Shown here: positions 1 through 64,000 of the stretch, piece after piece | Numbering within the stretch: position 1 is the first letter of the stretch | Layout: every line of letters starts with the position of its first letter | Source: a virus | DNA: 64,000 bases | Direction: 5' to 3' (one strand) | IMG/VR virus record: IMGVR_UViG_3300030098_004363 | Coordinates: 29,213-93,212 of that record | Program-made: the position numbers and the translations under genes | The notes under the pieces: generated by a model | Told to the model about the DNA's origin: nothing | The model's input: only the letters and a program-made list of their open reading frames with translations | Databases searched by the model: none

Positions 1-835
1 TAAAACCGTTAACGCCATTTTCTACAATCTCCGGTATCATACATGTCGCTGTCGTAACAACAGCGCAACCACAAGACATGGCTTCCAGCAAGGCTGTTGG
101 TACGGGAGATATTGTAGAAGTGTTTAGAAAAATTCTATTGGAAGAGTATGCGTTTACTAATTCTTCTGTGCTGGATGCTGGGACTGACAGGCCGGGAGTA
201 TCTCCAACAACCTTAAATGGTAAGCCTTGAATGACTCTTTGCCATAAAGTGAATCCGCAACACCAATCTCTATTAATCCAGTCATTAACAACGGATAGTA
301 TTTGATTTTCTCTCTCTACTTCTTGTGGCTTAAAAGTCTGCGAGTCCACTCCGTGTGTTATTACTGCTGTGTCATTTCCCTGCGGACTCCAATCCCAGTC
401 GTGTATGCTGTATTCTGATATAAATATGTTTGTGTCGCCTCTCATGTATTTTGTGGATTCTTTTACATTGGGAGGCCAGTAAGGAACTGGCAATGTATGC
501 TCTAAACTAACCATCGGCAAGTGCAGTCTTTTTGATAAAGGCTCTGCAATTTGAAATTGACCGAATTTGTTTTGAGAGAGAATGAGATCAAAATCTACAT
601 TCAGTGGTATTTGTGATTCGCCAAGCTCTGGGTTTAGCAGTTGGTAATTCTCTGGTAGAGGAGCGTAATTAGAGTTCCAGTCTTTTACACCTTCAGCTCT
701 GTAGGCATAAAAATTATGGCCAGTCCTGCACAAAAGACTTTCATACCTTTCGTGCGTAGGAAAGGTTAGTATGTTTAGCGGCTCATTAAATTTTCTGGTC
801 GCTGCTCTTGTTATAGATGCTACTGGATTACTCAT
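1..835 (-). CDS. GT-B glycosyltransferase (GT4-like), partial
   Basis: The N-terminus is present, but the reading frame runs off the left edge of the window, so the C-terminal end is missing (278 codons visible). Near the cut the protein has ALLEAMSCGCAVVTT, the donor-sugar binding segment of GT-B glycosyltransferases of family GT4, where a Glu contacts the nucleotide sugar. It would transfer a sugar from a nucleotide donor in the cytoplasm; the acceptor cannot be told. Its ATG overlaps the stop of the next upstream gene by 8 nt (ATGAGTAA), and three glycosyltransferase genes follow one another here, so they probably act together. Confidence 0.85.
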   Translation of the reverse strand, partial: MSNPVASITRAATRKFNEPLNILTFPTHERYESLLCRTGHNFYAYRAEGVKDWNSNYAPLPENYQLLNPELGESQIPLNVDFDLILSQNKFGQFQIAEPLSKRLHLPMVSLEHTLPVPYWPPNVKESTKYMRGDTNIFISEYSIHDWDWSPQGNDTAVITHGVDSQTFKPQEVERENQILSVVNDWINRDWCCGFTLWQRVIQGLPFKVVGDTPGLSVPASSTEELVNAYSSNRIFLNTSTISPVPTALLEAMSCGCAVVTTATCMIPEIVENGVNGF

Positions 836-1952
836 TCAAAAGCTCTTTTATTAGTTTGCCTATATTTTCGTGAGAATATTTTTGTGCTTGAACAAGTCCG
901 TTTCTTTTCATCTTGCTGTATTCTTCTTGTTCTGAGCTTTTCATTGTGTATATTTTTCTCATCGCTTTTCTAAGCTGGTTTACATCTACGGAGTACCAAT
1001 CCTCTTCGGCTGTAAAAAGGTCGGCAAAAGTGTCTGTCATTCCAGAAACTGGCTCCCATCTACCGTCAATCAAAATTCCAGAGTCACCTATATAATCTGC
1101 CATTCCTCCAGTATTTGAACATATCGGTGTTTTACCAAAGCCCATAGCGTCAAAAGCTGGTATAGACCAAGCCTCTCCGTAACTAGGCATAACGAAGCAG
1201 TCGCAAGCCCTGTGAAGACCATAAAGCTCTTGTTCGCCTAAATAATCTGTAACTATTAAGTCTTCTCTATAGTCTTCTAGATTTGCGTACTTTTTAAGAG
1301 ATGTTTTAATTTTATCGCATACATTTTTTATCTCTGCCGCGCACTCGTCGGAAGACATACCATACCTGTTTGATTTTATTAAAATTGAGACGGGTTCGTC
1401 TGGGTCAAACTCTAGATGAAACGCTCTTATAAAAGCCGCCATATTCTTTCTGTTGTTCATCTCGCCAACAAAGTAGAAAGTAAAGGTGTCTCTTATGTTT
1501 GGTATATCAACCTTTCTATGATTGCTTTCAAACTTAGAAAAATCTGTGGCATGAGGAACAACCTTTATTGGTATGTTTACCCCGCTTTCTTTTGCGGCGT
1601 CCACCATTTGATTGTTTATAACCCAAGCTTCGTCTAAACAGTTTATTTTTCTAGCCCAGTTAGATGCCTTAAAATTGCTTGTCTCGCTTGCGTATAGGGC
1701 TATATTTTTCTTAAATCTAGCATTGTAATCCATCATGTGTGGAAGTACGTGCTGTATGCAAACATCACTGCCGATACTGTCTTTTTTCTCAAGCTCAATT
1801 ATTCTTTTAGGTATGTCTGGCTTGTTGTTATTTAGTTTTATTGGTCTTGGAACAACGTCTATTCCAGCGGCGTCCATAGAAAGTATGTAATCTATTGCCG
1901 CTTGCGCCCATCCAGTACCATCTCTGTAACAACCTATATAGAGGACTTTCAT
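828..1952 (-). CDS. GT4-family glycosyltransferase
   Basis: A 374-residue protein of the size usual for GT-B enzymes. The second Rossmann domain opens with FYFVGEMNNRKN (about residue 160) and carries MPSYGEAWSIPAFDAMGFGK about 100 residues later. This is the E-x7-E type donor-binding motif of family GT4, with the second Glu replaced by Asp. The predicted role is transfer of a sugar to a phage or host glycan. It starts with an ATG that overlaps the stop of the upstream glycosyltransferase gene. The linkage and acceptor are unknown. Confidence 0.88.
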   Translation of the reverse strand: MKVLYIGCYRDGTGWAQAAIDYILSMDAAGIDVVPRPIKLNNNKPDIPKRIIELEKKDSIGSDVCIQHVLPHMMDYNARFKKNIALYASETSNFKASNWARKINCLDEAWVINNQMVDAAKESGVNIPIKVVPHATDFSKFESNHRKVDIPNIRDTFTFYFVGEMNNRKNMAAFIRAFHLEFDPDEPVSILIKSNRYGMSSDECAAEIKNVCDKIKTSLKKYANLEDYREDLIVTDYLGEQELYGLHRACDCFVMPSYGEAWSIPAFDAMGFGKTPICSNTGGMADYIGDSGILIDGRWEPVSGMTDTFADLFTAEEDWYSVDVNQLRKAMRKIYTMKSSEQEEYSKMKRNGLVQAQKYSHENIGKLIKELLNE

Positions 1953-3586
1953 CTAACCACCTCTTTCCTTTTTGATTCCCAGAAATTCCTTCTCTCTGCA
2001 AGGTCAGCAACAACCTTGTATGCAATTTCTTTATCAAACGGCTGATATTCTGGGCGAACAAACTTATAAGAGTCCTCATTGAAGTACATATCTCCAGTGC
2101 CTTCTATGTACATCCCATAATTTAGATCTCTAATCATTCTTGCTTCAAAATAAGTATTAAGTCTTTCAGGCTCTCCTAAAACATTGACTATCAGCCATTG
2201 AGCATACTCTTGTGTAGGGAGATAGGCAGGAACGTCTATATCTGGGTGGTGTATTCTGGGTGGTGACAGCCAAGTTTCTTGATCGGGTCTAATTTCTAAA
2301 GAATCAAAATACTGCTCCCATTTCTTAGCGGTTGAATCCCATTGGTAGTATTTATCAAAGTTCGCCTTGCAAAGCTTTCCTAAAAATTGACGATCTTTAT
2401 CTGACATGTCGAAGAACTTTTTCATCTCCTCCGCAGTCTTGTCGTTGTCGGGTACTGCCCTGTCACAACCAGTTTCCATTTCGTTGTAGAGAGCTTTTGG
2501 CTTTAATGGTATTCCTCCCAATTTTCTAACAACACTACTCATGGCAGAGTAATCAATGCTCATGACAGGCACTCCACAAGCAGCTGCTTCAACCTGTGGC
2601 AAACCGAAACCTTCACTGTTTGCATACTGAACGTACAGATCAAACGTATTCATGATAGAAGCAAGGAATTCATAGCTCGTTCCATTCTTTACGCTTGATA
2701 ATCCAGCTCCAGAACCGCCGCATCTTGGGCATTTTGTCTTTGCGTCAGCAAAAAACGATGGAAAAGCATGACCACAGCTTGGGCATACATATGTAAAGAT
2801 GACCTTGCTTGACAGTGCGTATTTGTTCAGTAGTTTGGGTATGTCCCATCCAATGTCTGGATAGCTAGTGTGGCAGTATAGAAAAACGTCACTGCTACCA
2901 CTCTTATCTAAAAACTTTCTAAAAGCTTCAAACAAATCAGGAAATAACTTCCTTCTTTGGTTGCGCATTACAGTGCCAATTATTTTACTATCTGGGTCAA
3001 ACCCTAGTTCAGATTTATGCTTTCTTTTGCTTGCTACTGGTTGGTAGGCTTGGTCGGCAGAAGGAGGAGCGCTACCCAAACAATTAATAGCGCCGTTAGA
3101 CTCTTCTTTTAGAACCTCATATCCCCAATCAGAATAATTAAAAACGCCGTCAGCTTCAGAAAATGTAGCCAACCATTGTTCGTTTTGTGGGGAAGCATCT
3201 ACTGTAGGCATTATAACCCAATGAAACATCCTTCTGAATGGCGACCTACTTTGATAGTCAAGCATCCAAAAATCTCGAATGTCAAAAACAATATCCGGTT
3301 TGAAGCTAAGCAACACTTCCTCAAATCTCCATTCCCCAAACTGGTTTGTAGGAATGGAGTTGTATTGATCTACCTCAGCTTTGTTAGAGGTGTCGGGCAT
3401 GTTTGGATAAAAAGTCCACGGAATATTGTTCTTTGCGGCTTCTTCTGGAGTCCCATAACTAGCAAATTCTGCTAATTCGTACTTATCTGTTTGGTAAAGC
3501 CTGTTTAAAACTTCTCTACCATAAGTTGCATAACCTGTATTTAGATAGGTAGCCTCTCCGCAAAATAATATTCTTTTCTTTCTCAT
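1949..3586 (-). CDS. GT4-like glycosyltransferase with inserted zinc ribbon
   Basis: 545 residues, clearly longer than its two neighbours. The start is the ATG at 3586, which overlaps the TGA of the sigma-factor gene (ATGA). The C-terminal GT-B domain shows YANSEGFGLPQVEAAACGVP, a good GT4 donor site. Just before it lies VCPSCGHAF, then KCPRCGGSG about 15 residues further on: two Cys pairs spaced like a zinc ribbon, placed between strands of the catalytic domain. Such an insertion is not a usual part of GT4 enzymes. It may bind an acceptor, a partner or nucleic acid (inference). About 170 further residues follow the donor site. Confidence 0.85.
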   Translation of the reverse strand: MRKKRILFCGEATYLNTGYATYGREVLNRLYQTDKYELAEFASYGTPEEAAKNNIPWTFYPNMPDTSNKAEVDQYNSIPTNQFGEWRFEEVLLSFKPDIVFDIRDFWMLDYQSRSPFRRMFHWVIMPTVDASPQNEQWLATFSEADGVFNYSDWGYEVLKEESNGAINCLGSAPPSADQAYQPVASKRKHKSELGFDPDSKIIGTVMRNQRRKLFPDLFEAFRKFLDKSGSSDVFLYCHTSYPDIGWDIPKLLNKYALSSKVIFTYVCPSCGHAFPSFFADAKTKCPRCGGSGAGLSSVKNGTSYEFLASIMNTFDLYVQYANSEGFGLPQVEAAACGVPVMSIDYSAMSSVVRKLGGIPLKPKALYNEMETGCDRAVPDNDKTAEEMKKFFDMSDKDRQFLGKLCKANFDKYYQWDSTAKKWEQYFDSLEIRPDQETWLSPPRIHHPDIDVPAYLPTQEYAQWLIVNVLGEPERLNTYFEARMIRDLNYGMYIEGTGDMYFNEDSYKFVRPEYQPFDKEIAYKVVADLAERRNFWESKRKEVVR

Positions 3587-4083
3587 CAATTAGCTTCCCT
3601 AATTTTTTCAAAGAGCGTCTCTAATTTTTTATTCAAAACAACTCTAGTGCAATTTAGAAAATCGCAAATTTCTGCGTTGGTATAATTTTCAAGCTTTAGC
3701 TTGAGTATGAAGTTCTCTTCTTCTGATAGATAATCCGGCACATAATCAAAGAAGCTTTCTTTTATATAGTACTTATCTTTTAGACTTTTTGCTAAAAGAT
3801 TGTTGTCAAAGAATACTTTAACATCTTTGTCTTTGTTTTTGCTTTTTAGTTTTTGTATCTCATTCCTAATGCATACGGTAGCATAGGTAGAAAACTTAGA
3901 TATATCTTCATCATGTTGTCTTATAGCTCTTAGCAGACCTATCAGTCCGGCCTGTATAAATTCATCTAAGCTAGAGTTTTTAGATAAAAAAGAAAGAGCT
4001 TGACTAACAACCAGTCCGTAATTGTTACGAATTAGTTGGTCTTCAAGCTCTTTGTCCGTTGTATTTCTTCTCTGTTTATTCAT
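3586..4083 (-). CDS. sigma-70 family factor, small
   Basis: 165 residues. The central part has DEFIQAGLIGLLRAIRQHD followed by KFSTYATVCIRNEI, the core-binding and -10 recognition helices of sigma region 2. The C-terminal 45 residues (LSEEENFILKLKLENYTNAE, then a second helix) resemble region 4. Regions 1 and 3 are missing, as in small phage sigma factors such as T4 gp55. It would direct the host RNA polymerase to phage promoters. A second sigma-like gene lies at 30499-31011. It overlaps the SSB gene at its 5' end and the glycosyltransferase at its 3' end. Confidence 0.85.
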   Translation of the reverse strand: MNKQRRNTTDKELEDQLIRNNYGLVVSQALSFLSKNSSLDEFIQAGLIGLLRAIRQHDEDISKFSTYATVCIRNEIQKLKSKNKDKDVKVFFDNNLLAKSLKDKYYIKESFFDYVPDYLSEEENFILKLKLENYTNAEICDFLNCTRVVLNKKLETLFEKIREAN

Positions 4084-4492
4084 TTAGCAGTTCGGATTTT
4101 TCGAGCTTACCTTCATTGCTCGCCCCATCCGGAACACTAGACGTGTTTTGATTTGTGTTAAAAAGCTTAAACTCTTTCACTCTAAATCTTGTCTGAAACT
4201 TTTTGTTTCCTTCTTTGTCTGTCCAGTTATTATTTCTAGCTGAGGTCACTACATCTACTATGTCACCCTTTTTACAATATTTGCCAAGAGTTGTCGCTCC
4301 GGTGTCCCAAGCTTCAAAATCAAAGTAATTTACGCTCTTCTTTTTCTTACTTTCTCCGTCAGGGCTTTTTTCTCGCCTATATTCAGTTACGGCTAAAGTA
4401 AATCGACATAACTCTGTTTTGTCTACTTTGATGAGATGTGGGTCTTCAGTTAGGCGACCAATAAATCGGCAATAATTTGAAATAGTGTTCAT
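4076..4492 (-). CDS. ssb: single-stranded DNA-binding protein
   Basis: 138 residues from the ATG at 4492, which has AAGGA 7 nt upstream; longer upstream readings start with poorer codons. It begins NTISNYCRFIGRLTEDPHL and continues with SVNYFDFEAWDTGATTL and KGDIVDVVTSAR, the OB-fold pattern of bacterial SSB. It binds single-stranded DNA at the fork. The usual acidic C-terminal tip (DDDIPF) is reduced to EKSELLNE, so interaction with host SSB partners may differ. It sits directly downstream of the polymerase half-gene. Confidence 0.88.
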   Translation of the reverse strand: MNTISNYCRFIGRLTEDPHLIKVDKTELCRFTLAVTEYRREKSPDGESKKKKSVNYFDFEAWDTGATTLGKYCKKGDIVDVVTSARNNNWTDKEGNKKFQTRFRVKEFKLFNTNQNTSSVPDGASNEGKLEKSELLNE

Positions 4493-4558
4493 AGTACCAT
4501 CCTTGCAATAAGTTGTTCTTACTACATACAATATACGCTCACTAAAGAGCTTTTGCAA

Positions 4559-6130
4559 CTACAGTTCAAATATTTCGTCTACTATAACGCCATCTCTTTT
4601 GCCCTTGGATGATTTTCCTATTATAAGTATATTGTTTCCATTATATAGAACATTTTTATATTTAATCCAAGCTTCATTAAAAAGAGTTATATTATCAACG
4701 CTACCAGTAGCATCCTCTATCTCTAAAAAACCCATTTCATTGCCAGCGTTCTTGCCCTTTTTCGGTACATACTTCCTCGTTTCGGAAACTGTTGCGGCAA
4801 TCATGACCTTGCCCTCTTTGCCATTGATGAGATCTTTACATGTGGTGTCAGCCCTGCTGGTATCTGAAGACTCTACTTTGGAAAAGGTTAGTGACACGCC
4901 GTAGTAATTTTCTTCCGTTCTAACTATCCACTCTGGATCGTCGTGTAGGGAGACTGGCGGATCTTCTAGCTGCTGTATCAAATCTTTTACTATCTCCAGT
5001 CTATTCTTATTTGTAACCCCGCCACCCTCTTTTCTCGGTCTACCTAGACTTCTAAGAAGCTCTAGCAACGAGTCAAAGGCTTGGTAATTTTCTGAAACCC
5101 ATTCTATTTCTTTGTTGGATAGCTTTTCAAACGTGTCAAATTCATAGAGCATCTTTTGTCTTGAAACTTTAAGGTTTGACAAAACTCCAGACGATATTAA
5201 AGCTCTGGTTGCCGTTTTGTTTATCTTCCTAGAAATGAGGACTAAAAATTCATACCAAGTCCATTCCTTTGATTTCAAAGACTCTTTTAGATCAGAAATA
5301 TTATCTCTTATTGTTGCTATCGTATTAGAGCCTAGAGACTTGACGTTTTTGAGTCCAAAGTAGATTGTGTCGTTTATTACGTCAGTCTCTTCGTTGAGAT
5401 GATCTAAGGATGGAGGATGTATGAATATATCGTTAGACTTAGCGTCTGTGACAAGCTCCTTGACTTCTTTCTGTGGATCTGGCTTTCCGCCCGAATACCT
5501 AAGATAGTTACAGTAGAACTGTAGCGGATAATGCGTTTTAGCGTATGCGCTCCAATATCCGCAAATAGCATAACTAACAGCATGAGATTTGTTAAAGGCG
5601 TAACGGCTAGATTTTTCAATCCAACTAAAAATCTCTTCAGCCGTTTCTTTGGTAACGATACCTTTACTATCAGCCCCAGTTAAGAAAGACTTCTTTACTT
5701 TAGCCATTAGATCTGCCTTCTTTTTGCCGATGGCCTTACGAAGGTCGTCAGCGTCCTGAAGGCTAAAACCAGCTAACTGTTGAGCTATCTGCATTGACTG
5801 CTCTTGATAAACAAGTACACCCTGAGTTTTCTTTAGGATTGGCTCTAATGATTCGTGTAAATATGTTACTGACTCTTCACCATTCTTCCTATCGACGTAA
5901 TGTTGAGTCATAGACTTTCCATCAACTATAGCTTTTAAACATCCCGGACGGATGATGGCTATTAAGTCGGAAAGCTCTTCCATATTCTTGGGCTTAACTT
6001 TCTTAGCCCAACTTCTTCCTAAACTACTCTCTAACTGAAAAACGCCCTTTGTTCTTCCGCTACAGATTGTGTCCCATGTGGACTCGTCGTCAAAAGATAG
6101 GTTTATAGGATCAAAGGTGGATGTTTCCAT
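4559..6130 (-). CDS. dnaE: DNA polymerase III alpha subunit, C-terminal half
   Basis: 523 residues that align with the second half of bacterial DnaE. It starts just before GVFQLESS and has IAIIRPGC, the YQEQSMQIAQQLAGFS segment, DDLRKAIGKKK and YAFNKSHAVSYA (fingers), then helix-hairpin-helix and a C-terminal OB domain (KVMIAATVSETRKYVPKKG). All three catalytic Asp residues are in the other half, encoded at 7044-8951. The ATG at 6130 follows AAAAGG; the gene overlaps the exonuclease gene by 20 nt. The two halves must assemble in trans to make an active polymerase (inference). No intein sequence is seen at the joint. Confidence 0.92.
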   Translation of the reverse strand: METSTFDPINLSFDDESTWDTICSGRTKGVFQLESSLGRSWAKKVKPKNMEELSDLIAIIRPGCLKAIVDGKSMTQHYVDRKNGEESVTYLHESLEPILKKTQGVLVYQEQSMQIAQQLAGFSLQDADDLRKAIGKKKADLMAKVKKSFLTGADSKGIVTKETAEEIFSWIEKSSRYAFNKSHAVSYAICGYWSAYAKTHYPLQFYCNYLRYSGGKPDPQKEVKELVTDAKSNDIFIHPPSLDHLNEETDVINDTIYFGLKNVKSLGSNTIATIRDNISDLKESLKSKEWTWYEFLVLISRKINKTATRALISSGVLSNLKVSRQKMLYEFDTFEKLSNKEIEWVSENYQAFDSLLELLRSLGRPRKEGGGVTNKNRLEIVKDLIQQLEDPPVSLHDDPEWIVRTEENYYGVSLTFSKVESSDTSRADTTCKDLINGKEGKVMIAATVSETRKYVPKKGKNAGNEMGFLEIEDATGSVDNITLFNEAWIKYKNVLYNGNNILIIGKSSKGKRDGVIVDEIFEL

Positions 6131-6794
6131 CTGCAAATGCCTTTTCAAATTTTACGCTAGGAGAAACCCTTCTGATAAGCTTCATGAAGGCAATTAATAG
6201 ATTGGCAGTGTCTTTTACGTCTTGTAAAGCGTCATGGGCATTTTCTTTGTCCATACCAAGCAAGTCTCTCATTGAATCCATACTTAAGGATTTAACGTCT
6301 GCGTTGTTCTCCATCCACATCCATACCGTATGCATTAAATCAACCTTGTGAATAGGATTAAACAAGCCCTGCCTGCCTGACTTGTTGTGCGTAGGACCAT
6401 ATTGTTGGCACATACGTTCAACGATAGGCATGTCGAAACCAATTATGTTGTAACCAGCAGCGATAGGAGCGTAGTAGTTTGTTTTTTTGAAGTTGTACTT
6501 ATTGACAAAGTTTGTGAACTTTTGCCAAACCGCTTTTGGCTGCGGCGCTTTTGCTAAATCTTCTCTATTCTTTCTAGTGACGGCGAGAGCTTCGTCCTCT
6601 ACTGGATCTAAACCCAGCTCAATAGCCTTATCGTCATCTAAAATAGGTCGTATTTCACTATTAAAATAACCTCCGGGCTGCACGGTGAGCTTGCGCCCAT
6701 GAATAGCAACTGCGGCAATTTGTGTCGGTTGACACTTATATGGGTTTCTACCACCCGTCTCAAAGTCAAATACAATAATATCTCTGTAATTCAT
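6111..6794 (-). CDS. dnaQ: DnaQ-like 3'-5' exonuclease (proofreading)
   Basis: 227 residues with a full DEDDh set: Asp10 and Glu12 in VFDFETGG, Asp121 in AGYNIIGFD, and His187 and Asp192 in AHDALQDV. This family removes mispaired 3' ends and in bacteria is the epsilon subunit. It lies between the two polymerase half-genes and overlaps both neighbours by a few bases, which fits a role as the proofreading partner of the split polymerase. It lacks the long C-terminal tail by which E. coli epsilon binds alpha. Confidence 0.92.
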   Translation of the reverse strand: MNYRDIIVFDFETGGRNPYKCQPTQIAAVAIHGRKLTVQPGGYFNSEIRPILDDDKAIELGLDPVEDEALAVTRKNREDLAKAPQPKAVWQKFTNFVNKYNFKKTNYYAPIAAGYNIIGFDMPIVERMCQQYGPTHNKSGRQGLFNPIHKVDLMHTVWMWMENNADVKSLSMDSMRDLLGMDKENAHDALQDVKDTANLLIAFMKLIRRVSPSVKFEKAFADGNIHL

Positions 6795-7042
6795 CTTATC
6801 TTTTTCCTTAGTTCAATAAATTTATTTAACGCTTGTTCAATATCTTCGTAAAGCATACTGAATGGTATTTTTTTTGATGTAGATTCTTTTTGCTGTAAGC
6901 ATTTAGGGTTGGAGCAGTGAACTTGATACATATCTTTTTGTACCATCCTGTCATAAAAATCATTTATTTTGCATATCGACAGAGATTTGAACTCAACGTA
7001 TCTTTTGTTCTCAATCCTATCTTTTATAAATTGTCTACTCAT
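6791..7042 (-). CDS. small protein between polymerase parts, possible zinc site
   Basis: 83 residues, not recognised. It has one Cys pair region (VHCSNPKCLQQ) and is rich in Lys and Glu, with a helical C-terminus. It is translated in the same run as the two polymerase halves and the exonuclease, starting 1 nt after the polymerase N-terminal gene ends. A structural role in joining the two halves is possible but not shown by the sequence. Confidence 0.7.
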   Translation of the reverse strand: MSRQFIKDRIENKRYVEFKSLSICKINDFYDRMVQKDMYQVHCSNPKCLQQKESTSKKIPFSMLYEDIEQALNKFIELRKKIR

Positions 7043-7043
7043 A

Positions 7044-8951
7044 TTAAGATTCTTCCAGTTGGTCTCTAATACCCATTACTTTATCTAAAAGTGAGATGCC
7101 TAAAACATCAAACTTGACATGACCCATAGCCTCAAGGTCGTTCATTTCCATACCGGCCATTTTTTCTGAACTAGATTTGTCTCTAACCATAGGACATACC
7201 TCGTTCAAATTATTGGAGGAAATTACAACTCCAGCTGCGTGCTTACCCTGAGACTTGAATGTACCTTCAATGCGCATTGCTTGTTCAAACAATTTTGCAT
7301 AGTCGCCCTCTAGCTCGCCTTCGTCATTCATCCTGCAATACTCTCTCAAGACTTCCGGCTGATTTATCAAAGTCCACCGTATTACTGATGGATCGTCCAT
7401 GTCCGCTAGTTGGTCAGATATTTCATGTTCGGGTGGTAGACTTTTTGTTATGACATTCATTTCGTCATAACCGCAAGCCTCATTCATACGTAGAACTTCT
7501 TTAAGTGCGCTTCGCCCTTGAAGTCTTCCAAATGTAACCATTTGACTTACTTTTGAATGTCCATACTTGTCTCTTATATAGTCTATGGTGTCGTCCCTTC
7601 TGGATGCCGGTACATCTATGTCAATATCTGGAAGTGATATGTGATCTTCTGTATTTCTTCCGGCGTTATAAAATCTTTCAAAGATTAATCCATACTCAAT
7701 GGGATCAACCTGTGTTATGCCCACCAAATAAGAAACCAAGCATCCAGCAGCAGAACCTCTTCCGGGTCCGGGAATCCAAGAGTTTGATCTAATATTGTTA
7801 ACTATATCTCTTACTATCAGAAAGTATCCAGACAGGTTTGCATCACTTATGACTTTAAGTTCTTTTTTTATTCTGTCGGCATATATATCTTCAGATGTTT
7901 TTGTGTTTATCTTACCACTTGGCATGAGGAAATTTTTCCATCCCTCTCTGCATAAATGTTTTAGGTAAGCCTCTTCCGCCATGTCTTCTGGGCATTTAAA
8001 CTTAGGCAACATTGGCTGACCAAGAATGTCATAGCTTTCACACATGTCGGCCACATGCATGGTATTCTGCAATTCAGCTTCTGTATGTATTGCCTTCATC
8101 TCTTGTAAAGTTGGGATGTGGAAGTTGTTAGACTTCATAAACCCAGAGAAACCAACGTCCTCATTGTTATCTAACTTGCTTTTTATCTTTCTAAGAGTTG
8201 TTTTCATCGCAGAACACAAAAGTAGTAGGTGGTCTGGTGAATCCTTCTTTTCTGGATAGTGTGAGTCTGAGGTCGCTATCGAGGGTATCTTTAATGTTTT
8301 AGCGATATAGCGCATCCCTTGCGCTACAAGCTTTGCTGCTGGAGAGTTATCTTGGTCTATACACTGCACTTCGATTAGAAAGTTTTCTTTACCAAATATA
8401 TCCATATATTTGTATGCGACTTTTGTGACTTTCTCAACCCAGCTTGGGTCTATATACTTCTTAACTCCAGCCTCTGTTTCTTGACCATACGCAGCTTTAT
8501 AGTCTGTAAAAATCGCGTTAGCCATGTCGCTGCCTAAATGCCCACTAAAAGCCAAAAGGTCTCCGTTAGCATATTGACCGAGCAAATCTAAGTCTAATCG
8601 CGGCTTGTAATAATAAACATCTTCATCGTTACTGCGAGATACAGCCTCGATCAATTTTCCCCAGCCAGTCTTGTTCTTTGCCAGCACTACAAGATGACTC
8701 AGGGTTCTGTTTGATGTTTCTTTTACCGTTGCGTCGTCTTGACTGAGATAGAACTCACAGCCTAACACAGGTTTGATATTTTTTGCTTTACAAGCCTTAG
8801 TGAAAGAGACAGCTCCAGACACGGTTCCGTGATCTGTCAGTGCGCAAGAGCTAAATCCCAAGTCTGCACACCTGCTTGCGATCTGTTGCGGCCTAGACAG
8901 GCCATCAAGTAGGCTGTAGTGACTGTGTAAATGTAATGGAGTCCAATTCAT
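7044..8951 (-). CDS. dnaE: DNA polymerase III alpha subunit, N-terminal half (PHP and catalytic core)
   Basis: 635 residues. The PHP domain comes first: HLHSH at 7-11 and ALTDHG at 37-42. The palm follows: PGPGRGSAAGC around 394-404, PDIDIDV at 441-447 with two catalytic Asp, and KFDVLG at 613-618 with the third (E. coli D401, D403, D555). The protein stops about 20 residues after that motif. In E. coli this is the linker before VFQLES, the motif with which the C-terminal half-gene opens. The gene is thus split at a natural joint rather than broken by mutation. The next upstream gene is a RecB/Cas4-type nuclease. Confidence 0.93.
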   Translation of the reverse strand: MNWTPLHLHSHYSLLDGLSRPQQIASRCADLGFSSCALTDHGTVSGAVSFTKACKAKNIKPVLGCEFYLSQDDATVKETSNRTLSHLVVLAKNKTGWGKLIEAVSRSNDEDVYYYKPRLDLDLLGQYANGDLLAFSGHLGSDMANAIFTDYKAAYGQETEAGVKKYIDPSWVEKVTKVAYKYMDIFGKENFLIEVQCIDQDNSPAAKLVAQGMRYIAKTLKIPSIATSDSHYPEKKDSPDHLLLLCSAMKTTLRKIKSKLDNNEDVGFSGFMKSNNFHIPTLQEMKAIHTEAELQNTMHVADMCESYDILGQPMLPKFKCPEDMAEEAYLKHLCREGWKNFLMPSGKINTKTSEDIYADRIKKELKVISDANLSGYFLIVRDIVNNIRSNSWIPGPGRGSAAGCLVSYLVGITQVDPIEYGLIFERFYNAGRNTEDHISLPDIDIDVPASRRDDTIDYIRDKYGHSKVSQMVTFGRLQGRSALKEVLRMNEACGYDEMNVITKSLPPEHEISDQLADMDDPSVIRWTLINQPEVLREYCRMNDEGELEGDYAKLFEQAMRIEGTFKSQGKHAAGVVISSNNLNEVCPMVRDKSSSEKMAGMEMNDLEAMGHVKFDVLGISLLDKVMGIRDQLEES

Positions 8952-9967
8952 TTTTTCTTAGTATCTTCTGCGAGTCTACCGCCGCCATCTCCGTATGCTG
9001 ACAGCTTGTTGACATCTCCGTATTTTTCAACAACTTTTAAGATTCCGTCTTTTCTTATTTCATCTCTAATATGCTGACACACACTTTTCTTTGAACCTTC
9101 TTTGTAAGGTTGGCTAAACTTACAGAGCTTGCGGCACTTCCAATGTGAGTTTTCGTTAGATAAGAGTTTTGGATTTTGACTTCTCTTAATTTTCTCAAAT
9201 TTTTGTCTCAATATGTTTTCTGCTTTTTTGTAGTCGTCTTCGTCAAAGACCATTGAGAAAACACCACCAGCGTTAATATAAAAAATGCTTACAGAAAACT
9301 CTGCTTCTGGGTACATGTTTTTTAGGGCGTAGTAATACAGGAGGAGCTGAGTGTCTTTTTGTAGCTTCTCTAAAGTCTTCTCTTCTCCAGTAGCCCAGTT
9401 AATTCTCTTGCCGGTTTTATAATCTAGTATCTCGTAATAGTTTTCGCCCTGTTTTACGATTAAGTCAACGGTTCCCTTTATAGCCAAGTTGCCTTTGACA
9501 TTTTCTTTACCTACCCTGTAGTTGTACTTTGCCCAGTTTTCCTGTATTTCAATGTCGAAGAAAAGCTCTGTCGCAAATACATCTTGATTTCTAGGATCAA
9601 ACATTCCATCCTGATAGGCCACGGCTTTCTCAGCCCATTTTAAGCAGGTTCGTTTTTCAGAGTCCGTAAGGACAACCTCTGGAAAATTGTTGACATAATA
9701 GTCAAAAGCCAAGTCATTTACATACGATAGATCGTCACATTGCTTCAGTGTAAAAGTACCAAGCTCGTCATCAACGACCTTGTCTTCACCTTTGGCAACA
9801 GCCAGTGACTTGTCTCCAAGTATCTGCATAACCTTATGGGTAATAGTACCCATGAGAGCTTTTTTGTTCGTCTTGTCCTTGTAGGATAGATTGTACTGGA
9901 GAAAATACTTTTGTTCGCAGAACTCCAGAGTTCCTAAACTACTGCTTCTGTGGTAGCAAACTATCAT
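8948..9967 (-). CDS. PD-(D/E)XK exonuclease, Cas4/RecB-like with likely Fe-S cluster
   Basis: 339 residues. The nuclease core reads KGTVDLIV (Asp168), then EILDYKTGK (Asp182, Lys184) and QLLLYYYALKN, the order seen in RecB and Cas4 nucleases. One Cys at 17 (FCEQKYF) and three near the C-terminus (KCRKLCKF, VCQHI) match the four-Cys pattern that holds a 4Fe-4S cluster in AddB and Cas4. It probably resects DNA ends for recombination. No Cas1 or CRISPR array is near, so a CRISPR role is not suggested. Confidence 0.85.
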   Translation of the reverse strand: MIVCYHRSSSLGTLEFCEQKYFLQYNLSYKDKTNKKALMGTITHKVMQILGDKSLAVAKGEDKVVDDELGTFTLKQCDDLSYVNDLAFDYYVNNFPEVVLTDSEKRTCLKWAEKAVAYQDGMFDPRNQDVFATELFFDIEIQENWAKYNYRVGKENVKGNLAIKGTVDLIVKQGENYYEILDYKTGKRINWATGEEKTLEKLQKDTQLLLYYYALKNMYPEAEFSVSIFYINAGGVFSMVFDEDDYKKAENILRQKFEKIKRSQNPKLLSNENSHWKCRKLCKFSQPYKEGSKKSVCQHIRDEIRKDGILKVVEKYGDVNKLSAYGDGGGRLAEDTKKK

Positions 9968-10496
9968 CTAAACCATCTAATTCTGTAGTTATCAAATTGT
10001 ACATGTCAGTATGAGCGCGAAAACCATTGTTGCCTTCACTCTCTCCTTTTTTGATAAACCTAGCCTGTTTGAAATATTGATCCCTGTCTTTTTGTCCGAT
10101 GATCCATATCCTCTTCGGCGTGTGACCATCAAACTGTATGCTCGCAAAAATGTAAAGATCTAACCCTCTCTTGTCCGCTTGGTGCTTGCTTGTAGCAGCG
10201 ACTGAAACGTCATAGAAAGGCTTTGGAGCGACTGTGCGCCTTTTAGTCTTTACTTCAATCCTTCTGTCATTTTTGAGGATATCATGCCCGTATTTGGCAT
10301 CTCCCTCTTCAAAACTAATAATATCCGCACTGATGTACGCAGCGACGGCTTCTTCCCCAAGAAATCCAGCAAAGTTACCTTTACCCTTGAGTATTGAATT
10401 CTTAATTGATCCCATCTGCTTAGCCTTAGTTTTAGCAGAGTTGACCATATCCTGTGTAAACGGAATTTCTACGATTAAGCCTTTGGAGTTATCCAT
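9939..10496 (-). CDS. PD-(D/E)XK-type nuclease-like protein
   Basis: 185 residues from the ATG at 10496 (AAGGA 6 nt upstream; an ATG 6 nt earlier lies too close to that site). It has GEEAVAAYI, then a GD-x-KYGHDIL stretch and IEVKTKRR. The order E, D, E-x-K is that of restriction-endonuclease-like nucleases. It could be a repair, resolvase or host-DNA-degrading nuclease; the sequence does not tell which. It overlaps both neighbours in the replication operon. Confidence 0.65.
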   Translation of the reverse strand: MDNSKGLIVEIPFTQDMVNSAKTKAKQMGSIKNSILKGKGNFAGFLGEEAVAAYISADIISFEEGDAKYGHDILKNDRRIEVKTKRRTVAPKPFYDVSVAATSKHQADKRGLDLYIFASIQFDGHTPKRIWIIGQKDRDQYFKQARFIKKGESEGNNGFRAHTDMYNLITTELDGLDDSLLPQKQ

Positions 10497-11272
10497 CCCC
10501 ATTCCTTTATAATTTCTAACAATGCTCTATTAGTTTCGTCAATCGTCATGTTTTGGTTGTCAATAACATGATCAAACTTTTTAAAGCCATCTAGAGCTGT
10601 TTCACTGTCGTGACTATCTTCGTGAGGCTTTCTTGTCAGTCTTATGACCTTACCTCCAGCTTTGCGTATAGCTTTAACTTCGTTTGGGAAACGTATATCT
10701 GGAACAATTGCTAGTTCAGTTCCGCTTTGTTTTATTCTGTTTACACAACTGCGAACCCATATGTCCGATTTGAGTCTTCTGCATATATCTGTTCCAAAGT
10801 ATTGTAAAAATTCTCTTGCTGTAAGATGAGCTTCTGCTTCTGATATCTTCACAAGCTCCGTTTGATCTGGGCCAGAAATTAACCTAGACATGTCTTGAAT
10901 TCTAATATCCGTAAGTGAATTCTTATCTTCGTCTGTTCCGAAACACTGCTCTTCTGACAGGCCGAATAGTTGTATCGCTATTATCTTGAGGGGGTCGGCA
11001 AAACTAAACGATCTCACATAAGGCCAAATTTCTTGTGCTGCGTATTCTACAAATTCGGGATCTCTTCTCTCAATGTCGAGAATGCCCAATCCCTCTTCTT
11101 CCTCGCCCTTCTCATTAATTGTTATTGTGTTAACAAGAAGTTCGCCAGTGTCTTGGTTCATCATAAACTTCTCAATTACATCATTTACCCTAAGTTGGTA
11201 TCCGTAAAGGAAGTTTGTTGATGTGGTTTTACCGCTTTGCTTTGCTCCAGAGAATCCAATTATCCTAGACAT
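10475..11272 (-). CDS. deoxynucleoside monophosphate kinase
   Basis: 265 residues. The P-loop GFSGAKQSGKTT starts at residue 6. Later come FLQYFGTDICRR, VPDIRFPNEVKAI and VIRLTRKP, a pattern shared with T4 gp1-type dNMP kinases, which phosphorylate dGMP, dTMP and modified dCMP to diphosphates. An insert of about 60 residues follows the P-loop. It would supply dNTPs together with the reductase, deaminase and dUTPase genes at 19-22 kb. Confidence 0.8.
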   Translation of the reverse strand: MSRIIGFSGAKQSGKTTSTNFLYGYQLRVNDVIEKFMMNQDTGELLVNTITINEKGEEEEGLGILDIERRDPEFVEYAAQEIWPYVRSFSFADPLKIIAIQLFGLSEEQCFGTDEDKNSLTDIRIQDMSRLISGPDQTELVKISEAEAHLTAREFLQYFGTDICRRLKSDIWVRSCVNRIKQSGTELAIVPDIRFPNEVKAIRKAGGKVIRLTRKPHEDSHDSETALDGFKKFDHVIDNQNMTIDETNRALLEIIKEWGWITPKA

Positions 11273-12308
11273 ACTTGCCCTCCAGTTGAGGTTTAATTTC
11301 GTTTTGTATCTGTTGTACGGTCATCTCGCCAATATCTTTAGCAGAAAACTTTGGTTCGACAATGTTAAAAAGAGTTCCGCATTTTTCTTTAATTGATCTT
11401 CTAGCTTTTTCACCACCTTCGTCGTTATCTGTCAATATAACAACATTAAAGGCTCCAGAAGTTTGTATGATTCTAGACTGTGTATCACTGAGTGAAGACC
11501 CAAATATACCTACGCAGTTTTCTATCCCTGCTTCGTGAAGCCTCCATACGTCACCCTGACCTTCTACCAAAACAATCGTTTTCTTTTCTCTTATCTTTTC
11601 TTTGGCTAGCCAGTAACCGTATAAGTGAGAGCCTGAGTTGAAGTATTTAGAATTTATCCACTTATAGCCGTTATGATCTTCTTTTGTAGTTCTTCCTACG
11701 CAACCAACATATTCAAAGTTTTCGTCGTAAACGGGAGCTACAATTCTGCCGTTCATCTGTTTGCCTTTTGAATCGCAGTTTCCAACGTCGAACTTATCCA
11801 ACACCTCTTTAGTATAACCCCTATTGATGTAATACTTGGAAGGTATCTTTAGACTTTTCCTAATTTCTTCTCTAGGTATGTTTAGTATTTTCTGTTTTTT
11901 CTGCTTTGTTTTTTGTTGGTACTTTTGTAGTATAGCCGGTATATCTTTTGCTCTATCCTTGATGTCACTTCCGGTTACGTTAAGAAAGTCCTTGCAAAAA
12001 TTGATAGCTTCATTGAATGAAACTTCTTTGTCTTTTCTTGCGCTAAGTACAGCTCTAACAAATCCGAGTATTGAATGAGTGTGCTGTTTTTCGCAACCTC
12101 TAGTCCAACACTTCCAAGCGCCTTTCCACTCGCCAAACACGGTCATCGTGCATCCGTGTGGATTGTCAGCACCTTCGTGTATGGGACAGACAAAGGCGTA
12201 GTAATCGCCATTGTCTGTGTAGTCTATTTCTAAAAAATCTAAAAGATCACCTATATTGTCAGACATTAAATCTGCCAAAGCAATCCTGTCTTCTTTTGTT
12301 TGAAACAT
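11265..12308 (-). CDS. DnaG-type DNA primase
   Basis: 347 residues. The N-terminal zinc-binding domain has CPIH at 41-44 and CWTRGC at 67-72. The toprim domain has IVLVEGQGDVWRL and VILTDNDEGG, the acidic residues that bind metal. It lays down RNA primers for lagging-strand synthesis. It lacks the long C-terminal helicase-binding domain of DnaG and is translated just after the helicase gene with a shared base at the junction (ends 12308). Confidence 0.9.
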   Translation of the reverse strand: MFQTKEDRIALADLMSDNIGDLLDFLEIDYTDNGDYYAFVCPIHEGADNPHGCTMTVFGEWKGAWKCWTRGCEKQHTHSILGFVRAVLSARKDKEVSFNEAINFCKDFLNVTGSDIKDRAKDIPAILQKYQQKTKQKKQKILNIPREEIRKSLKIPSKYYINRGYTKEVLDKFDVGNCDSKGKQMNGRIVAPVYDENFEYVGCVGRTTKEDHNGYKWINSKYFNSGSHLYGYWLAKEKIREKKTIVLVEGQGDVWRLHEAGIENCVGIFGSSLSDTQSRIIQTSGAFNVVILTDNDEGGEKARRSIKEKCGTLFNIVEPKFSAKDIGEMTVQQIQNEIKPQLEGKYV

Positions 12309-13765
12309 TAGAATGGCCTCTCCGCTTCTCCACCGTCTTCAATTACGAATCCCTCTCGTTGTAATTGAGTCCCTTTTAAAGCTTCTGATTTAGTCATCAT
12401 TTCTTCAACAGTTCCAATCTCACCTTTCATATCAATATTGATATAGTCGTAATCATCTAAGCCACCACCATGTCTAGTAACGATTGGAATTAGTTTTCTA
12501 TTACCTGTAGCTCCGTTGTCTTCAGCCATTTCTTCGTCAGATTTTGTTTTGAAAATAGTGAAACTACTACAGAGCCAAATCAATCTGTCAGAACCACTAA
12601 CAACATCAGTAGATTCTTTTGTAATTCCATCTCTGTTCAGCTGAACAAAGCTCAGGCAAGGAAAGTCATACTCAACAGTCAAGTTGTGTAGCTTTGTTAT
12701 TTGAAATCCTAGCACCTGAAACTCTTTCATGCTGTCATTAATTTCATTAGATGCCATAAGTTTTAGATAGTCGTATATGACCATGCAATCATTTGTTCTT
12801 CCGTTTTCGTCGAAGCCGACACGTTTGACAATCCATCTCCTGATAATCGAAAGTGTTTCTTCAAAAGGCTTCCCAGCTATAGTGATATAATCAAACGGAA
12901 CATCTTTGATTTTTTCTGCGGCCTGAGCAATTCTTTCTTTGCCATTCACCATCTTTGTGAACTTTCCAGTGGAAATATCGTTGATGTTTATCCCACTGAA
13001 TCTTGCTAGAAGTCTGTTGAAATGATCCTCTCTTGACATTTCCGTATCTAATATCAAAACAGGAACTTTTAATTCAGTAGCTATGTGAGCGGCTACATTG
13101 TCTGCCAGCATACTCTTTCCTGTTTTAGGACGAGCAGCTATCAGATCCACACATTTACGTCGAAAACCACCACCAATAGCTGCGTCAAATCTTGCGAAGC
13201 CGCTACTCAAACCCAGCATATCGCAGGGGTTTTCTTCTAAGTGCTGTATATAATTAGAAACTTCGTCCCCAAGAGTTATCGGTCTATCCTCTACGGAGTT
13301 GTTGAGAGTCGAAGATAGTTCAAAAAAAGGAGACTCACCGATTGATATGATAGTGTCAACAGACTCATCCCCTGTGACATCATTTATGTCTTTTATAACT
13401 CTTTTTGCTCTGAGCCTGACATCTCTGGCTATTTCGAGTTTTTTTAGTTTCTTTGCGTGAGTCCTAACATTTTCAAGTTGAACATCGAAGTTCATTAATC
13501 CTTGGATATGATTAGGAGGAACCCTGTCTTTGAAAGAGTCTGTCATTCCTAAATCTTCAGCCGCACTCAAGACGGACGGAAGATCTATACTAGAGCTATT
13601 TTCTAATGTCTTTTTTAGGCAAGCATAAATAATTTGATTTTGCTCTAAAGTAAACGTGCTTACATCTATTATGTCGTCAACGTCTATAAAAGCCTCTGAT
13701 CCATGTTTAATTATGCCCGATAAAACAACCCTTTCGGACGCTGGATTTGAAATTTGTTCTTCCAT
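12308..13765 (-). CDS. dnaB: DnaB-like replicative helicase
   Basis: 485 residues. The N-terminal domain begins NPASERVVLSGIIKHG, as in DnaB. The RecA-like motor has Walker A ARPKTGKS at 211-218, VLILDTEMS (H1a Glu region) and a Walker B region around MVIYDYLKLM. LSFVQLNRDG matches the H3 Gln motif. It unwinds the phage fork. The gene sits 3 nt after a zinc-ribbon protein gene and runs straight into primase, giving a helicase-primase pair. Confidence 0.93.
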   Translation of the reverse strand: MEEQISNPASERVVLSGIIKHGSEAFIDVDDIIDVSTFTLEQNQIIYACLKKTLENSSSIDLPSVLSAAEDLGMTDSFKDRVPPNHIQGLMNFDVQLENVRTHAKKLKKLEIARDVRLRAKRVIKDINDVTGDESVDTIISIGESPFFELSSTLNNSVEDRPITLGDEVSNYIQHLEENPCDMLGLSSGFARFDAAIGGGFRRKCVDLIAARPKTGKSMLADNVAAHIATELKVPVLILDTEMSREDHFNRLLARFSGININDISTGKFTKMVNGKERIAQAAEKIKDVPFDYITIAGKPFEETLSIIRRWIVKRVGFDENGRTNDCMVIYDYLKLMASNEINDSMKEFQVLGFQITKLHNLTVEYDFPCLSFVQLNRDGITKESTDVVSGSDRLIWLCSSFTIFKTKSDEEMAEDNGATGNRKLIPIVTRHGGGLDDYDYINIDMKGEIGTVEEMMTKSEALKGTQLQREGFVIEDGGEAERPF

Positions 13766-13768
13766 TTG

Positions 13769-14218
13769 TTACCCTCCAATACATCTTGAGCATCTGTAGA
13801 ATTCTCCACTTTTAAGTTGAGGGTTTATTTGTTCTGTCTTTCCGCAGACATGGCAAGTAACATCTATCAAATCAACCGGAGGCCGTCTTGTTGTTCTTTT
13901 GACTTCTGGAGTCTTTACTTCCGACGCTTCAAGGCCATCGTCAACAAACTGATTCTCACCAACTTTGATTGATTCTGCTTTTGCATACTTAGCGTTACTG
14001 TCAGTTTTAGACCTCTTTATTGAAAAGTCTAAGTCTTTTGATTTTTCTTCCCGCACATTTTCTTGCACTGATGCTTCTTGCACTTGTCCGTCTTCTGGCT
14101 CTGGCTCTTCTCCTGATCCTCTTGAGACTGATTCTCCCGTGAGGCTTTTGTAGCCCAGAATAACTTGCTCCATATCATCGTTCAAAATTCCTTCTTTGAT
14201 AAGTTCTAGAGGGGTCAT
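13769..14218 (-). CDS. zinc-ribbon protein with acidic linker
   Basis: 149 residues, not assigned. A short N-terminal helical part is followed by about 85 low-complexity residues rich in Glu, Ser and Lys. A C-terminal zinc ribbon completes it: CHVCGK and, about 20 residues on, RCSRC. Its place between the recombination genes and the helicase suggests a DNA-replication accessory or adaptor. The shape, a flexible tether with a zinc module at the end, would suit a loader or bridge, but this is inference. Confidence 0.7.
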   Translation of the reverse strand: MTPLELIKEGILNDDMEQVILGYKSLTGESVSRGSGEEPEPEDGQVQEASVQENVREEKSKDLDFSIKRSKTDSNAKYAKAESIKVGENQFVDDGLEASEVKTPEVKRTTRRPPVDLIDVTCHVCGKTEQINPQLKSGEFYRCSRCIGG

Positions 14219-14697
14219 TAATACCTTCTCCTTCCAAGTTCCATTAATGCGTCTACTTGTCTACGCATATCTCTAACTTTATTATCTATCCAAGTAATGT
14301 TATTTTCTGCTGTGCTTTTTGCTTTCATAACGGATTCAGCAAAGTCGTCATTAATTGATAGCGTGTGTAACTTCTGTTCCCATTTCATATATTTACCAAA
14401 CAGGTGGTCATGCTCTACTGTCATTCTGTAAAGGATGTCATTGCACCAGTTTAGTTTTACTTTGTGTTTGTTTTCTATTTTCTGCACATAGCCGCAATAT
14501 CCAGATAATAAAAAAGCCTTGCGTAGACACTCTTCAGGTTTTAGTTTCTTAAGATCGTCTTCCGTAAGGTTTATGATTTCTTCAACCTCTGGATGTATTT
14601 TTGCGGTTATTATGCCTTTTAGATCACTGTATTCGTTTAGAGATTGTATAAGGCCGTCAAGCTCAAAGTTTTTCGAGTATTGTTTCTCTCCACTCAT
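14218..14697 (-). CDS. possible UvsY-like recombination mediator
   Basis: 159 residues from the ATG at 14697 (AAGG 5 nt upstream). It is predicted to be almost wholly helical, with a core LLSGYCGYVQKIENKHKVKL and an adjoining NWCND. I do not see a certain family signature. Its size, helical content and position two genes after RecA are like those of phage UvsY proteins, which load the recombinase onto SSB-coated DNA. Treat this as a contextual guess. Confidence 0.6.
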   Translation of the reverse strand: MSGEKQYSKNFELDGLIQSLNEYSDLKGIITAKIHPEVEEIINLTEDDLKKLKPEECLRKAFLLSGYCGYVQKIENKHKVKLNWCNDILYRMTVEHDHLFGKYMKWEQKLHTLSINDDFAESVMKAKSTAENNITWIDNKVRDMRRQVDALMELGRRRY

Positions 14698-15088
14698 CTT
14701 CACCTTCCGAAAATTTTAATGATACGAATTCTATAGAATTAAGTTCGCACCATCTCTGTTTGTCTTTATCCCTGCTTTTAGATTTTAGAAAGTCCGCTTT
14801 ATTCTTATGGAAAAAACTCACGAACTCAAAGTGCTGCCTTCCGTGAACTTCCACGACAAGATTGTAGGCTGGAATAAAAAAGTCAGCATAAAGTTTGGAT
14901 GGTCTCGACGGCTTGTTTGAGCCGGGAAGGACGACCTCTTCCAAAATTGTATCATAAGGAAAAAGTGATTTCAACAATTTTCTTGCGGAAATATGCAAGT
15001 TTGATCTTGGTCTAATATCCTCGCCAGAAACTGCGTATTTATTCAGTCTCCAATGATGCTCGCGACCGTCAAACCCTTTTACCTTCAA
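14663..15088 (-). CDS. small endonuclease, PD-(D/E)XK type (Vsr/DUF559-like)
   Basis: 141 residues. The core reads YADFFIPAYNLVVEVHGRQH, then about 25 residues later DKDKQRWCELNSIEFVSL. This Asp, Glu-x-His/Gln order and the following helix-strand pair are typical of Vsr and DUF559 endonucleases. The start is probably TTG at 15088, overlapping the TGA of recA (TTGA) and preceded by GGGAG; no ATG is available. It likely cuts recombination or repair intermediates. Confidence 0.72.
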   Translation of the reverse strand: MKVKGFDGREHHWRLNKYAVSGEDIRPRSNLHISARKLLKSLFPYDTILEEVVLPGSNKPSRPSKLYADFFIPAYNLVVEVHGRQHFEFVSFFHKNKADFLKSKSRDKDKQRWCELNSIEFVSLKFSEGEDEWRETILEKL

Positions 15089-16176
15089 TACAATATCTCC
15101 CTCATTGTGCTGTCAAGCAAGTCCCAGAGATGTGGATACTCATCCATGAAGTCTAATAGCTTAGCCTGTCCTTGAAATTTAAAAAGTCTTAATACGGCAT
15201 CTTCATCTGATGGATCGACTTCTTTTTCAGACAGAATATCGGCTACGGAATCTGGGCTGTCAATAGCGAAGTGGCAAGTATACCACGCACCAGCCTGTTC
15301 GATAATATCAAAATCAACCGCCTGTGAAAATAACTCTTGCTTTTTGTCAAGGCCAACGCCGTAACGAAGCCAGCTAACGGCTCCACCTCCGGTAAATCCT
15401 CCGGCAGAAGAAGTGACAACTTTCCATAAGATGCACTGACCCACCTGTTGCGAGTCTGCCTTGTCGTCAACCTTCCAAGGCTGAACTCTGTTTATTTCTA
15501 AAATAGTGTCAGCTTGATATTGTATTTTTACACCACCGTCAGCTACCTTCTTTTTTCCATAGCCAGAGACATTGGATATGTAGTGTGTAATCATGATTAT
15601 AATTACACCTTGTTTAGGAACTACGCCGCCAAGTTTCTTTGTGAAGTTAGATAGTATCTTTTGGAGTCCCGGCCTGTAGTCTCCTCTAACTTCTTCGTCT
15701 AAATCTTTTTGTGCTATCATAGAAGAAACAGAATCAATGATAATGACAGAACCCGGACATTCTTTGACTATTCTTTCTATAGCCCCTAAGTACTTCTCTG
15801 CGCTTAGAGTTTCAGAAGGTGATTCAAATATGTTGATTTTATCAACGTCTAAGCCTTTTATTCCTTCCAAGTTTTTTCTATTTAGTCTTCCCTCTACATT
15901 TATGTACCATACATCTCTTGAGCCATAGGCTTCTTTCTGTGCGTTAGCGGCTATTTGCAAGGCGGTCGTTGTTTTGCCGCTCTTTGGATCTCCTATCATT
16001 TGAACCCAACTACCTTCTTGGATTCCGCCGCCAAGAGCGTAATCTAGACAAGGGCTGACAGGAATAATTTGCTTATTTTTAATTTCTTCAAATACTTCTT
16101 TGCCGCTTTTAACAACGTCTTCGCCGTACTTTTTTACGAGCGTATCAAAGATTGAAAGTTCTTTTTTCTTAGCCAT
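15085..16176 (-). CDS. recA: RecA/UvsX-like recombinase
   Basis: 363 residues. Walker A GDPKSGKTTT is at 62-71. Walker B lies in SVIIIDSVSSM, and VIIIMITHYISN fits the loop before the ATP-sensing residue. It forms filaments on single-stranded DNA and drives strand exchange and recombination-dependent replication. The mononucleotide-binding core is RecA-like, but the C-terminal domain is unlike E. coli RecA. The neighbours on both sides are nucleases and a possible mediator, so this is a recombination operon. Confidence 0.9.
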   Translation of the reverse strand: MAKKKELSIFDTLVKKYGEDVVKSGKEVFEEIKNKQIIPVSPCLDYALGGGIQEGSWVQMIGDPKSGKTTTALQIAANAQKEAYGSRDVWYINVEGRLNRKNLEGIKGLDVDKINIFESPSETLSAEKYLGAIERIVKECPGSVIIIDSVSSMIAQKDLDEEVRGDYRPGLQKILSNFTKKLGGVVPKQGVIIIMITHYISNVSGYGKKKVADGGVKIQYQADTILEINRVQPWKVDDKADSQQVGQCILWKVVTSSAGGFTGGGAVSWLRYGVGLDKKQELFSQAVDFDIIEQAGAWYTCHFAIDSPDSVADILSEKEVDPSDEDAVLRLFKFQGQAKLLDFMDEYPHLWDLLDSTMREILY

Positions 16177-16579
16177 CTAACTTCCTAAGTTTGCTGATTT
16201 TACTTTCTCGACCATAAGGTTTGGAAGGTCTTGCTTTTGTATTGTCTGTATATTCTATCACGTCGGGATTAATTTTATCCAACTGTTTTTGGGATTGTTT
16301 TACAAGAGGTTCTAGATTTTTGACCCTCAAGGAATATATGCGTTTTCCTTTGGGGGAGTTTAGCGCTGAGATTATGGCCTTGTCGGTATATTTTTTTAGA
16401 AGCTGGTAGGCTTTAGTTATCTGGCTTTGGAATTCTTTTTTCCACTTAGCCGTATTCCATAATGCGTAAGCTGGCCTTCCGACATTTTGCGATTCAGCTT
16501 TTCTCAAGCAAACCATTTCCGCTATGTATTCAGCGGCATTACACGGCTGACCCGTCGTTTTGTGTTTGTAATTGTCCAT
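16169..16579 (-). CDS. hypothetical basic protein next to recA
   Basis: 136 residues, strongly basic (Lys/Arg rich), mostly helical, with a disordered tail (KARPSKPYGRESKISKLRKL). It was not recognised. It overlaps both neighbours by short stretches. The charge suggests nucleic-acid binding; nothing more can be said. Confidence 0.7.
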   Translation of the reverse strand: MDNYKHKTTGQPCNAAEYIAEMVCLRKAESQNVGRPAYALWNTAKWKKEFQSQITKAYQLLKKYTDKAIISALNSPKGKRIYSLRVKNLEPLVKQSQKQLDKINPDVIEYTDNTKARPSKPYGRESKISKLRKLDG

Positions 16580-17042
16580 TCAATGCTCCATCCTTCGCTA
16601 TCAAGCAGTCAGGGTTTGCGAAGGGGTCTCGTTCTTCAACTCTTTCTAAAATCATTTCCGGCATAGCCCATTTTCTAACAAGCAGTCTGCCATTATCCAA
16701 ATATCCAACGATGAATGAGTGTAAAGTCTCGCCACCAAACATAAAAGCTGATGCACATTTACAAAAGAAGTATCCGTCCTTGTTGGCGGGAACATCTTTT
16801 GCGTTGGATCTATTTTTAATTTTTAAGTTTGTGACATGCAAACCTTCGTTTTCGCAGTAGATCTTTAGCCTAGCCCAAGCACTTTCTGGTGTTGCGTTGG
16901 GTCTGCCGTCATCTTGGTAGATAGTTTCGCCGTTTGAAAGTTCGGCTATCCACATTGGGTTCTTGTCGCCGTACTGATTTACATAAGAATCTAATTGCTT
17001 TGCCACGTTGTATTCGCGGTCTGGTATATCAGATAAGTTCAT
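16539..17042 (-). CDS. hypothetical protein
   Basis: 167 residues, not recognised. A WIAELSNGETIYQDDG stretch and a KDGYFFCKCASAF segment suggest a compact beta-rich fold. The reading frame overlaps the next gene by 41 nt, so its last 13 codons are also read in another frame. Confidence 0.68.
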   Translation of the reverse strand: MNLSDIPDREYNVAKQLDSYVNQYGDKNPMWIAELSNGETIYQDDGRPNATPESAWARLKIYCENEGLHVTNLKIKNRSNAKDVPANKDGYFFCKCASAFMFGGETLHSFIVGYLDNGRLLVRKWAMPEMILERVEERDPFANPDCLIAKDGALNGQLQTQNDGSAV

Positions 17043-17043
17043 A

Positions 17044-17373
17044 TTATTTGTCTTTAATTATATGAATTGCATCACTGTATCTTGTGGTGTTTTGAACTCT
17101 TGTAGGTCTAGTTTCATCGGCTAATTCGGACGCAGCTGGCGTCATGATTGTAACTCCACGATCTTCTTTGTGACCCATAAGCTCTCCAACTGTGGATTTT
17201 TCATCCTGAGCTGTGTCAACATGACCCGTGTCTGTAGACTCGCTAATGTATTTGTTTACAGCGTTCTCTGTTCTATTAAGATCTTTAGCTATTTCTTCTA
17301 CAGTCTTATCTGTGTTGTTGTCGATATAGAACTTCTCTACCTTGGTTAGCTTTCCTGTTTTTCTTTTAGACAT
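17044..17373 (-). CDS. helix-turn-helix protein
   Basis: 109 residues from the ATG at 17373. The N-terminal 40 residues (KVEKFYIDNNTDKTVEEIAK, then DLNRTENAVNKYI) fit a sigma-region-4-like helix-turn-helix. The remaining 60 residues look disordered. It could be a transcription regulator or a DNA-binding accessory of the replication operon. The target is unknown. Confidence 0.68.
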   Translation of the reverse strand: MSKRKTGKLTKVEKFYIDNNTDKTVEEIAKDLNRTENAVNKYISESTDTGHVDTAQDEKSTVGELMGHKEDRGVTIMTPAASELADETRPTRVQNTTRYSDAIHIIKDK

Positions 17374-17677
17374 CAATAACGCTCCTCTCGGCCCAAGACA
17401 AATAGCTTGATTTTCTAGTTTTTAAATACTCAACGTAAAACTTAAAGGTGTTCTTTTGAACTTTTTTATACTCTGTCATGTTTGACTTGAGCTTGCCAGA
17501 ATCCATTCCATAGGGGTCTATGACTCTACCCCTAAAAAACTTGACGTAGTACTTTTCCACTTTTTTGCTTTTTGCTAGATAAGCGCATGAATTATCTTCG
17601 TCTTCCTGAGATTCCGATCCGTCAGAGTTGTAGTAGGTGTAATCAAACTGTTCTTGTTCAAAAAATTCACTAGTCAT
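17366..17677 (-). CDS. hypothetical protein
   Basis: 103 residues with an acidic N-terminal third (DSDG/ESQEDED-like) and a basic, aromatic-rich remainder (KKVEKYYVKFFRGRVIDPYG). Not recognised. It overlaps the genes on both sides by 8 nt, which supports translation in the same operon. Confidence 0.65.
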   Translation of the reverse strand: MTSEFFEQEQFDYTYYNSDGSESQEDEDNSCAYLAKSKKVEKYYVKFFRGRVIDPYGMDSGKLKSNMTEYKKVQKNTFKFYVEYLKTRKSSYLSWAERSVIDV

Positions 17678-17972
17678 TTTTCTTTTTCCTCATGTGTATA
17701 TTCATTACACCATCCTCATCTTCTTCCATAGACTCTATTATATCTCTTTCTTTTATTGTTGCATATACAAAAGATCCATTAATTTCATGAACCCAGCTCT
17801 CGCCTCTGGTATTTTGCGGGGTACATCTCTTATTTACGCAATGAGCTTTTATAAAATGTTTGTCTTCTGTGTCTCCTGTCTTGATGACATTCAGTAATGG
17901 TCTATCACAGTCGGCACATGTCACAACTATAAACTCGCCTTTAGCTCTTTCTACATACTTCTTAAATTCCAT
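17670..17972 (-). CDS. small zinc-binding protein
   Basis: 100 residues. Cys pairs VTCADCDRP and HCVNKRC are about 25 residues apart, as in a zinc ribbon, within the first half. The C-terminus is acidic and then basic. Function unknown. Its start shares a base with the stop of the FmdB-like gene. Confidence 0.68.
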   Translation of the reverse strand: MEFKKYVERAKGEFIVVTCADCDRPLLNVIKTGDTEDKHFIKAHCVNKRCTPQNTRGESWVHEINGSFVYATIKERDIIESMEEDEDGVMNIHMRKKKND

Positions 17973-18325
17973 TACTTTTTCCCGTCTCTAATGTATTTTG
18001 CTTTTTGAGACTTGCTCATTTTGTTTATATCGGATTTGCTGGCATCTCCAGACTTTTCCCACCAGTCTTTTTTCTTTTCTTTCTTCTCTGCATTTTGGTA
18101 AGCTCTTTTGTCATCAAGCTCGTAACGTCCCATCTTTTTTGTATTTCTCTCGGCAAGCTGCCCAAGAGTTTTGGCTTCTCCCTTTACAAAGCCGATGGGA
18201 GGCTGATTGATAACAATTTTTATATCTGAACTTCCGCATTTGCAAGGGGAAGGCTCTTCGTTAAAGCCGTGAAATTGCTCAAATTCAATTCCACAGGTGT
18301 TACATTGATAATCATATGTTGGCAT
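17972..18325 (-). CDS. FmdB-family zinc-ribbon protein
   Basis: 117 residues from the ATG at 18325. It opens MPTYDYQCNTCGIEFEQF, the signature of FmdB putative regulatory proteins, with the second Cys pair in PCKCGSSD. After the 45-residue zinc domain comes a long Lys-rich tail. Homologues in bacteria are small transcription-related proteins of unclear role. It follows phoH directly. Confidence 0.8.
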   Translation of the reverse strand: MPTYDYQCNTCGIEFEQFHGFNEEPSPCKCGSSDIKIVINQPPIGFVKGEAKTLGQLAERNTKKMGRYELDDKRAYQNAEKKEKKKDWWEKSGDASKSDINKMSKSQKAKYIRDGKK

Positions 18326-18326
18326 A

Positions 18327-18998
18327 TTAATCGTACAGTGCGTTAAGAATTCTTGAAATAATACTATTTCTGACAATGTCCTCTTCCGTAAGTTCGGAAA
18401 TGCCGACACCATCAATGTCATCAAGACGCTCAAGAAACTCCTCAAGACCGCCTTGGTCTTTTTTTAGGAGGTCTGTTTGCTCAATGTCTCCATTGATGAC
18501 AGCTTTTGAATCCCAGCCGATTCTCGTTATAAACATTTTTAGCTGTTCAAAAGTGGCGTTTTGTGCTTCATCTAATATCATAAAGCAATTATGGAAATTT
18601 CGCCCTCTCATATATTCCAAAGGCACTACTTCTATCTTGCCTTCTTCTCTGTATGCTTGAACTCTATTGCTATTTAACCTGTACTGCATCTCTTCCAGTA
18701 CAGGCACAAGATAAGGATGTATTTTTTCTTCAAAAGTTCCGGGCAGGAAACCTAAACCCCTACCACTTTCAATTACAGGTCTAGTTACAATTATCTTCTC
18801 AACCCTTTTATCTAACAAATAATCGCAAGCCAAGCCAACAGCTACCGCTGTTTTTCCTGTACCTGCTGGGCCGGTACAGAAAGTTACGTCATTTTCTGAT
18901 ATAGTTCTGATGTAACCTTCTTGATTTTTAGTTTTAGGTTTTAAAGCTTTCCTTCTTTTAGTTGGTTGTCCTGCTTCTGGTTTTTTTCTTCTGGGCAT
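18327..18998 (-). CDS. phoH: PhoH-like ATPase
   Basis: 223 residues from the ATG at 18998 (AGGT 7 nt upstream). Walker A GPAGTGKT is at 43-50, and IIVTRPVIESGRGLGFLPG and MILDEAQN follow, all diagnostic of PhoH. PhoH is an RNA-processing-type NTPase that is very common in phages. The N-terminal 25 residues are a basic extension. It lies between dUTPase and the FmdB-like gene. Confidence 0.93.
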   Translation of the reverse strand: MPRRKKPEAGQPTKRRKALKPKTKNQEGYIRTISENDVTFCTGPAGTGKTAVAVGLACDYLLDKRVEKIIVTRPVIESGRGLGFLPGTFEEKIHPYLVPVLEEMQYRLNSNRVQAYREEGKIEVVPLEYMRGRNFHNCFMILDEAQNATFEQLKMFITRIGWDSKAVINGDIEQTDLLKKDQGGLEEFLERLDDIDGVGISELTEEDIVRNSIISRILNALYD

Positions 18999-18999
18999 T

Positions 19000-19434
19000 T
19001 TATTTACCTGTAGAGCCAAAGCCTCCATCACCTCTTTGGGTGGAATCTAACTCTTTTACAACATGCTGTATAAAGGTTGGGACTTCTTGTATTAATAATT
19101 GAGCTATTCTGTCCCCCTTCTCTATATGGTACGTCTCTTTAGTGGTGTTATGCAAGCAAACTTTTACCTCACCCCTATACTCAGAGTCTATAACGCCAGC
19201 ATGTCTATGAACACCTTTTACACCCATAGAGGATCTATCCCATATTAATCCAGCATAACCTTTTGGTATTGCAACCGCTATTCCGGTGGAGACTAATACA
19301 GTTGCATCTGATGGGATGCTTACGGTTTCAAAAGAATACAAATCCCAACCGGCATCGTTTAGATGACCCTTCGTTGGGACTTGAGATGATTCGTGTAGCT
19401 GCTTGACTTCAAAAAAGTTGTAATCGTAATTCAC
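19000..19434 (-). CDS. dut: dUTPase (dUTP pyrophosphatase)
   Basis: 144 residues from a GTG at 19434 that follows AAGGAAG and overlaps the preceding stop (GTGA). All five trimeric dUTPase motifs can be read: AGWDLYS, WDRSSMGVKG, GVIDSEYRGE, KGDRIAQLL and GDGGFGSTG. It converts dUTP to dUMP, keeping uracil out of DNA and feeding dTMP synthesis. It is part of a deaminase, reductase and dUTPase group. Confidence 0.93.
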   Translation of the reverse strand: MNYDYNFFEVKQLHESSQVPTKGHLNDAGWDLYSFETVSIPSDATVLVSTGIAVAIPKGYAGLIWDRSSMGVKGVHRHAGVIDSEYRGEVKVCLHNTTKETYHIEKGDRIAQLLIQEVPTFIQHVVKELDSTQRGDGGFGSTGK

Positions 19435-19574
19435 TTTTCTTCCTTTTTTTCGTATTCCCAAATCAAACTTGAGAGAGTGCTTCTGGTAATTTTGTTACCA
19501 GCTTCTACTTCTTCGTTGAGTTTTTTAGCGATCCATTTTAGCATGTCATTGTCTATTGTAATACTTCTAAGCAT
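19431..19574 (-). CDS. short protein coupled to nrdJ and dut
   Basis: 47 residues. The ATG overlaps the nrdJ stop (TAATG) and the TGA overlaps the dut GTG (GTGA), an arrangement that would be unlikely by chance. It reads as a single amphipathic, charged helix pair (MLKWIAKKLNEEVEAGNKIT). The N-terminus SITIDNDML is ribbon-like, so a small ribbon-helix-helix type protein is possible. Function unknown. Confidence 0.7.
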   Translation of the reverse strand: MLRSITIDNDMLKWIAKKLNEEVEAGNKITRSTLSSLIWEYEKKEEK

Positions 19575-21775
19575 TAGATGATGTCGCACTTTCCTCCGGC
19601 GCAAGCCCATTCCTGTTCGGGCTTGACGTTGTTTTCTTCCTCTATAACTTCCGTATAGTCAACCTTAGTAAACTCCCTATTTAAGTCCACCCACTCTTTC
19701 CAGTTGTAGACATCTTTCATGCAATAGGTAAGCTTTCTTAGGTCTCCTTCAAAATATCTATCCGCAAACTTCTTGCATCTGTCAGCCCACTCTTTTTTTC
19801 CGTTACCCTTTATCTTAGCTCCGACACCTAAAAGTGAGTCGCAGGCCGACCATAGGTTGTCTTCCCATAGGTTAAGGGCGACCTCTATAAGACCGCTGAC
19901 AAACAAAGATGCGTCTCCGTAGTGACGAACCTGTTCTGTTGGTAGGTAGATTGCGGTGAATGGCGCTTGGGGATAGTCCTTGTCTCCAGTAATTGGCAAC
20001 AAAGATATACCACAGAAGTATTTCCTGTTTTTATAAATAAACTTCTCTACTTCTTCCCATTCATCTGGTTTTACATTAATCGTATTAGAAACATTGTGTA
20101 CAAGCCAAGGCTTGGTACACAGGGATTTATTAGTGCCGGGAATTACCCAGCTTTGCTGTGTGCTTTTTACATGTGTTAGGAGGTCTATAGCTCCAACTTG
20201 ATTCTTAGTCTTAGATCCCGCAGGAACTTCTACGCAAAATGCAACTACATCGTCGCTATCATTGTTAGACCATACAGACTCTTCACAAGCTCTTGGGTTC
20301 ACTTCTCTGAAGTAGTTGTAAATGGGTTCCATCTTATTCGCTTGAACCCTTCGTATATAACGCTTAGCATGATGTGGATGGATACCAGAGGAAGTACCAA
20401 GAACACAACTGCTAGTACCTTCAGGCTTAATACAAGTAGTTCTAGCGGCTTGATTGGTTCCGATGATCTTAGCGACTCTTTTGTTTTCATCTTTAACTAC
20501 TTTAGCCCCTTGCTTCTGCGTGTCAGGATTTAAACATATCTCATGTTTCTCCATTATACCTGTCATGGAAACGCCTAGAAGTGCCTCTCTACTAACAATA
20601 TTCTCGCTTGCCTTTCCGAGGTAGGGAAATTTTGCAAACCCAGCCTGAAGAGAGCCAATTATAGAAGCGGCTTTACAGGCTTCAAGGAAGTCTTCCTCCG
20701 TTTTTATCTTAGCGCAATTAATTGTACTTAGATTGCAAGCCTGCCAACCGCTCTCGCCGGTTGTTTCATCTACAGGCCACATGCCAATCTCAACACAAGG
20801 ATTGACTATTAATTCTGTAGAGTCAGACCATACAAAACCCGGCTCTCCAAATTCTTGTACTGATTTCATTAATTCAGAGAACTGTTCTGCCGTTGTTTTG
20901 TCTCTTAACAACAAGGCTGAATTATTAGAACGTCCTCTTTGTGGGTTCTCCACAAACCAAGATCCAGTCTTAGCTTTTGCCATCTCCTCATCATCTGCGC
21001 TAAATAAACATATAGTAGCGCTTCTGCGAACGCCGCCAGAAATAACAGCATCCGCACTGTGCATAACTATGTCGTAAGCTTGAATTGGAGTGAGATCTCT
21101 TATTGACTTGTCACAGAACTCTAGCTCTTTAAGCGCCTTGTCTAAAATTTTTCTGATGCTAGATAGGGCATTTTTTAGGGGTTCTGGACCGGGAGCTTTA
21201 CCGCCGCTAGAATTTAAGAATGCTCCGGCTGGTCTAATTTCAGAGTAATCAAAGTTTACGCTTTTGCCTACGTACTCTGGGAATAGTTCATCTTGATCGA
21301 AATAGCTAGCCACTAAAACACCAACGGCGTCTGACCACCCCTCAATGGTATCTGGTATGACAAACTTCTTAGTTCCGCTTTTATTTCTAATCAGAGGTGG
21401 TAGTTTTTCTACGTGGTGCTTCTGTACAGAAAAGCCAGTACCACAACCGCACAACAAAAGATACATACATTCTTGAAAGAAACGCAGTCGATCACAAAAA
21501 GAGGTGATGCAATTATAGATTCTTGCGTTGTGTTTAAAGATTGGTTTTCCACCAAACTGTAAGGCTCTTTGAGATCCAAGAACTCGCTTCTTTCGCATCA
21601 TCTCGTAAGCCCACTCAATGTCTTCGTGTATTTCAGGTTTGTCGAAATACTTGTCAAGCATCATTTGCTTTACTCGACTAACGGCTTCGTCCCAAGTTTC
21701 TCTTCTCTTCTTTTCCGGTATCCATCTTGCATATTTTGCCACAAAAGTATAATCAGAAAGTTCTCGAACAGACAT
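19574..21775 (-). CDS. nrdJ: class II (adenosylcobalamin) ribonucleotide reductase
   Basis: 733 residues, the length of monomeric B12-dependent ribonucleoside-triphosphate reductase. CGCGTGFSVQ (about residue 108) carries the first redox Cys, NPCVEIGM the radical Cys region and VLGTSSGIHPHHA the active-site loop. The tail ends CAGGKC at 725-730, the shuttle Cys pair. It makes deoxyribonucleotides without oxygen but needs host cobalamin. GGAG lies 6 nt before the ATG. A structured leader and a promoter-like box precede it. Confidence 0.93.
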   Translation of the reverse strand: MSVRELSDYTFVAKYARWIPEKKRRETWDEAVSRVKQMMLDKYFDKPEIHEDIEWAYEMMRKKRVLGSQRALQFGGKPIFKHNARIYNCITSFCDRLRFFQECMYLLLCGCGTGFSVQKHHVEKLPPLIRNKSGTKKFVIPDTIEGWSDAVGVLVASYFDQDELFPEYVGKSVNFDYSEIRPAGAFLNSSGGKAPGPEPLKNALSSIRKILDKALKELEFCDKSIRDLTPIQAYDIVMHSADAVISGGVRRSATICLFSADDEEMAKAKTGSWFVENPQRGRSNNSALLLRDKTTAEQFSELMKSVQEFGEPGFVWSDSTELIVNPCVEIGMWPVDETTGESGWQACNLSTINCAKIKTEEDFLEACKAASIIGSLQAGFAKFPYLGKASENIVSREALLGVSMTGIMEKHEICLNPDTQKQGAKVVKDENKRVAKIIGTNQAARTTCIKPEGTSSCVLGTSSGIHPHHAKRYIRRVQANKMEPIYNYFREVNPRACEESVWSNNDSDDVVAFCVEVPAGSKTKNQVGAIDLLTHVKSTQQSWVIPGTNKSLCTKPWLVHNVSNTINVKPDEWEEVEKFIYKNRKYFCGISLLPITGDKDYPQAPFTAIYLPTEQVRHYGDASLFVSGLIEVALNLWEDNLWSACDSLLGVGAKIKGNGKKEWADRCKKFADRYFEGDLRKLTYCMKDVYNWKEWVDLNREFTKVDYTEVIEEENNVKPEQEWACAGGKCDII

Positions 21776-21791
21776 GTATGACTCCGTAAAA

Positions 21792-21890
21792 AAGTAACAC
21801 CTAAAACCTAAGCGGTTTGTCTAGGTTAAAAAAAATCACAAGGTTAAACTAAGCGCTTAGGGCTTATTGCACGTCGAGGAGGTGTTACTT
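21792..21890 (-). promoter_or_regulatory. structured RNA leader of nrdJ, candidate riboswitch
   Basis: An 11-bp perfect helix (AAGTAACACCT at 21890-21880 pairs with AGGTGTTACTT at 21802-21792) closes a domain of about 77 nt. Inside are the palindrome CTAAGCGCTTAG (21849-21860) and a 6-bp hairpin (21805-21810 with 21822-21827). CGCTTAGG in one arm can instead pair over 8 bp with CCTAAGCG in the other (21807-21814 with 21854-21861), so two exclusive folds exist. A run of six U and the nrdJ GGAG follow at once. The known nrdJ RNA motif or a cobalamin switch are candidate classes; I see no clear B12 box. Confidence 0.65.
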
Positions 21891-21931
21891 TAGTCCAGTC
21901 TTTATGCTAACTCTTTAAACCCCGACATTTT

Positions 21932-21940
21932 ATTATACAC
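21932..21940 (-). promoter_or_regulatory. GTGTATAAT promoter-like box before nrdJ
   Basis: GTGTATAATA lies just after the dCMP deaminase stop and about 160 nt before the nrdJ start, upstream of the structured leader. The same nine bases occur at four other minus-strand places. No -35 sequence is visible at the usual distance, so an alternative sigma factor is possible. Confidence 0.5.
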
Positions 21941-22464
21941 TAGAAAAGCGATAGCTGCTTATCATTTTCTTTGTCTACCACAAGATCGTTCAAGTAAGAC
22001 CATCTTGGGGTAATCCAATCTATCTTAAGTCCATTTTCAAACAGATGGTCGTGTATTAGCTTATCTTCCTCGGAATAGCCGTGTGCTTTTTGTCCAGCTA
22101 AAATTTTCCAAGTTTTTATGTTGTTTTGCCAAAGCAATTTAGCGCACCTGTAACAAGGCATGTGTGTAACATAGGCTATCACCTTCTTTTTCGGCCTTAT
22201 TATCATATTGCTTATTGCATTTTGTTCAGCATGAACCATGAAGGGATATTTGTCCGGCCTAGAAGTAGGAAGGTCGTCGTCAATCACGCCGGTACAAAAA
22301 CCGTTGTAACCAGCACTGATTACCCTGTTCTTATGAACCAAAACGCACCCAACTTTCGTTTGAGAGTCGGGACTTCTGGTTGCTGTTAATTGTGCAAAAT
22401 TTATGAAATACTCATCCCAAGTTGGACGAGTCATCGCGTTTTTTTGTTCTTGTTCTTCGTTCAC
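21940..22464 (-). CDS. dCMP/dCMP-like deaminase
   Basis: 174 residues. Zinc ligands are His78 and catalytic Glu80 in VHAEQNAI, and Cys104 and Cys107 in MPCYRCAK. GYNGFCTGV is the substrate loop of dCMP deaminases. It makes dUMP for thymidylate synthesis. The likely start is GTG at 22464 (GTGA overlap with the upstream stop); an ATG 10 codons later is an alternative. No thymidylate synthase is seen in the window. Confidence 0.9.
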   Translation of the reverse strand: MNEEQEQKNAMTRPTWDEYFINFAQLTATRSPDSQTKVGCVLVHKNRVISAGYNGFCTGVIDDDLPTSRPDKYPFMVHAEQNAISNMIIRPKKKVIAYVTHMPCYRCAKLLWQNNIKTWKILAGQKAHGYSEEDKLIHDHLFENGLKIDWITPRWSYLNDLVVDKENDKQLSLF

Positions 22465-22676
22465 GCTTTAGACGTTTCTTGTCTTTTTTGCTTTTTCTTC
22501 TTATCGTCTTGCCCATTTTTATACTGTGGATGAATCCAAATCCACCTTTCTTTTTGAGCGTAGGCTATCATTTTACGAAACGATTCTTTTTCTGGCAACA
22601 CCCACGCTGACCTGTCGTCAGAAATTTTCATTTTTTCAGCGCCGTTTTTTACAGCGAGATCCTCATTGAACGTCAT
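22461..22676 (-). CDS. hypothetical small protein
   Basis: 71 residues with a Trp-rich middle (KERWIWIHPQYKNG) and a Lys/Gln-rich basic tail. Not recognised. It overlaps the genes on either side by 4 nt. Confidence 0.65.
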   Translation of the reverse strand: MTFNEDLAVKNGAEKMKISDDRSAWVLPEKESFRKMIAYAQKERWIWIHPQYKNGQDDKKKKQKRQETSKA

Positions 22677-23644
22677 CCTAAAACCTCCAGTCCATGTATC
22701 GCATGTCTTATATCTTCCTCTAGTTGTATTTCCTTAATGAACTCAGCCTTGTTCAAATCATAAACAAGTATTCTAGCAGGAGAAGAACCTACAAACAATA
22801 GGTTGTCATGTCTTGCAAGACCTCTGTTCCAGTTGTTTACTGCTATTTCGTCAACACAAAATTTTGCTTTCTTAGATCTTGGTATGGGAGCTACGTCGAA
22901 CACAACTCCTCCCATCTGCTTGTTAGCTATGCCTAAACAACTAAAGCTTGTAAAGTTAGCAACAAACATATCTTCATATTCATAAAAGTTATGTATAAAG
23001 CTTGCAGCTTTTGTAACTCTCATGTTTGGAGACGCTATACCCATCTCTTGCAGTATACTACCTGATATATATGGCATAGGCGTTACAGCCTTGACATCTT
23101 CAAAATTGTACAGGCCAGTTATTAGCCCTGAAAAAAGAAGTTCTCCATCATGTGTGCATATTGAATTTATGTGATAGTTGTCATCATGAGAACGGTCTTT
23201 AGGGTCTATCTTTTCTTTACCTGTAAAGGCTTTGTGGTCTGGTAGACTCTTCCCTTTTATTTCCCAAAATCCATGAAGGTTAAAATCTAGGTCAACTTTT
23301 ACTATAGCGTCATAAGCTGTTGATGTAGCCCATATGAAACCGTCGTGATAGCATATTTCGTGAATAGATTTGAAGGCTGTCGGGTCTTGGTGTGACTTTA
23401 CTATGGAGTAGTCATTTTTATTTAGCTCAATAAAACCGGCAGAATCAGAAACGATAATGCGATCAGGAAGAACACAAATGCCACGCAGACCTCTTTCTCC
23501 TCCACGCTCATTATCATTGATAAAATCTTTTTGATAAGGCTCATAGTGAACAACCTCCTCTGTATCAACATCAACAACGTATAAACCGCCGTGAATATCG
23601 CCCTGCTTTGCAGCTCTAACGACTGTTGTGCATATAATTTTCAT
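22673..23644 (-). CDS. beta-propeller protein (DUF4915-like)
   Basis: 323 residues. Repeated strand patterns such as GLYVVDVDTEEVVHYEPY, GICVLPDRIIVSD and RILVYDLNKAEFIKEI suggest a six- or seven-bladed propeller. HINSICTHDGELLFSG and NRGLARHDNLLFVG resemble DUF4915 proteins, often linked to surface polysaccharide genes. The role here is unknown. It overlaps a glycosyltransferase-like gene by 4 nt, in line with a carbohydrate context. Confidence 0.6.
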   Translation of the reverse strand: MKIICTTVVRAAKQGDIHGGLYVVDVDTEEVVHYEPYQKDFINDNERGGERGLRGICVLPDRIIVSDSAGFIELNKNDYSIVKSHQDPTAFKSIHEICYHDGFIWATSTAYDAIVKVDLDFNLHGFWEIKGKSLPDHKAFTGKEKIDPKDRSHDDNYHINSICTHDGELLFSGLITGLYNFEDVKAVTPMPYISGSILQEMGIASPNMRVTKAASFIHNFYEYEDMFVANFTSFSCLGIANKQMGGVVFDVAPIPRSKKAKFCVDEIAVNNWNRGLARHDNLLFVGSSPARILVYDLNKAEFIKEIQLEEDIRHAIHGLEVLG

Positions 23645-24498
23645 CTAAAATACACCGTAAAATCTTGATATGGTTTTGACACATGTTTGAAATCAAAATC
23701 ATTGTACTGTATTCTCATTCCATCTGTATATCTGTGATTGATTCCTAGTTCGCTGTTGTCATAACGTGTTACCTTGTAGTCGGAAACTTTGTTGCATGAA
23801 TTATGTAAAACAGCACTATATTCTAAGCACGCCATGTTCGGTGGTATTTTTCCAACAAACGCGCCGTTGTATAAAGCTTTCTGAACTACCAGTTCAAATT
23901 GCTCAAAATCATCAACGTTAGTTCTTTCTAAAACATTTTTTATTAGATTGTAGTAGTATATATGACCGTTGGTAGAAAATGGCGTAGCAAAGTTTGTGTA
24001 GCTTTTTAATTTTGTTGCATCCCACACAAGAAATCTATCTAAAACAAAGTCGCCCTCTTTTGGTTGATCTATATGAAACGAAGCAGCCTCGTAAGGGTTT
24101 TGTATAACTGTGTTATTGCCGAGTCTTAATGACAAGGAGGACAAACTATGATGCGTAAATAAACTTTTTATTTTTCTATATGAGCAAACCTTGTCAAACA
24201 AAATGTTTTGGTCGTTAAAAAGACATACAAGCTCTCTAGGGTTTGATAGCAATTCAAGAAGATCTTCATTTATATTTTCGCTTTTTTTAGCTTTCCACCT
24301 GATTGGAAAACTAACGTCTCTTCTGTATTTTTTAGAGAAGTGGTGCTGTGTTTGTTTGTAGCCTTCTTCAAAATAATCGCTCGAAGATTCGTATAGAACG
24401 GTTATGTCAAATAGGTTGCCGCCATTTATCTTAAGGCTTTCCAAGAGTAGGTGTAGCTGTGCTGGTCTATCTCTAGAGATAATTATGGTTGTTATCAT
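23641..24498 (-). CDS. GT-A-type glycosyltransferase-like protein
   Basis: 285 residues. The N-terminus TTIIISRDRPAQLHLLLESL is the first strand-loop-helix of a GT-A nucleotide-sugar fold. ELVCLFNDQNILF stands where a DXD metal motif would be, but the motif itself is degenerate. It is a clear paralogue of 33074-33916, which has the same opening and the EEGY segment. The substrate is unknown. Confidence 0.7.
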   Translation of the reverse strand: MITTIIISRDRPAQLHLLLESLKINGGNLFDITVLYESSSDYFEEGYKQTQHHFSKKYRRDVSFPIRWKAKKSENINEDLLELLSNPRELVCLFNDQNILFDKVCSYRKIKSLFTHHSLSSLSLRLGNNTVIQNPYEAASFHIDQPKEGDFVLDRFLVWDATKLKSYTNFATPFSTNGHIYYYNLIKNVLERTNVDDFEQFELVVQKALYNGAFVGKIPPNMACLEYSAVLHNSCNKVSDYKVTRYDNSELGINHRYTDGMRIQYNDFDFKHVSKPYQDFTVYFR

Positions 24499-25493
24499 CT
24501 TAGTGCCTGTAGGCTTGGCGGCAAATCTTTGGCTCTGTACAGTTGAGGTGAACTCATGTTTGTGTTGTACCAGTTAATAGTCTTGGCTATGCCAGTCTCT
24601 AAACTTGTCTGTGCTTCAAAACCAAGATATTTTTTAGCTCGCGAAGTGTCTAAAAATCTTCTTTCTATTCCGTGTGATGGCTTTTCTTGCCAGATCATAT
24701 CTCCTTCATAGCCATACAGCTCACAAATGTTTTTAATCAGCTCTGTTATTTTAGTTTCTACACCACTTCCAATATTGATCAACTCTGGAGTGTTTTCATT
24801 TTCAAGAGCTAGCGATATAGCTTTGACACAATCGTCAACGTAGATAAAGTCTCTGGTTGATTTTGAACTTCCGGAAGAGACAAATTGTGGCACATTGTTT
24901 TCTACTGAAAACCTAGCCTCTGTCAAAACTGATGGTATGATTTTACCGGCATGAGGGTCAAATTCGTCTTTCGGCCCGTATATATCAGAGAATATAAGAG
25001 TTGTATTCTTCATACCAAACTGCTTTCTATAGGCAGAAAGCATGTCGGTTATTGTTCTTTTTGCTATTGCGTAGTGAGCTTTGACTAGATGAGGATACCC
25101 ATTCCAAAAATCATTTTCAACATACGGTATGGGTGAGTTAGAAGGGTAGCAAGCTATGTCTGCAACATTTATTATCCTCTTTACGTCATATTGTCTAGCT
25201 TCCTCAATTATCTTTATGCTCATATTGAGGTTCTCATACATGAGTCCTCCAGCATATTTAAAGTTTGCTCCTACGCCTCCATTTCTAGAGGCTAAGTGAA
25301 TGACGTATTCAGGATGAGTAAAGTCAAACAGCCATCCGACATTTGCTTCTTCACCAAGGTCGAGACCTTGTCTTACACCAGAGGCCGTAAATACATTTTC
25401 ATAACCTTGATTTCTCAGCTCTTCATCTAAATGAGTTCCAAGAAAACCCTTTCCTCCGGTTATTAATATTCTGCTTTTTTTGTTAAGCGACAT
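24495..25493 (-). CDS. NAD(P)-dependent sugar epimerase (GDP-fucose synthase-like)
   Basis: 332 residues. The cofactor-binding loop is ITGGKGFLGTHL at 11-22. NGGVGAN and the catalytic YAIAKR (Tyr-x3-Lys) follow, and SDIYGPKDEFDPHAGKIIPS closely matches GDP-L-fucose synthase, which epimerises and reduces GDP-4-keto-6-deoxymannose. I saw no GDP-mannose dehydratase in the window. Phosphomannomutase and mannose-6-phosphate isomerase genes elsewhere would feed the same pathway. Confidence 0.85.
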   Translation of the reverse strand: MSLNKKSRILITGGKGFLGTHLDEELRNQGYENVFTASGVRQGLDLGEEANVGWLFDFTHPEYVIHLASRNGGVGANFKYAGGLMYENLNMSIKIIEEARQYDVKRIINVADIACYPSNSPIPYVENDFWNGYPHLVKAHYAIAKRTITDMLSAYRKQFGMKNTTLIFSDIYGPKDEFDPHAGKIIPSVLTEARFSVENNVPQFVSSGSSKSTRDFIYVDDCVKAISLALENENTPELINIGSGVETKITELIKNICELYGYEGDMIWQEKPSHGIERRFLDTSRAKKYLGFEAQTSLETGIAKTINWYNTNMSSPQLYRAKDLPPSLQALR

Positions 25494-25789
25494 TAAAAAT
25501 CTTCTAAGAATTGCACTAAATCTTCAGGACTCATGTTGTTTGCTTTTTTTGCAACGTTATGATCTTCATCCATAATTACAACCGTAGGGTATCTCTCTAC
25601 GTCAAATTCCGAAACAAATTTTCTATTCTGTGGCTTGTTACAGACTATGAAAGCTGGCTTACCGCTATGATAGGCTTTTACGGCTTTGATTACGCTTGGA
25701 TCAGTCCAAGTATGCTCTTTCATGTGTTGGCAATGAGGACACCATTCGGTAACAAATACCACCACTTGATGTTTTTTCTTCTTACTCAC
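25493..25789 (-). CDS. thioredoxin-fold protein, CPHC
   Basis: 98 residues. TEWCPHCQHM is a redox motif of the glutaredoxin/thioredoxin-like class, and RYPTVVIMDEDHN has the cis-Pro. Start is GTG at 25789, GTGA-overlapping the upstream thioredoxin. It may donate electrons to the ribonucleotide reductase or act on disulfides. Confidence 0.83.
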   Translation of the reverse strand: MSKKKKHQVVVFVTEWCPHCQHMKEHTWTDPSVIKAVKAYHSGKPAFIVCNKPQNRKFVSEFDVERYPTVVIMDEDHNVAKKANNMSPEDLVQFLEDF

Positions 25790-26073
25790 TTTAAAAACTC
25801 CAAGAAATTATAAGTGTTCATGAAGTGACCCATTTTTTTAGGTCTTCCTTCTTCATTTACAATAATGACTGTGGGAACGGCAGAGACTCTGTAAGCAGCA
25901 GAAAGCTGTCTTCCGTTAGCTTCATCTATATCTAGATACTGCACAGAATCATATTCAGAGAGTCTTTGTTTTACTTTTGAATCCGATAGAACACTGGATT
26001 TCATTTGTCTACAAGGACCACACCACTGTGCAGAGAATATAAGTACGTGTTTTTCTTTTGTTTTTTCCGTCAT
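25786..26073 (-). CDS. thioredoxin
   Basis: 95 residues. SAQWCGPCRQM is the classic thioredoxin active site, and VSAVPTVIIVNEEG holds the cis-Pro. It reduces protein disulfides and probably serves the class II reductase, whose C-terminal Cys pair needs reduction. The ATG at 26073 lies just after a hairpin with a short T run. Confidence 0.88.
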   Translation of the reverse strand: MTEKTKEKHVLIFSAQWCGPCRQMKSSVLSDSKVKQRLSEYDSVQYLDIDEANGRQLSAAYRVSAVPTVIIVNEEGRPKKMGHFMNTYNFLEFLK

Positions 26074-26088
26074 GTTATTTCCGTATGT

Positions 26089-26119
26089 AAAAGCCTAGCC
26101 CCTAAGAGAGGCTAGGCTT
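26089..26119 (-). terminator. hairpin terminator after the holin-like gene
   Basis: On the minus strand AAGCCTAGCC and GGCTAGGCTT form a perfect 10-bp stem with a 9-nt loop, followed by TTTTAC. The U run is short, so termination is likely partial. Confidence 0.6.
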
Positions 26120-26137
26120 GCGAATTGCCCGCTAAAG

Positions 26138-26320
26138 TTATTCTTTGTTGGTCTCGGTAACTCTTAGAGAGTCCCCAAGAATCCAAGCTACAGCCAGAGC
26201 TACAATTCTGTTAGTTGTGTCTGGATCTAACCCAAGAGTTTCTTGAGCGGCTACAACAAAAACGCCGCCCACGGCAGTCCAAAATCTACGACTCTTAAAA
26301 AGAGCTTTAACCTTTTCCAT
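26138..26320 (-). CDS. holin-like small membrane protein
   Basis: 60 residues. A basic start (MEKVKALFKSRRFW) is followed by two hydrophobic stretches (TAVGGVFVVAAQ and IVALAVAWILG) separated by DPDTTNR. Size and layout match small phage holins that permeabilise the inner membrane. It lies next to another membrane protein and an M19 peptidase. The assignment rests on topology only. Confidence 0.6.
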   Translation of the reverse strand: MEKVKALFKSRRFWTAVGGVFVVAAQETLGLDPDTTNRIVALAVAWILGDSLRVTETNKE

Positions 26321-26335
26321 TACTATTCTCCTAGT

Positions 26336-26599
26336 CTAAAAAAAAGATTTAATCTTATCCATTATACCACCGCCACCGCCTAAACCGCCACTTGAAATAA
26401 CAAAATAAGCGACAAGACCTATACCAATTAAAAATACTAGCCATTTTCTTTTTGCTGCAACAGCAAGAGCCTTGTTGCTAACTTCTTTAATCTTCTCAAG
26501 TTTATAGCTTCGTTTATCGTCTTTTTTATCCAATCTAAGCTTATTCTTGAGTTCTCTCTTCTCGTGTTTAGATAGATTCTTATTTTCTTCGCTAGCCAT
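26336..26599 (-). CDS. small membrane protein with charged N-terminus
   Basis: 87 residues. About 50 charged residues come first, then one transmembrane segment (KWLVFLIGIGLVAYFVIS), a Gly-rich turn (GGLGGGGG) and a short basic tail. Not recognised. It is probably part of the same envelope or lysis group. A TATAAT lies inside its last codons, about 45 nt before the holin-like start. Confidence 0.65.
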   Translation of the reverse strand: MASEENKNLSKHEKRELKNKLRLDKKDDKRSYKLEKIKEVSNKALAVAAKRKWLVFLIGIGLVAYFVISSGGLGGGGGIMDKIKSFF

Positions 26600-26762
26600 T
26601 TTTTGCTTTACCCTTATAAATTAATGTAACTCCACCCTTTTTATGAGGACCCTTCCTTGAGTATAAGAATACTTCCCCAGTCCTTGGGTGTTCGTATTCA
26701 TATTTTATACGACCTTTGGTATTAAGCCTTAGAGCTTCTGTGTATTTATTTTTTTTAAACAT
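26592..26762 (-). CDS. short basic protein
   Basis: 56 residues, Lys/Arg rich, beta-type (GRIKYEYEHPRTGEVFLYSR). Its ATG overlaps the stop of the dipeptidase gene (TAATG) and its end overlaps the next start by 8 nt, so it is probably translated. Unknown function. Confidence 0.65.
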   Translation of the reverse strand: MFKKNKYTEALRLNTKGRIKYEYEHPRTGEVFLYSRKGPHKKGGVTLIYKGKAKNG

Positions 26763-28003
26763 TATTTCCAGCCTTCTAGTAAGAACCTTAGAGAATTTCT
26801 ACCTAAAATATTTGTGATTGTACTATCGCTGTATTTGTCTTCGTTTACAGATGACTTTAGACATTTTAGATACCTAGTCAATCTAGGTAACTCTGATATG
26901 TCTGTGATCTCATCTGGAGGATCTGTAAACCCGTCGAAGTCAGTTCCTATTGCAAGAACTTTATCTCCAGCTATATTTATTATGTGATCTATTGTACGTT
27001 CTATATGCTTTAAGCCTAATCCTGAATCTATTGGGCTTAGCCAATAATTCATAAAGATAATACCTATCAGACAGTTATGGTCTGCTAGCCACTTTATTTC
27101 CCAGTCCTCTAAGTTTAGCGGGTCTGGGTTAACGGCATAAGCACCGATATGGCTAGCAATAACCTTAGACAAGTCATTACCAACTATGTCATAGACTTCT
27201 TGCCTAGCTTTTGGCGTGCAGTGGGTTATGTCTATAATCATACCCATTTCTTTCATGGCTTGCACCACCTTTTTACCAGTTGATGTTAGACCCTTATTCA
27301 TATCCCAGCCAGCCATTAGGTTTTTCCAATTACTTCTTTTAATACCGTATTCTGGGTATGGAAACACAGGACTAACCAAGTGGTTTGGGTAAAAGTGAGC
27401 AAGAGTAAGATAGGCAACACCCCTGTTATAGAAGTGTTCAAGATTTTCCATTAGCTCATTTTCTATAAGGGGTTTCACAGCGGTTGTCTCACCAACACGC
27501 TTCTTTGCTAATTCACCATTTAGGGAATGACCTCCCTCCACAGAATGTATCATTGCCAAATTTTCATCAGCAACAGTTTGTTCAAGCTCTTTTATGTTTT
27601 TTACAAATTTAAATTGTCTTTCCGACATAGAGATTGCATTGTAGTCGTCAACTTCTTTTTCCATGCGATCCATCATTGCATTGGTCGCGTCAAAGTAAGT
27701 AGGCTGAAAAACTCTTTTGTTTACAGAAGGATAGAGCCACTTTAGAAATTTGATGAGCTTTTGATCATCCACCCACTCTATCTCAGGTATGTAAGATGTG
27801 GAAAGAACTACATCTAAACCTCCTTCTTCCATCTTTGGTAGCGTGTTTCTTTCGCTTAGAGGCCAAAAAGCCCTCTTAAATAATCTAGTTAAGAACCTAG
27901 ACTCTTTACCGTCAAGAGAACGGTCAAACAAAAAGTTCTTGAGAGTTCCGTGATTGTGCCAGTCAAATATCAAAGATTGTTCGTGTAGGTTTTTCCAGCT
28001 CAT
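26762..28003 (-). CDS. membrane dipeptidase family M19
   Basis: 413 residues, the usual M19 length. Zinc-site motifs in order: FDWHNHG at 13-19 (the usual HxD is HxH here), MIHSVEGG (bridging Glu), YLTLAHF, DITHC, ASHIGAYAVN and IGTDFDGF. M19 enzymes cleave dipeptides, often with a D-residue at the C side. There is no signal peptide. A dipeptidase is rarely described in phages; next to holin-like proteins it might act on cell-wall peptides or salvage amino acids (inference). Confidence 0.85.
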   Translation of the reverse strand: MSWKNLHEQSLIFDWHNHGTLKNFLFDRSLDGKESRFLTRLFKRAFWPLSERNTLPKMEEGGLDVVLSTSYIPEIEWVDDQKLIKFLKWLYPSVNKRVFQPTYFDATNAMMDRMEKEVDDYNAISMSERQFKFVKNIKELEQTVADENLAMIHSVEGGHSLNGELAKKRVGETTAVKPLIENELMENLEHFYNRGVAYLTLAHFYPNHLVSPVFPYPEYGIKRSNWKNLMAGWDMNKGLTSTGKKVVQAMKEMGMIIDITHCTPKARQEVYDIVGNDLSKVIASHIGAYAVNPDPLNLEDWEIKWLADHNCLIGIIFMNYWLSPIDSGLGLKHIERTIDHIINIAGDKVLAIGTDFDGFTDPPDEITDISELPRLTRYLKCLKSSVNEDKYSDSTITNILGRNSLRFLLEGWK

Positions 28004-28387
28004 TTAATTAACCCCGCTACCCACGACAAAAATTGGCGAATCAAATTCTTGATAGAATTGAGGAAAGGGCATGACGGACACCTTCAAGTCCGTTGGCTTT
28101 TCTTTTATAGAAATGCTTTCTAGCTGTATAACATTAGATGTTATAGTCTCTGAAGAAAAATTGTCAGTTTTAGCTTCAACAGTAAAATAAATCCTTGTCT
28201 GTTCTTCTAAAAGATTTCCTTTAGCGTCCCAAGCAGGTATAAAAAATTCATGCTCTCTTGCCCAGCGGTCAAAAACTCTTTGCTCTTTTAGCGAACCGTT
28301 AACATAAATTTTTAATTCTTGACTGGTCACATTTACGTGTAAGTTTGAAATTGGTTCCCACTCAGCTTTAATTTTGGGATACTTCAT
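28004..28387 (-). CDS. hypothetical beta-rich protein
   Basis: 127 residues in alternating beta pattern (SQELKIYVNGSLKEQRVF, RIYFTVEAKTDNF), like an Ig or fibronectin-type sandwich, which is common in virion or surface proteins. No signal. The ATG overlaps the upstream TGA (ATGA). Confidence 0.6.
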   Translation of the reverse strand: MKYPKIKAEWEPISNLHVNVTSQELKIYVNGSLKEQRVFDRWAREHEFFIPAWDAKGNLLEEQTRIYFTVEAKTDNFSSETITSNVIQLESISIKEKPTDLKVSVMPFPQFYQEFDSPIFVVGSGVN

Positions 28388-28560
28388 TTTCTTCTCTCCA
28401 TAAATTCGTGCCTAAAAGACCAGAAAATGGCCTGCCTCATATGGCAGACCACTCTCTGTTCTATCTCGTCATATTCATAATTATCCGGTGCAGACAGGAC
28501 AATCGCATGTGTCAACACAAACACAATCGCCGCCATCAACATCACATTCGCAACCTTCAT
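28384..28560 (-). CDS. small protein overlapping a Cys-rich gene, start uncertain
   Basis: The frame ends in TGA overlapping the next ATG (ATGA), which favours translation. With the ATG at 28560 it is 58 residues: a hydrophobic, signal-like stretch (VMLMAAIVFVLTHAIVLSA), then DNYEYDEIEQRV and a basic tail. Most of the N-terminal part lies inside the Cys-rich gene in another frame. A shorter form from an ATG at 28440 is possible. Confidence 0.4.
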   Translation of the reverse strand: MKVANVMLMAAIVFVLTHAIVLSAPDNYEYDEIEQRVVCHMRQAIFWSFRHEFMERRK

Positions 28561-28720
28561 CGCAATCGCAGCTTTCTGGAATATTAACTTCAATGGGATT
28601 AGATCCCGGAACGTCTATAATAATTCCATCAAGTCCTCCGTTTTGCCAGATGGCTGCAAGTAAAGCAATCAGTATTGATACTATTGCCAAGATTCCCTTT
28701 TTACTTTTGACAGCCTTCAT
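28481..28720 (-). CDS. membrane-anchored Cys-rich protein
   Basis: 79 residues. One N-terminal membrane segment (GILAIVSILIALLAAIW) precedes a tail with nine Cys in CDCDEG, CECDVDGGDC, CVCVDTC and DCPVC-type units and many Asp. The tail could bind metal or be cross-linked outside the membrane. Not a family I recognise. It starts by overlapping the upstream membrane coiled-coil gene. Confidence 0.6.
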   Translation of the reverse strand: MKAVKSKKGILAIVSILIALLAAIWQNGGLDGIIIDVPGSNPIEVNIPESCDCDEGCECDVDGGDCVCVDTCDCPVCTG

Positions 28721-29061
28721 TGTTTTTCTCCAATCTTATTTAGTGTCATGTTTATTTTGTCCAGAGTATCACTTACTCTTTGCATTCTTTTTGCTTCAAT
28801 CTCATTTTTCGCATCATAACGGTCTTGCAAGTCATCTAATATTTTTTCGTAATGATCTCTTTGGTTTTTGAAATCACTACTAAAAGTTTCTTGCATGACA
28901 GAAATTTGTTTTTGATGTGAAGGAAGTATAACCTTGGTTGTATACCATAAGTACCATCCCAATAGTCCTGTAGCCGATATAGTTCCCCAATCAAATGCAA
29001 AAGGCATTGTATCGCCAGCTGCAACCAAGAGGGGCGGCAAAAAAGCTAACAGGGTTTTCAT
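28717..29061 (-). CDS. membrane protein with coiled-coil tail
   Basis: 114 residues from the ATG at 29061 (GGAG 9 nt upstream). Two hydrophobic segments (LLAFLPPLLVAAG and ATGLLGWYLWYTT) precede a helical, heptad-like region (SVMQETFSSDFKNQRDHYEK onward). The topology is like holin or spanin-type lysis proteins, but no family signature was seen. Confidence 0.62.
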   Translation of the reverse strand: MKTLLAFLPPLLVAAGDTMPFAFDWGTISATGLLGWYLWYTTKVILPSHQKQISVMQETFSSDFKNQRDHYEKILDDLQDRYDAKNEIEAKRMQRVSDTLDKINMTLNKIGEKQ

Positions 29062-29082
29062 CGTGCAATACTCCATAATATA

Positions 29083-29112
29083 GGGGGTATGGGGTATTTA
29101 CCCCACACCCCC
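29083..29112 (-). terminator. strong GC hairpin after the possible virion gene
   Basis: GGGGGTGTGGGGT and ACCCCATACCCCC form a 13-bp stem (one G-U pair) with a 4-nt loop. It lies between the stop of the 29131-29796 gene and the next ribosome site. No U run follows, so it may stabilise or block RNA rather than terminate fully. Confidence 0.5.
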
Positions 29113-29130
29113 AATTATTACTAAACTTGA

Positions 29131-29796
29131 CTAGCCGGTTATATCGCTATAGTCAACCATATTAGTTGAGTAACTAACGAAGTTGAATAGGATAACTGCT
29201 TCACCGGGAACAGATCTTGATGGTCTTGCAGCGTCATCTGGGCTATCAGCTTTAGAGTTGTCGATACTGTTATGGTTGTATCGTGTTCCTCTATTTGTGA
29301 TGCCAGCCTTAGCTGTACCATCGCTCTGCAACAAGCCTCCGCCAAATAGGTCGAAGATAGTTGTCGCCCATGTACCCTTTTGGTATACACGTTCTGTAAA
29401 GTGAAGATTACCAGCACGTCTTGCAGTAGTATCACTACCGGGAATGGAAAGAATTCCACCAGTACCAGATACTCCGCTAATTAAAGTTGGAGAACCGCCT
29501 CTAATCAAAAAGCCCGTGTCAGTTGAAGATCTAGTAACTGCTCTTCCGTTAGGATTATAAGCAAGTGTACCGTCAGATCTTGCTGTGGTGATTCCGATCT
29601 CATTGGCAGTACCAGTATTGGCTTTAACCATTGAACCGTAATCATCAGCACCTTTAACAATGTCAAGGATGCTTTTGTTTGTGTGACGAGAGCTGCCGAT
29701 GTTACCACCGTGCATGATTACGCCACCATCGTTGTCTGCTATACCATCGGAAGTTGAACTTTCGCTGATATAATACTTATGTGTGCTTGTTGCCAT
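29131..29796 (-). CDS. possible virion (structural) protein
   Basis: 221 residues rich in Gly, Ser, Thr, Asn and Asp (GGSPTLISGVSGTGGILSIP; FNFVSYSTNMVDYSD), with no signal and few Lys. The composition suits a beta-rich phage surface or tail protein. It has its own GTGTATAAT box 70 nt upstream and a strong hairpin after it, the layout of a separately and strongly expressed gene. Not recognised by family. Confidence 0.55.
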   Translation of the reverse strand: MATSTHKYYISESSTSDGIADNDGGVIMHGGNIGSSRHTNKSILDIVKGADDYGSMVKANTGTANEIGITTARSDGTLAYNPNGRAVTRSSTDTGFLIRGGSPTLISGVSGTGGILSIPGSDTTARRAGNLHFTERVYQKGTWATTIFDLFGGGLLQSDGTAKAGITNRGTRYNHNSIDNSKADSPDDAARPSRSVPGEAVILFNFVSYSTNMVDYSDITG

Positions 29797-29868
29797 GTCT
29801 ATTTCTCTCTATATTTTTATGGCCAGCACTTGTCCTTTTTTTCCTGCGATAAGATTCCTATCCAATAT

Positions 29869-29877
29869 ATTATACAC
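29869..29877 (-). promoter_or_regulatory. GTGTATAAT promoter-like box before the virion-like gene
   Basis: GTGTATAATATA spans the end of the DeoC-like gene, whose stop TAA it contains. A start 7 nt downstream would leave a leader of about 65 nt before the 29796 ATG. No -35 match is seen. Confidence 0.5.
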
Positions 29878-30514
29878 CATTTGACAGTATATTTTTAGCT
29901 ATTGAAGAGGAAGTAAATCTAAAACCCTCTATTCCCATATCAGAAAATATATCAAAATACTTTTGTGTTATTCTATTGCTACAAGAAATGACTGATATGT
30001 CAGTATTTTTCTGTATTGAATGGCAGATAATAGCGTTGTCGCTTGGTTCATCTATTATTGAACCTGTAGAGTTTATAAGAGTGGTTACTGTGTTTTTTTC
30101 TAAAATTTCACAGACGCTGAGGATTTCTTTTGGTTCAAACAATTTGTATTCAAGAATTGGCCGTAGTACGACCTGATTTTGTTTGCAAACGGTTAAGCAT
30201 GTTTTGAGATCTTCTTCTAATTTTTTCCAGCTTCCCTCTTTTATGTAGCTTGGGTTTAGAACCAAGTCTATAAAAAAAGCTCCATGACGTATTGCAAGTA
30301 GTATTTCGTGCAATCGTACTTGAGTTGTGCTTATCCCGTAAGGAAAGTCTATAACCGCAGCAAATGTTTGGTCTTTAATAAAATCCTGCACCCTGCTCAT
30401 AAATCCGGAAGGCAGGGCAACGCAGTCAACTCCTTGTTCTGAAGATGTAAATATTGTCAGTAAGATGTCATTAAGAGTTGAATCTTGGCTGTAACAGGCT
30501 ATTTCGGTAAACAT
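29870..30514 (-). CDS. DeoC-like TIM-barrel protein lacking the catalytic lysines
   Basis: 214 residues. VIDFPYGISTTQVRLHEILL and AFFIDLVLNPS, then EYKLFEPKEIL and LINSTGS follow the strand order of deoxyribose-phosphate aldolase. In DeoC the Schiff-base Lys sits in KTSTG and a second Lys in VKASGGIR. Here they read INSTG and VISCSNRI, so both Lys are gone while the Asp of the first motif is kept. It is probably not an aldolase; binding of a sugar phosphate or another role is possible. Confidence 0.6.
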   Translation of the reverse strand: MFTEIACYSQDSTLNDILLTIFTSSEQGVDCVALPSGFMSRVQDFIKDQTFAAVIDFPYGISTTQVRLHEILLAIRHGAFFIDLVLNPSYIKEGSWKKLEEDLKTCLTVCKQNQVVLRPILEYKLFEPKEILSVCEILEKNTVTTLINSTGSIIDEPSDNAIICHSIQKNTDISVISCSNRITQKYFDIFSDMGIEGFRFTSSSIAKNILSNGV

Positions 30515-31011
30515 TCTCTCAGCTTTTCCAGTGCTATGTTTATGTACCTTCTTGCAGTTTCCCTACTATAATTGTTCCTGTCAGCTATTTCCTGCATCGT
30601 CATTCTTTCAAAGAATCTTTGATGTAATATATTTTTATATTTTGGAACCAATGTTTCTATTGCTTCCTCCATATTAACAGTTTCATAGCTTCTTAAGTTT
30701 CTGTAATCAGGAGTGTGACTTCCTTCCGACTGTCCATCAATAAAAAAGGCTGTCCTCTTCTTATGCCTATTTATTCTCTGTATTTCTTTTTTGCACTCCC
30801 AATCAATTCTGTTGTACAGAAAGGACGTAAACTTCCTGCCACCATTTGGGTCAAAAGCTTTCATAGCTTCCCAAAGAGCAACCAGTTTACATCTTTCTAT
30901 TTCATCATGAGGTATCGTATTTCTGTATCTTGAACAAACTTTATTCATTATCCTAGTGTTGTCAAGATTGCGATAAGCCTCTAGAAATTCACTTTCCGTA
31001 ACTTCCTTCAT
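30499..31011 (-). CDS. second sigma-70-like factor
   Basis: 170 residues. Region 2-like: ALWEAMKAFDPNGGRKFTSF and LYNRIDWECKKEIQRI. Region 4-like: MTMQEIADRNNYSRETARRY with its following helix ALEKLREC. The linker has the look of region 3 reduced. It likely directs host RNA polymerase at a different time from the sigma factor at 3586-4083. It overlaps the next gene by 16 nt. Confidence 0.82.
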   Translation of the reverse strand: MKEVTESEFLEAYRNLDNTRIMNKVCSRYRNTIPHDEIERCKLVALWEAMKAFDPNGGRKFTSFLYNRIDWECKKEIQRINRHKKRTAFFIDGQSEGSHTPDYRNLRSYETVNMEEAIETLVPKYKNILHQRFFERMTMQEIADRNNYSRETARRYINIALEKLRECLPK

Positions 31012-31285
31012 TAAGTGCTACTTTTCCTTTTAAATTAGAGTCTATAGTTGGACCTTTCAATTCACCGCGAATGTCAACTAACAATCTCAAAAGTATCGTG
31101 TCTCTTTCCCTAGAGTCAAAATACATTGCGTCCATTTTTTTATCCAGCATATCCATCTTCTCTACAAAACTTTTGTCAATTTCTATATTCAGCTCAACCT
31201 TTTCTTGTTTGAGAAGATAATGAAGACAAAAGGAACTTAATACTATGTTAGCTATTAGAGCTATGCAAAAAATTTTCTTTAACAT
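30989..31285 (-). CDS. small secreted or membrane-anchored protein
   Basis: 98 residues. A signal-type N-terminus (LKKIFCIALIANIVLSSFCL) is followed by a charged helical domain (KSFVEKMDMLDKKMDAMYF). SSFC could be a lipobox-like site, but the fit is weak. Unknown function. Confidence 0.6.
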   Translation of the reverse strand: MLKKIFCIALIANIVLSSFCLHYLLKQEKVELNIEIDKSFVEKMDMLDKKMDAMYFDSRERDTILLRLLVDIRGELKGPTIDSNLKGKVALNEGSYGK

Positions 31286-31293
31286 GCGAACAC

Positions 31294-31956
31294 CTATTTT
31301 GGTCTAATGCTTTGAATATTCTCATATCCTTTTTCACCAATGATTCCATCCGCAAATCCATAAAAAACAGCCTCTTCAGCGCTGAGAAGCCAGTCAACTT
31401 TGTTTTTTAACTTCTTGGCTATGTAAGACTTAACCTTATCTCTTGTGAGTGACTTGTAGTGCTGTTTGAAAAATTTACCCCTAATACACCTATCGGTATA
31501 TATGTCAAGCATTCTACTGTTTAACTTCTTTTCGTGATCTACCGCAGAGATAACAGCCAAGCTGTTTCCATCAGCAAATACAGAACCAAAGTGAATCAAA
31601 AAATCAGTATCGGGCATAGCTAATCTTAAATCAGAAGCCTGCAATATAACACTACTCATAGAAGAAGCTGTTGAATACGCAACGGTTGTTACATGACTTG
31701 GGCATAGCAATATAGAATCGTATATTGCCATTCCGTCTTGCCAATTACCTCCTATCGTATGCATGTGTATTAACACTTCTTTATTAGGTTTAATATTTTG
31801 AATGATGTGTAGGTTTTTTATAAACGTTGTAGCCATCCTATAATCAACGCCCGGCTCTTCTTCTGCGTTAGAAAAAAAGCCGTGTAAATATATTTCTCCA
31901 GCTGCGCTATTTAAGCCATAGGAATGTATTTCGTTTATTAAAGAGTCATCGTTCAT
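31294..31956 (-). CDS. clpP: ClpP-like serine protease
   Basis: 220 residues. The nucleophile is in YSTASSMSSVI (Ser99, in the ClpP GxASM position), His122 is in DFLIHFGS, and the IHMHTIGGNWQDGMAIYD segment matches the ClpP handle entry. Phage ClpP-type enzymes often mature the prohead, but no capsid gene is visible here. It could also alter host proteolysis. No ATPase partner is seen nearby. Confidence 0.82.
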   Translation of the reverse strand: MNDDSLINEIHSYGLNSAAGEIYLHGFFSNAEEEPGVDYRMATTFIKNLHIIQNIKPNKEVLIHMHTIGGNWQDGMAIYDSILLCPSHVTTVAYSTASSMSSVILQASDLRLAMPDTDFLIHFGSVFADGNSLAVISAVDHEKKLNSRMLDIYTDRCIRGKFFKQHYKSLTRDKVKSYIAKKLKNKVDWLLSAEEAVFYGFADGIIGEKGYENIQSIRPK

Positions 31957-31957
31957 T

Positions 31958-32587
31958 CTAATTTTCGTTTTGAAGAATTAATCCGCCAAAAATTTCCTTG
32001 TCTCTTTCGTATTTAAGAAGTTTATTTAGGTAGCCCTCGTCGTTATCCTCGTTAGTGCTGGCATACTTAACCTCTCCAGTAGGTCTAACAAATATTACCC
32101 AGTGCTTATCGTAATGTATAGTTTCTTTTATAAGCTCTACGGTATCTTGTGTATACTCATCTACGTCTAGGGTCTTTAAGTCTTCTTTAATGCTAGAGTT
32201 GCATAGTATTGACTCTATGTCTCTCCTAACGTCAGCAAAATTAAAAAGTTTTCCTACCCCTAGAAAAAATCTATACCTACTGCTTATCTGAAGCAGTTCA
32301 ACTCCTTCTGCTGTTTCAATTACATTTTGAACAGCTTTTGTTATGTCAAAGTTTGTGTGTCCCATCCAGCAGTCAAACTGGTTTAGAACGCTCATCTTGT
32401 CGTGCAATTGAGCCATTCCGGTAGGGGTGCTTACCAGCTTTGGTATTTTACTCATAAACTCCAAAGCTTCTTCTATAACGGAACCGTCCTCGTCTTCTGG
32501 GTCGCCTAATGCGTATAGATCTTCAAACAATTCTTCCTCTATTAAATCGTCATCCCATTTTTCCCACGCTATTTTATTAGATGTCAT
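31958..32587 (-). CDS. hypothetical acidic protein
   Basis: 209 residues with a very acidic N-terminus (WDDDLIEEELFEDLYALGD) and a mainly helical body. Not recognised. It is the first gene after a GTGTATAAT box and stands directly before the ClpP-like protease gene, so it may be its substrate or partner (inference). Confidence 0.65.
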   Translation of the reverse strand: MTSNKIAWEKWDDDLIEEELFEDLYALGDPEDEDGSVIEEALEFMSKIPKLVSTPTGMAQLHDKMSVLNQFDCWMGHTNFDITKAVQNVIETAEGVELLQISSRYRFFLGVGKLFNFADVRRDIESILCNSSIKEDLKTLDVDEYTQDTVELIKETIHYDKHWVIFVRPTGEVKYASTNEDNDEGYLNKLLKYERDKEIFGGLILQNEN

Positions 32588-32628
32588 GTTGTACTCCTTA
32601 CATAGGGAGTTAGTATACTGTCTAAATA

Positions 32629-32637
32629 ATTATACAC
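32629..32637 (-). promoter_or_regulatory. GTGTATAAT promoter-like box
   Basis: AAGTGTATAATTATTTAGA stands in the 50-nt gap between two genes, with the expected start about 35 nt before the 32587 ATG. Together with the matching boxes it supports a phage promoter class. Confidence 0.5.
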
Positions 32638-33081
32638 TTATTTGGTATTTTTTATCACCTTTGTCGGACTCACAACAGGCCCATCATCTGGGGTAAGACT
32701 GGAATGATCTAGCCCAGTAATACTATTAAAAAGACGGATTTTTTGCATGTCTGTAATTCTTTCAACTATTTCGGAAAATAATTTCATTTCCTCTTCTGTT
32801 TCGCACTTGTTTTTGACAAAATCAAAAACATCTGTGACTAAATCTCCGTTAGAAACTTTTTCTAGAAGTTCAGCAAAAGATATATGAGCGCCTTCTAGTT
32901 CAGACCAGTAAACATCTACCCATATATAACCCTCTTTGTCTGTGTGAAAAGATAGCGTGGAAATCCTATCTTCTTCTGGAATTGACATTTGTTCTTTTTC
33001 AAACTCTTCCTGAATTTTGTCAATTTCATCTTCCAGATCAAACTCTGGCTCTTCCTCTTTCTTTCTAAAAAAGTTAAACAT
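32638..33081 (-). CDS. hypothetical acidic protein
   Basis: 147 residues. A short basic-aromatic start (MFNFFRKKEEE) leads to an acidic helix and then a compact domain with YIWVDVYWSELEGAHISF. Function unknown. It overlaps the glycosyltransferase-like gene by 8 nt. Confidence 0.62.
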   Translation of the reverse strand: MFNFFRKKEEEPEFDLEDEIDKIQEEFEKEQMSIPEEDRISTLSFHTDKEGYIWVDVYWSELEGAHISFAELLEKVSNGDLVTDVFDFVKNKCETEEEMKLFSEIVERITDMQKIRLFNSITGLDHSSLTPDDGPVVSPTKVIKNTK

Positions 33082-33916
33082 TTAAACTCCTAAATTTGAA
33101 TGGCATTTCAGTGTGACACCAATTTACATTTTGAAAACCGTACTCTAAGCCATTTAAGTCTATTACTTCGTCGTTAAGATACTTATTGTTTAAGTATTCT
33201 TCTGTGTACGGATACATAAGACCAGCGACCAGAGGAGGGTCTTGGACACAGTTTGTAGCTATACTAAACAGGCAATTCTGTTTGCAGGCTACCATGTTTT
33301 CTTCAGGCACATCTTTCCTGCTTTTACCAGCTATTACGCCCTCCCATTGACGAAGGTAGTCAAAGGGGTATTTGTTTGTTAATTCAGCCAGTTGTTTTGT
33401 TCTGAATACATGTCCATCAAGAGATATGGGGTATCCATAGTTCAGGGTGCTATCCCAATTCTTCCAGTTCCATTTGACAAAGTAGGCATTTTCCCCATAG
33501 TCCTCCAGATGATACCTTCCGTCTGGCTTCATGTAATACTGGAGTGTTGTGTTCAGGCCGAGCCTAAAAGAAAAGCAAAACACATCGTCTTCAAATGTGC
33601 TTTCTACGTCTTGCCAAGTGATTGGGATTCTTTTATAGAACACGCAATCGTCAACAATGCCACAGATAAAATGACTGCCACATCCATTGATTGCGTTTTT
33701 GAAGTCTGAGACAAAGTCTTGTTCTTGCTGCCAAGCTAAGTTAGGCAATATTTGTTCGGATTGTAATTTTCTGTAACCTTCTTCGTATAGAAAATTAGAC
33801 CCTTTATAGATTATCAATATTTGGTTAAAAAAATTATCAGCGTTAAGCTTTATACTTTCTAAAAGAAGTCTTAGTTGACATGCTCTGTCTTTTGAGACAA
33901 TGAGAGCATTTATCAT
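33074..33916 (-). CDS. GT-A-type glycosyltransferase-like protein, paralogue of 23641-24498
   Basis: 280 residues. NALIVSKDRACQLRLLLESI begins the fold, and the later FICGIVDDCVFYK has an acidic pair where a DXD motif would sit (GIVDD). SLDGHVFR and LEDYGENAYFVKW are shared in kind with the other copy. Probably sugar transfer; acceptor unknown. Followed by PAP2 and GT4 genes. Confidence 0.72.
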   Translation of the reverse strand: MINALIVSKDRACQLRLLLESIKLNADNFFNQILIIYKGSNFLYEEGYRKLQSEQILPNLAWQQEQDFVSDFKNAINGCGSHFICGIVDDCVFYKRIPITWQDVESTFEDDVFCFSFRLGLNTTLQYYMKPDGRYHLEDYGENAYFVKWNWKNWDSTLNYGYPISLDGHVFRTKQLAELTNKYPFDYLRQWEGVIAGKSRKDVPEENMVACKQNCLFSIATNCVQDPPLVAGLMYPYTEEYLNNKYLNDEVIDLNGLEYGFQNVNWCHTEMPFKFRSLNV

Positions 33917-34590
33917 TCTTTAAGGTTTTCCTTTATGTTTTCCCAGAGTAGCCTACAAACAATCATGGATGCTTCGTTATCGCTAGGATAGTGAACTCCT
34001 TGTAAAACTCTGGCTTCACCACACATATCTGCAAGCTTATACCACTGAGTTTTGTGTTCAGGGTAAATATCTGACAGTATTTCAGCGGTTATAGCGCCGT
34101 TATGTTGATGTCCAGAAGGATACGAAGGAGTGTGATGCGTATCAGTTTGTAATGTTGATATAACATAACCAAGCTCAGGAGCTAATTGATAAGGTCTAGC
34201 TCTACCAAACTTATACTTTAGTTTTAGGATTACAGCATTTGTTTGTTTCTGAACTTTTCTTATGAGATCTTCTGGATAGTAAAGATTATTCTTTTTGCAG
34301 TAGTCAGAGAAAAGCTGAAAGGCATCGTCATCAACTAAGAGAACTAAATTTCTTTCTTCTTCCGTTAGATTCTTTGTCTTTCTCTCAAGGATTTGCAGAT
34401 CTATTTTTGTGGAGTCACTGTCGTTAGCTGGCGGAGGTGGAATTAAGTTTTCCCAATCAACAGTGATGAGATCAAGCTCAACATCCATATCTTTCTTGAT
34501 TCTGTCGGAAGGTTCGTCGGTATATTTTATGGAGTTTATACTCTGCGCTCTAGCTTTAGAGGCTTTTTGCAGGGGGTGTTCTTTATTCAT
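33913..34590 (-). CDS. PAP2-family phosphatase
   Basis: 225 residues. The three PAP2 motifs are present: KYKFGRARP (KX6RP), YPSGH (PSGH) and ARVLQGVHYPSD (SRX5HX3D with Ala for Ser). There is no transmembrane region, so it is like the soluble acid phosphatases rather than lipid phosphatases. It could remove phosphate from sugar or lipid-carrier substrates of the nearby transferases. Confidence 0.82.
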   Translation of the reverse strand: MNKEHPLQKASKARAQSINSIKYTDEPSDRIKKDMDVELDLITVDWENLIPPPPANDSDSTKIDLQILERKTKNLTEEERNLVLLVDDDAFQLFSDYCKKNNLYYPEDLIRKVQKQTNAVILKLKYKFGRARPYQLAPELGYVISTLQTDTHHTPSYPSGHQHNGAITAEILSDIYPEHKTQWYKLADMCGEARVLQGVHYPSDNEASMIVCRLLWENIKENLKE

Positions 34591-35683
34591 CTGACACGGC
34601 TTTCATTATTTTCTGCACGGTAGCATCCCAAGAGAACTCTTTCGATGTATCAATACCAGCTTGATTTATATTTAGTTCATCACTTTGTTTTAGCTTATGA
34701 ACAGACTTCATATGCTCTGCAATTTGATCTATCTGCTCGTCGCCAATCTTTGCCCACTGACCTTGACCTTTGAACCAAATGCCGTCTTGAGCATCCTCTA
34801 ACTCAGAGACTTCTACAAGTAGTGAGTTTTCTTCGTTCAGAAACTCAGTGTGACCTGAATAGTTTGTGGCAATCACCTGCTTGCCGCAAGCTAACATTTC
34901 TAACGCTTCAAGATTCCACCCTTCTGCCCTTGCGGGAAATACACCACAGTCTGCTTGGCTCATGACCTGATAAACGTCCTGTTGAGATTCTTGTCTTGGT
35001 ATAATTCTAATCTTTTCACCCAAAGCCGAACCTCTATACTTCCTTTCCCATTCAAAGTTTTGATCGTCAGTATAAAACGGGTTGTCACACATCATCCAAA
35101 GTTCAGCATTGTCTTCTTCAGTAAAAGCCCTGTTAAAGGCTTCTACTAAAACGTCATGACCTTTTCTAACCTCCCACTTGCCAATATTTAGGAATGTTGT
35201 TGTTGGCCTACTTGAAACAGAATCTCTAAAAATACTTCTGTCAACACCCAGAGGTATAACATAAACCTCATCTTCTTTTACGTCAGGAGAAAGCTGTTCT
35301 AGAATTACGTCTTTTGCCCACTGAGAACAAACAAAAAGTTTATCTGGGAATTTAAGATGATGTTTTTCTTGATCGGTAAACTTATTTAATTCAAAGATTG
35401 GGAAACCAACCCTGACTCCAGCGCCAACAAATTCCGCCATGTCATTTTGATGCCAGAGCCTAATTGAAGGCGCATCAAAGTCTGGAAATCTTGCCGACTC
35501 AAAACAACCTTTGAGGAAGCCATGCAAATTTGGATCTGCTTGAATTTGTCCTAAAACAAAAAGAGACACATCCTGACCACTCTCTAAAAGAGACTTGACA
35601 ATATTAAGACCTGTCACGCCGTAGCCCAGTTGGTTGATAGGCGCTGTAATGTTGAATTTTTGTGTGGATTGTAAGAACGCCAC
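34583..35683 (-). CDS. GT4-family glycosyltransferase
   Basis: 366 residues. FLNIGKWEVRKGHDVLVEAF opens the second Rossmann domain; FPARAEGWNLEALEMLACGK and QVIATNYSGHTEF form the donor site with E-x7-E. Start is GTG at 35683, with GGAG 7 nt upstream. It is unlike the genes at 1-3.6 kb in detail, so probably has its own specificity. Confidence 0.9.
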   Translation of the reverse strand: MAFLQSTQKFNITAPINQLGYGVTGLNIVKSLLESGQDVSLFVLGQIQADPNLHGFLKGCFESARFPDFDAPSIRLWHQNDMAEFVGAGVRVGFPIFELNKFTDQEKHHLKFPDKLFVCSQWAKDVILEQLSPDVKEDEVYVIPLGVDRSIFRDSVSSRPTTTFLNIGKWEVRKGHDVLVEAFNRAFTEEDNAELWMMCDNPFYTDDQNFEWERKYRGSALGEKIRIIPRQESQQDVYQVMSQADCGVFPARAEGWNLEALEMLACGKQVIATNYSGHTEFLNEENSLLVEVSELEDAQDGIWFKGQGQWAKIGDEQIDQIAEHMKSVHKLKQSDELNINQAGIDTSKEFSWDATVQKIMKAVSDE

Positions 35684-35695
35684 TTTTGTTCTCCG

Positions 35696-36685
35696 TTATA
35701 AAAGATTTCTTGATTCTTCTATTCTATTTTTCCAATAGGAAAGTTTTATTTTGTCTAAGTTAAAGTTTTGTTTTGTAGAAATAAATTCTAACAATAAGTT
35801 TTCAGATAAGTCAAACATATCACCAAGAACTACAACTGGCAATTCTGTCATGTAATTTGCTGATGGAGCGTAAGAGACTACAGGTATGCAACCAGTATAT
35901 AAAGCCTCTAAATTTCTGTAACAATCCCATCCATTTCCTTCTGGCGACACCGCAAAGAAGTGTTTGGAAAGGTCATCTAGATAATCTCTATAGGATCTTT
36001 CGGGATTTTGTACAACGCTAGTCCAGTGAAATTGCCTTTGCGAGAAGTATCTCTTAAGTTCTGCTCTTTCTGTTGTGTGATCTTGGAAATTAAAATATGC
36101 AAGATTGATTCTATCTGAAAAAGATAGTTTATTGGTAGCAATTATATCATCTGTTGCATCTTTACCAACTCCTAAAGGTATGTGAATTATTCTTGGGTCT
36201 TCAATTCTTGAGTTTACTGTGTACCATTTAACTACGTTGTCTGGTATCTTGTCAAAAGTAGAATAGGTGTAAGAGTAACACCTAACAGAGTATTCGTCTT
36301 CTATATTGCATTGTTCTATTTCGCACCTCGGAGGAATGAACAGAGGGTCATAGCCTAACTTCACTATCTCTCCATAGAGAAAAGGCATAAACTTTATAAA
36401 GTCATATGCTGGAGGATGTTCTTCCTGCTTGGCAACTCCGTAGTCGCTGAAGCCGCTGATAACAATATACTTGTTATCTGTTTGTTTGCATTTTTCAAAA
36501 AATTTGTGTATGTGTTCTATGTTGCAATAGACAATGCCTGACTCTGGAATTGAGTCGTCATCGTGGTCGATTTCATAATTGCAATCACCAAGACCCATCC
36601 AAGACTTGACATTTATTATATCTTCAGGAGGTATCTTTTCCTGAAATACGCTATTCCAAAAATCTATTACTTCTTGGTGAAACAT
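35696..36685 (-). CDS. exostosin-like glycosyltransferase (GT47-type)
   Basis: 329 residues. The C-terminal part has FAVSPEGNGWDCYRNLEALY and GCIPVVSY, the donor-binding pattern of exostosin-type transferases. The N-terminal half is not clearly related to known families. It would transfer sugar in the cytoplasm. A gap of 39 nt with an AGTATT/AATACT inverted repeat separates it from kdsA upstream. Confidence 0.72.
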   Translation of the reverse strand: MFHQEVIDFWNSVFQEKIPPEDIINVKSWMGLGDCNYEIDHDDDSIPESGIVYCNIEHIHKFFEKCKQTDNKYIVISGFSDYGVAKQEEHPPAYDFIKFMPFLYGEIVKLGYDPLFIPPRCEIEQCNIEDEYSVRCYSYTYSTFDKIPDNVVKWYTVNSRIEDPRIIHIPLGVGKDATDDIIATNKLSFSDRINLAYFNFQDHTTERAELKRYFSQRQFHWTSVVQNPERSYRDYLDDLSKHFFAVSPEGNGWDCYRNLEALYTGCIPVVSYAPSANYMTELPVVVLGDMFDLSENLLLEFISTKQNFNLDKIKLSYWKNRIEESRNLL

Positions 36686-36724
36686 GCTATTTCCAATTTG
36701 CTAAGTATTACAGTATATAATACT

Positions 36725-37489
36725 CTAGTCTTGAATAGATAGCAAGCCTTTTAGCACATCATCGAACTCGTCTAGTTTTAGCATGTTTGGCCCATCGCTC
36801 AAAGCATTGTCTGGGTCTGGATGGACTTCAAAAAATAACCCATCAGCACCAATCGCTAGTGCCGCTTTAGCCAGTGGTACTACAAATCTTCTATTGCCGC
36901 CGCTAGTTTCGCCAAGACCTCCCGGTTCTTGTACGCTATGTGTTGCATCAAAAATGACAGGAAAGCCCGTTGATTTCATTTTGACTATGGATGTCATATC
37001 ATTGACAAGATGACCATAGCCAAAAAAGGTTCCCCTTTCAGTTAAATAAAGATGTGAACAGCCAAAATGCTTTAATTTTGAAATCACGTTGTTCATATCC
37101 TCTGGAGCCATGAACTGTCCTTTTTTAACATTTACGGGCTTCCCTGTCTTAGCTGCCGCTTCAAGTAAATCTGTTTGTCTAGAAAGAAATGCTGGTATTT
37201 GTATTATATCAACACATTCTGAAATGACTTCAGCTTGCCAAGGCTCGTGTATATCGGTTGTTATTTTAAGCCCCATTAGCTGGATCTGCTTAAATATGTC
37301 AACCGCCTGCTCTATATTAACACCTCTATAGGAGTTTATGCTCGACCTATTTGCTTTATCAAAAGATGCTTTGAATACAAAATCAATATCATTGTCTTTT
37401 AAAAATCTAGCGGTAGAGCAAAGTTTTCTGGCTATAGATAAAACTTCCTCTTCGCCTTCTATTACACAAGGTCCGGCTATTACTATCAT
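36725..37489 (-). CDS. kdsA: KDO-8-phosphate synthase
   Basis: 254 residues. IAGPCVIEGEE, FKASFDKANRSS, TDIHEPWQ, QIPAFLSRQTDLLEAAA and NVKKGQFMAPED, then TERGTFFGYGHLVNDM and FDATHSVQEPGG follow KdsA motif by motif. It joins phosphoenolpyruvate and arabinose-5-phosphate to make KDO-8-phosphate, the precursor of the LPS inner-core sugar. This implies a host with KDO-type LPS. It is a metabolic gene seldom carried by phages. Confidence 0.93.
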   Translation of the reverse strand: MIVIAGPCVIEGEEEVLSIARKLCSTARFLKDNDIDFVFKASFDKANRSSINSYRGVNIEQAVDIFKQIQLMGLKITTDIHEPWQAEVISECVDIIQIPAFLSRQTDLLEAAAKTGKPVNVKKGQFMAPEDMNNVISKLKHFGCSHLYLTERGTFFGYGHLVNDMTSIVKMKSTGFPVIFDATHSVQEPGGLGETSGGNRRFVVPLAKAALAIGADGLFFEVHPDPDNALSDGPNMLKLDEFDDVLKGLLSIQD

Positions 37490-37596
37490 TTTCTTGCCCT
37501 AAAAAATATCCAGCTTGGATCTTCTACTATAGTATCATACCAGCCATTAGTAGTTAGAGCATCATAATAATTTGATTTAAATGAGATCTTAAACAT
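37486..37596 (-). CDS. short protein before kdsA
   Basis: 36 residues (MFKISFKSNYYDALTTNGWY and onward), ending in TGA that overlaps the kdsA ATG. The overlap and lack of another reason for this 110-nt space favour translation. No ribosome site is seen before its ATG, which comes straight after the terminator T run. Confidence 0.45.
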   Translation of the reverse strand: MFKISFKSNYYDALTTNGWYDTIVEDPSWIFFRARK

Positions 37597-37603
37597 TTTT
37601 TTA

Positions 37604-37645
37604 TAAAAAAATCCGCCGGACATCTAGTCGATGAGTCGGCGGATT
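37604..37645 (-). terminator. rho-independent terminator
   Basis: On the minus strand AATCCGCCG pairs with CGGCGGATT, with a small inner stem CATC/GATG, followed by seven T. It ends the unit carrying the secreted and membrane peptides at 37.7-38.7 kb. Confidence 0.85.
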
Positions 37646-37669
37646 CTGTTGTAGCTATATGCACATTTT

Positions 37670-37828
37670 TTAATTCTTAATTTCCGAAACCGTAGTCATT
37701 ATCTCTAGTAGAAATCCCAAACACAACGCAAACATGGTAAGCGGAACTATAACAATCATAAGGAGAATTATATACCTGTTTAATAACGTGAAATCAATTC
37801 TCTTTAGTTTCTCTATTAGACTCTTCAT
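37670..37828 (-). CDS. single-pass membrane peptide
   Basis: 52 residues from the ATG at 37828 (AAGG 8 nt upstream). A basic N-terminus (KSLIEKLKRIDF) precedes a long hydrophobic segment (YIILLMIVIVPLTMFALCLG). Not recognised. Confidence 0.62.
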   Translation of the reverse strand: MKSLIEKLKRIDFTLLNRYIILLMIVIVPLTMFALCLGFLLEIMTTVSEIKN

Positions 37829-38126
37829 TGGACAAGCCTTTCTGAACTTCTGCATTACGGAAGTTCTCAGCAAATTCTTGGAAGCCCTTTATAACCTCTT
37901 CTCTTGCTATCGGTCTTGCTATTCTCCTAATTGATGAGTGCATCTCGTCTTCTATCATATCTAAAAACATTTCAAGTTTAATTGATGTGTTATTAAGATA
38001 TATGTTAGTGAGATACATTTCACCTTCAAGTTGAGTAATTCTTTTTTCCTGTTTGTAGTTTATCAATCCTAAACATCCTATAGTGATTGCCATTATTGCT
38101 AGGCAGAGCATGTTTAGTTTCTTCAT
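37794..38126 (-). CDS. predicted lipoprotein or membrane-anchored helical protein
   Basis: 110 residues. The N-terminal segment LNMLCLAIMAITIGCLG has a lipobox-like ITIGC. The remainder is charged and helical (RITQLEGEMYLTNIYLNNTS). Predicted to sit at a membrane. Unknown role; it overlaps the next gene by 35 nt. Confidence 0.6.
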   Translation of the reverse strand: MKKLNMLCLAIMAITIGCLGLINYKQEKRITQLEGEMYLTNIYLNNTSIKLEMFLDMIEDEMHSSIRRIARPIAREEVIKGFQEFAENFRNAEVQKGLSNEESNRETKEN

Positions 38127-38128
38127 TA

Positions 38129-38596
38129 TTAAAACCTAAATTGAAAGTAAAACCCGCTAAACGGCATTGGATAAACCGGAACAGGTTGTGGTTGCATAAT
38201 CACAGGGGGATGATACACTCTGTAAAATCCATGTATTGGATGATACCTAGTCTCTACGGAAGGGTAATAAAATTGGTGAATATATGGTCTACCAATTATT
38301 ATGCTTCCATGTCTGTAGTTGTGGCTAGGTCTGACTTGTTGCTGTTGTGGTTGTGGTTGTTGCCACTCTTGTTTGCCAAACCCCATAGGTCTTTGTATGG
38401 GTCTTCCAAAACCTTGAGGTAATTGCGATCTCGTGGTAGTTGGAGGTTTGGCGATGGTTGAAGGATTAATAACTCTTTGTACTTGAGGCGATTGCGGCCT
38501 CGCTGTAGTTGGAGGTTTAATTACTTTTTTCTCCTGAGCATTAGCAACTGAACATGTCATTAGTATTGCCAATAAAAAGCCTAAAACCTTTTTCAT
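38129..38596 (-). CDS. secreted Pro/Gln-rich protein
   Basis: 155 residues. A clear signal peptide ends in SVANAQE, with cleavage likely after ANA. The mature part is low complexity: PPTTARPQSPQ-type repeats, a Gln-rich tract, then a Tyr/Pro/His-rich tail (FYYPSVETRYHPIHGFYRVY). GAGGTG lies 4 nt before the ATG. The composition is like exported proteins of planctomycete cell surfaces; role unknown. Confidence 0.68.
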   Translation of the reverse strand: MKKVLGFLLAILMTCSVANAQEKKVIKPPTTARPQSPQVQRVINPSTIAKPPTTTRSQLPQGFGRPIQRPMGFGKQEWQQPQPQQQQVRPSHNYRHGSIIIGRPYIHQFYYPSVETRYHPIHGFYRVYHPPVIMQPQPVPVYPMPFSGFYFQFRF

Positions 38597-38611
38597 ACTT
38601 CACCTCTTTCT

Positions 38612-38731
38612 TTACCAATTAAACAGCGGAAACGTCTTTAGAAAATATATCAACGATATAAAAAATATAGTTCCACTTATGTAATAAGCATTGGAACATA
38701 GAAAACTAATTATTAAACAAAAATTTTTCAT
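38612..38731 (-). CDS. short hydrophobic membrane peptide
   Basis: 39 residues, almost all hydrophobic (CLIISFLCSNAYYISGTIFF). GAGGTG is 5 nt before the ATG, a good ribosome site, which supports it despite its size. Confidence 0.6.
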   Translation of the reverse strand: MKNFCLIISFLCSNAYYISGTIFFISLIYFLKTFPLFNW

Positions 38732-38849
38732 TTGTCACCTCTGGAAAAAATCCTGCGCGACAAATCCTCCTTCAAATCACTAACTCACAGCCATTTCAGC
38801 AACTGACCAGACAAGTTCAGTCAGGACAAGACTGAACGCTTCTAGTATT

Positions 38850-39008
38850 TCAATTAGTGTATTCTCTTCTCCAAGCACTACGCTGTGCTTGTCGTGTTCT
38901 GCGCCTCTTTGGGCGACTGTCGTGAATCTGATGTGTATTAGCTTGATGGCCTGTAGGTATCTTGCCTACATCTATCTTCATGCTAATTGTTTTTTTGTTG
39001 TCTTTCAT
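38850..39008 (-). CDS. small basic protein
   Basis: 52 residues from the ATG at 39008 (GGTG 7 nt upstream). The C-terminal half is very basic (RPKRRRTRQAQRSAWRREYT). It overlaps nothing essential and follows the DUF1501 gene. A small inverted repeat (GTTCAGTC and GACTGAAC at 38815-38837) lies after it. Confidence 0.5.
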   Translation of the reverse strand: MKDNKKTISMKIDVGKIPTGHQANTHQIHDSRPKRRRTRQAQRSAWRREYTN

Positions 39009-39012
39009 GAAA

Positions 39013-40248
39013 TCACACCAATATAGACTTAGTACCAACGTCTAAGAAATAACGTGGCCTTCCAGCCATGTCTAATCTCTGCGTGTGTTGGTCAATACCA
39101 AAGTGTTTAAGTAATGTTGCTGTTAAGTTCTGTGGGTTGTGCGGGTCTGTCTTTGGTTCTTCTGCTTTAGAAGTAGACTCGCCAAGAGCATAGCCCATAA
39201 GGAAATCTCCACCAGAAATCATTAGTGGTGATAGTCTAGGCCAATGGTCACGACCAGCATTTCCATTTATTTTATATGTGCGACCAAACTCACCTGTAAC
39301 AACAACCATAATATCTTTATTAAGACCTTTATCGTGTATGTCTTTAATTAGAGCAGTAAGAGCCTTATCAACTGGTGGAACTCTACCCTTTAATGAATTA
39401 GAGATATTAGAGTGCATATCCCAGCCGCCATATTGGATTGTAACGAATTTAGTGCCTCTTTCGGCAAGCCTTCTAGCGAGAAGTAGCTGTTCTCCAATAC
39501 CACTTCCATACTCTTCTAAATTCTTTGGGTCTTCTTTTTTAACATCAAAAGCATCTGCAATATTGCCTAGAAGCATATTGTAGGATTGATCGCGCAAGCT
39601 AGTATTGTCTCGCAATCTATCAAGACCTGTTAGTAAATCCTGACGACCGAGAAAATGCTTTTCGTCTACTTTGAGTTGTAGATTTTTTACACCTTCGCCA
39701 GTAGCTTCATAAGGTTTATAGTCAGAACCAAGCCAAGCACCACCATCATAAGTGATATTATTGACTCTTACATAAGCTGGCATACCAGTGATTGGATTGT
39801 TTGACCCATAGGAACTGGCTACCATAGAACCATATGAAGGATTGTAAGCTGGTGATAATGGAGTATTATCTGTACTGTTGTAGCCAGTCATTACCCAATG
39901 AGTACCAGTTCTATGACTAGCGTTACCGTGAGCAAACGATCTAACAACGGTCATCTTGTCGCCAACTGTTGCTAAGTTTTCCCAGTCAGCACCAATTCTA
40001 TAACCAGCATTTGTTTTGATCCAGCCATTAACTGCTCTAACATTATCGGGAGCATCTGGCTTTGGGTCGAATGTTTCTACTTGTGTTGCTCCACCACCTA
40101 GCCAAACCCATATAACTGATTTGTCGTTTGGTGATAAACAAACAGGGGCATCTTCTGCTTTTATATCTGATAATCCAATGGCACTTAGTCCAGCACTAAT
40201 GCCGCCTACTCTCATAAAGTCTCTACGGTTGAATTGAAAATCTATCAT
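39013..40248 (-). CDS. DUF1501 protein with Tat signal
   Basis: 411 residues from the ATG at 40248 (AAGG 9 nt upstream). The N-terminus NRRDFMRVGGISAGLSAIGL is a twin-arginine export signal. VIWVWLGGGATQVETFDPKP, RSFAHGNASHRTGTHWVMTG, GWDMHS and TGEFGRTYKINGNAGRDHWP are typical of DUF1501, an alkaline-phosphatase/sulfatase-like family. DUF1501 is very numerous in Planctomycetes. A phage copy could have been taken from a host of that phylum. The protein would fold in the cytoplasm and be exported. Confidence 0.9.
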   Translation of the reverse strand: MIDFQFNRRDFMRVGGISAGLSAIGLSDIKAEDAPVCLSPNDKSVIWVWLGGGATQVETFDPKPDAPDNVRAVNGWIKTNAGYRIGADWENLATVGDKMTVVRSFAHGNASHRTGTHWVMTGYNSTDNTPLSPAYNPSYGSMVASSYGSNNPITGMPAYVRVNNITYDGGAWLGSDYKPYEATGEGVKNLQLKVDEKHFLGRQDLLTGLDRLRDNTSLRDQSYNMLLGNIADAFDVKKEDPKNLEEYGSGIGEQLLLARRLAERGTKFVTIQYGGWDMHSNISNSLKGRVPPVDKALTALIKDIHDKGLNKDIMVVVTGEFGRTYKINGNAGRDHWPRLSPLMISGGDFLMGYALGESTSKAEEPKTDPHNPQNLTATLLKHFGIDQHTQRLDMAGRPRYFLDVGTKSILV

Positions 40249-40792
40249 TATTGTAAACCTTATCGAAGTCAAAGAACCGCCAGCGGTTCATATGTTTTGC
40301 ATCATCATCTTCGTCAACGTGACGTAGATACTCCAATAGTTCACTCCAATTTGAAAATACCATTTCATGGGGAACCACACCAAACATCCAGTTTGGTAAA
40401 TTTTCCTTCCCCTGTTTGCACATTATTACAACAGGCTTCTTCTGAGCTATAGCAACTGAGGCTTCGTGGTAGGAACCACATAGGTGGGAGTCAACATCTA
40501 AACTCATTACTATAAAATGAGCTATGTCAACCATTCTCAGATCAATAGCGCAAATAGGTTTCATTATCTTAGACACTTCGTCATACTTTCCACGCTTCTT
40601 TAAGCTGGTTATATGATCTCTTGTGTCGTGATCTTCAGTTCCGTAGTCACTTGGTTTATCGCATGGGTCTAACACTCCTACCCCAAGCTCTTGGAGTTTG
40701 GGGGTCATATATTGTCGCCACTTAACTCCACCATCTTCTACCCTGTCCATAGCGCCGCACAGATATGCGGTCATTCCTTTTAACCTATTCAT
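40223..40792 (-). CDS. nucleoside 2-deoxyribosyltransferase-like protein
   Basis: 189 residues from the ATG at 40792. TAYLCGAMDRVEDGG opens the Rossmann-like fold, LDPCDKP and MVDIAHFIVMSLDVDSHLCG follow, and GSYHEASVAIAQKKPVV carries the catalytic Glu position. The family swaps bases on deoxynucleosides or splits nucleotides. A start 7 codons later (MTAYLCG) fits the fold equally well. It may be a nucleotide-salvage or anti-defence enzyme (inference). Confidence 0.75.
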   Translation of the reverse strand: MNRLKGMTAYLCGAMDRVEDGGVKWRQYMTPKLQELGVGVLDPCDKPSDYGTEDHDTRDHITSLKKRGKYDEVSKIMKPICAIDLRMVDIAHFIVMSLDVDSHLCGSYHEASVAIAQKKPVVIMCKQGKENLPNWMFGVVPHEMVFSNWSELLEYLRHVDEDDDAKHMNRWRFFDFDKVYNNDRFSIQP

Positions 40793-40795
40793 ATT

Positions 40796-40804
40796 ATTAT
40801 ACAC
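40796..40804 (-). promoter_or_regulatory. GTGTATAAT promoter-like box
   Basis: GTGTATAATAATATG overlaps the stop of the upstream gene and lies immediately before the deoxyribosyltransferase start, so transcription might begin at or inside the first codons and favour the MTAYLCG start. Confidence 0.4.
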
Positions 40805-41297
40805 CTTTTTTGGTTAAAGCCTCTTTTATTAACTCCTGCAAGTCATCATACTCTCTATCTTTAATTAAAGAGTCTATGATCTTTCGCGCTTCTCCAGCCT
40901 TGTATCCTACTGTTTTTAGAGCGTCTATAGCGTCATTAACGATCTGTGGGTCTTGTTTAGTGGTGGTGGCATTACTACCGCCAAGACTAACGCCATTCTT
41001 AATAAGCCATTCCCTAGCTCTATGATCTCCGGTTTTAGCTTGTTCTATAGCTGTAGCGCAGATAACTTCCCAGTCTGACTTTCCTTCATCATCAATAACC
41101 TGTAATGTCACAGTTTCTTGTGATGGATGTACTTCACTTCTGGTAGTACCAAAAAACCTGTAGGGTAAATCGCTCTCCTTTAACAACCCCCAAAAGAAGA
41201 TGAAAAAGAAAAATGCTACGAACATTAAATACTCAATGCCATCAGGTGGATTAAAGCCAATATTTTCTGGTGCTGCAAACAGCATTTCAAATGTCAT
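40797..41297 (-). CDS. membrane protein with UBA-like tail
   Basis: 166 residues. One transmembrane segment (YLMFVAFFFFIFFWGLL) near the N-terminus is followed by a soluble part with DWEVICATAIEQAKTGDHRA and NDAIDALKTVGYKAGEARKI. The latter resembles the helical RuvA C-terminal or UBA-type domain. Function unknown. Confidence 0.62.
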   Translation of the reverse strand: MTFEMLFAAPENIGFNPPDGIEYLMFVAFFFFIFFWGLLKESDLPYRFFGTTRSEVHPSQETVTLQVIDDEGKSDWEVICATAIEQAKTGDHRAREWLIKNGVSLGGSNATTTKQDPQIVNDAIDALKTVGYKAGEARKIIDSLIKDREYDDLQELIKEALTKKGV

Positions 41298-41313
41298 TGT
41301 TGTTCTCCTTAGA

Positions 41314-41356
41314 GTAAAAGAACGGAACGACAGGCTGTATGGGCAACCTGCCGCTC
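41314..41356 (-). terminator. terminator after rIIB
   Basis: GAGCGGCAGG pairs with CCTGTCGTTC (two G-U pairs), followed by CGTTCTTTT on the minus strand. Another perfect hairpin (TAGTGCA/TGCACTA, 41360-41376) stands just before it. The U run is interrupted. Confidence 0.65.
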
Positions 41357-41382
41357 CGATAGTGCAACATGCACTACAAACA

Positions 41383-42210
41383 CTATGCGGTCATCAGAGC
41401 CGTGAGCGACTCGATACGCTCACGAACATTGTCACGCCATGCCTCGTCGTAATGAGTCACTTCAACCTCTACAGGCGGCTTGTCGCTCATCTGAACGGAG
41501 TCCTTGAGTGGATCAGTAAACAGAGCCACAACCTCATACTTGCAACAACGCAACTTCTGGTATCGTGAATCGTGAGGTACGCTAACAACATCCATAGGAT
41601 TGACTTTGACCACTAAGAACTGGTCGCCACCATCTTGACTTCCATAGTCTTTGACATAATCCAAAGAGCCTACATGAAGTCCTTTACTACAACCGTTGTT
41701 ACGATTGCTATCAACATTACCTCGGTCAACTTCAACTGTGTTACCAACTGAGTTATCAAAGGTTCCACTCCACTTATCTTTGAAGTCTTTGTCCACAGCC
41801 TTGTACGCAAGGAAGTGACCATCATCAGTGATAGGTAGATGCTCATGTTGCATGAAGTCAAACAACTCCACAATAGCATGGTCAGAAGGGTTTTCATTCA
41901 TGTTGTTTAAGAACTCCAACATTGGTTGGAAGTTGAACCCTTCAGTCTTCATCTTCAAGATACGCTCAGTGAATAGTTCTGGCATCTCAATACCATCCCA
42001 CTGAAGTGTACCATTCTTAACGTCAATGTATCCTTCACAGAAGTTGTCTATTGCCGCAACGACATCATAGTCAGCTTCAAAGTATTCAACATTACCATCA
42101 ATCAAGTGACCTACTAACTTGGTATAGTTGGGATGGTTTTTGTCGAAGGTGTAGGTCTTACCAGCGACAACACAATTTACAACGCCTTTGTTGCTTACAA
42201 TGTAACTCAT
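41383..42210 (-). CDS. rIIB: rIIB-like protein
   Basis: 275 residues. MPELFTERILKMKTEGFNFQ, LEFLNNMNENPSDHAI, FDFMQHEHLPITDDGHFLAY and the following KAVD segment match phage rIIB-type proteins. So do CSKGLHVGSLDYVKDYG and the later Val-rich strand. In T4, rIIA and rIIB protect against RexAB exclusion; the mechanism is unknown. It directly follows rIIA. Confidence 0.85.
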   Translation of the reverse strand: MSYIVSNKGVVNCVVAGKTYTFDKNHPNYTKLVGHLIDGNVEYFEADYDVVAAIDNFCEGYIDVKNGTLQWDGIEMPELFTERILKMKTEGFNFQPMLEFLNNMNENPSDHAIVELFDFMQHEHLPITDDGHFLAYKAVDKDFKDKWSGTFDNSVGNTVEVDRGNVDSNRNNGCSKGLHVGSLDYVKDYGSQDGGDQFLVVKVNPMDVVSVPHDSRYQKLRCCKYEVVALFTDPLKDSVQMSDKPPVEVEVTHYDEAWRDNVRERIESLTALMTA

Positions 42211-42234
42211 ATCAATTCTCCTAAAATCAAAAAA

Positions 42235-44400
42235 CTATTTATTGGAAAGGACTAACTTAACGTAGTCCAGAATGTGTGCTTTGCGAATTTCTCGTTCTGC
42301 TTCATTGTCGTAGTATGAGTGGAGTTCGGTGTAGTTCAGTACAGGGAAAGTATCAGTGATTTTACTTTCTCTCTTATTCCACTCATCAGGGTCTACAGTG
42401 ACATCATCCTGAAGTCCACGACCCAAGCCAAGATGCCTGTTGAGCGAACTCATGGCAACCCACAGCTTTTCGTTTGAACGATACCACTTGTAGTCATCGA
42501 CATACTCTCGTATCTCTTCAGGCAGATTGTCTACTTCAGATAGCCAATTAGCAACAAGTTCTTTTGAAGCATTTTCATGTTGTCTCCAAGCGATATGTTC
42601 AACATTCCACTCAAGAACTTCAGCAATGCGATCATTGTATGCCGACTGCATGTAATCAAAGTAGCTAGTCCACTGACCATTAGCATTAAACTTCTTCTTC
42701 TTTAGCTCTTGACTCTTGATGCCGTAGATAGGAACTTCTTCATCAATCTCACAGCCAATGTCTGCAAGTAGCTCATTAAACCTTTTGATGTTATTCCAAT
42801 CACCCATGCGATTGCCATCACGACCAACAATCTCATAGCGATTGATCTCAAAGTATAAGCCGCCTTCTTCCATGTCTACTTCAATGTCTTTCCAGTGACC
42901 ACGATTGTAGTCCCAGATACACACTTTACTTCTGTAACTAGCACCAGAGTTATTGCTTCTGCTTCTAGTAACTGATGGAAGACTTGAGGCAAGGATCAAG
43001 TGTTCTTCAGTACAACCCAACCATTTCATAACGGACTGCTTGTCGCCGTCACTAATTAGGTAATAGTCAAACTTGTTCTTTTCTCGGTCATGCTTATCAC
43101 CAAGTTGTCCCTTAGCATAGTTCTTAGCACGAGAAACAGCACCACGTTTCAGGTCATCCAAGATTAGAACTATAACTTTAGTACCACTATCAAATCGAAT
43201 AAACTCCGTGTCATCACAACTAATAGCAGTCTTCCAGTTTTCTCGATATATCTTACGAATCTTGTACTTGGGAACTTCCATGTCTTTACCAGTGACATCT
43301 TGGACAGTCTTCTTTGGTGCATACAGTCTGTCGTAAGCATCATCAAACAAGTCTTTACCGTTCCACTGAATCTTGTCACTGAATGTTTTAACGATCTCAC
43401 TCAAGTGACCGCCTTCTCTACGGAAGTTCTTGTATTTGATTCGTGCGTCCCAATGCGTAGGACATTCATCAAAGCTCTCACCAAGAGTCTCTTTCATTTC
43501 TTCAATGATAAACTCACAGGCTTCAACAATAGCTTTCTTGGTATACTCGTTGTAACTAAGAGATTCACGACTTGGTGTAATGTCTACATCACCAATAGCA
43601 AAGTGAATGTGTAAATTAGTTCTCAATACAGCAGTAACAGTTTCATTGTACGCTGAAAACTGCTCTGAATCAAGATCATATGCAACCTGACCCATGATAG
43701 CTTTAGCTTTAATGTCCCATCGTCGCTGTTTATTGCTGTTCAACAAACCCCAAGTGCTACCAGTCAAGATATAATCGAAGTCTTCTATTTCAATATCACT
43801 ATTGAAGTTGGGCTTAACCTTGAAGTGTTTGTATACTTCTTTAGCTTCCTCCTCGAACTCTTGTACATCATCAGTATCTACACTAAACAATACATGCAAT
43901 CCATTAGGCTCAGTAGTATCATTTTCTGACATCAAAGCAAACACAGGTTTATTGTGTTCATCTTTGAAAGAATTATAAACACGCACTTTACCATTGTGAT
44001 AAGAAGTGACAATGAAACTGTCTGTATAAGCAAATGGTGATTTACTACCAAGACCAAGACAGCCGACTGCATCATTGGTATTAGTCTTCGTGCTACCAAA
44101 GTATGTAGTGTAAAGATTCATGCAGTCTTCGTGAGATAGGCCAGTGCCGAAGTCACGAATCGCAAAGTAAGGATTAAACCTATCTGGCATAGTGACACTA
44201 AACGGAACGTCACGCTTACCAGCGTCAACATGAGCATCGTAAGCATTTGTAGAAAGCTCACGAATAACAGCTTTGATCTTATTTGAGTATAGACCGTCCG
44301 AGAGGATCGAGAAGGCTTTAGCCGATGCCTCAATCGTGTAAGTGGATTCTTCAAAGTCACCTGACCGTACAACGCTGTTTACTTCATTCTGCAATTTCAT
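42235..44400 (-). CDS. rIIA: rIIA-like GHKL ATPase
   Basis: 721 residues, as long as T4 rIIA (725). The GHKL ATP-binding motifs stand in order: IRELSTNAYDAHVDAG (N box), AIRDFGTGLSHED (G1) and CLGLGSKSPFAYTD (G2). The rest is the large conserved rIIA body. It is transcribed from a good sigma70-like promoter at 44447-44475. It probably works with rIIB against host defence or in early host takeover. Confidence 0.9.
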   Translation of the reverse strand: MKLQNEVNSVVRSGDFEESTYTIEASAKAFSILSDGLYSNKIKAVIRELSTNAYDAHVDAGKRDVPFSVTMPDRFNPYFAIRDFGTGLSHEDCMNLYTTYFGSTKTNTNDAVGCLGLGSKSPFAYTDSFIVTSYHNGKVRVYNSFKDEHNKPVFALMSENDTTEPNGLHVLFSVDTDDVQEFEEEAKEVYKHFKVKPNFNSDIEIEDFDYILTGSTWGLLNSNKQRRWDIKAKAIMGQVAYDLDSEQFSAYNETVTAVLRTNLHIHFAIGDVDITPSRESLSYNEYTKKAIVEACEFIIEEMKETLGESFDECPTHWDARIKYKNFRREGGHLSEIVKTFSDKIQWNGKDLFDDAYDRLYAPKKTVQDVTGKDMEVPKYKIRKIYRENWKTAISCDDTEFIRFDSGTKVIVLILDDLKRGAVSRAKNYAKGQLGDKHDREKNKFDYYLISDGDKQSVMKWLGCTEEHLILASSLPSVTRSRSNNSGASYRSKVCIWDYNRGHWKDIEVDMEEGGLYFEINRYEIVGRDGNRMGDWNNIKRFNELLADIGCEIDEEVPIYGIKSQELKKKKFNANGQWTSYFDYMQSAYNDRIAEVLEWNVEHIAWRQHENASKELVANWLSEVDNLPEEIREYVDDYKWYRSNEKLWVAMSSLNRHLGLGRGLQDDVTVDPDEWNKRESKITDTFPVLNYTELHSYYDNEAEREIRKAHILDYVKLVLSNK

Positions 44401-44446
44401 TTTTCAATTCCCATAAATCAAAAGACTAAATATCAACTATTCTTAT

Positions 44447-44475
44447 AGTCTAATCGACAGGAATCAAAAAGTCAA
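44447..44475 (-). promoter_or_regulatory. sigma70-type promoter of rIIA
   Basis: TTGACT, 17 nt, TAGACT on the minus strand, about 45 nt before the rIIA start and after the tRNA-Arg gene. Confidence 0.7.
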
Positions 44476-44516
44476 ATACTTTTTTTCAGAAATATCACGA
44501 AAATCTTTCCGTTAAG

Positions 44517-44588
44517 TAGGGCGTGCAGGAATCGAACCCGCATCGGAGGCTTAGAAGGCCACTGTTCTATCCGTTGAACTAACGCCCC
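44517..44588 (-). tRNA. tRNA-Arg (UCU)
   Basis: 72 nt cloverleaf. The acceptor GGGGCGT pairs with ACGCCCT (one G-U), the D arm is GTTC/GAAC and the T loop is TTCGATT. The anticodon loop CTTCTAA gives TCT. One mismatch is in the anticodon stem. CCA is not encoded. Its 5' end overlaps the last codons of the gene at 44579-44827. It reads AGA, a codon frequent in this AT-rich genome. Confidence 0.9.
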
Positions 44589-44827
44589 AAATCGTTAAAT
44601 GCCTCAATGACATCTACTGTGTTTATAATAACTTCGTCTGGTATCGTTATTCTTATTATGTCTCTTTCAGAGAGGAAACCCTTTTGGCTAACAAAGAAGT
44701 TGTCTTCAAACTCAACAGTTCTAAAATTCTTGGCTTCAATAAACAATGATTTCATACATGCGGACATTTCGTCTCGTGCGTTTAGAACGTGTTTTATATT
44801 TCCGCTTTCAACGTAATACTTAGGCAT
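44579..44827 (-). CDS. hypothetical small protein
   Basis: 82 residues (MPKYYVESGNIKHVLNARDE and onward), a small alpha/beta protein of the kind common in phages. Its end overlaps the tRNA-Arg by 10 nt. Unknown function. Confidence 0.65.
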   Translation of the reverse strand: MPKYYVESGNIKHVLNARDEMSACMKSLFIEAKNFRTVEFEDNFFVSQKGFLSERDIIRITIPDEVIINTVDVIEAFNDLGR

Positions 44828-45014
44828 CTTCTTCCTCTTTAGGTTTTTTATAGGGAGCTATCCTACTTCTGTTTTTCCACTGTATAAGCTCAATAGCTTT
44901 CTTGTCTCTGTTCTCAGCCTTAATTGCTTTACTGCGCCTAGCCTGTTTTGCTTTTCTAGCCCTCTCTTTGGCTTTTTGTTTTTTGTATTTTCTTTTGTTG
45001 TTATAGTTGGTCAT
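44820..45014 (-). CDS. very basic small protein
   Basis: 64 residues, about 40 percent Lys and Arg (KAKERARKAKQARRSKAIKA), with an acidic last few residues. It may bind nucleic acid. It overlaps both neighbours by short stretches. Confidence 0.6.
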   Translation of the reverse strand: MTNYNNKRKYKKQKAKERARKAKQARRSKAIKAENRDKKAIELIQWKNRSRIAPYKKPKEEEDA

Positions 45015-45708
45015 GTTTGTAGTCCCGTAATATACTCATGGTTTGTTTCCAGCTATTAACATTATAATAGTTGTCGCACATAACAGCCAACGTATAATCG
45101 TTTCCACCAACATGACACATATCGCCAAAGAAAAAACATCTACCTTCCATGTCTGACAGAACCTGTGATTTGTCTTTTCCCTTTGGGTATATGTCTATGC
45201 TTATCTCTCCACCTATTGAAAACTCAAGTTGTGGGTATTTTTTAGACAGGTCTTCGGCTATGTCCACCCTCTCATGATTTCTCTTGTCCCATTCAAAATA
45301 CTCTCTTCTCAATACTTTGTCGCAAGATCGTCCTACTGTGGATATATTTACCATGCCTACCCGTTCTTCTATATTATTTTCGGCACGGCCATACCATCTA
45401 CTCTTCTCTAAAATATTTAAGATGTCCAATCTTAACTCAGCGGACATCAACCAATTTGATTCTTTTACTAATCGACCTCTTTTGTAGAGTTGGTTTCCTG
45501 AGCATTGGTAAGAACCGTCAACAAGCCTCCATAGCGGAAGCCCTACTTGTTCTATTGTTTTGTCTTTATCTGAACCTGTAACAAGAAAAACCTTGTTTCC
45601 GTTAGTTTGTTGTCTTACAACCCAGTGACCAAAAAACCTTCTGAACCTATCAATCATGGGTTTTCTTGCGGGCGTGAGCGTTCCATCAACATCAAACAAA
45701 AAGTTCAT
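45001..45708 (-). CDS. pmm: eukaryote-type phosphomannomutase (HAD)
   Basis: 235 residues from the ATG at 45708, ATGA-overlapping the upstream stop. FDVDGTLTPARKP holds the HAD nucleophile Asp6 and general acid Asp8. ERVGMVNISTVGRSC, FSIGGEISIDIYPKGKDKSQ and FFFGDMCHVGGNDYTLAV are the diagnostic motifs of the PMM type of eukaryotes. That type differs from bacterial ManB. It turns mannose-6-phosphate into mannose-1-phosphate for GDP-mannose. The family is unusual in a phage. Confidence 0.9.
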   Translation of the reverse strand: MNFLFDVDGTLTPARKPMIDRFRRFFGHWVVRQQTNGNKVFLVTGSDKDKTIEQVGLPLWRLVDGSYQCSGNQLYKRGRLVKESNWLMSAELRLDILNILEKSRWYGRAENNIEERVGMVNISTVGRSCDKVLRREYFEWDKRNHERVDIAEDLSKKYPQLEFSIGGEISIDIYPKGKDKSQVLSDMEGRCFFFGDMCHVGGNDYTLAVMCDNYYNVNSWKQTMSILRDYKHDQL

Positions 45709-45983
45709 TTTCTCATGTTCCAATTTTTTCTTGCTTCAACCCAGTCTTCTGCACCACCAGAAGATGCCGTACAATCCGAACACTCATACCAATACAAAGC
45801 TATGCTATCTAATGCTTCGGCCTGTGGCTTACCACCACAAAAGGGACATGGAAGCAATGAATCTTCGGTAAACTCCGTTACCTCTATGTCATGCTCGCCA
45901 CATTTTATGCACCATATAGGTTTGTTGTCCCCTTTTACTATCCTTCCGCAGCAACTAAGGAACCATTTAACAATAGCTATCAT
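45705..45983 (-). CDS. Lar-like zinc-ribbon protein
   Basis: 92 residues. The second half, LLPCPFCGGKPQ, YWYECSDCTASSGGAEDWV and the closing ARKNWN, matches Lar restriction-alleviation proteins (two Cys pairs ending in W-N). The first half has a separate Cys set, LSCCGRIVKG then WCIKCGEHD, shared with the cupin gene at 51269-51772. Lar of the Rac prophage affects type I restriction; the same role here is inference. Confidence 0.72.
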   Translation of the reverse strand: MIAIVKWFLSCCGRIVKGDNKPIWCIKCGEHDIEVTEFTEDSLLPCPFCGGKPQAEALDSIALYWYECSDCTASSGGAEDWVEARKNWNMRK

Positions 45984-46309
45984 TTAATACTCGCCGCTAA
46001 AAGTTCATCTTCTCTTTCTTCTTCTACTTCTGGAATCATGTCTAACAATTCATCTTGCAATTCACCAGCATAGTTCATCCAGTATTTAGCTTGATGATTA
46101 GCTAATCGCAATTCATTCTGTAGACGATGCTCCATTACACTAACACCTCCAATTAGCTGTAGCCTTTCAGGTAGTTGCCAAATCATTTTATCATGCGCCC
46201 AGATACTTAACTTAATAAGCCATGATATTTTAGTTTTTGTAGCGAGATCGTGAAACAAGAATACTGTATTGTTCCACTTCCTGTTGACGTAATTCAAAAA
46301 TCTATACAT
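45980..46309 (-). CDS. hypothetical helical protein
   Basis: 109 residues. The N-terminus is Arg/Trp-rich, and the C-terminal half is an acidic helix (ELQDELLDMIPEVEEEREDE). Not recognised. Confidence 0.6.
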   Translation of the reverse strand: MYRFLNYVNRKWNNTVFLFHDLATKTKISWLIKLSIWAHDKMIWQLPERLQLIGGVSVMEHRLQNELRLANHQAKYWMNYAGELQDELLDMIPEVEEEREDELLAASIK

Positions 46310-46331
46310 CTTATTTCTCCATTAAAGGTAG

Positions 46332-46405
46332 TAGGCTTGGTAGGACTTGAACCCACGACAAAGGGATTATGAGTCCCCTGCTCTAACCAACTGAGCTACA
46401 AGCCC
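46332..46405 (-). tRNA. tRNA with CAU anticodon (Met or Ile2)
   Basis: 74 nt. The acceptor is GGGCTTG/CAAGCCT, the D arm carries TAGCTCAGTTGGTTAGAGC, the anticodon loop is CTCATAA and the T loop is TTCAAGT. Stem GGGGA/TCCCT. The ACTCATAAT context is like tRNA-Ile2, whose C34 becomes lysidine, but elongator Met cannot be excluded. CCA is not encoded. Confidence 0.9.
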
Positions 46406-46412
46406 ATAGTTT

Positions 46413-47093
46413 CTATATTTTTCTCGTGAAAGAGTTTGAAGGTTTCATTCTGTTTTGTTGTTCTAATCTTTTAAGTTTTTCTCTGATGGCATCTGACATC
46501 TTTACTCTATTCTCTTCGTGAGCTTTATACTTAGAGTTTTGTCTGCTTTCTTGTCTGCATGACTTACATAGTTTCTTTTTCTTCATTCTGACACCACATC
46601 CAGAACACTTTCGCCATTGTTTTTGCTTGCCTGCTCTTTTTGATTTAGTGGGTTTTGGCTTTGTTTTTCTAATAGTTGTTTTGGGTTTAGGTTTATCTAG
46701 CCATTCATTAGTCTTCTCAAGTGATCTTATTACAATAACTTCATCAGTAGTGTATTGATGCGCTCTGCTGTGACAGCTTTGGCATACTAAAGTCAGACCT
46801 TCTATTGTGTCTCCATCTAGGTTTGCTTTTGTGTACTCTCTATGATGAACTATCTGGCGAACACCCTTACCTTGCATCTCTAATTTACAGCTTTGACAAA
46901 CACCTTTGAACTTTTCTTTTACCTGTGGTCGTATCTTTTTTAGCCAAAGGTCTGAGGACATGTATTCTTCATAACTATCGAACCCAATCTCATCTAATAT
47001 CTTTTGTCTAGATGGTATCTCATTCCATTCGTTATATACTGTTCTCTTTTTGTTGCGTTTTCTGCTTCTCTTGTTCTTTTTCTTCTTACCCAT
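46413..47093 (-). CDS. HNH endonuclease
   Basis: 226 residues. A basic start (KKKKNKRSRKRNKKR) is followed by the HNH site: VCQSCKLEMQ, IVHHREYTKAN and LVCQSCHSRAH. The C-terminal part carries a second zinc-ribbon-like set (KCSGCGVRMKKKKLCKSC). It lies between two tRNA genes, a common place for homing-type HNH nucleases. Confidence 0.85.
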   Translation of the reverse strand: MGKKKKNKRSRKRNKKRTVYNEWNEIPSRQKILDEIGFDSYEEYMSSDLWLKKIRPQVKEKFKGVCQSCKLEMQGKGVRQIVHHREYTKANLDGDTIEGLTLVCQSCHSRAHQYTTDEVIVIRSLEKTNEWLDKPKPKTTIRKTKPKPTKSKRAGKQKQWRKCSGCGVRMKKKKLCKSCRQESRQNSKYKAHEENRVKMSDAIREKLKRLEQQNRMKPSNSFTRKI

Positions 47094-47101
47094 TAATTAA
47101 G

Positions 47102-47174
47102 TACCTCGTAGGAGAATTGAACTCCTGTCTTCGGCGTGAAAAGCCGATGTCCTAGTCCACTAGACGAACGAGGC
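47102..47174 (-). tRNA. tRNA-Glu (UUC)
   Basis: 73 nt. The acceptor is GCCTCGT/ACGAGGT (first pair G-U), the anticodon loop TTTTCAC gives TTC with stem TCGGC/GCCGA, and the T loop is TTCAATT. CCA not encoded. A typical phage tRNA gene. Confidence 0.9.
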
Positions 47175-47227
47175 AAGGCTGGTATTAGTATCAGGATGTT
47201 TGCACGTTAAATGTAAACAAACCAGCC

Positions 47228-47262
47228 AAAAAAAGGCGAGTTAAGTCTAAACCTAACCCGCC
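47228..47262 (-). terminator. rho-independent terminator after the 47281 gene
   Basis: GGCGGGTTAGG pairs with CTTAACTCGCC (two G-U), 6-nt loop, followed by seven T on the minus strand. It separates the 47.3-48 kb genes from the tRNA-Glu/HNH unit. Confidence 0.85.
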
Positions 47263-47280
47263 TATTAACTCAGGATAGTT

Positions 47281-47829
47281 TTATTCTGAGTCTTTTACCT
47301 CTTTAATCTTTTCGTTCAAAGATTCGATGACCTCAATATTATCTTTAAGACCTTCAGAATTTTTGTCAAATTCAGGCTCCGCAATAGCGTTGCTGTCAAC
47401 CTCTCTTGGAGGAAGATTTACAAAACTAGGATATTTGCCATCAGGAAAGGCTGTTTCAATAGCCTCTCTATATCCCTTATTGTAATTAACTTCGCTAACC
47501 GCATCGTATTCCCAGTCAACCTGAGATAGACCACGCATGTAACCTTCATGCCACAAGTTATCAATGTGCTGACGATCTTCTGAATCTTGAGCATAGTAAT
47601 TAACCATGCCTTCAATTCGGCCTTGAGCAATCAAATTTTCTTCTGCCATTTTCTGAACATCGTTAAGTTGTAGCCAAAGTAACTCATCGGCAAACTCTGT
47701 GTTTACCTTAGCACGCATATCGGAAATCTCTAATTGATTATTCAAATTAGATATTTGCCATTGTTGTAAAATGAGTAAATTAACTACTGTCAAAATAGTT
47801 GCAACTGTGACGACATGATTCTTTTTCAT
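47281..47829 (-). CDS. membrane-anchored helical protein
   Basis: 182 residues. A single N-terminal membrane segment (VVTVATILTVVNLLILQQW) is followed by a long, acidic and mainly helical outer part with a Pro-rich middle (NLPPREVDSNAIAEPEF) and a charged C-terminal helix. Possibly a host-envelope or virion protein; unknown. Confidence 0.65.
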   Translation of the reverse strand: MKKNHVVTVATILTVVNLLILQQWQISNLNNQLEISDMRAKVNTEFADELLWLQLNDVQKMAEENLIAQGRIEGMVNYYAQDSEDRQHIDNLWHEGYMRGLSQVDWEYDAVSEVNYNKGYREAIETAFPDGKYPSFVNLPPREVDSNAIAEPEFDKNSEGLKDNIEVIESLNEKIKEVKDSE

Positions 47830-47859
47830 GCTAGTCTCCTAAAATAGTAAAGGTTCAAT

Positions 47860-48177
47860 CTATAGATTTAATGTTTGTCTAATTCTTCCTCTTAATACTT
47901 GGTCAATACCACGATTGCTTGTAGCTTCTGTTGCATTGATAAGATTGGAGGTCAATGTTGTAGTAAGTCCATTAGCTTTTCCGGCTGCTTTTCGACCGCG
48001 CTGGTTTACACGATACGTTCCGTGTCCAGTAAATCTAGCAACAGCAGTAACAGGATCAAATACTTCTCCTTTGTCTTTGCCGTTTCTAGCCTTAGCTCGA
48101 ATCTTGTTGCCATCCAAATACCAATTATAAGACTTGGTTGTTTGTGATAGTGTTAGTAAGAACTGAATCTCAGTCAT
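47860..48177 (-). CDS. hypothetical basic protein
   Basis: 105 residues, basic and Gly/Thr/Asn-rich (RVNQRGRKAAGKANGLTTTL). YNWYLDGNKIRAKARNGKDK looks like an N-terminal strand pair. Not recognised; could be DNA- or capsid-associated. Confidence 0.6.
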   Translation of the reverse strand: MTEIQFLLTLSQTTKSYNWYLDGNKIRAKARNGKDKGEVFDPVTAVARFTGHGTYRVNQRGRKAAGKANGLTTTLTSNLINATEATSNRGIDQVLRGRIRQTLNL

Positions 48178-48178
48178 G

Positions 48179-48337
48179 TTACTTTTCCTTATTTTCTTTT
48201 TCCTTAGATTTCTCCTTCAATTCTTTTCTGCAATCTTCCAAATGGTTTTCTAATGTTACAACATTTTCTCTCAACTGCTTTAGTTGATTTTCAACTTGTG
48301 CGATATATGCTTCTGCCATTTCTCTTTCTGTTGGCAT
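48179..48337 (-). CDS. small coiled-coil protein
   Basis: 52 residues, one long helix with heptads (QVENQLKQLRENVVTLENHL) and a Lys/Glu-rich tail. A ribosome site AGGAG stands 7 nt before the ATG. Its TAA is 1 nt from the next ATG. Confidence 0.68.
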   Translation of the reverse strand: MPTEREMAEAYIAQVENQLKQLRENVVTLENHLEDCRKELKEKSKEKENKEK

Positions 48338-48349
48338 CTTTGTCTCCTA

Positions 48350-48673
48350 TTATATTTTGTTGTTGGGGTTAATTTCTGGACTTGAACTAATTATTTCACC
48401 ATCTCCGGTAACAGCAATAAAGTAGCTGTAATCTATTCTTAGATTTGTAACCGACATAAGCTCAGTCTCAAGTTGGTGATGGCAGAAAACATCTACTCTC
48501 CACTTGTTGTCAAACACATTTGACGCTCTTATGGAATGGAAGTTCTTTGGCTTGCCACCAAGCCTCTTTATGACCTGCTCACATACGAAATCAGAATGGG
48601 AAGTTGTTGACTTCTTCTCCTGAGTTTGTTTCTTCTGGCTTTTCACTTTCGTTTGCTTCTGTAATGCGTTCAT
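48350..48673 (-). CDS. hypothetical protein, overlapping start
   Basis: 107 residues. AAAGG lies 8 nt before the ATG at 48673, so the 83-nt overlap with the upstream gene seems genuine. The body is compact alpha/beta (RVDVFCHHQLETELMSVTNL). Unknown. Confidence 0.6.
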   Translation of the reverse strand: MNALQKQTKVKSQKKQTQEKKSTTSHSDFVCEQVIKRLGGKPKNFHSIRASNVFDNKWRVDVFCHHQLETELMSVTNLRIDYSYFIAVTGDGEIISSSPEINPNNKI

Positions 48674-48953
48674 TAGTTTTACCTTTCAAATCGTTATATC
48701 TGTCTACAATACTTTTGTATCTTCTAGTTTGAGCAACAGTCTTTTCGGGGATGTTTCTCAAAAAGTGTCTCAAGTCTACATTGTTGCTCTTAGCAAAGTA
48801 AGCATTAAGAAGTAGAAGCTCTTTTGCGTTTAGCTTAGTTAGGGCTTTAACTATGTCTTCATTATTATTTTCATCGCTCACATTTATGTTTGACATAAGA
48901 GCGTCTATGTATAAGTTTTTATCGTTAGGTCTTCCTGCACTTTTATTATTCAT
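48591..48953 (-). CDS. hypothetical helical protein
   Basis: 120 residues from the ATG at 48953 (GAGG 6 nt upstream). Mostly charged helices (KALTKLNAKELLLLNAYFAK) with a disordered acidic tail ending NNFPF. Not recognised; possibly a capsid-assembly or DNA-packaging helper, but nothing proves it. Confidence 0.6.
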   Translation of the reverse strand: MNNKSAGRPNDKNLYIDALMSNINVSDENNNEDIVKALTKLNAKELLLLNAYFAKSNNVDLRHFLRNIPEKTVAQTRRYKSIVDRYNDLKGKTNERITEANESEKPEETNSGEEVNNFPF

Positions 48954-48954
48954 T

Positions 48955-49284
48955 TTATTCCTCAATATAATCTTCTATGTTTGGCATCAAATCTTCAAAG
49001 TTGGGTAACTCAAATGGTGAATTGATTGCGTTTTCGTCAACGGGAAACAACCCATAACTATTCTTTCTTTTGTCTTCTGGGTCGCTATAAATACACACCT
49101 TTTCAAGTTCAGGTTGGTGTTCGGAATACAATTCTCGTAATCTCTCAACCCTATCTTTCATATACTTTTCAACAGCTTGGCTAGTAACCCTTTCTGGTAT
49201 CCTACCCCTATTTCTTTTCTGTTGAGATAAAAGATCGAGTACATTGAATTGTTTGTACGATTCTAAATTTTGTCTTTTAATCAT
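48955..49284 (-). CDS. hypothetical protein
   Basis: 109 residues. Basic first half (LLSQQKRNRGRIPERV), acidic C-terminus (FEDLMPNIEDYIEE). Unknown function. Confidence 0.58.
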   Translation of the reverse strand: MIKRQNLESYKQFNVLDLLSQQKRNRGRIPERVTSQAVEKYMKDRVERLRELYSEHQPELEKVCIYSDPEDKRKNSYGLFPVDENAINSPFELPNFEDLMPNIEDYIEE

Positions 49285-49367
49285 TTCTGAGACACTAAAA
49301 ACGGAAACGTGATAACGTATTACCGATTTTAATTTCAGCGTCCGCAGATGTCAAGCATTTTTCAGAA

Positions 49368-49667
49368 TCAATACGGCCATTTTTCGGCTAAAACATTATT
49401 TACGTTTGGAATATCTACGATCCATCTTCCGTATTTACCAGTTTTATGTGTATTGATTATAAAATAACCTTCATTATCGACCTGTGTGGCTATTAGGTTT
49501 TCGAGCATGAGGGTGGCTCGTTTGAAATCCGGCTTTCCCCTTTCAGGTGTATTGACACCCTGAAGTCTACATCTAACCTTTGTGAAAACATAGAAACCAA
49601 GATCAATCTCCAAGTCTGCCGTGTCTCCATCAACACATCTTATGAGTTTAGCTCTGTAGTTGTACAT
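49368..49667 (-). CDS. staphylococcal-nuclease-like protein (short)
   Basis: 99 residues from the ATG at 49667. LIRCVDGDTADLEIDLGFYV and RLQGVNTPERGKPDF carry the Asp and Glu of the SNase core, and HKTGKYGRWIVDIP an equivalent Arg. Full SNases run to about 150 residues, so the last helices are missing, as in several phage versions. It would cleave nucleic acid near Ca2+. Confidence 0.78.
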   Translation of the reverse strand: MYNYRAKLIRCVDGDTADLEIDLGFYVFTKVRCRLQGVNTPERGKPDFKRATLMLENLIATQVDNEGYFIINTHKTGKYGRWIVDIPNVNNVLAEKWPY

Positions 49668-49783
49668 CAAAATATACTCGTTAGGTATTTATATATACAT
49701 ACACTTGTAAATAATACTGTTGATCCGGTAGCAAACCAACCTAGAGTAACTAACATCAATTTTCCATGATCTTTCAAAGTCAT
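49667..49783 (-). CDS. short membrane peptide
   Basis: 38 residues with one hydrophobic segment (LMLVTLGWFATGSTVLFTSV). Both ends overlap neighbouring genes (ATGA and TGATG), which suggests it is translated. Confidence 0.6.
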   Translation of the reverse strand: MTLKDHGKLMLVTLGWFATGSTVLFTSVCIYKYLTSIF

Positions 49784-50157
49784 AGTTTCCCTGCTTTACT
49801 GTATCCACGAAGTTCAGGCTTTTCTTTTAGTTCAAAGACCTCAACGTCTAATTGATAACCATCCCTGTCCTTAAATTTTCTAGGCCATTTCATCCTTTCA
49901 ATGACCCAACCTTTTTCTTCCATAGCTTTCAAGTCTTCATCAATGAGAGTTACAATTCCAGTTACAACTTCTCTTCTGTTAAAATTTCTACACATAAAAC
50001 TGTGTGCAGTTTCAGAAAACTTGAATATAGGCACATAAACATTGTCATCATTATCTCTTCTGATAACTGTTATAGGTAGCCAGCCTTCTTCCTTACACTC
50101 TTTTCTAAAGTCGGATAGAGACAGGCTTCCGTCGTTAAATATTACAGCAAAATTCAT
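49780..50157 (-). CDS. hypothetical protein
   Basis: 125 residues, alpha/beta, with ECKEEGWLPITVIRRDNDDN and EKGWVIERMKWPRKFKDRDG. Not recognised. Confidence 0.6.
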   Translation of the reverse strand: MNFAVIFNDGSLSLSDFRKECKEEGWLPITVIRRDNDDNVYVPIFKFSETAHSFMCRNFNRREVVTGIVTLIDEDLKAMEEKGWVIERMKWPRKFKDRDGYQLDVEVFELKEKPELRGYSKAGKL

Positions 50158-50348
50158 TCTTTATCTCTTATATTATCTTTGTAATACTTCTTAAACTCTT
50201 TGTACAGTTCTTTGACTTGCTTAAATGCTTCTTCTTCAGTTAGCTTTCCACCTTGTTCCAAATCGCATATGATACACATGCGTATCTCAAAATCCTTAAA
50301 TGGGTCGCGCTCTTCAGAGAATATTTTTTTTACATCTTCTTCAGTCAC
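50154..50348 (-). CDS. hypothetical small acidic protein
   Basis: 64 residues. GTG start, overlapping the stop of the next upstream gene (GTGA). Two helices (EEAFKQVKELYKEFKKYYKD). Unknown. Confidence 0.55.
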   Translation of the reverse strand: MTEEDVKKIFSEERDPFKDFEIRMCIICDLEQGGKLTEEEAFKQVKELYKEFKKYYKDNIRDKE

Positions 50349-50629
50349 TTGTCTTCCTCGTTAAATCTGTACTCTAAAAAATTTACATCGGAATCCAATT
50401 CCTCTCTTGTCTTTCCATAGAATGTTAAGTTGTTTTCTACAATAGTCAGAAACCAATCTGTCGCATTGTCAATTCCTTCTATAGACCACACGCTACTAAC
50501 TAGAGCGTCATATGGGTATATATCATTAGCGTAACAACTTCTGCAAAGAGCAAAAGTTTGACTAGAAAACGATGATGAACATGTTATACATTCATCTTCT
50601 TCTCCACAGGCTTCACACTTTCGTAGCAT
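50345..50629 (-). CDS. zinc-binding small protein
   Basis: 94 residues. CEACGEEDECITC and, later, FALCRSCYAND form a four-plus-Cys zinc module; an acidic helical part follows. Unknown function. Confidence 0.62.
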   Translation of the reverse strand: MLRKCEACGEEDECITCSSSFSSQTFALCRSCYANDIYPYDALVSSVWSIEGIDNATDWFLTIVENNLTFYGKTREELDSDVNFLEYRFNEEDK

Positions 50630-51089
50630 TTTTAATTAACTCACTAGATGATTGAACCTTCTCACCACCTATGTTGTATAGCATTTCTATTCCAAGCTCT
50701 TCTGTTAGTATGTCTTCAGGAACGCCACCCTCTTTTCTATCCCCACCATTACAGAAAAACATTTGATGGAAGAATGGATCATCTTCATAGGTCTTGTATA
50801 CCATTCTTAGCGATTCACAAACAGTAGCATCTTCATCTATTGACAATACTGTTCTGTCAACCCCTTTTATATTATTAACAATTTTGAATCTCTCGTTTTC
50901 ATTCTGAAACGGAGTGCTACCTTTTAGCTCTACTTGATTATCGTTATTGACTATTACAACTAGAACATCACCCCTCTGCTTGGCTGACTTTATGTAGTCA
51001 ATGTGTCCACTATGTATGGGATTAAAATATCCTGATATTACTATAACTCTCATAGGCTTTACAAAATCCATATGTAAAAAATTACTCAT
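50613..51089 (-). CDS. nucleotidyltransferase, cytidylyltransferase-like
   Basis: 158 residues. SGYFNPIHSGHIDYIKSAKQ has the HxGH nucleotide-binding motif, and VNNDNQVELKGSTPFQNE follows as in glycerol-3-phosphate cytidylyltransferase and HldE-type enzymes. It should activate a sugar or alcohol phosphate with CTP or ATP. NNIKGVDRTVLSID gives the second half. It could serve the sugar programme. Confidence 0.8.
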   Translation of the reverse strand: MSNFLHMDFVKPMRVIVISGYFNPIHSGHIDYIKSAKQRGDVLVVIVNNDNQVELKGSTPFQNENERFKIVNNIKGVDRTVLSIDEDATVCESLRMVYKTYEDDPFFHQMFFCNGGDRKEGGVPEDILTEELGIEMLYNIGGEKVQSSSELIKNATKV

Positions 51090-51288
51090 CCCAGTTTCCT
51101 TCTGGATACTGGTCGCTTAAAACCCAAGCGCCGTACTTCTCTCTTTTAAGTGCGGCCTCTTCTTTGGTAGGCCAGTAACCTATTGGTTCACTATCACACT
51201 CATCCCAAAAGAAGTATGCCATCATACCTTCATGCCACTCTACAAATTGTGACTGAAATTCAATTATATTATTCTCGTCCGTAGTCAT
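51082..51288 (-). CDS. hypothetical acidic protein
   Basis: 68 residues from the ATG at 51288. Trp and acidic-residue rich (YFFWDECDSEPIGYWPTKEE), a single compact domain. Unknown. Confidence 0.58.
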   Translation of the reverse strand: MTTDENNIIEFQSQFVEWHEGMMAYFFWDECDSEPIGYWPTKEEAALKREKYGAWVLSDQYPEGNWDE

Positions 51289-51772
51289 CTTCAATTCTAA
51301 CTATATCGTCTTCTTGGCAGATTCCAGTTTGTATTTCAACCAGAACTAAGTCGTTCAATCCAGAACACCTAACTCTGTGTACTTCGTATTTATTTATCTT
51401 TACAACTCTTCCAGCTTGAATATCAAATATCTTGCTTCCAACCTGCATTTCACCAAAGCCTGATATTACATACCAAAGCTCTTCTCTCTTTTTGTGTAGC
51501 TGTAAGCTAAGCCTTTGATCTGGCTTTACGGTTATCTTCTTTACTTTTACTTTAGGTTCGTCTAAAAGTATTTGGAAAGAACCCCATTCTCGCTGTTCGT
51601 ATTTACTATCTCCTGAAAAACCAATAGGAGCCGCAAATACCATGTCTTCCTTGTCTACTTCTTCGCATATTGGGTTTTCTTTGCCACAAATAGCACAAGG
51701 TTCTTCGCTACAGGTTTTTCTGTTTACTATTCTTCCGCAGCACTGTAATCTAAATTGCACTCGATCAGTCAT
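51269..51772 (-). CDS. cupin mannose-6-phosphate isomerase type, with N-terminal zinc module
   Basis: 167 residues. After about 40 residues (QCCGRIVNRKTC and PCAICGKEN, a zinc-type Cys set shared with 45705-45983) comes the type II PMI cupin. Its motifs are REWGSFQILLDEPKVKVKKI, LSLQLHKKREELWYVISGFG, VKINKYEVHRVRC and EEDIVRIEDDYGR-like. In ManC this domain turns fructose-6-phosphate into mannose-6-phosphate. It matches the phosphomannomutase encoded at 45 kb. Confidence 0.85.
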   Translation of the reverse strand: MTDRVQFRLQCCGRIVNRKTCSEEPCAICGKENPICEEVDKEDMVFAAPIGFSGDSKYEQREWGSFQILLDEPKVKVKKITVKPDQRLSLQLHKKREELWYVISGFGEMQVGSKIFDIQAGRVVKINKYEVHRVRCSGLNDLVLVEIQTGICQEDDIVRIEDDYGRE

Positions 51773-51983
51773 ATTTCTTACCTCTTGTCCTCAAGCGTCC
51801 GTCAGGATTGGTGTAACCAAAAACTCCATGACTTACGTTGTTTATTGTATCGACGTACTCTCCTTTAGAAAGTTCACGCTCTACTATTTTCTCTGCGTCA
51901 CTGTAACAGCTTGCTATAATAGTCTTAGTTATTGCGTTTACGCCCTTCTTTTTGTTTCTTATCTTTGCTTTGTACTCAGGCAT
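51765..51983 (-). CDS. hypothetical small protein
   Basis: 72 residues, basic; KTIIASCYSDAEKIVEREL suggests a small alpha/beta fold. Not recognised. Confidence 0.58.
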   Translation of the reverse strand: MPEYKAKIRNKKKGVNAITKTIIASCYSDAEKIVERELSKGEYVDTINNVSHGVFGYTNPDGRLRTRGKKYD

Positions 51984-52161
51984 TTTCTATCCTCTTACCT
52001 CTATGATCCACTTCTATGAAACCGCAACCCTCACAAAGAACCTTAGCTGTCATACCATGCTGTTCATACTCTTCTCTTGAAACAAGACCAGACATATCAT
52101 TTCTAGGAGCGTAGCTCTGACCGAAAAGTTCCTCTGTACATTCGTAACAAAAATCAGCCAC
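51976..52161 (-). CDS. small zinc-binding protein
   Basis: 61 residues. ADFCYECTEELF and VLCEGCGFIEVDHRG give two Cys pairs, the size of a zinc ribbon. The start is GTG. The role is unknown. Confidence 0.6.
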   Translation of the reverse strand: MADFCYECTEELFGQSYAPRNDMSGLVSREEYEQHGMTAKVLCEGCGFIEVDHRGKRIENA

Positions 52162-52348
52162 TGATATGATCCAGTTTATAATCCGGCCTGTTTAGTAGGC
52201 TCAGTCTAAATTTAATATCGTAGTCGAGTTCTTTGGCTTTTTTCTTTATTTTAGTTGCGTTGCCAGTATATAAAAGTAATAGCTTGTCACCATTCCAAAC
52301 ACTAAACGCATAGAAGTCCGCAGACAGTATTTGTATTCTATAACTCAT
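52154..52348 (-). CDS. hypothetical small protein
   Basis: 64 residues from the ATG at 52348 (inside the end of the preceding gene, GGTG upstream). Beta-rich first half (YRIQILSADFYAFSVWNGDK). Unknown. Confidence 0.55.
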   Translation of the reverse strand: MSYRIQILSADFYAFSVWNGDKLLLLYTGNATKIKKKAKELDYDIKFRLSLLNRPDYKLDHISG

Positions 52349-52619
52349 CTTCTTCACCAAATTTAACAACAAACACGGGAGTGTTATCACCAACATGGGC
52401 ATTAAATGTATTATACTCTAAAAATTCCCAAGCCTCAGAGTATTCCATGTTGTCTCTTGTTATCAGTGTTTCTGCCATCTTGTCTGCATCATATACAATA
52501 GCTCTGCCACTAATGCCAATGCTAACGCCGATAATAGAATTATCAAAACCATCGGCAAACATAAGATCATCGCCATAACGTCCAGCAACTTCCTCACGGT
52601 TTATTCTTTCTTCGTTCAA
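52338..52619 (-). CDS. conserved-type small phage protein
   Basis: 93 residues when read from a TTG at 52619. SIIGVSIGISGRAIVYDADK and SEAWEFLEYNTFNAHVGDNT resemble small proteins of unknown function found in many phages. An in-frame ATG 19 codons later is another possible start. Confidence 0.6.
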   Translation of the reverse strand: MNEERINREEVAGRYGDDLMFADGFDNSIIGVSIGISGRAIVYDADKMAETLITRDNMEYSEAWEFLEYNTFNAHVGDNTPVFVVKFGEEDEL

Positions 52620-52716
52620 TTACTTTTCTCTCTTCCTTTTTAAGTATTCCTAAAATTGATACAGCTATCGTAAGCTCTATAGTCCAAGCCAGTATTCCGG
52701 CATATATAGCTTCCAT
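52594..52716 (-). CDS. short membrane peptide
   Basis: 40 residues. One hydrophobic segment (AIYAGILAWTIELTIAVSIL) then a basic tail. GGGAGAG lies 5 nt before the ATG. Unknown. Confidence 0.58.
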   Translation of the reverse strand: MEAIYAGILAWTIELTIAVSILGILKKEERKVIERRKNKP

Positions 52717-52740
52717 GTGACTCTCCCGTAATGTGGGTTA

Positions 52741-52914
52741 TTATTCATCAGAGTCTATCAATTCAATGTCGTAATGTTTTTCAAAATGTTCTATGGCTTG
52801 CTCTCTGTTTACAAACCTCGCTAGTATTGTAGGCTCTTCGGCCTCGTCAAACGCCCAGACCTGATAGTGCAGGTCTTTCGGTTCAAACTTTAAGACGTAT
52901 GTACATTCGCTCAT
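52741..52914 (-). CDS. hypothetical small acidic protein
   Basis: 57 residues. YVLKFEPKDLHYQVWAFDEA gives a beta pair, then a helix (REQAIEHFEKHY) and an acidic end. Starts 1 nt after the upstream gene. Unknown. Confidence 0.62.
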   Translation of the reverse strand: MSECTYVLKFEPKDLHYQVWAFDEAEEPTILARFVNREQAIEHFEKHYDIELIDSDE

Positions 52915-52915
52915 G

Positions 52916-53116
52916 TTACTTCCTAAATCTATCTAAGGCTCTACTGTCAAACAATATCTGCCTCTTCATATTATCATAACTCCAAGACTCTAAATCTTCA
53001 CCCCGTAAAGTTTCTCCGGTATAAATATCTCTACAGTCAGCAAATCTCTCAGCATAAAGTTCAACTCTCTCGTCATGTCCAAGTGGTTTTAAGTTTTTTC
53101 CTCTAGTGTTGCTCAT
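52916..53116 (-). CDS. hypothetical small protein
   Basis: 66 residues, charged, with ERFADCRDIYTGETLRGEDL. Not recognised. Confidence 0.58.
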   Translation of the reverse strand: MSNTRGKNLKPLGHDERVELYAERFADCRDIYTGETLRGEDLESWSYDNMKRQILFDSRALDRFRK

Positions 53117-53117
53117 C

Positions 53118-53207
53118 TTATCTCGTTACTGTAATAGTCCAAACGCAAGCGGCAATCCATCCCGCAGAAAGCGTAAAGTAAATAAAACTAATAGCTTGAT
53201 CCTTCAT
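53118..53207 (-). CDS. short membrane peptide
   Basis: 29 residues with one membrane segment (FIYFTLSAGWIAACVWTITV). AAGGA is 7 nt before the ATG, a strong ribosome site. It overlaps no other good gene. Confidence 0.58.
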   Translation of the reverse strand: MKDQAISFIYFTLSAGWIAACVWTITVTR

Positions 53208-53235
53208 AACTATATCCTTATTCGACCTGTATACT

Positions 53236-53520
53236 TTAGCTAATAATATCATCCGGTTTGTCTAGAACGGTAGGGTCGTTACTTCCGATCTCTACATCCT
53301 GTAGTTTATCAACTTGACTCCAAAATTCTTCTGAGCTTGTACTTGTAGGAATATCTACGCCCAACTCTAAAGACTTTCTTTTTGACATAATAAACCATGC
53401 TATATCAGTAAAGGCATCCACAGGTGATTGAGACTTCCAGTCTTTCTCTGTGTTGTCGATACATTTCTGTATAACTTCATCTAATATTTGTGTGTCATTC
53501 ATAAGTTCTTTAATACTCAT
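53236..53520 (-). CDS. hypothetical protein
   Basis: 94 residues, helical first half (NDTQILDEVIQKCIDNTEKD; a DAFTDIAWFIMSKRKSLELG helix) with a disordered acidic end. Unknown. Confidence 0.6.
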   Translation of the reverse strand: MSIKELMNDTQILDEVIQKCIDNTEKDWKSQSPVDAFTDIAWFIMSKRKSLELGVDIPTSTSSEEFWSQVDKLQDVEIGSNDPTVLDKPDDIIS

Positions 53521-53678
53521 AGTTCAATCTTCCAAAGCATCCACTTAAATTTTTCATAAGAGTCATTGTCTGTATCTCTTGTTTGTTCAATAGCTATTTT
53601 TAATGCCTTTTTAATTAGTAACAAATCATTGGAGCTAACTTTTTTATCACCCTGAGAATTACATAAATGTTCACTCAT
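53517..53678 (-). CDS. hypothetical small helical protein
   Basis: 53 residues, mostly helix (SSNDLLLIKKALKIAIEQTR). Its TGA overlaps the next ATG (ATGA), a sign of translation. Confidence 0.6.
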   Translation of the reverse strand: MSEHLCNSQGDKKVSSNDLLLIKKALKIAIEQTRDTDNDSYEKFKWMLWKIEL

Positions 53679-53679
53679 G

Positions 53680-54099
53680 TTACCACCAACTACTATACAC
53701 TACGGTATAGCCTTGTTTGATTGCCGCACGAGCCTGTACTATGAACTCACGGTCGGCTTCTGCATAATGATCGTCGGCATTGCTACCAAAGAAGAAGCCA
53801 ACAGTCTCTGGTAGTTCCTCTTCATCAAGAGTAGCCTCTAGTGCATCTAGGTCTTCAAGTGTAAGCTCTAGATCAACACAGTTAAACTCACCCTCTCCAC
53901 CCTTTTCATAGTAAAGCTCTTGCATCCATCCTTGTAGGTTAGGATGTTTACGCCACTCTGCTAATTGAATTTCGTCGTCCCATTCATTGTAGTATTCTAC
54001 AACTTCTTCTTCATTGCCGTCTGCATCTGTGGTAGTCCACGTTTGCGGCACTTTGCGTGGCTCGCCTTTACGAGCAGTTGCATATTGGTCAAGTCCCAT
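53680..54099 (-). CDS. conserved phage protein of the MGLDQYA type
   Basis: 139 residues. MGLDQYATARKG opens it and SSWW closes it. LAEWRKHPNLQGWMQELYYE and GFFFGSNADDHYAEADREFI match small proteins spread among phages but of unproved function. Acidic. Confidence 0.75.
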   Translation of the reverse strand: MGLDQYATARKGEPRKVPQTWTTTDADGNEEEVVEYYNEWDDEIQLAEWRKHPNLQGWMQELYYEKGGEGEFNCVDLELTLEDLDALEATLDEEELPETVGFFFGSNADDHYAEADREFIVQARAAIKQGYTVVYSSWW

Positions 54100-54263
54100 T
54101 AGTTCAAGCCTCCAGTAAAAAATTCTATTGCTGAATCACATCCTCTTAGTAATTCGTCCCAATCTTCATCGCTAAAACCTTCTGTGTCATGTGGTAGCAT
54201 ATCAGAATTTCGTTCTAATATATGCTTTCTAGACTCTAGCAATGATTCAAAAAGATTATCCAT
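54099..54263 (-). CDS. hypothetical small acidic protein
   Basis: 54 residues, mainly helical (LFESLLESRKHILERNSDML). TAATG overlap with the HNH gene stop supports it. Unknown. Confidence 0.6.
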   Translation of the reverse strand: MDNLFESLLESRKHILERNSDMLPHDTEGFSDEDWDELLRGCDSAIEFFTGGLN

Positions 54264-55045
54264 TACTTACTCACTTTCTTATAACCGCGATTATAGGTTA
54301 AAAACTTTACACAAAATTCTTCTAGTTCCTCAAAGGTAGCGTCTGATTTTATCATGTTAGCTTTTTCTGTTGTTACACCACAATTTTCAAGTGACCCATT
54401 TCCACCATTAGTAAATGGTATTATATGATCCAAATTAAATTCTAAGGAATCAAAGTCTATGGGGTCACCAGTTAAGTAACACTTACCATCCTGTTCATTA
54501 TAAAACTTTTCCTCAAGCATCTTTGATGTAAACTGTCTAGTTTCGCCAGACCTTTTTGAAAAGTTATAAATTCTGCTATACAAACGACTTCTACGTTTTT
54601 CTCTAGAGCTTATATTAGTATTCCTATTTTTGTTATAAGTGTATTCTTTGCGTCTTTTGTTAGATAGTTTTAATTCTTCCTTTTCATCAAGTAGATACGT
54701 CCTAACTTGGGAAGTGCATAATACGATGTCATGTTTTATACTTAGATGTTCCGCAATTTGATAATGGAACCAGCCTTTGCTTCTTAGTTTTTTCATTTCA
54801 GGAATTAGGTAATTCCATTTTCTATTAGATTTAGCTATTGCTCGGCTTTTTTTACGGTGTTTATCTCTATAATTTTTATCTAAGTATAATCTAGCTGTTT
54901 TGCGTTCCATCCTACAGTCCAGACTGTCACGCATATGCTTAGCTATCTTAGGATAGCTCATGCCTTGTTTTCTTAATTTTTTCATTAAGTCTAGATGTTC
55001 ATAATACTTCCAGCTTTTTATATCTTCATCGGTCTTCTTGCTCAT
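54263..55045 (-). CDS. HNH endonuclease with repeated helix-turn-helix part
   Basis: 260 residues. Two similar N-terminal units (MKKLRKQGMSYPKIAKHMRD and MKKLRSKGWFHYQIAEHLSI) look like tandem DNA-binding helix-turn-helix repeats. The HNH site follows at about residue 190: GKCYLTGDPIDF, LDHIIPFTNGGNGSLENC and TTEKANMIKSD. Likely a free-standing homing-type nuclease. Confidence 0.85.
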   Translation of the reverse strand: MSKKTDEDIKSWKYYEHLDLMKKLRKQGMSYPKIAKHMRDSLDCRMERKTARLYLDKNYRDKHRKKSRAIAKSNRKWNYLIPEMKKLRSKGWFHYQIAEHLSIKHDIVLCTSQVRTYLLDEKEELKLSNKRRKEYTYNKNRNTNISSREKRRSRLYSRIYNFSKRSGETRQFTSKMLEEKFYNEQDGKCYLTGDPIDFDSLEFNLDHIIPFTNGGNGSLENCGVTTEKANMIKSDATFEELEEFCVKFLTYNRGYKKVSK

Positions 55046-55056
55046 AACCTATCTCC

Positions 55057-55305
55057 CTAGTTATAAAACCGAGGATAGTTATCTCTCATGTGTTGTTCAA
55101 ATGTTTCATCATCAGGAAACCCATCAGGGTAATATGCAAGATGAACATTACCATCTGGTAGTCTAAAAGCCTTTACGTCAGCTTCTTCTGGTATGGGTAT
55201 GCCACCAAGTTCTACAACTACACCATTTTCGATAATCATATTTGTATTTTGTTCGTAGTTATTTTCTGCTATAGCATCTAGCAGTTCTATAGTTTCGTCA
55301 CTCAT
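55057..55305 (-). CDS. hypothetical acidic protein
   Basis: 82 residues. NMIIENGVVVELGGIPIPEE is like VVEGGMVVEVNGLPVGW in 56026-56241, so the two genes probably share an origin. Unknown function. Confidence 0.6.
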   Translation of the reverse strand: MSDETIELLDAIAENNYEQNTNMIIENGVVVELGGIPIPEEADVKAFRLPDGNVHLAYYPDGFPDDETFEQHMRDNYPRFYN

Positions 55306-55457
55306 TACTTATCTCCTTCAAATAGTGGCAGTTCTTTTTCTGCCCGTTTAATATACTCTTTAATACGTTGTTCTCTAACTTCTGTACGCATCTTCCTGAT
55401 ACGTCTTTTCTTTGTAGGGTCAAGAAAGAAGTCTCCATACTTCACTTGTTTACTCAT
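55305..55457 (-). CDS. small basic protein
   Basis: 50 residues from the ATG at 55457. Basic helix (KKRRIRKMRTEVREQRIKEY). Shares an overlap with both neighbours. Confidence 0.55.
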   Translation of the reverse strand: MSKQVKYGDFFLDPTKKRRIRKMRTEVREQRIKEYIKRAEKELPLFEGDK

Positions 55458-55668
55458 CTTCATCCTCTGCATTTGGGAAAAACTTATTCCAGCAAGTATC
55501 ACATGTACCACTAATCATTAGTTCACGTTGACCTGCTGACAGGTAATCAAACACTTCCTGTATAAAAGCACCGTCATGCCAAGCGTCATAATCTGATTTA
55601 GGCACATTAAGTAATTCTTCGTAGTCACAATACTTACATTGTAGCTCTAGTTCAATGTTTTCACTCAC
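55450..55668 (-). CDS. small zinc-binding protein
   Basis: 72 residues from a GTG. ELQCKYCDYEELL and SGTCDTCWNKFF give two Cys pairs; the acidic ends are typical. Unknown. Confidence 0.6.
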   Translation of the reverse strand: MSENIELELQCKYCDYEELLNVPKSDYDAWHDGAFIQEVFDYLSAGQRELMISGTCDTCWNKFFPNAEDEDE

Positions 55669-55855
55669 TACGAGCCTCTTTCAATAGTAATAAGCCTGTC
55701 ACTAGCTTATGTAACCCTCTAGCTAAGTCTTGTTGTAACTCCATAGACTCTGTGAGACTGTAGATGTTATTCTCTACAGTAAGTTCAGTAGTGCTATCAA
55801 CTAAGTCAATAGAAACATACTCACCTCTGTATACATGAACTATCTCACTCATCAT
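55661..55855 (-). CDS. hypothetical small protein
   Basis: 64 residues from the ATG at 55855 (AGG 6 nt upstream); the next codon is also ATG. HVYRGEYVSIDLVDSTTEL and a helical end. Unknown. Confidence 0.58.
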   Translation of the reverse strand: MMSEIVHVYRGEYVSIDLVDSTTELTVENNIYSLTESMELQQDLARGLHKLVTGLLLLKEARSE

Positions 55856-56033
55856 CAATATCCTTATCTGCAAGATAAATATCCCATAGTTCTTGGAATG
55901 TATCATCGCACTGTTCAAAGGCATGTAGTTGTTCTTCATATAGAGCCTGAATCATATCTTTCATCTCCATATTCTCAACAACCGCTTCTGCTAACTTCTC
56001 ACGGTTCTCTTCGTTGTTCTTAACTTTACTCAT
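55845..56033 (-). CDS. small acidic helical protein
   Basis: 62 residues from the ATG at 56033, almost wholly helical (REKLAEAVVENMEMKDMIQA) with a DKDIDDE end. Unknown. Confidence 0.58.
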   Translation of the reverse strand: MSKVKNNEENREKLAEAVVENMEMKDMIQALYEEQLHAFEQCDDTFQELWDIYLADKDIDDE

Positions 56034-56241
56034 CTTCAATCTCCGGTGGACAATCTCTATCATCAATGTAATACTGCCAGCCAACAGGTAGCCCATTAAC
56101 TTCGACTACCATGCCACCTTCTACAACAATATTTATTACCTTGTCACTATCAGCGATCTTATCGTAATGAAGTCCATCATTACCATTCTGACCAATGATG
56201 TTCATACGCCTATCGTTTTCTTCATAGAATTCTTCACTCAT
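56026..56241 (-). CDS. small conserved-type acidic protein
   Basis: 71 residues from the ATG at 56241. NIVVEGGMVVEVNGLPVGWQ followed by YYIDDRDCPPEIEDE is a layout seen in many small phage proteins of unknown function. Related in the first segment to 55057-55305. Confidence 0.62.
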   Translation of the reverse strand: MSEEFYEENDRRMNIIGQNGNDGLHYDKIADSDKVINIVVEGGMVVEVNGLPVGWQYYIDDRDCPPEIEDE

Positions 56242-56242
56242 A

Positions 56243-56461
56243 TTAATCATCCTCCGGTGGTTCAAAACCCAACAATACTAATATCTGGTCATACATATGA
56301 GCCTTCTTTTCGTAGTTTTTGAGAGCCATTATGACATCAGAATCGGAAAATTCCCTATTCCAAGCATCAGCACCAAAAGCTACTTCCCAAATAGCATCAA
56401 CTGTATCTATATCAAGCACAACCTCATGCTTACTCAATGTTACTGTTCTATTTCCGCTCAT
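56243..56461 (-). CDS. hypothetical small protein
   Basis: 72 residues, acidic, with KHEVVLDIDTVDAIWEVAFG. Not recognised. Confidence 0.58.
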   Translation of the reverse strand: MSGNRTVTLSKHEVVLDIDTVDAIWEVAFGADAWNREFSDSDVIMALKNYEKKAHMYDQILVLLGFEPPEDD

Positions 56462-56591
56462 CTTCAGCTTCCTTTAACCTTTCTATGACTTGTTGCACTA
56501 GGTCTTTAACCTTCTCGGCTTCCTCCCTACTTAACTCTAGTATGTATTTTGGTGGGGATGTATTTGATTGCTTAAACTCAAAGAATCTCAT
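56448..56591 (-). CDS. small helical protein
   Basis: 47 residues (YILELSREEAEKVKDLVQQV) with a basic end; overlaps both neighbours by 14 nt each. Unknown. Confidence 0.58.
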   Translation of the reverse strand: MRFFEFKQSNTSPPKYILELSREEAEKVKDLVQQVIERLKEAEDERK

Positions 56592-57066
56592 TCTCTATTT
56601 CTATCCACTCCGGTGTAGTTCTTTTCTTCCAGTCATGTAAATGTGCTTTACCTTTGTTGTAGTAGTTCCTGTATGCCATGATAGGATCATCCATCTTGTA
56701 TTCCTCGTCCATAGCTTGTGGAAACTCTGTAATCTCTGTGTTAGTGAATTCGGGAGGATTGTCAATGCAATCTTGTATTACTGCCTGACATTTGTGTACC
56801 TTTTCATACCTATATGTATATTCCTCACACAATGCTATACCTAAATCACACAACCACTGATAATTTGCTCGGCTTTGCCTCGCCCATACGGTGCAGGGAT
56901 GGTTCTTATGAGCGACCTTGTAAGGAATATGCTCAGGAGTCCCGCCAAGCTCATGTCGTGCGGTACAGAGCATCTGAGCAGTCTCTAGCGGCATCTTGAC
57001 AACATGTCTATCGACATGCCACCTTGCGGCCTTTTCAACGTCACTATCTAAAACAAATATGTTCAT
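56578..57066 (-). CDS. conserved-type phage protein
   Basis: 162 residues. WHVDRHVVKMPLETAQMLCT, HKNHPCTVWARQSRANYQWL and YRNYYNKGKAHLHDW, with many conserved His, Trp and Tyr, match a protein common among phages. It is sometimes listed as a DNA glycosylase-type protein, but I cannot confirm this. Confidence 0.68.
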   Translation of the reverse strand: MNIFVLDSDVEKAARWHVDRHVVKMPLETAQMLCTARHELGGTPEHIPYKVAHKNHPCTVWARQSRANYQWLCDLGIALCEEYTYRYEKVHKCQAVIQDCIDNPPEFTNTEITEFPQAMDEEYKMDDPIMAYRNYYNKGKAHLHDWKKRTTPEWIEIENEIL

Positions 57067-57272
57067 TTCTTTGCCTTACGGTTCTTCTGTGCGTATGTCA
57101 GTCCGTACTCGGACAATAGACGTTTGCCAGTTGAGCGAAAATACTCTTCGTCGTCGGTCTTGAACATTCTACGAACGTCTGCCGTGTCACGAAGCCACTT
57201 ATCCTCGCTCATTTTGGTTCCACAAAGCACAGCGGTTTCAACTTCTCGGTAAAATTCAAAATCTATAACCAT
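57063..57272 (-). CDS. hypothetical small protein
   Basis: 69 residues from the ATG at 57272 (GGAG 6 nt upstream). Basic, with EYFRSTGKRLLSEYGLTYAQ. Unknown. Confidence 0.6.
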   Translation of the reverse strand: MVIDFEFYREVETAVLCGTKMSEDKWLRDTADVRRMFKTDDEEYFRSTGKRLLSEYGLTYAQKNRKAKK

Positions 57273-57295
57273 CTTAAACTCCAATTTCGGTTTTT

Positions 57296-57454
57296 TCAAG
57301 AACAATCTTTAATTTTCTGAGATAATTCCCATTTATGAAATATAAGTGCTAACCATAAAAAGAATTCAGTGAACCTACTAGGCTCAAATCCTGAGTATGC
57401 GGCTGTTAGCAATGCCGCCCATATGAAAACATCAACTATTCCTATTGGATTCAT
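57296..57454 (-). CDS. small membrane protein
   Basis: 52 residues. Two hydrophobic segments (VDVFIWAALLTAAYSGF and FLWLALIFHKW) with EPSRFTEF between. The ATG overlaps the previous stop. Unknown. Confidence 0.58.
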   Translation of the reverse strand: MNPIGIVDVFIWAALLTAAYSGFEPSRFTEFFLWLALIFHKWELSQKIKDCS

Positions 57455-57612
57455 TTCCACACCACCTTTTGTATGAATTTTAATCCATATTTATCTAAGT
57501 CCCACTCATCCCACCCAATAATAGACAGGAATCGGCTACCATCCTTACGTTCATACTCAAAGTATGTCTCACCTACCTTTGTATCAAACGCTACTGTTGG
57601 TTCTTCACTCAT
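57451..57612 (-). CDS. hypothetical small protein
   Basis: 53 residues from the ATG at 57612. Trp/Tyr-rich, DGSRFLSIIGWDEWDLDKYG. Unknown. Confidence 0.58.
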   Translation of the reverse strand: MSEEPTVAFDTKVGETYFEYERKDGSRFLSIIGWDEWDLDKYGLKFIQKVVWK

Positions 57613-57662
57613 AAAAATTATCCTCGCCCACAAATTTCATCACTAACATAGTAAATAACGCA

Positions 57663-57998
57663 TCAACTCGTCTGACTAAGTTTATAAAAAGTTTCATCCT
57701 TGAAATCCTTTAGACAACTCTCACACCACCAATACTTTTCACCGTCCGTGTACGAAGAGTGCCATGCAATCATACCACCCTTCATCTTCTTACTACATGT
57801 ACCACACTTCTGCAATCTAGTCCTTGCAGGTACTTTCTTCCACCCATCAAACACATAGTCAACTGTGTTAGGATCTATATCTCTTTTTCGGGAGGTAGGG
57901 GCTTTCTTTTTGGGAGCAGGGAACTTATACCCGCAGTCACATTCTCTTCGGCGTACATGTACGGATACTCCACATGCTTTGCACTTTTTATTCGGCAT
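57663..57998 (-). CDS. zinc-ribbon protein overlapping its neighbour
   Basis: 111 residues with three zinc-type Cys sets: KKCKACGVSV/RRECDCGYKF, LQKCGTCSKKMKG and KYWWCESCLKDF. It overlaps the end of the 389-residue gene by 124 nt in another frame. Both frames look genuine by composition. Unknown. Confidence 0.65.
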   Translation of the reverse strand: MPNKKCKACGVSVHVRRRECDCGYKFPAPKKKAPTSRKRDIDPNTVDYVFDGWKKVPARTRLQKCGTCSKKMKGGMIAWHSSYTDGEKYWWCESCLKDFKDETFYKLSQTS

Positions 57999-59044
57999 TT
58001 CACTTGACCCCTGCTTAATTCAATGTCTTTGTTTAGTTCACCACGTTTAGCACTCTTAAAATTCTGTTCATTACGATTAGTTACTAATTTCTTCTCAGTA
58101 ACATCAATAATTTTGTCACCCCTGTCTTCGCAATGCGGAGGATATGTAAAATCTATTATTTCTACTAATGTTCGCCTAAATTCATCCGTGAAGACACGAC
58201 AATCTAAAAGCATTTTACGTTTATTCTTTAGCATTGCCTCGTTTTCTTTCTCCATTTCAGTTTGTCTAGCGCATTGGTACGCTCTTGTAAACTGATACCT
58301 GTATTTCCAACTAGCCTTGCCATAAGATTTATATTCAAACCATTCAAGATAGTCGTGAGTGTCCTTCCCAGCACTTACAAAGAACTCACCACCACCAACT
58401 TCCATCTGTTTTATAGCTCCTGATGGTGGATACTTACCAACCCACTCAATATCGTTAAAGCCCTTGCACCCAACGTATGGATACTCCTTTGACATTTTAG
58501 TTGTCTCGCCAATAACATTTATATGACCTTTAATGTTACTGACACGCATTATCTGTTTTTCCAAGTCGGAACCAGCTTTAATCCATACAGGCTTCACCAC
58601 ATAGCCAGCCCTTACATCACGATACTTACAATACTTGTACCTCTTATCAAATGTATGGTCTACCTTTCTCCTAATACCATTCTCATCCAAGCCACACGTT
58701 TGATCGTCGTGAGAGTCACGGTTGTCCTGTATCATACAGGTTACAACCTTGTACTCATTATCCTTGTTAATGCTCTTTTCAATAATAGTCTGTAAAGACC
58801 AACCCAGAGATATGTGCCAAAAACCCTCTTCCTCTATCCATAGGTTGTGCAGTATAGAAATCCTGTTGTAACCTCTTGCAACCGCTTCCCTAACACACTC
58901 ATCCTGATCTATGGCTATCGTATTTAGATTATTGGCAGACAACCCAAGTTCAGACTCCTTACCAAAGTACCTATCATAGACTCTATCATCTGAGTGTTGA
59001 CTATTATCAATAGTAGGCAAGCCAAAAGACTTTTTATTTTCCAT
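57875..59044 (-). CDS. hypothetical 389-residue protein, first gene of the long operon
   Basis: No family was recognised. It is rich in Cys, Tyr and Trp (DKRYKYCKYRDVRAGYVVKP; GKASWKYRYQFTRAYQCARQ), with a basic C-terminus. It follows the strong minus-strand promoter at 59333-59361, with a leader of about 280 nt. As the first gene after that promoter, it may be made early. A host-takeover role is possible but unproved. Confidence 0.7.
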   Translation of the reverse strand: MENKKSFGLPTIDNSQHSDDRVYDRYFGKESELGLSANNLNTIAIDQDECVREAVARGYNRISILHNLWIEEEGFWHISLGWSLQTIIEKSINKDNEYKVVTCMIQDNRDSHDDQTCGLDENGIRRKVDHTFDKRYKYCKYRDVRAGYVVKPVWIKAGSDLEKQIMRVSNIKGHINVIGETTKMSKEYPYVGCKGFNDIEWVGKYPPSGAIKQMEVGGGEFFVSAGKDTHDYLEWFEYKSYGKASWKYRYQFTRAYQCARQTEMEKENEAMLKNKRKMLLDCRVFTDEFRRTLVEIIDFTYPPHCEDRGDKIIDVTEKKLVTNRNEQNFKSAKRGELNKDIELSRGQVKCRIKSAKHVEYPYMYAEENVTAGISSLLPKRKPLPPEKEI

Positions 59045-59332
59045 ATCATTTCTCCCGTTTTCTATATTTTTCTACCCAAGAACAATATTACAAATAAACC
59101 AATACATAAGATATATAACACTAGCACATAATAAAGCCATACACATATAGGTTATATATATAAGCAATAACAGAGAATTAGGTATTACAGGCATTAGATT
59201 ACTTTCAAAAATTTAACCAGCGTCCGGCACATTTCGTGGGATTGATGCCCAAACGAGTATATTGTTGCCGTTTCATTGTGGGATAACGACCCTATAAGGG
59301 GTTATATACGTTTGTATTGTGTCCTATCGTCT

Positions 59333-59361
59333 AGTTTATCATGGAATATTGAGCCGGTCAA
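59333..59361 (-). promoter_or_regulatory. sigma70-type promoter, minus strand
   Basis: TTGACC, 17 nt, TAAACT on the minus strand; start near 59326, reading into the 59044 gene and the operon below. Confidence 0.75.
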
Positions 59362-59607
59362 TCGTTTTTTGGAAAAAAAGCCACAAGTTTGCACCATGTA
59401 TTCCCGATAATATTAAAAGTGTTACTTGATATTAACTAATTCGTATGATACGCTAGGGGGATGGCGGCGTAAGAGGCGGGAAAGAGACGCTACTGAGGCT
59501 AATCAAAGACTGTTCTTTGTTAGGTTCTGTGTTAGGGGATTTTTACCTGCCGAATACCAATTAAATTAAAAAAAACCGGAAGTTACTAAAAAACAATAAC
59601 ACATAGC

Positions 59608-59635
59608 TTGATTAAATGACTGGCTGTGCTAAACT
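59608..59635 (+). promoter_or_regulatory. sigma70-type promoter, plus strand
   Basis: TTGATT, 16 nt, TAAACT on the plus strand; start near 59642, about 27 nt before the ATG of the 55-residue gene. Confidence 0.75.
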
Positions 59636-59668
59636 GGAGTAATGAGAGTAATTTTTTAGGAGTAATAG

Positions 59669-59836
59669 ATGAAGAAAGGTTTACGTTTAATATGTTTGGC
59701 GGCTCTCCTCTTTTTTCTAACACAGACCGTATTGTATGGCGGCAAGAAGAGGCGTAATAGATATAATAAGAGGCTTCCGACTCCTCCAACATACATACTA
59801 CCATATCCATACGTGGACATGCAATATATATGTTAG
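59669..59836 (+). CDS. small secreted peptide, the only plus-strand gene
   Basis: 55 residues. A signal peptide (KKGLRLICLAALLFFLTQTV) is followed by a basic part (GGKKRRNRYNKRLP) and a Pro/Tyr-rich tail (TPPTYILPYPYVDMQYIC). AGGAG lies 5 nt before the ATG and a promoter 33 nt upstream. The minus-strand reading across it is longer but has no ribosome site and an odd composition, so plus is preferred. It may be exported. No family recognised. Confidence 0.68.
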   Translation: MKKGLRLICLAALLFFLTQTVLYGGKKRRNRYNKRLPTPPTYILPYPYVDMQYIC

Positions 59837-60152
59837 CAAATCGCTAACTCACTTGCTCACGCTTCCAGCGTTGCGTCCCGTATTACCATAACTAGTATAA
59901 TAGGTTGCCCCGACCTACAAGCATGGAAGACCATTATACACATTGCGTATATTGTGTTAGTACGGCAGGGGAGGTAAGCTATGAGTGCCTTCCACCGTGT
60001 GTCTATCTAAAGACATCTACTTAGACATTCGGCCATATGTGGTTCAGCACATACCACGGAATAACCATAGAGTGCATTCATAAGGTATACTCTACTCCGA
60101 TGTACCTTCTGATATTGTATATAATAACCAACCTCTTATTATATGCAAGAGA
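59837..60152 (+). ncRNA. candidate structured RNA, 3' part of the plus-strand unit
   Basis: About 315 nt without a convincing gene between the small secreted gene and a strong terminator. Local pairings include ACACA/TGTGT (59938-59960 area) and GTGGT/ACCAC (60039-60060 area). A plus-strand TATAAT at 59896-59901 (spacer to TTGCGT is 19 nt) might give it a start of its own. A 9-codon frame after GGGGAGG (ATG at 59981) is present. An RNA function is inference from its length and its terminator. Confidence 0.45.
59933..59941 (-). promoter_or_regulatory. GTGTATAAT box inside the plus-strand unit
   Basis: Minus-strand GTGTATAATGG, the fifth copy of the motif. It would transcribe antisense to the 55-residue gene and toward the big operon. 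It could be chance, since no gene starts nearby. Confidence 0.35.
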
Positions 60153-60191
60153 CCCTTACGCGTTACACCTTTCGCGCGTGAGGGTTTTTTT
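60153..60191 (+). terminator. rho-independent terminator, plus strand
   Basis: CCCTTACGCG pairs with CGCGTGAGGG (one G-U), 12-nt loop, then seven T. It ends the plus-strand unit. Confidence 0.88.
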
Positions 60192-60322
60192 ATGCGCTGA
60201 CTGCTAACTCACTGGCCCATGATATACTCGCTGCGAGCGGCCCGATTCGGCGGAGACAGGGAGGGCCGCGCGTTTTACCCCATCTGTCGCCCTATGTCAA
60301 GCCCTCTGTGTATATTTTTTGC
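60192..60322. other. short gap between the two terminators
   Basis: Contains the minus promoter at 60272-60300 and the perfect hairpin GCGGCCC/GGGCCGC (60237-60269). GCTAACTCACT at 60203 repeats the same 11 bases found at 59843. No gene seen. Confidence 0.5.
60272..60300 (-). promoter_or_regulatory. sigma70-type promoter, minus strand
   Basis: TTGACA, 17 nt, TAAAAC on the minus strand, close after the terminator of the DUF932-like unit. It reads toward and antisense to the plus-strand unit. Confidence 0.65.
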
Positions 60323-60354
60323 AAAAAAAAGCACCCCGCCTTGCGGCGAGGTGC
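60323..60354 (-). terminator. rho-independent terminator, minus strand
   Basis: GCACCTCGCC and GGCGGGGTGC form a 10-bp stem (one G-U) with a GCAA tetraloop, followed by eight T on the minus strand. It ends the DUF932-like unit. Confidence 0.92.
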
Positions 60355-60359
60355 TTCGG

Positions 60360-60446
60360 TTAGTCGTTCTTCGATTCATTGAGAAACGTGAGAACGAATG
60401 TTACAGTGATTATTACTACCCAAAATGTGTAGGTCGAATCATCCAT
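60360..60446 (-). CDS. short membrane peptide
   Basis: 28 residues, one membrane segment (YTFWVVIITVTFVLTFL) with charged ends (MDDST and NESKND). It sits between the DUF932-like stop and the terminator. The ribosome site is weak. Confidence 0.5.
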   Translation of the reverse strand: MDDSTYTFWVVIITVTFVLTFLNESKND

Positions 60447-60458
60447 CCATATCGTAAC

Positions 60459-61703
60459 CTATGCCGAGAGTACAGGTTGACCGCTATAGATTTTCTTAAA
60501 GTCGGCTTCCTCTAAGTCAGCGGCTCGTCTCTTGAGAGACTCCCACTTTTTGTCAGAGTAATTAGCAAGCCGTCCACCAAGCTCATCATACCTCACCCAA
60601 CTTTGGTTGTCGAGGAATTGACCAGCCCGTGTTACACTGTTGACGACATCGAACAAACTGCGTTCAGCGGGTGCTATTTTGGATTCATGCTTAACCCATG
60701 ATTCCAGTATAGCAGTAGCTCCACGCTTGTCAATCTTCTCAAACTGTGCAGTTGCACCGATGAGATTTTTCATAGCAACACCGTCTGTACCCTTAGCACG
60801 GATACCCAAAAGACGTTCAATACCCTGCGGGATAAGCGGTATTTGCTTTTCGATGTTATCTCGGAGTTTAACCGCTAGGTCGGTCAAATCAATGTCACCC
60901 ATATGGACTACACGAATTTTAGTACCGGCGGTTTGATCCCAGATACAGCCGTTCATGCAGATAGCTCGAAACACCGATGGCATTGAGTATATTGCACGCT
61001 TGCCAATTTCACAATTAGCCAACGATACCATACCACCATAGTCCGAATCATCCTCTTCACGGATTGTGTCAGGAATCAACACGTTACCCCAGATTGTATC
61101 GGCATCGCCACGCCAGTGCGATAAACGCCCTGCGGGTACGATATTCTTAATCTGTTCAAGATACCAGCGGTTATCAACTTCGGCGTATTTTTCAGACAGG
61201 AAAGCACGCATTGTGCCGTCATCATAACACCGTAGCTTAAACTTAGAATCAGTTGGTAATCGTCGAAATCCATTACGAACGATAGAAAGAATCGTCGTCA
61301 TGTCCTGAAAATCTCGATCAACCTTAACCTCATCCTTGTTGTTAAATACGTTTTCACGTAATGATCTTACAAATCCCGTGCCTTTGTTTTGGCAGGATTT
61401 AGAAACAAGCTGAGTCAAAGCATGGTCGGTAGGAACGTAGAACCCATCGTTTAGACTTACGCCAAAAGATGGCTTACCGTTAATAAACTGTACATCAAAC
61501 TGAATGTCTGATTTAGGTACTAAGTAGTCCTCACGATGGCCTACTTCGGACTCCAACGCTTCCATGCCTTCATCATAGGAAATGGTTTTATCGTACCAAG
61601 ATTTAGATACATGAGAGAAACCTTCCCTGTCGGCAGTTTGCTGGTTTTCAAGAACAAAATCGCCTTGGTTGCCAGCGCCAATAATTCGTTCGTAATTATC
61701 CAT
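60459..61703 (-). CDS. DUF932-like protein
   Basis: 414 residues from the ATG at 61703 (AAAGGTG 5 nt upstream). TMRAFLSEKYAEVDNRWYLE and FRAICMNGCIW, with LVPKSDIQFDVQFINGKPSF before, resemble DUF932 phage/plasmid-type proteins. I judge this by overall pattern, not by an exact motif. The role is unknown; such proteins are common in mobile elements and may be involved in DNA metabolism. Confidence 0.6.
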   Translation of the reverse strand: MDNYERIIGAGNQGDFVLENQQTADREGFSHVSKSWYDKTISYDEGMEALESEVGHREDYLVPKSDIQFDVQFINGKPSFGVSLNDGFYVPTDHALTQLVSKSCQNKGTGFVRSLRENVFNNKDEVKVDRDFQDMTTILSIVRNGFRRLPTDSKFKLRCYDDGTMRAFLSEKYAEVDNRWYLEQIKNIVPAGRLSHWRGDADTIWGNVLIPDTIREEDDSDYGGMVSLANCEIGKRAIYSMPSVFRAICMNGCIWDQTAGTKIRVVHMGDIDLTDLAVKLRDNIEKQIPLIPQGIERLLGIRAKGTDGVAMKNLIGATAQFEKIDKRGATAILESWVKHESKIAPAERSLFDVVNSVTRAGQFLDNQSWVRYDELGGRLANYSDKKWESLKRRAADLEEADFKKIYSGQPVLSA

Positions 61704-61746
61704 TACAACACCTTTCAAAAAATCAACAATATACTTACTACTATCT

Positions 61747-61774
61747 AATATACTTGACAGTGGAAGAAGTGTAA
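61747..61774 (-). promoter_or_regulatory. possible promoter of the DUF932-like gene
   Basis: TTACAC, 16 nt, TATATT on the minus strand, about 44 nt before the ATG at 61703. It overlaps the end of a hairpin terminator. Confidence 0.45.
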
Positions 61775-61804
61775 AGAGGGGGCGAGAAAAATCCCGCCCC
61801 TCTT
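61774..61804 (-). terminator. hairpin after the 61813 gene
   Basis: AAGAGGGG-type arm with CCCCTCTT; a strong GC stem with one bulge, poor T run. A probable weak terminator. Confidence 0.5.
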
Positions 61805-61812
61805 ATACGTTT

Positions 61813-62109
61813 CTAGCCTTGCTCGTGACTATCGGATTCACCCATAAGAGTGCTAAGATAATCGCCCACAATGTTTGCGGCTTCATCATAAGCAGAACTG
61901 TCACGTTCCATTCGCTTCAAAGATGGCAATGATTGCCCACGACTTTTAAGCTGTGCAGAAATCGAATTCCGCTTTGCACGGACTTGATCTACACTACGAT
62001 TTAGTGCAGTTGCCAAGTCAGCAATGGTGCCACCTGATTGATGAGTGGTGACGTAAGCCTTAACAAAATCTGTCGCACTGATAGGTGCGGCCTTCTGAGT
62101 GTCGGTCAT
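61813..62109 (-). CDS. small helix-turn-helix-like protein
   Basis: 98 residues. GTIADLATALNRSVDQVRAK then a following basic helix (RNSISAQLKSRG) is the form of a small DNA-binding domain. GAAAGGGG lies 8 nt before the ATG. Has its own promoter (62172-62200). Likely a regulator. Confidence 0.65.
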   Translation of the reverse strand: MTDTQKAAPISATDFVKAYVTTHQSGGTIADLATALNRSVDQVRAKRNSISAQLKSRGQSLPSLKRMERDSSAYDEAANIVGDYLSTLMGESDSHEQG

Positions 62110-62171
62110 GATTGACCCCTTTCAAAAAAAAACAACTAACGGGGATAACTTTCTCCCCTCAACATACTTCC

Positions 62172-62200
62172 AATATAATGTACATCGGCAGGTTCGTCAA
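62172..62200 (-). promoter_or_regulatory. sigma70-type promoter
   Basis: TTGACG, 17 nt, TATATT on the minus strand, about 62 nt before the 62109 start. TATATTGGAA is shared with the promoter at 63502. Confidence 0.75.
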
Positions 62201-62274
62201 TTACTCAGTAGCAAAATATCACAATTTTTCCAAATATCTTTGACTACTAGCACTGACCCTCGTTTACCCCTCCG

Positions 62275-62322
62275 CGAGCAGCATAGTTACGGAAAGACGC
62301 AGACTGGTAACTATGCTGCTCG
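62275..62322 (-). repeat. 16-bp perfect inverted repeat with flanking GGTAAGACGAG
   Basis: Arms 62275-62290 and 62307-62322, 16-nt loop. GGTAAGACGAG begins just outside the arm on the minus strand and is also found beside the hairpin at 63585-63622. The loop contains AAGACG (plus strand), which can pair with CGTCTT after the stem, a possible pseudoknot. Confidence 0.7.
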
Positions 62323-62341
62323 TCTTACCCTATTCTCATTG

Positions 62342-62800
62342 TTAGAACCAGAGCGCCTCGACTAACGGCTTTTTGTCGGTGATATCCAGCACGGCATATT
62401 CAGCGCTACAGATTGGCTTTTCGCTGCCACGTTCTACAAAGCTGGTATGCTTGTACGGGTTATAGGTTACTAGCTTTTGGTTTTTGGGAAATATCCCAAC
62501 TCGCTCGGTCAGGTATCCACGAACGAACGCGTGAACGTTCTTTTTCTTTTCCCGTCGTACTCTAGCATTGCCGCCTTGCTGTACTACAAACTGCGGGTCT
62601 TTAAGTTCTATAAAATCCGTATGTACAACCGGCCTGCCTGATTGCCTAACGCTCCAACATTTTTTATGTAGGTTGAAGTATACTTCTACTTTTTTGTTTT
62701 TGTCTATTCCGTTCATCTCTATTATTGTTACCATTTTTTCTAGCGTTGTTTCGGGTATGTATTCCATATGGTCTAGCGTCTCTAAATAATTATACCGCAT
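62342..62800 (-). CDS. hypothetical protein
   Basis: 152 residues if read from the ATG at 62800; an in-frame ATG at 62767 is another start. KKVEVYFNLHKKCWSVRQSG and FVRGYLTERVGIFPKNQKLV suggest a small alpha/beta fold. Not recognised. Confidence 0.62.
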   Translation of the reverse strand: MRYNYLETLDHMEYIPETTLEKMVTIIEMNGIDKNKKVEVYFNLHKKCWSVRQSGRPVVHTDFIELKDPQFVVQQGGNARVRREKKKNVHAFVRGYLTERVGIFPKNQKLVTYNPYKHTSFVERGSEKPICSAEYAVLDITDKKPLVEALWF

Positions 62801-63479
62801 TGCTGACCAACTTCTCTGATAGCTTTTTGCGTTTTGTTCCGTGTGCCTTGAATCCTACGATACTTTTACGGTCTCGCTTTTGGCACAACTCGCAAATGTT
62901 GCAAGATATATCTTCCTGAGTCTGAGCCGGACAAACTACAATCGGTAAACCGTTTGGCGTTTTGTTTCCCATGTTTGGGGCATCTTCCGGCAACACAACT
63001 GTAATAGGTGCAATACCTAATTCGTGATATTCGTCGGCCTGTTCTACTGTATCGGCTGATAAGTTTACCACTAGGCCACCAATTTCATTCATCCCTTTAA
63101 TAACTGCATTATTATGGGTGTCGGTTGGGTCATAGTGCGTATATGTCCAACCGTCAGTATGGGAAGCGGCGTCGGCTAGTGCTTCACACTTATCGGAGTC
63201 CATTTTACCGTTTTCATCTTGCGGTAAATCCCCTGCCTGATTATGTCGCCACAATTCGTTTTTGCGGAACCGCTTAACACGATTCACAAACCCGTCCCAA
63301 TTATCACCACGATTGTGCTGACTCACTTGGTTCCAGTGGATATTAAGAGGCCCGCCACCGGCGTAACATTCATCAGCTATGCCGCACTCACTAGGGCAAG
63401 AGCTTTTTTCGGTAGTGGTAACTTTAATTGGCCCGACTTTACGATTGCCGGATATGTTTGTTAAATGAACCCAAGTCAT
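62790..63479 (-). CDS. GP88/DUF7227-like Cys-rich protein
   Basis: 229 residues from the ATG at 63479 (GGAG 7 nt upstream). SSCPSECGIADECYAGG and SCNICELCQKRDRKSIVGFK hold seven Cys; WRHNQAGDLPQDENG, TYTHYDPTDTHNNAV and VVNLSADTVEQADEY lie between. This arrangement is like phage Gene-product-88/DUF7227 proteins; the match is from memory of the family. The Cys sets could hold a metal cluster. Unknown role. It has its own promoter. Confidence 0.62.
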   Translation of the reverse strand: MTWVHLTNISGNRKVGPIKVTTTEKSSCPSECGIADECYAGGGPLNIHWNQVSQHNRGDNWDGFVNRVKRFRKNELWRHNQAGDLPQDENGKMDSDKCEALADAASHTDGWTYTHYDPTDTHNNAVIKGMNEIGGLVVNLSADTVEQADEYHELGIAPITVVLPEDAPNMGNKTPNGLPIVVCPAQTQEDISCNICELCQKRDRKSIVGFKAHGTKRKKLSEKLVSNAV

Positions 63480-63501
63480 AATTTTCTCCCTAACTAATTC
63501 C

Positions 63502-63529
63502 AATATAACATATATATCGGCTATTGCAA
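63502..63529 (-). promoter_or_regulatory. sigma70-type promoter
   Basis: TTGCAA, 16 nt, TATATT on the minus strand, followed by TATATTGGAA as at 62172. About 22 nt before the 63479 ATG. Confidence 0.65.
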
Positions 63530-63584
63530 TAATTTTCTTGAAAAAATTATCGTCGTTTTGTTTGTCTTGCTGTTGTCTCCCAGC

Positions 63585-63622
63585 CGCTTGATTCACCTGA
63601 TACAGTGAAGGCGAATCAAGCG
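63585..63622 (-). repeat. 10-bp perfect inverted repeat with flanking GGTAAGACGAG
   Basis: CGCTTGATTC and GAATCAAGCG (63585-63594, 63613-63622), 18-nt loop. The same GGTAAGACGAG as at 62.3 kb precedes it on the minus strand. It lies between the tRNA-cluster terminator and the 63479 gene. Confidence 0.65.
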
Positions 63623-63648
63623 CCTCGTCTTACCTAATTTACTGCATT

Positions 63649-63683
63649 AAAAAACCCCCTACCGGCTGAGACAGCCGATAGGG
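63649..63683 (-). terminator. rho-independent terminator of the tRNA-type cluster
   Basis: CCCTATCGGCT pairs with AGCCGGTAGGG (one G-U), a short loop, then six T on the minus strand. Confidence 0.9.
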
Positions 63684-63756
63684 AGCGGGAGAAAACAAGC
63701 CTCGTTTTGAGTCGAGGACTTGAGTGGCGTTTTATCGTCCGCCACGACGTTCTCGA

Positions 63757-63861
63757 ATAAGAGTGACTCGCAGGGGATTTGCACCCCTGACCGATTGCAG
63801 TAAAACGCAGGAACTAAGCTGTTCCGGTGTATCCACCGATTTGGTTAACCGCCCCTCAAGG
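63757..63861 (-). other. tRNA-like stretch, not a normal tRNA
   Basis: A T-arm-like hairpin (CAGGGG/CCCCTG, loop TGCAAAT, near 63770-63788) and other small stems (CGGTG/CACCG, GGAAC/GTTCC) lie here, but no 7-bp acceptor or anticodon arm could be formed. The T loop lacks the usual TTC. Possibly a decayed tRNA gene. Confidence 0.3.
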
Positions 63862-63939
63862 CATCCTCGGCTTCGTGTCGTTTTTCGTTCTACTGGCTTA
63901 TCAACCGGCGCCAATTACTGTGCCAAGCCATATAAAAAG

Positions 63940-64000
63940 CGAGAAGTGTGGGAGTCGAACCCACGATTAACCGCGCTACAGGTTTTGATGCCTGCTCCAC
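63940..64000 (-). tRNA. tRNA with long variable arm, probably Leu, partial
   Basis: Only the 3' part is in the window. T arm GTGGG/CCCAC with loop TTCGACT; a variable region of 13 nt; anticodon arm GCAGG/CCTGT with an 8-nt loop CATCAAAA. With the usual T at position 33 the anticodon is CAA (Leu), but the loop has one base too many. The 5' end lies outside. Confidence 0.65.

Follow-up and report, generated by a model that had tools for sequence, protein, structure and literature searches.

The stretch of DNA analyzed here (the window, 64,000 bases) corresponds to bases 29213-93212 of a 93,212-base IMG/VR virus contig and carries, at 39013-40248 on the minus strand, a gene for a DUF1501 protein that is the only DUF1501 copy in the whole contig. 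The open reading frame spans 39013-40272(-) and the protein of 411 aa starts at the ATG at 40248, with a Shine-Dalgarno-like AAGG (40258-40261, minus strand) located 9 bases 5' of the start codon. As the initial annotation had proposed, the protein is an intact DUF1501 member, matching the PF07394 profile with an E-value of 5e-71 and 240 bits against a cut-off of 27 over profile positions 2-377 of 390, i.e. a full-length domain above the curated cut-off. No family in PHROGs or NCBIfam matched the protein, and a PDB sequence search returned no significant relative. In pairwise comparisons with close phage relatives the gene gave dN/dS values of about 0.04-0.07, indicating strong purifying selection, and it is almost certainly a phage gene under selection.

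The N-terminus of the protein (MIDFQFNRRDFMRVGGISAGLSAIGLSDIKA) contains the twin-arginine motif NRRDFM followed by a moderately hydrophobic core, assigned as a Tat signal peptide of residues 1-31 (40156-40248, minus strand) whose end is approximate. The presence of a twin-arginine signal, also suggested in the initial annotation, was borne out, with RRx[FLIM] present in 153/153 viral DUF1501 copies with an intact, readable N-terminus, the chance rate being about 5% on shuffling of the first 35 residues of the window protein. Residues 14-34 showed pLDDT values below 50 in an AlphaFold2 model. Judged by its motif, the window protein is very probably exported by Tat.

The AlphaFold2 model was built from 69 sequences (pLDDT 88.7, pTM 0.87) and gave 177 matches at E<=0.001 in a Foldseek comparison with the PDB, covering sulfatases and related enzymes, with a best E-value of 4e-7 and a probability of 1.00. 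TM-scores by query length were at most about 0.46 among the matches listed, so that the match holds for the core fold only, and the protein is predicted to adopt the sulfatase/alkaline-phosphatase superfamily fold. In a sequence alignment with a sulfatase, E320-F321-G-R sits at the D-H-G-R metal motif, the D-H pair being replaced by E-F, and the formylglycine motif C/S-x-P/A-x-R had no match in the window protein. With neither the formylglycine motif nor the D-H metal pair present, sulfatase activity is not supported; of the sulfatase-like protein first suggested for this locus, the superfamily fold stands as a prediction and the activity does not. Residues H112, D277, H279, E320, F321, R323, D334 and H335 were identical in all phage copies of all four paralogue types (A-D, see below), and the family-wide invariant residues (H112, D277, H279, E320, R323, R333, D334 and H335) were all present in the window protein. 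By predicted fold the protein belongs to the superfamily, but it has a conserved site of its own and is no canonical sulfatase, although an active-site-like set of conserved residues would not by itself demonstrate catalysis.

The genes around the DUF1501 gene are likewise encoded on the minus strand. The start of the DUF1501 gene is overlapped by g91 (40223-40804), which is weakly nucleoside 2-deoxyribosyltransferase-like on the basis of sub-threshold PF15891/PF05014 matches and synteny and lies upstream of DUF1501 in many relatives, followed by genes for an rIIB-like protein (41383-42210; phrog_609, E=3e-67) and an rIIA-like ATPase (42235-44400; phrog_612, E=1e-131). On the other side lies g88 (38129-38596), whose small product is rich in P, Q and Y and has a signal-like stretch at the N-terminus, a core GKQxWQ and a C-terminal aromatic FxFRF/W; homologues occur in 23 viral loci, in many relatives the gene stands among DUF1501 copies, and this phage-specific protein gave no family match and no match in the 197 genomes of the planctomycete order searched. 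The neighboring g87 (37794-38126) encodes a small protein with an N-terminal hydrophobic segment and also has homologues near DUF1501 in relatives. Further downstream are genes for KdsA, a 3-deoxy-8-phosphooctulonate synthase (36725-37489; TIGR01362, 355.7 bits against an equivalog cut-off of 314), an exostosin/GT47-like protein below the Pfam cut-off (35696-36685), a GT4 glycosyltransferase (34583-35683) and a PAP2-superfamily phosphatase (33913-34590; PF01569, E=1e-12). Among 19 relatives in which DUF1501 has the same rII context, GT47-like and GT4 genes were found downstream in 16 and 17, respectively, and kdsA near DUF1501 in one only. The genes downstream of DUF1501 point to the envelope, and the phage KdsA suggests interference with host Kdo/LPS synthesis.

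The viral nature of the contig follows from its genes for rIIA, rIIB, a DnaB-type helicase, a DnaE-like polymerase and ribonucleotide reductase. These viral genes, together with a full-length large terminase in long relatives, substantiate the earlier view that the DUF1501 gene is carried by a phage. Structural genes were not recognised in the 93-kb contig, which is itself a fragment. Seven records of this lineage, including a SAR202 MAG, carry a long terminase-like gene, and its nearest match in a cultured phage was about 25% identical, which indicates a tailed-phage lineage with no close cultured relatives. Other features include a DnaE-like DNA polymerase in two genes (4559-6148 and 7044-8951) that represent consecutive parts of phrog_405 with other genes in between, and a peptidase of family M19 (membrane dipeptidase) encoded at 26762-28003 (E=2.5e-50). 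The remaining contig bases 1-29212 (L162 and L163) hold about 33 consecutive genes on one strand, among them aminotransferase-like, HAD-like and GT25-like genes, a long run reminiscent of a large gene cluster for glycans or nucleotide sugars.

DUF1501 relatives were encoded in at least 102 IMG/VR stretches, 80 of which were kept (95 to 39% identity), and a tblastn search of INPHARED with the DUF1501 protein gave no match. In the literature searched, nothing on point was found on planctomycete phages or on DUF1501 in phages; a composting-phage paper gives a weak DUF1501 match for a 61-aa protein (PMC5418858). Whole-contig searches revealed one to four DUF1501 copies per virus record, the additional genes being located downstream in many relatives and the copies of one phage sharing 30-36% identity. 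The copies fall into types A, B, C and D in the nearly fixed order A-B-C-D, with L031 (A-D-B) as the sole departure, and the window has type A only. In counts that include loci ending at contig ends, 9 loci were ABCD, 9 ABD, 8 AB, 6 AD and 47 A only; the L079 locus, sorted as "BD", is A-D by tree, L079_ph1 being type A in the main tree. The DUF1501 block adjoins rIIA/rIIB in one phage group and helicase and polymerase genes in another. A third context was seen on a 153-kb contig (L011, 9950-11251), where the neighbors of DUF1501 are relatives of genes found at the opposite end of the window's contig, and two very large genes (1124 and 1230 aa) lie close by. The phage lineage as a whole thus maintains DUF1501, in as many as four paralogue types.

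In a joint tree with bacterial sequences, type A phage proteins formed one clade (100/99) whose sister comprised Planctomycetota and one Verrucomicrobiales sequence. Type B phage proteins nested among Planctomycetaceae beside L123/L130 (99/94), type C proteins grouped with two Planctomycetota genomes (98/96), and type D proteins were sister, within a planctomycete clade, to chromosomal genes of the Planctomycetaceae MAGs L139 and L140 (96/99), which are true bacterial contigs carrying genes for an ABC transporter, a sigma factor, a MATE transporter and a protein kinase. The highest identities to bacterial proteins, with the SAR202-MAG phage contig L182 left out of the bacterial rows, were 54% for type A (46% for the window's own protein), 88% for type B (to L128/L129), 61% for type C and 76% for type D. 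No close cellular copy of type A was found in 246 planctomycete genomes at a strict limit of 1e-118, a threshold that says nothing of distant copies. The expectation that the nearest relatives lie in Planctomycetes was thus met by types B, C and D, which are nested inside, and type A is only sister to a planctomycete-dominated clade. These placements show several acquisitions of DUF1501 by phages from planctomycetes, so that the gene capture envisaged in the initial annotation holds for types B, C and D of the relatives, but not as a one-off event, given the at least 102 stretches and the up to four types kept.

The genomic setting of the cellular genes differs by type: the planctomycete type D gene adjoins a PSCyt2/PSD1 gene, the type B gene lies two genes away from one, and bacterial type A genes have no constant neighbor. 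Pairing with PSCyt2/PSD1 (DUF1549/DUF1553) is frequent in planctomycetes without being a hallmark of the DUF1501 family. PSCyt2 was found in 0/27 phage contigs, with 60 copies detected in a planctomycete as positive control. Genes of 815 and 335 aa located upstream in some relatives were considered as PSCyt partners and rejected, as PF07583 was absent; their size and position rather suggest the subunits of a class I ribonucleotide reductase. A cellular parallel of the phage arrays was seen in a Verrucomicrobiales MAG (L090, 4508-13219), where five closely spaced DUF1501 genes are accompanied by a PSCyt2-type gene. PSCyt genes adjoin families of unknown role and their own function is likewise unknown (PMC5615132), and in other bacteria DUF1501, with a Tat motif there, occurs in chitin-synthase operons (PMC5122149).

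The window also encodes a tRNA-Met identified by ARAGORN (46331-46405, minus strand), which matched marine Pirellulaceae/Planctomycetaceae genomes at 88-91% over about 79 bases (101-112 bits), the marine origin of these MAGs being taken from record titles and names. Other planctomycetes, Verrucomicrobiota, Acidobacteriota and Poribacteria in the panel reached at most 91.5 bits, and the genomes with the best tRNA-Met matches in the panel also hold the nearest type B and D genes; among 347 genomes of the order, some matches were at 92-96% over similar or shorter stretches. Together with the nesting of types B, C and D, this agrees with the planctomycete affinity first read from the DUF1501 protein, and in all likelihood the host of the phage lineage is a planctomycete. 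The presence of kdsA in the phage speaks for a host whose LPS is of the Kdo type. A SAR202 (Chloroflexota) host, to which L112 (VFHP01000007), a phage contig of this lineage binned with a SAR202 MAG, might point, is highly improbable and was rejected: the tRNA-Met match in SAR202 was at most 74 bits against about 112 in marine Pirellulaceae, kdsA presupposes Kdo-type LPS, and SAR202-class DUF1501 genes were distant (about 1e-35 at best, phage contigs aside), so that the binning of L112 is probably false. Both L112 and L182, contigs of the SAR202 MAG (VFHP01), belong to this phage lineage; their assignment to the MAG is probably a binning error and may mislead host databases.

To our knowledge, a biochemical function has not been established for any DUF1501 protein. 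We propose, with about even confidence, that the phage gene is of host origin and that its Tat-exported product remodels the envelope of the planctomycete in the course of infection. The phages would form a large tailed lineage on marine Pirellulaceae-like Planctomycetota that acquired DUF1501 genes from planctomycetes on several occasions and retained them. From the position of the gene next to rIIA/rIIB we infer that the protein is made during infection, in the early or middle phase; it would then fold in the cytoplasm, be exported by the host Tat system and presumably act in the periplasm or at the cell surface. There it may work as, or replace, one of the host's many DUF1501 proteins with no phage-encoded PSCyt2 partner, and together with the products of the kdsA, glycosyltransferase and PAP2 genes it could give rise to a remodelled envelope glycan layer. 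The purpose of such a change would most likely be receptor masking or exclusion of other phages, superinfection exclusion in particular being a tentative suggestion. Counting against this reading are the single occurrence of kdsA near DUF1501 among the 19 rII-context relatives, the position of DUF1501 beside replication genes in the second phage group and the placement of type A phage proteins as sister to the bacterial clade and not within it. A possible but doubtful extension is a multi-subunit envelope system, in which up to four non-redundant DUF1501 proteins and the phage-specific exported protein g88, using the export pathways of the host, would take over or block the host DUF1501/PSCyt surface machinery. 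If true, this would be a phage strategy undescribed so far and would open a way to learn what one of the most expanded uncharacterized families of planctomycetes does.

Among other explanations, a nutrient-scavenging auxiliary gene is unlikely but the best placed. On this view the exported protein would be a phosphatase or sulfatase-like hydrolase that depends on metal and releases phosphate or sulfate from organic esters in the periplasm for phage synthesis, much as Tat-exported PhoX and PhoD serve bacteria. The predicted superfamily fold and the invariant polar residues of all phage copies are in keeping with this, as is the Tat signal, since metal-loaded periplasmic hydrolases typically leave the cytoplasm by Tat. 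However, the canonical D-H metal pair reads E-F, the formylglycine motif is missing, neither a transporter gene nor one of Pho type was seen to adjoin DUF1501, and up to four diverged copies per cluster exceed the need of a scavenging enzyme. A virion or lysis component, which the adjoining rIIA/rIIB, named as lysis-inhibition genes, might bring to mind, is very improbable, since a Tat signal is unexpected on a capsid or tail protein, no structural gene was recognised nearby in the window and DUF1501 stands among replication genes in other relatives. That DUF1501 is a passenger of no benefit to the phage, easily captured by chance from a host family with more than 100 first-look DUF1501-like candidates in several planctomycete genomes, is scarcely credible and already disfavored by the selection data, in view of the low dN/dS (0.04-0.07), the Tat motif intact in 153/153 copies and the nearly fixed A-B-C-D order.

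DUF1501 proteins are very numerous in planctomycetes, and very little is known of the phages that infect marine members of this group. The occurrence of one to four DUF1501 genes under strong selection in a phage lineage suggests importance during infection, connects a large set of uncultured phages with their probable host and provides, as a set of small natural constructs, a handle on the function of the family. Two questions thereby become testable, namely what DUF1501 proteins do and how phages handle the planctomycete envelope.

Under an envelope-remodelling role, the DUF1501 gene would resemble phage morons and envelope-altering auxiliary genes in being host-derived, in having an exported product and in adjoining glycan-modifying genes, but would differ from them in that up to four paralogues are kept together; no report of DUF1501 among such genes was found in the literature searched. 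A DUF1501 annotation is also present on the record of an uncultured Caudovirales phage (A0A6J5M742 in BFVD/UniProt), although this protein has 489 aa and 13% identity in the structural alignment, and is a single record with no conserved system described. With sulfatases and the alkaline-phosphatase superfamily the protein shares the predicted fold (best Foldseek E-value 4e-7, probability 1.00), whereas it lacks the sulfatase formylglycine motif, has E-F in place of D-H and is only about 10% identical to these enzymes. Unlike bacterial DUF1501 of types B and D, the proteins described here are phage-encoded, with a PSCyt2 partner in 0/27 phage contigs, and in their full-length domain, Tat signal and invariant residues they resemble the DUF1501 (PF07394) proteins of Planctomycetota and Verrucomicrobiota, which are their closest cellular relatives.
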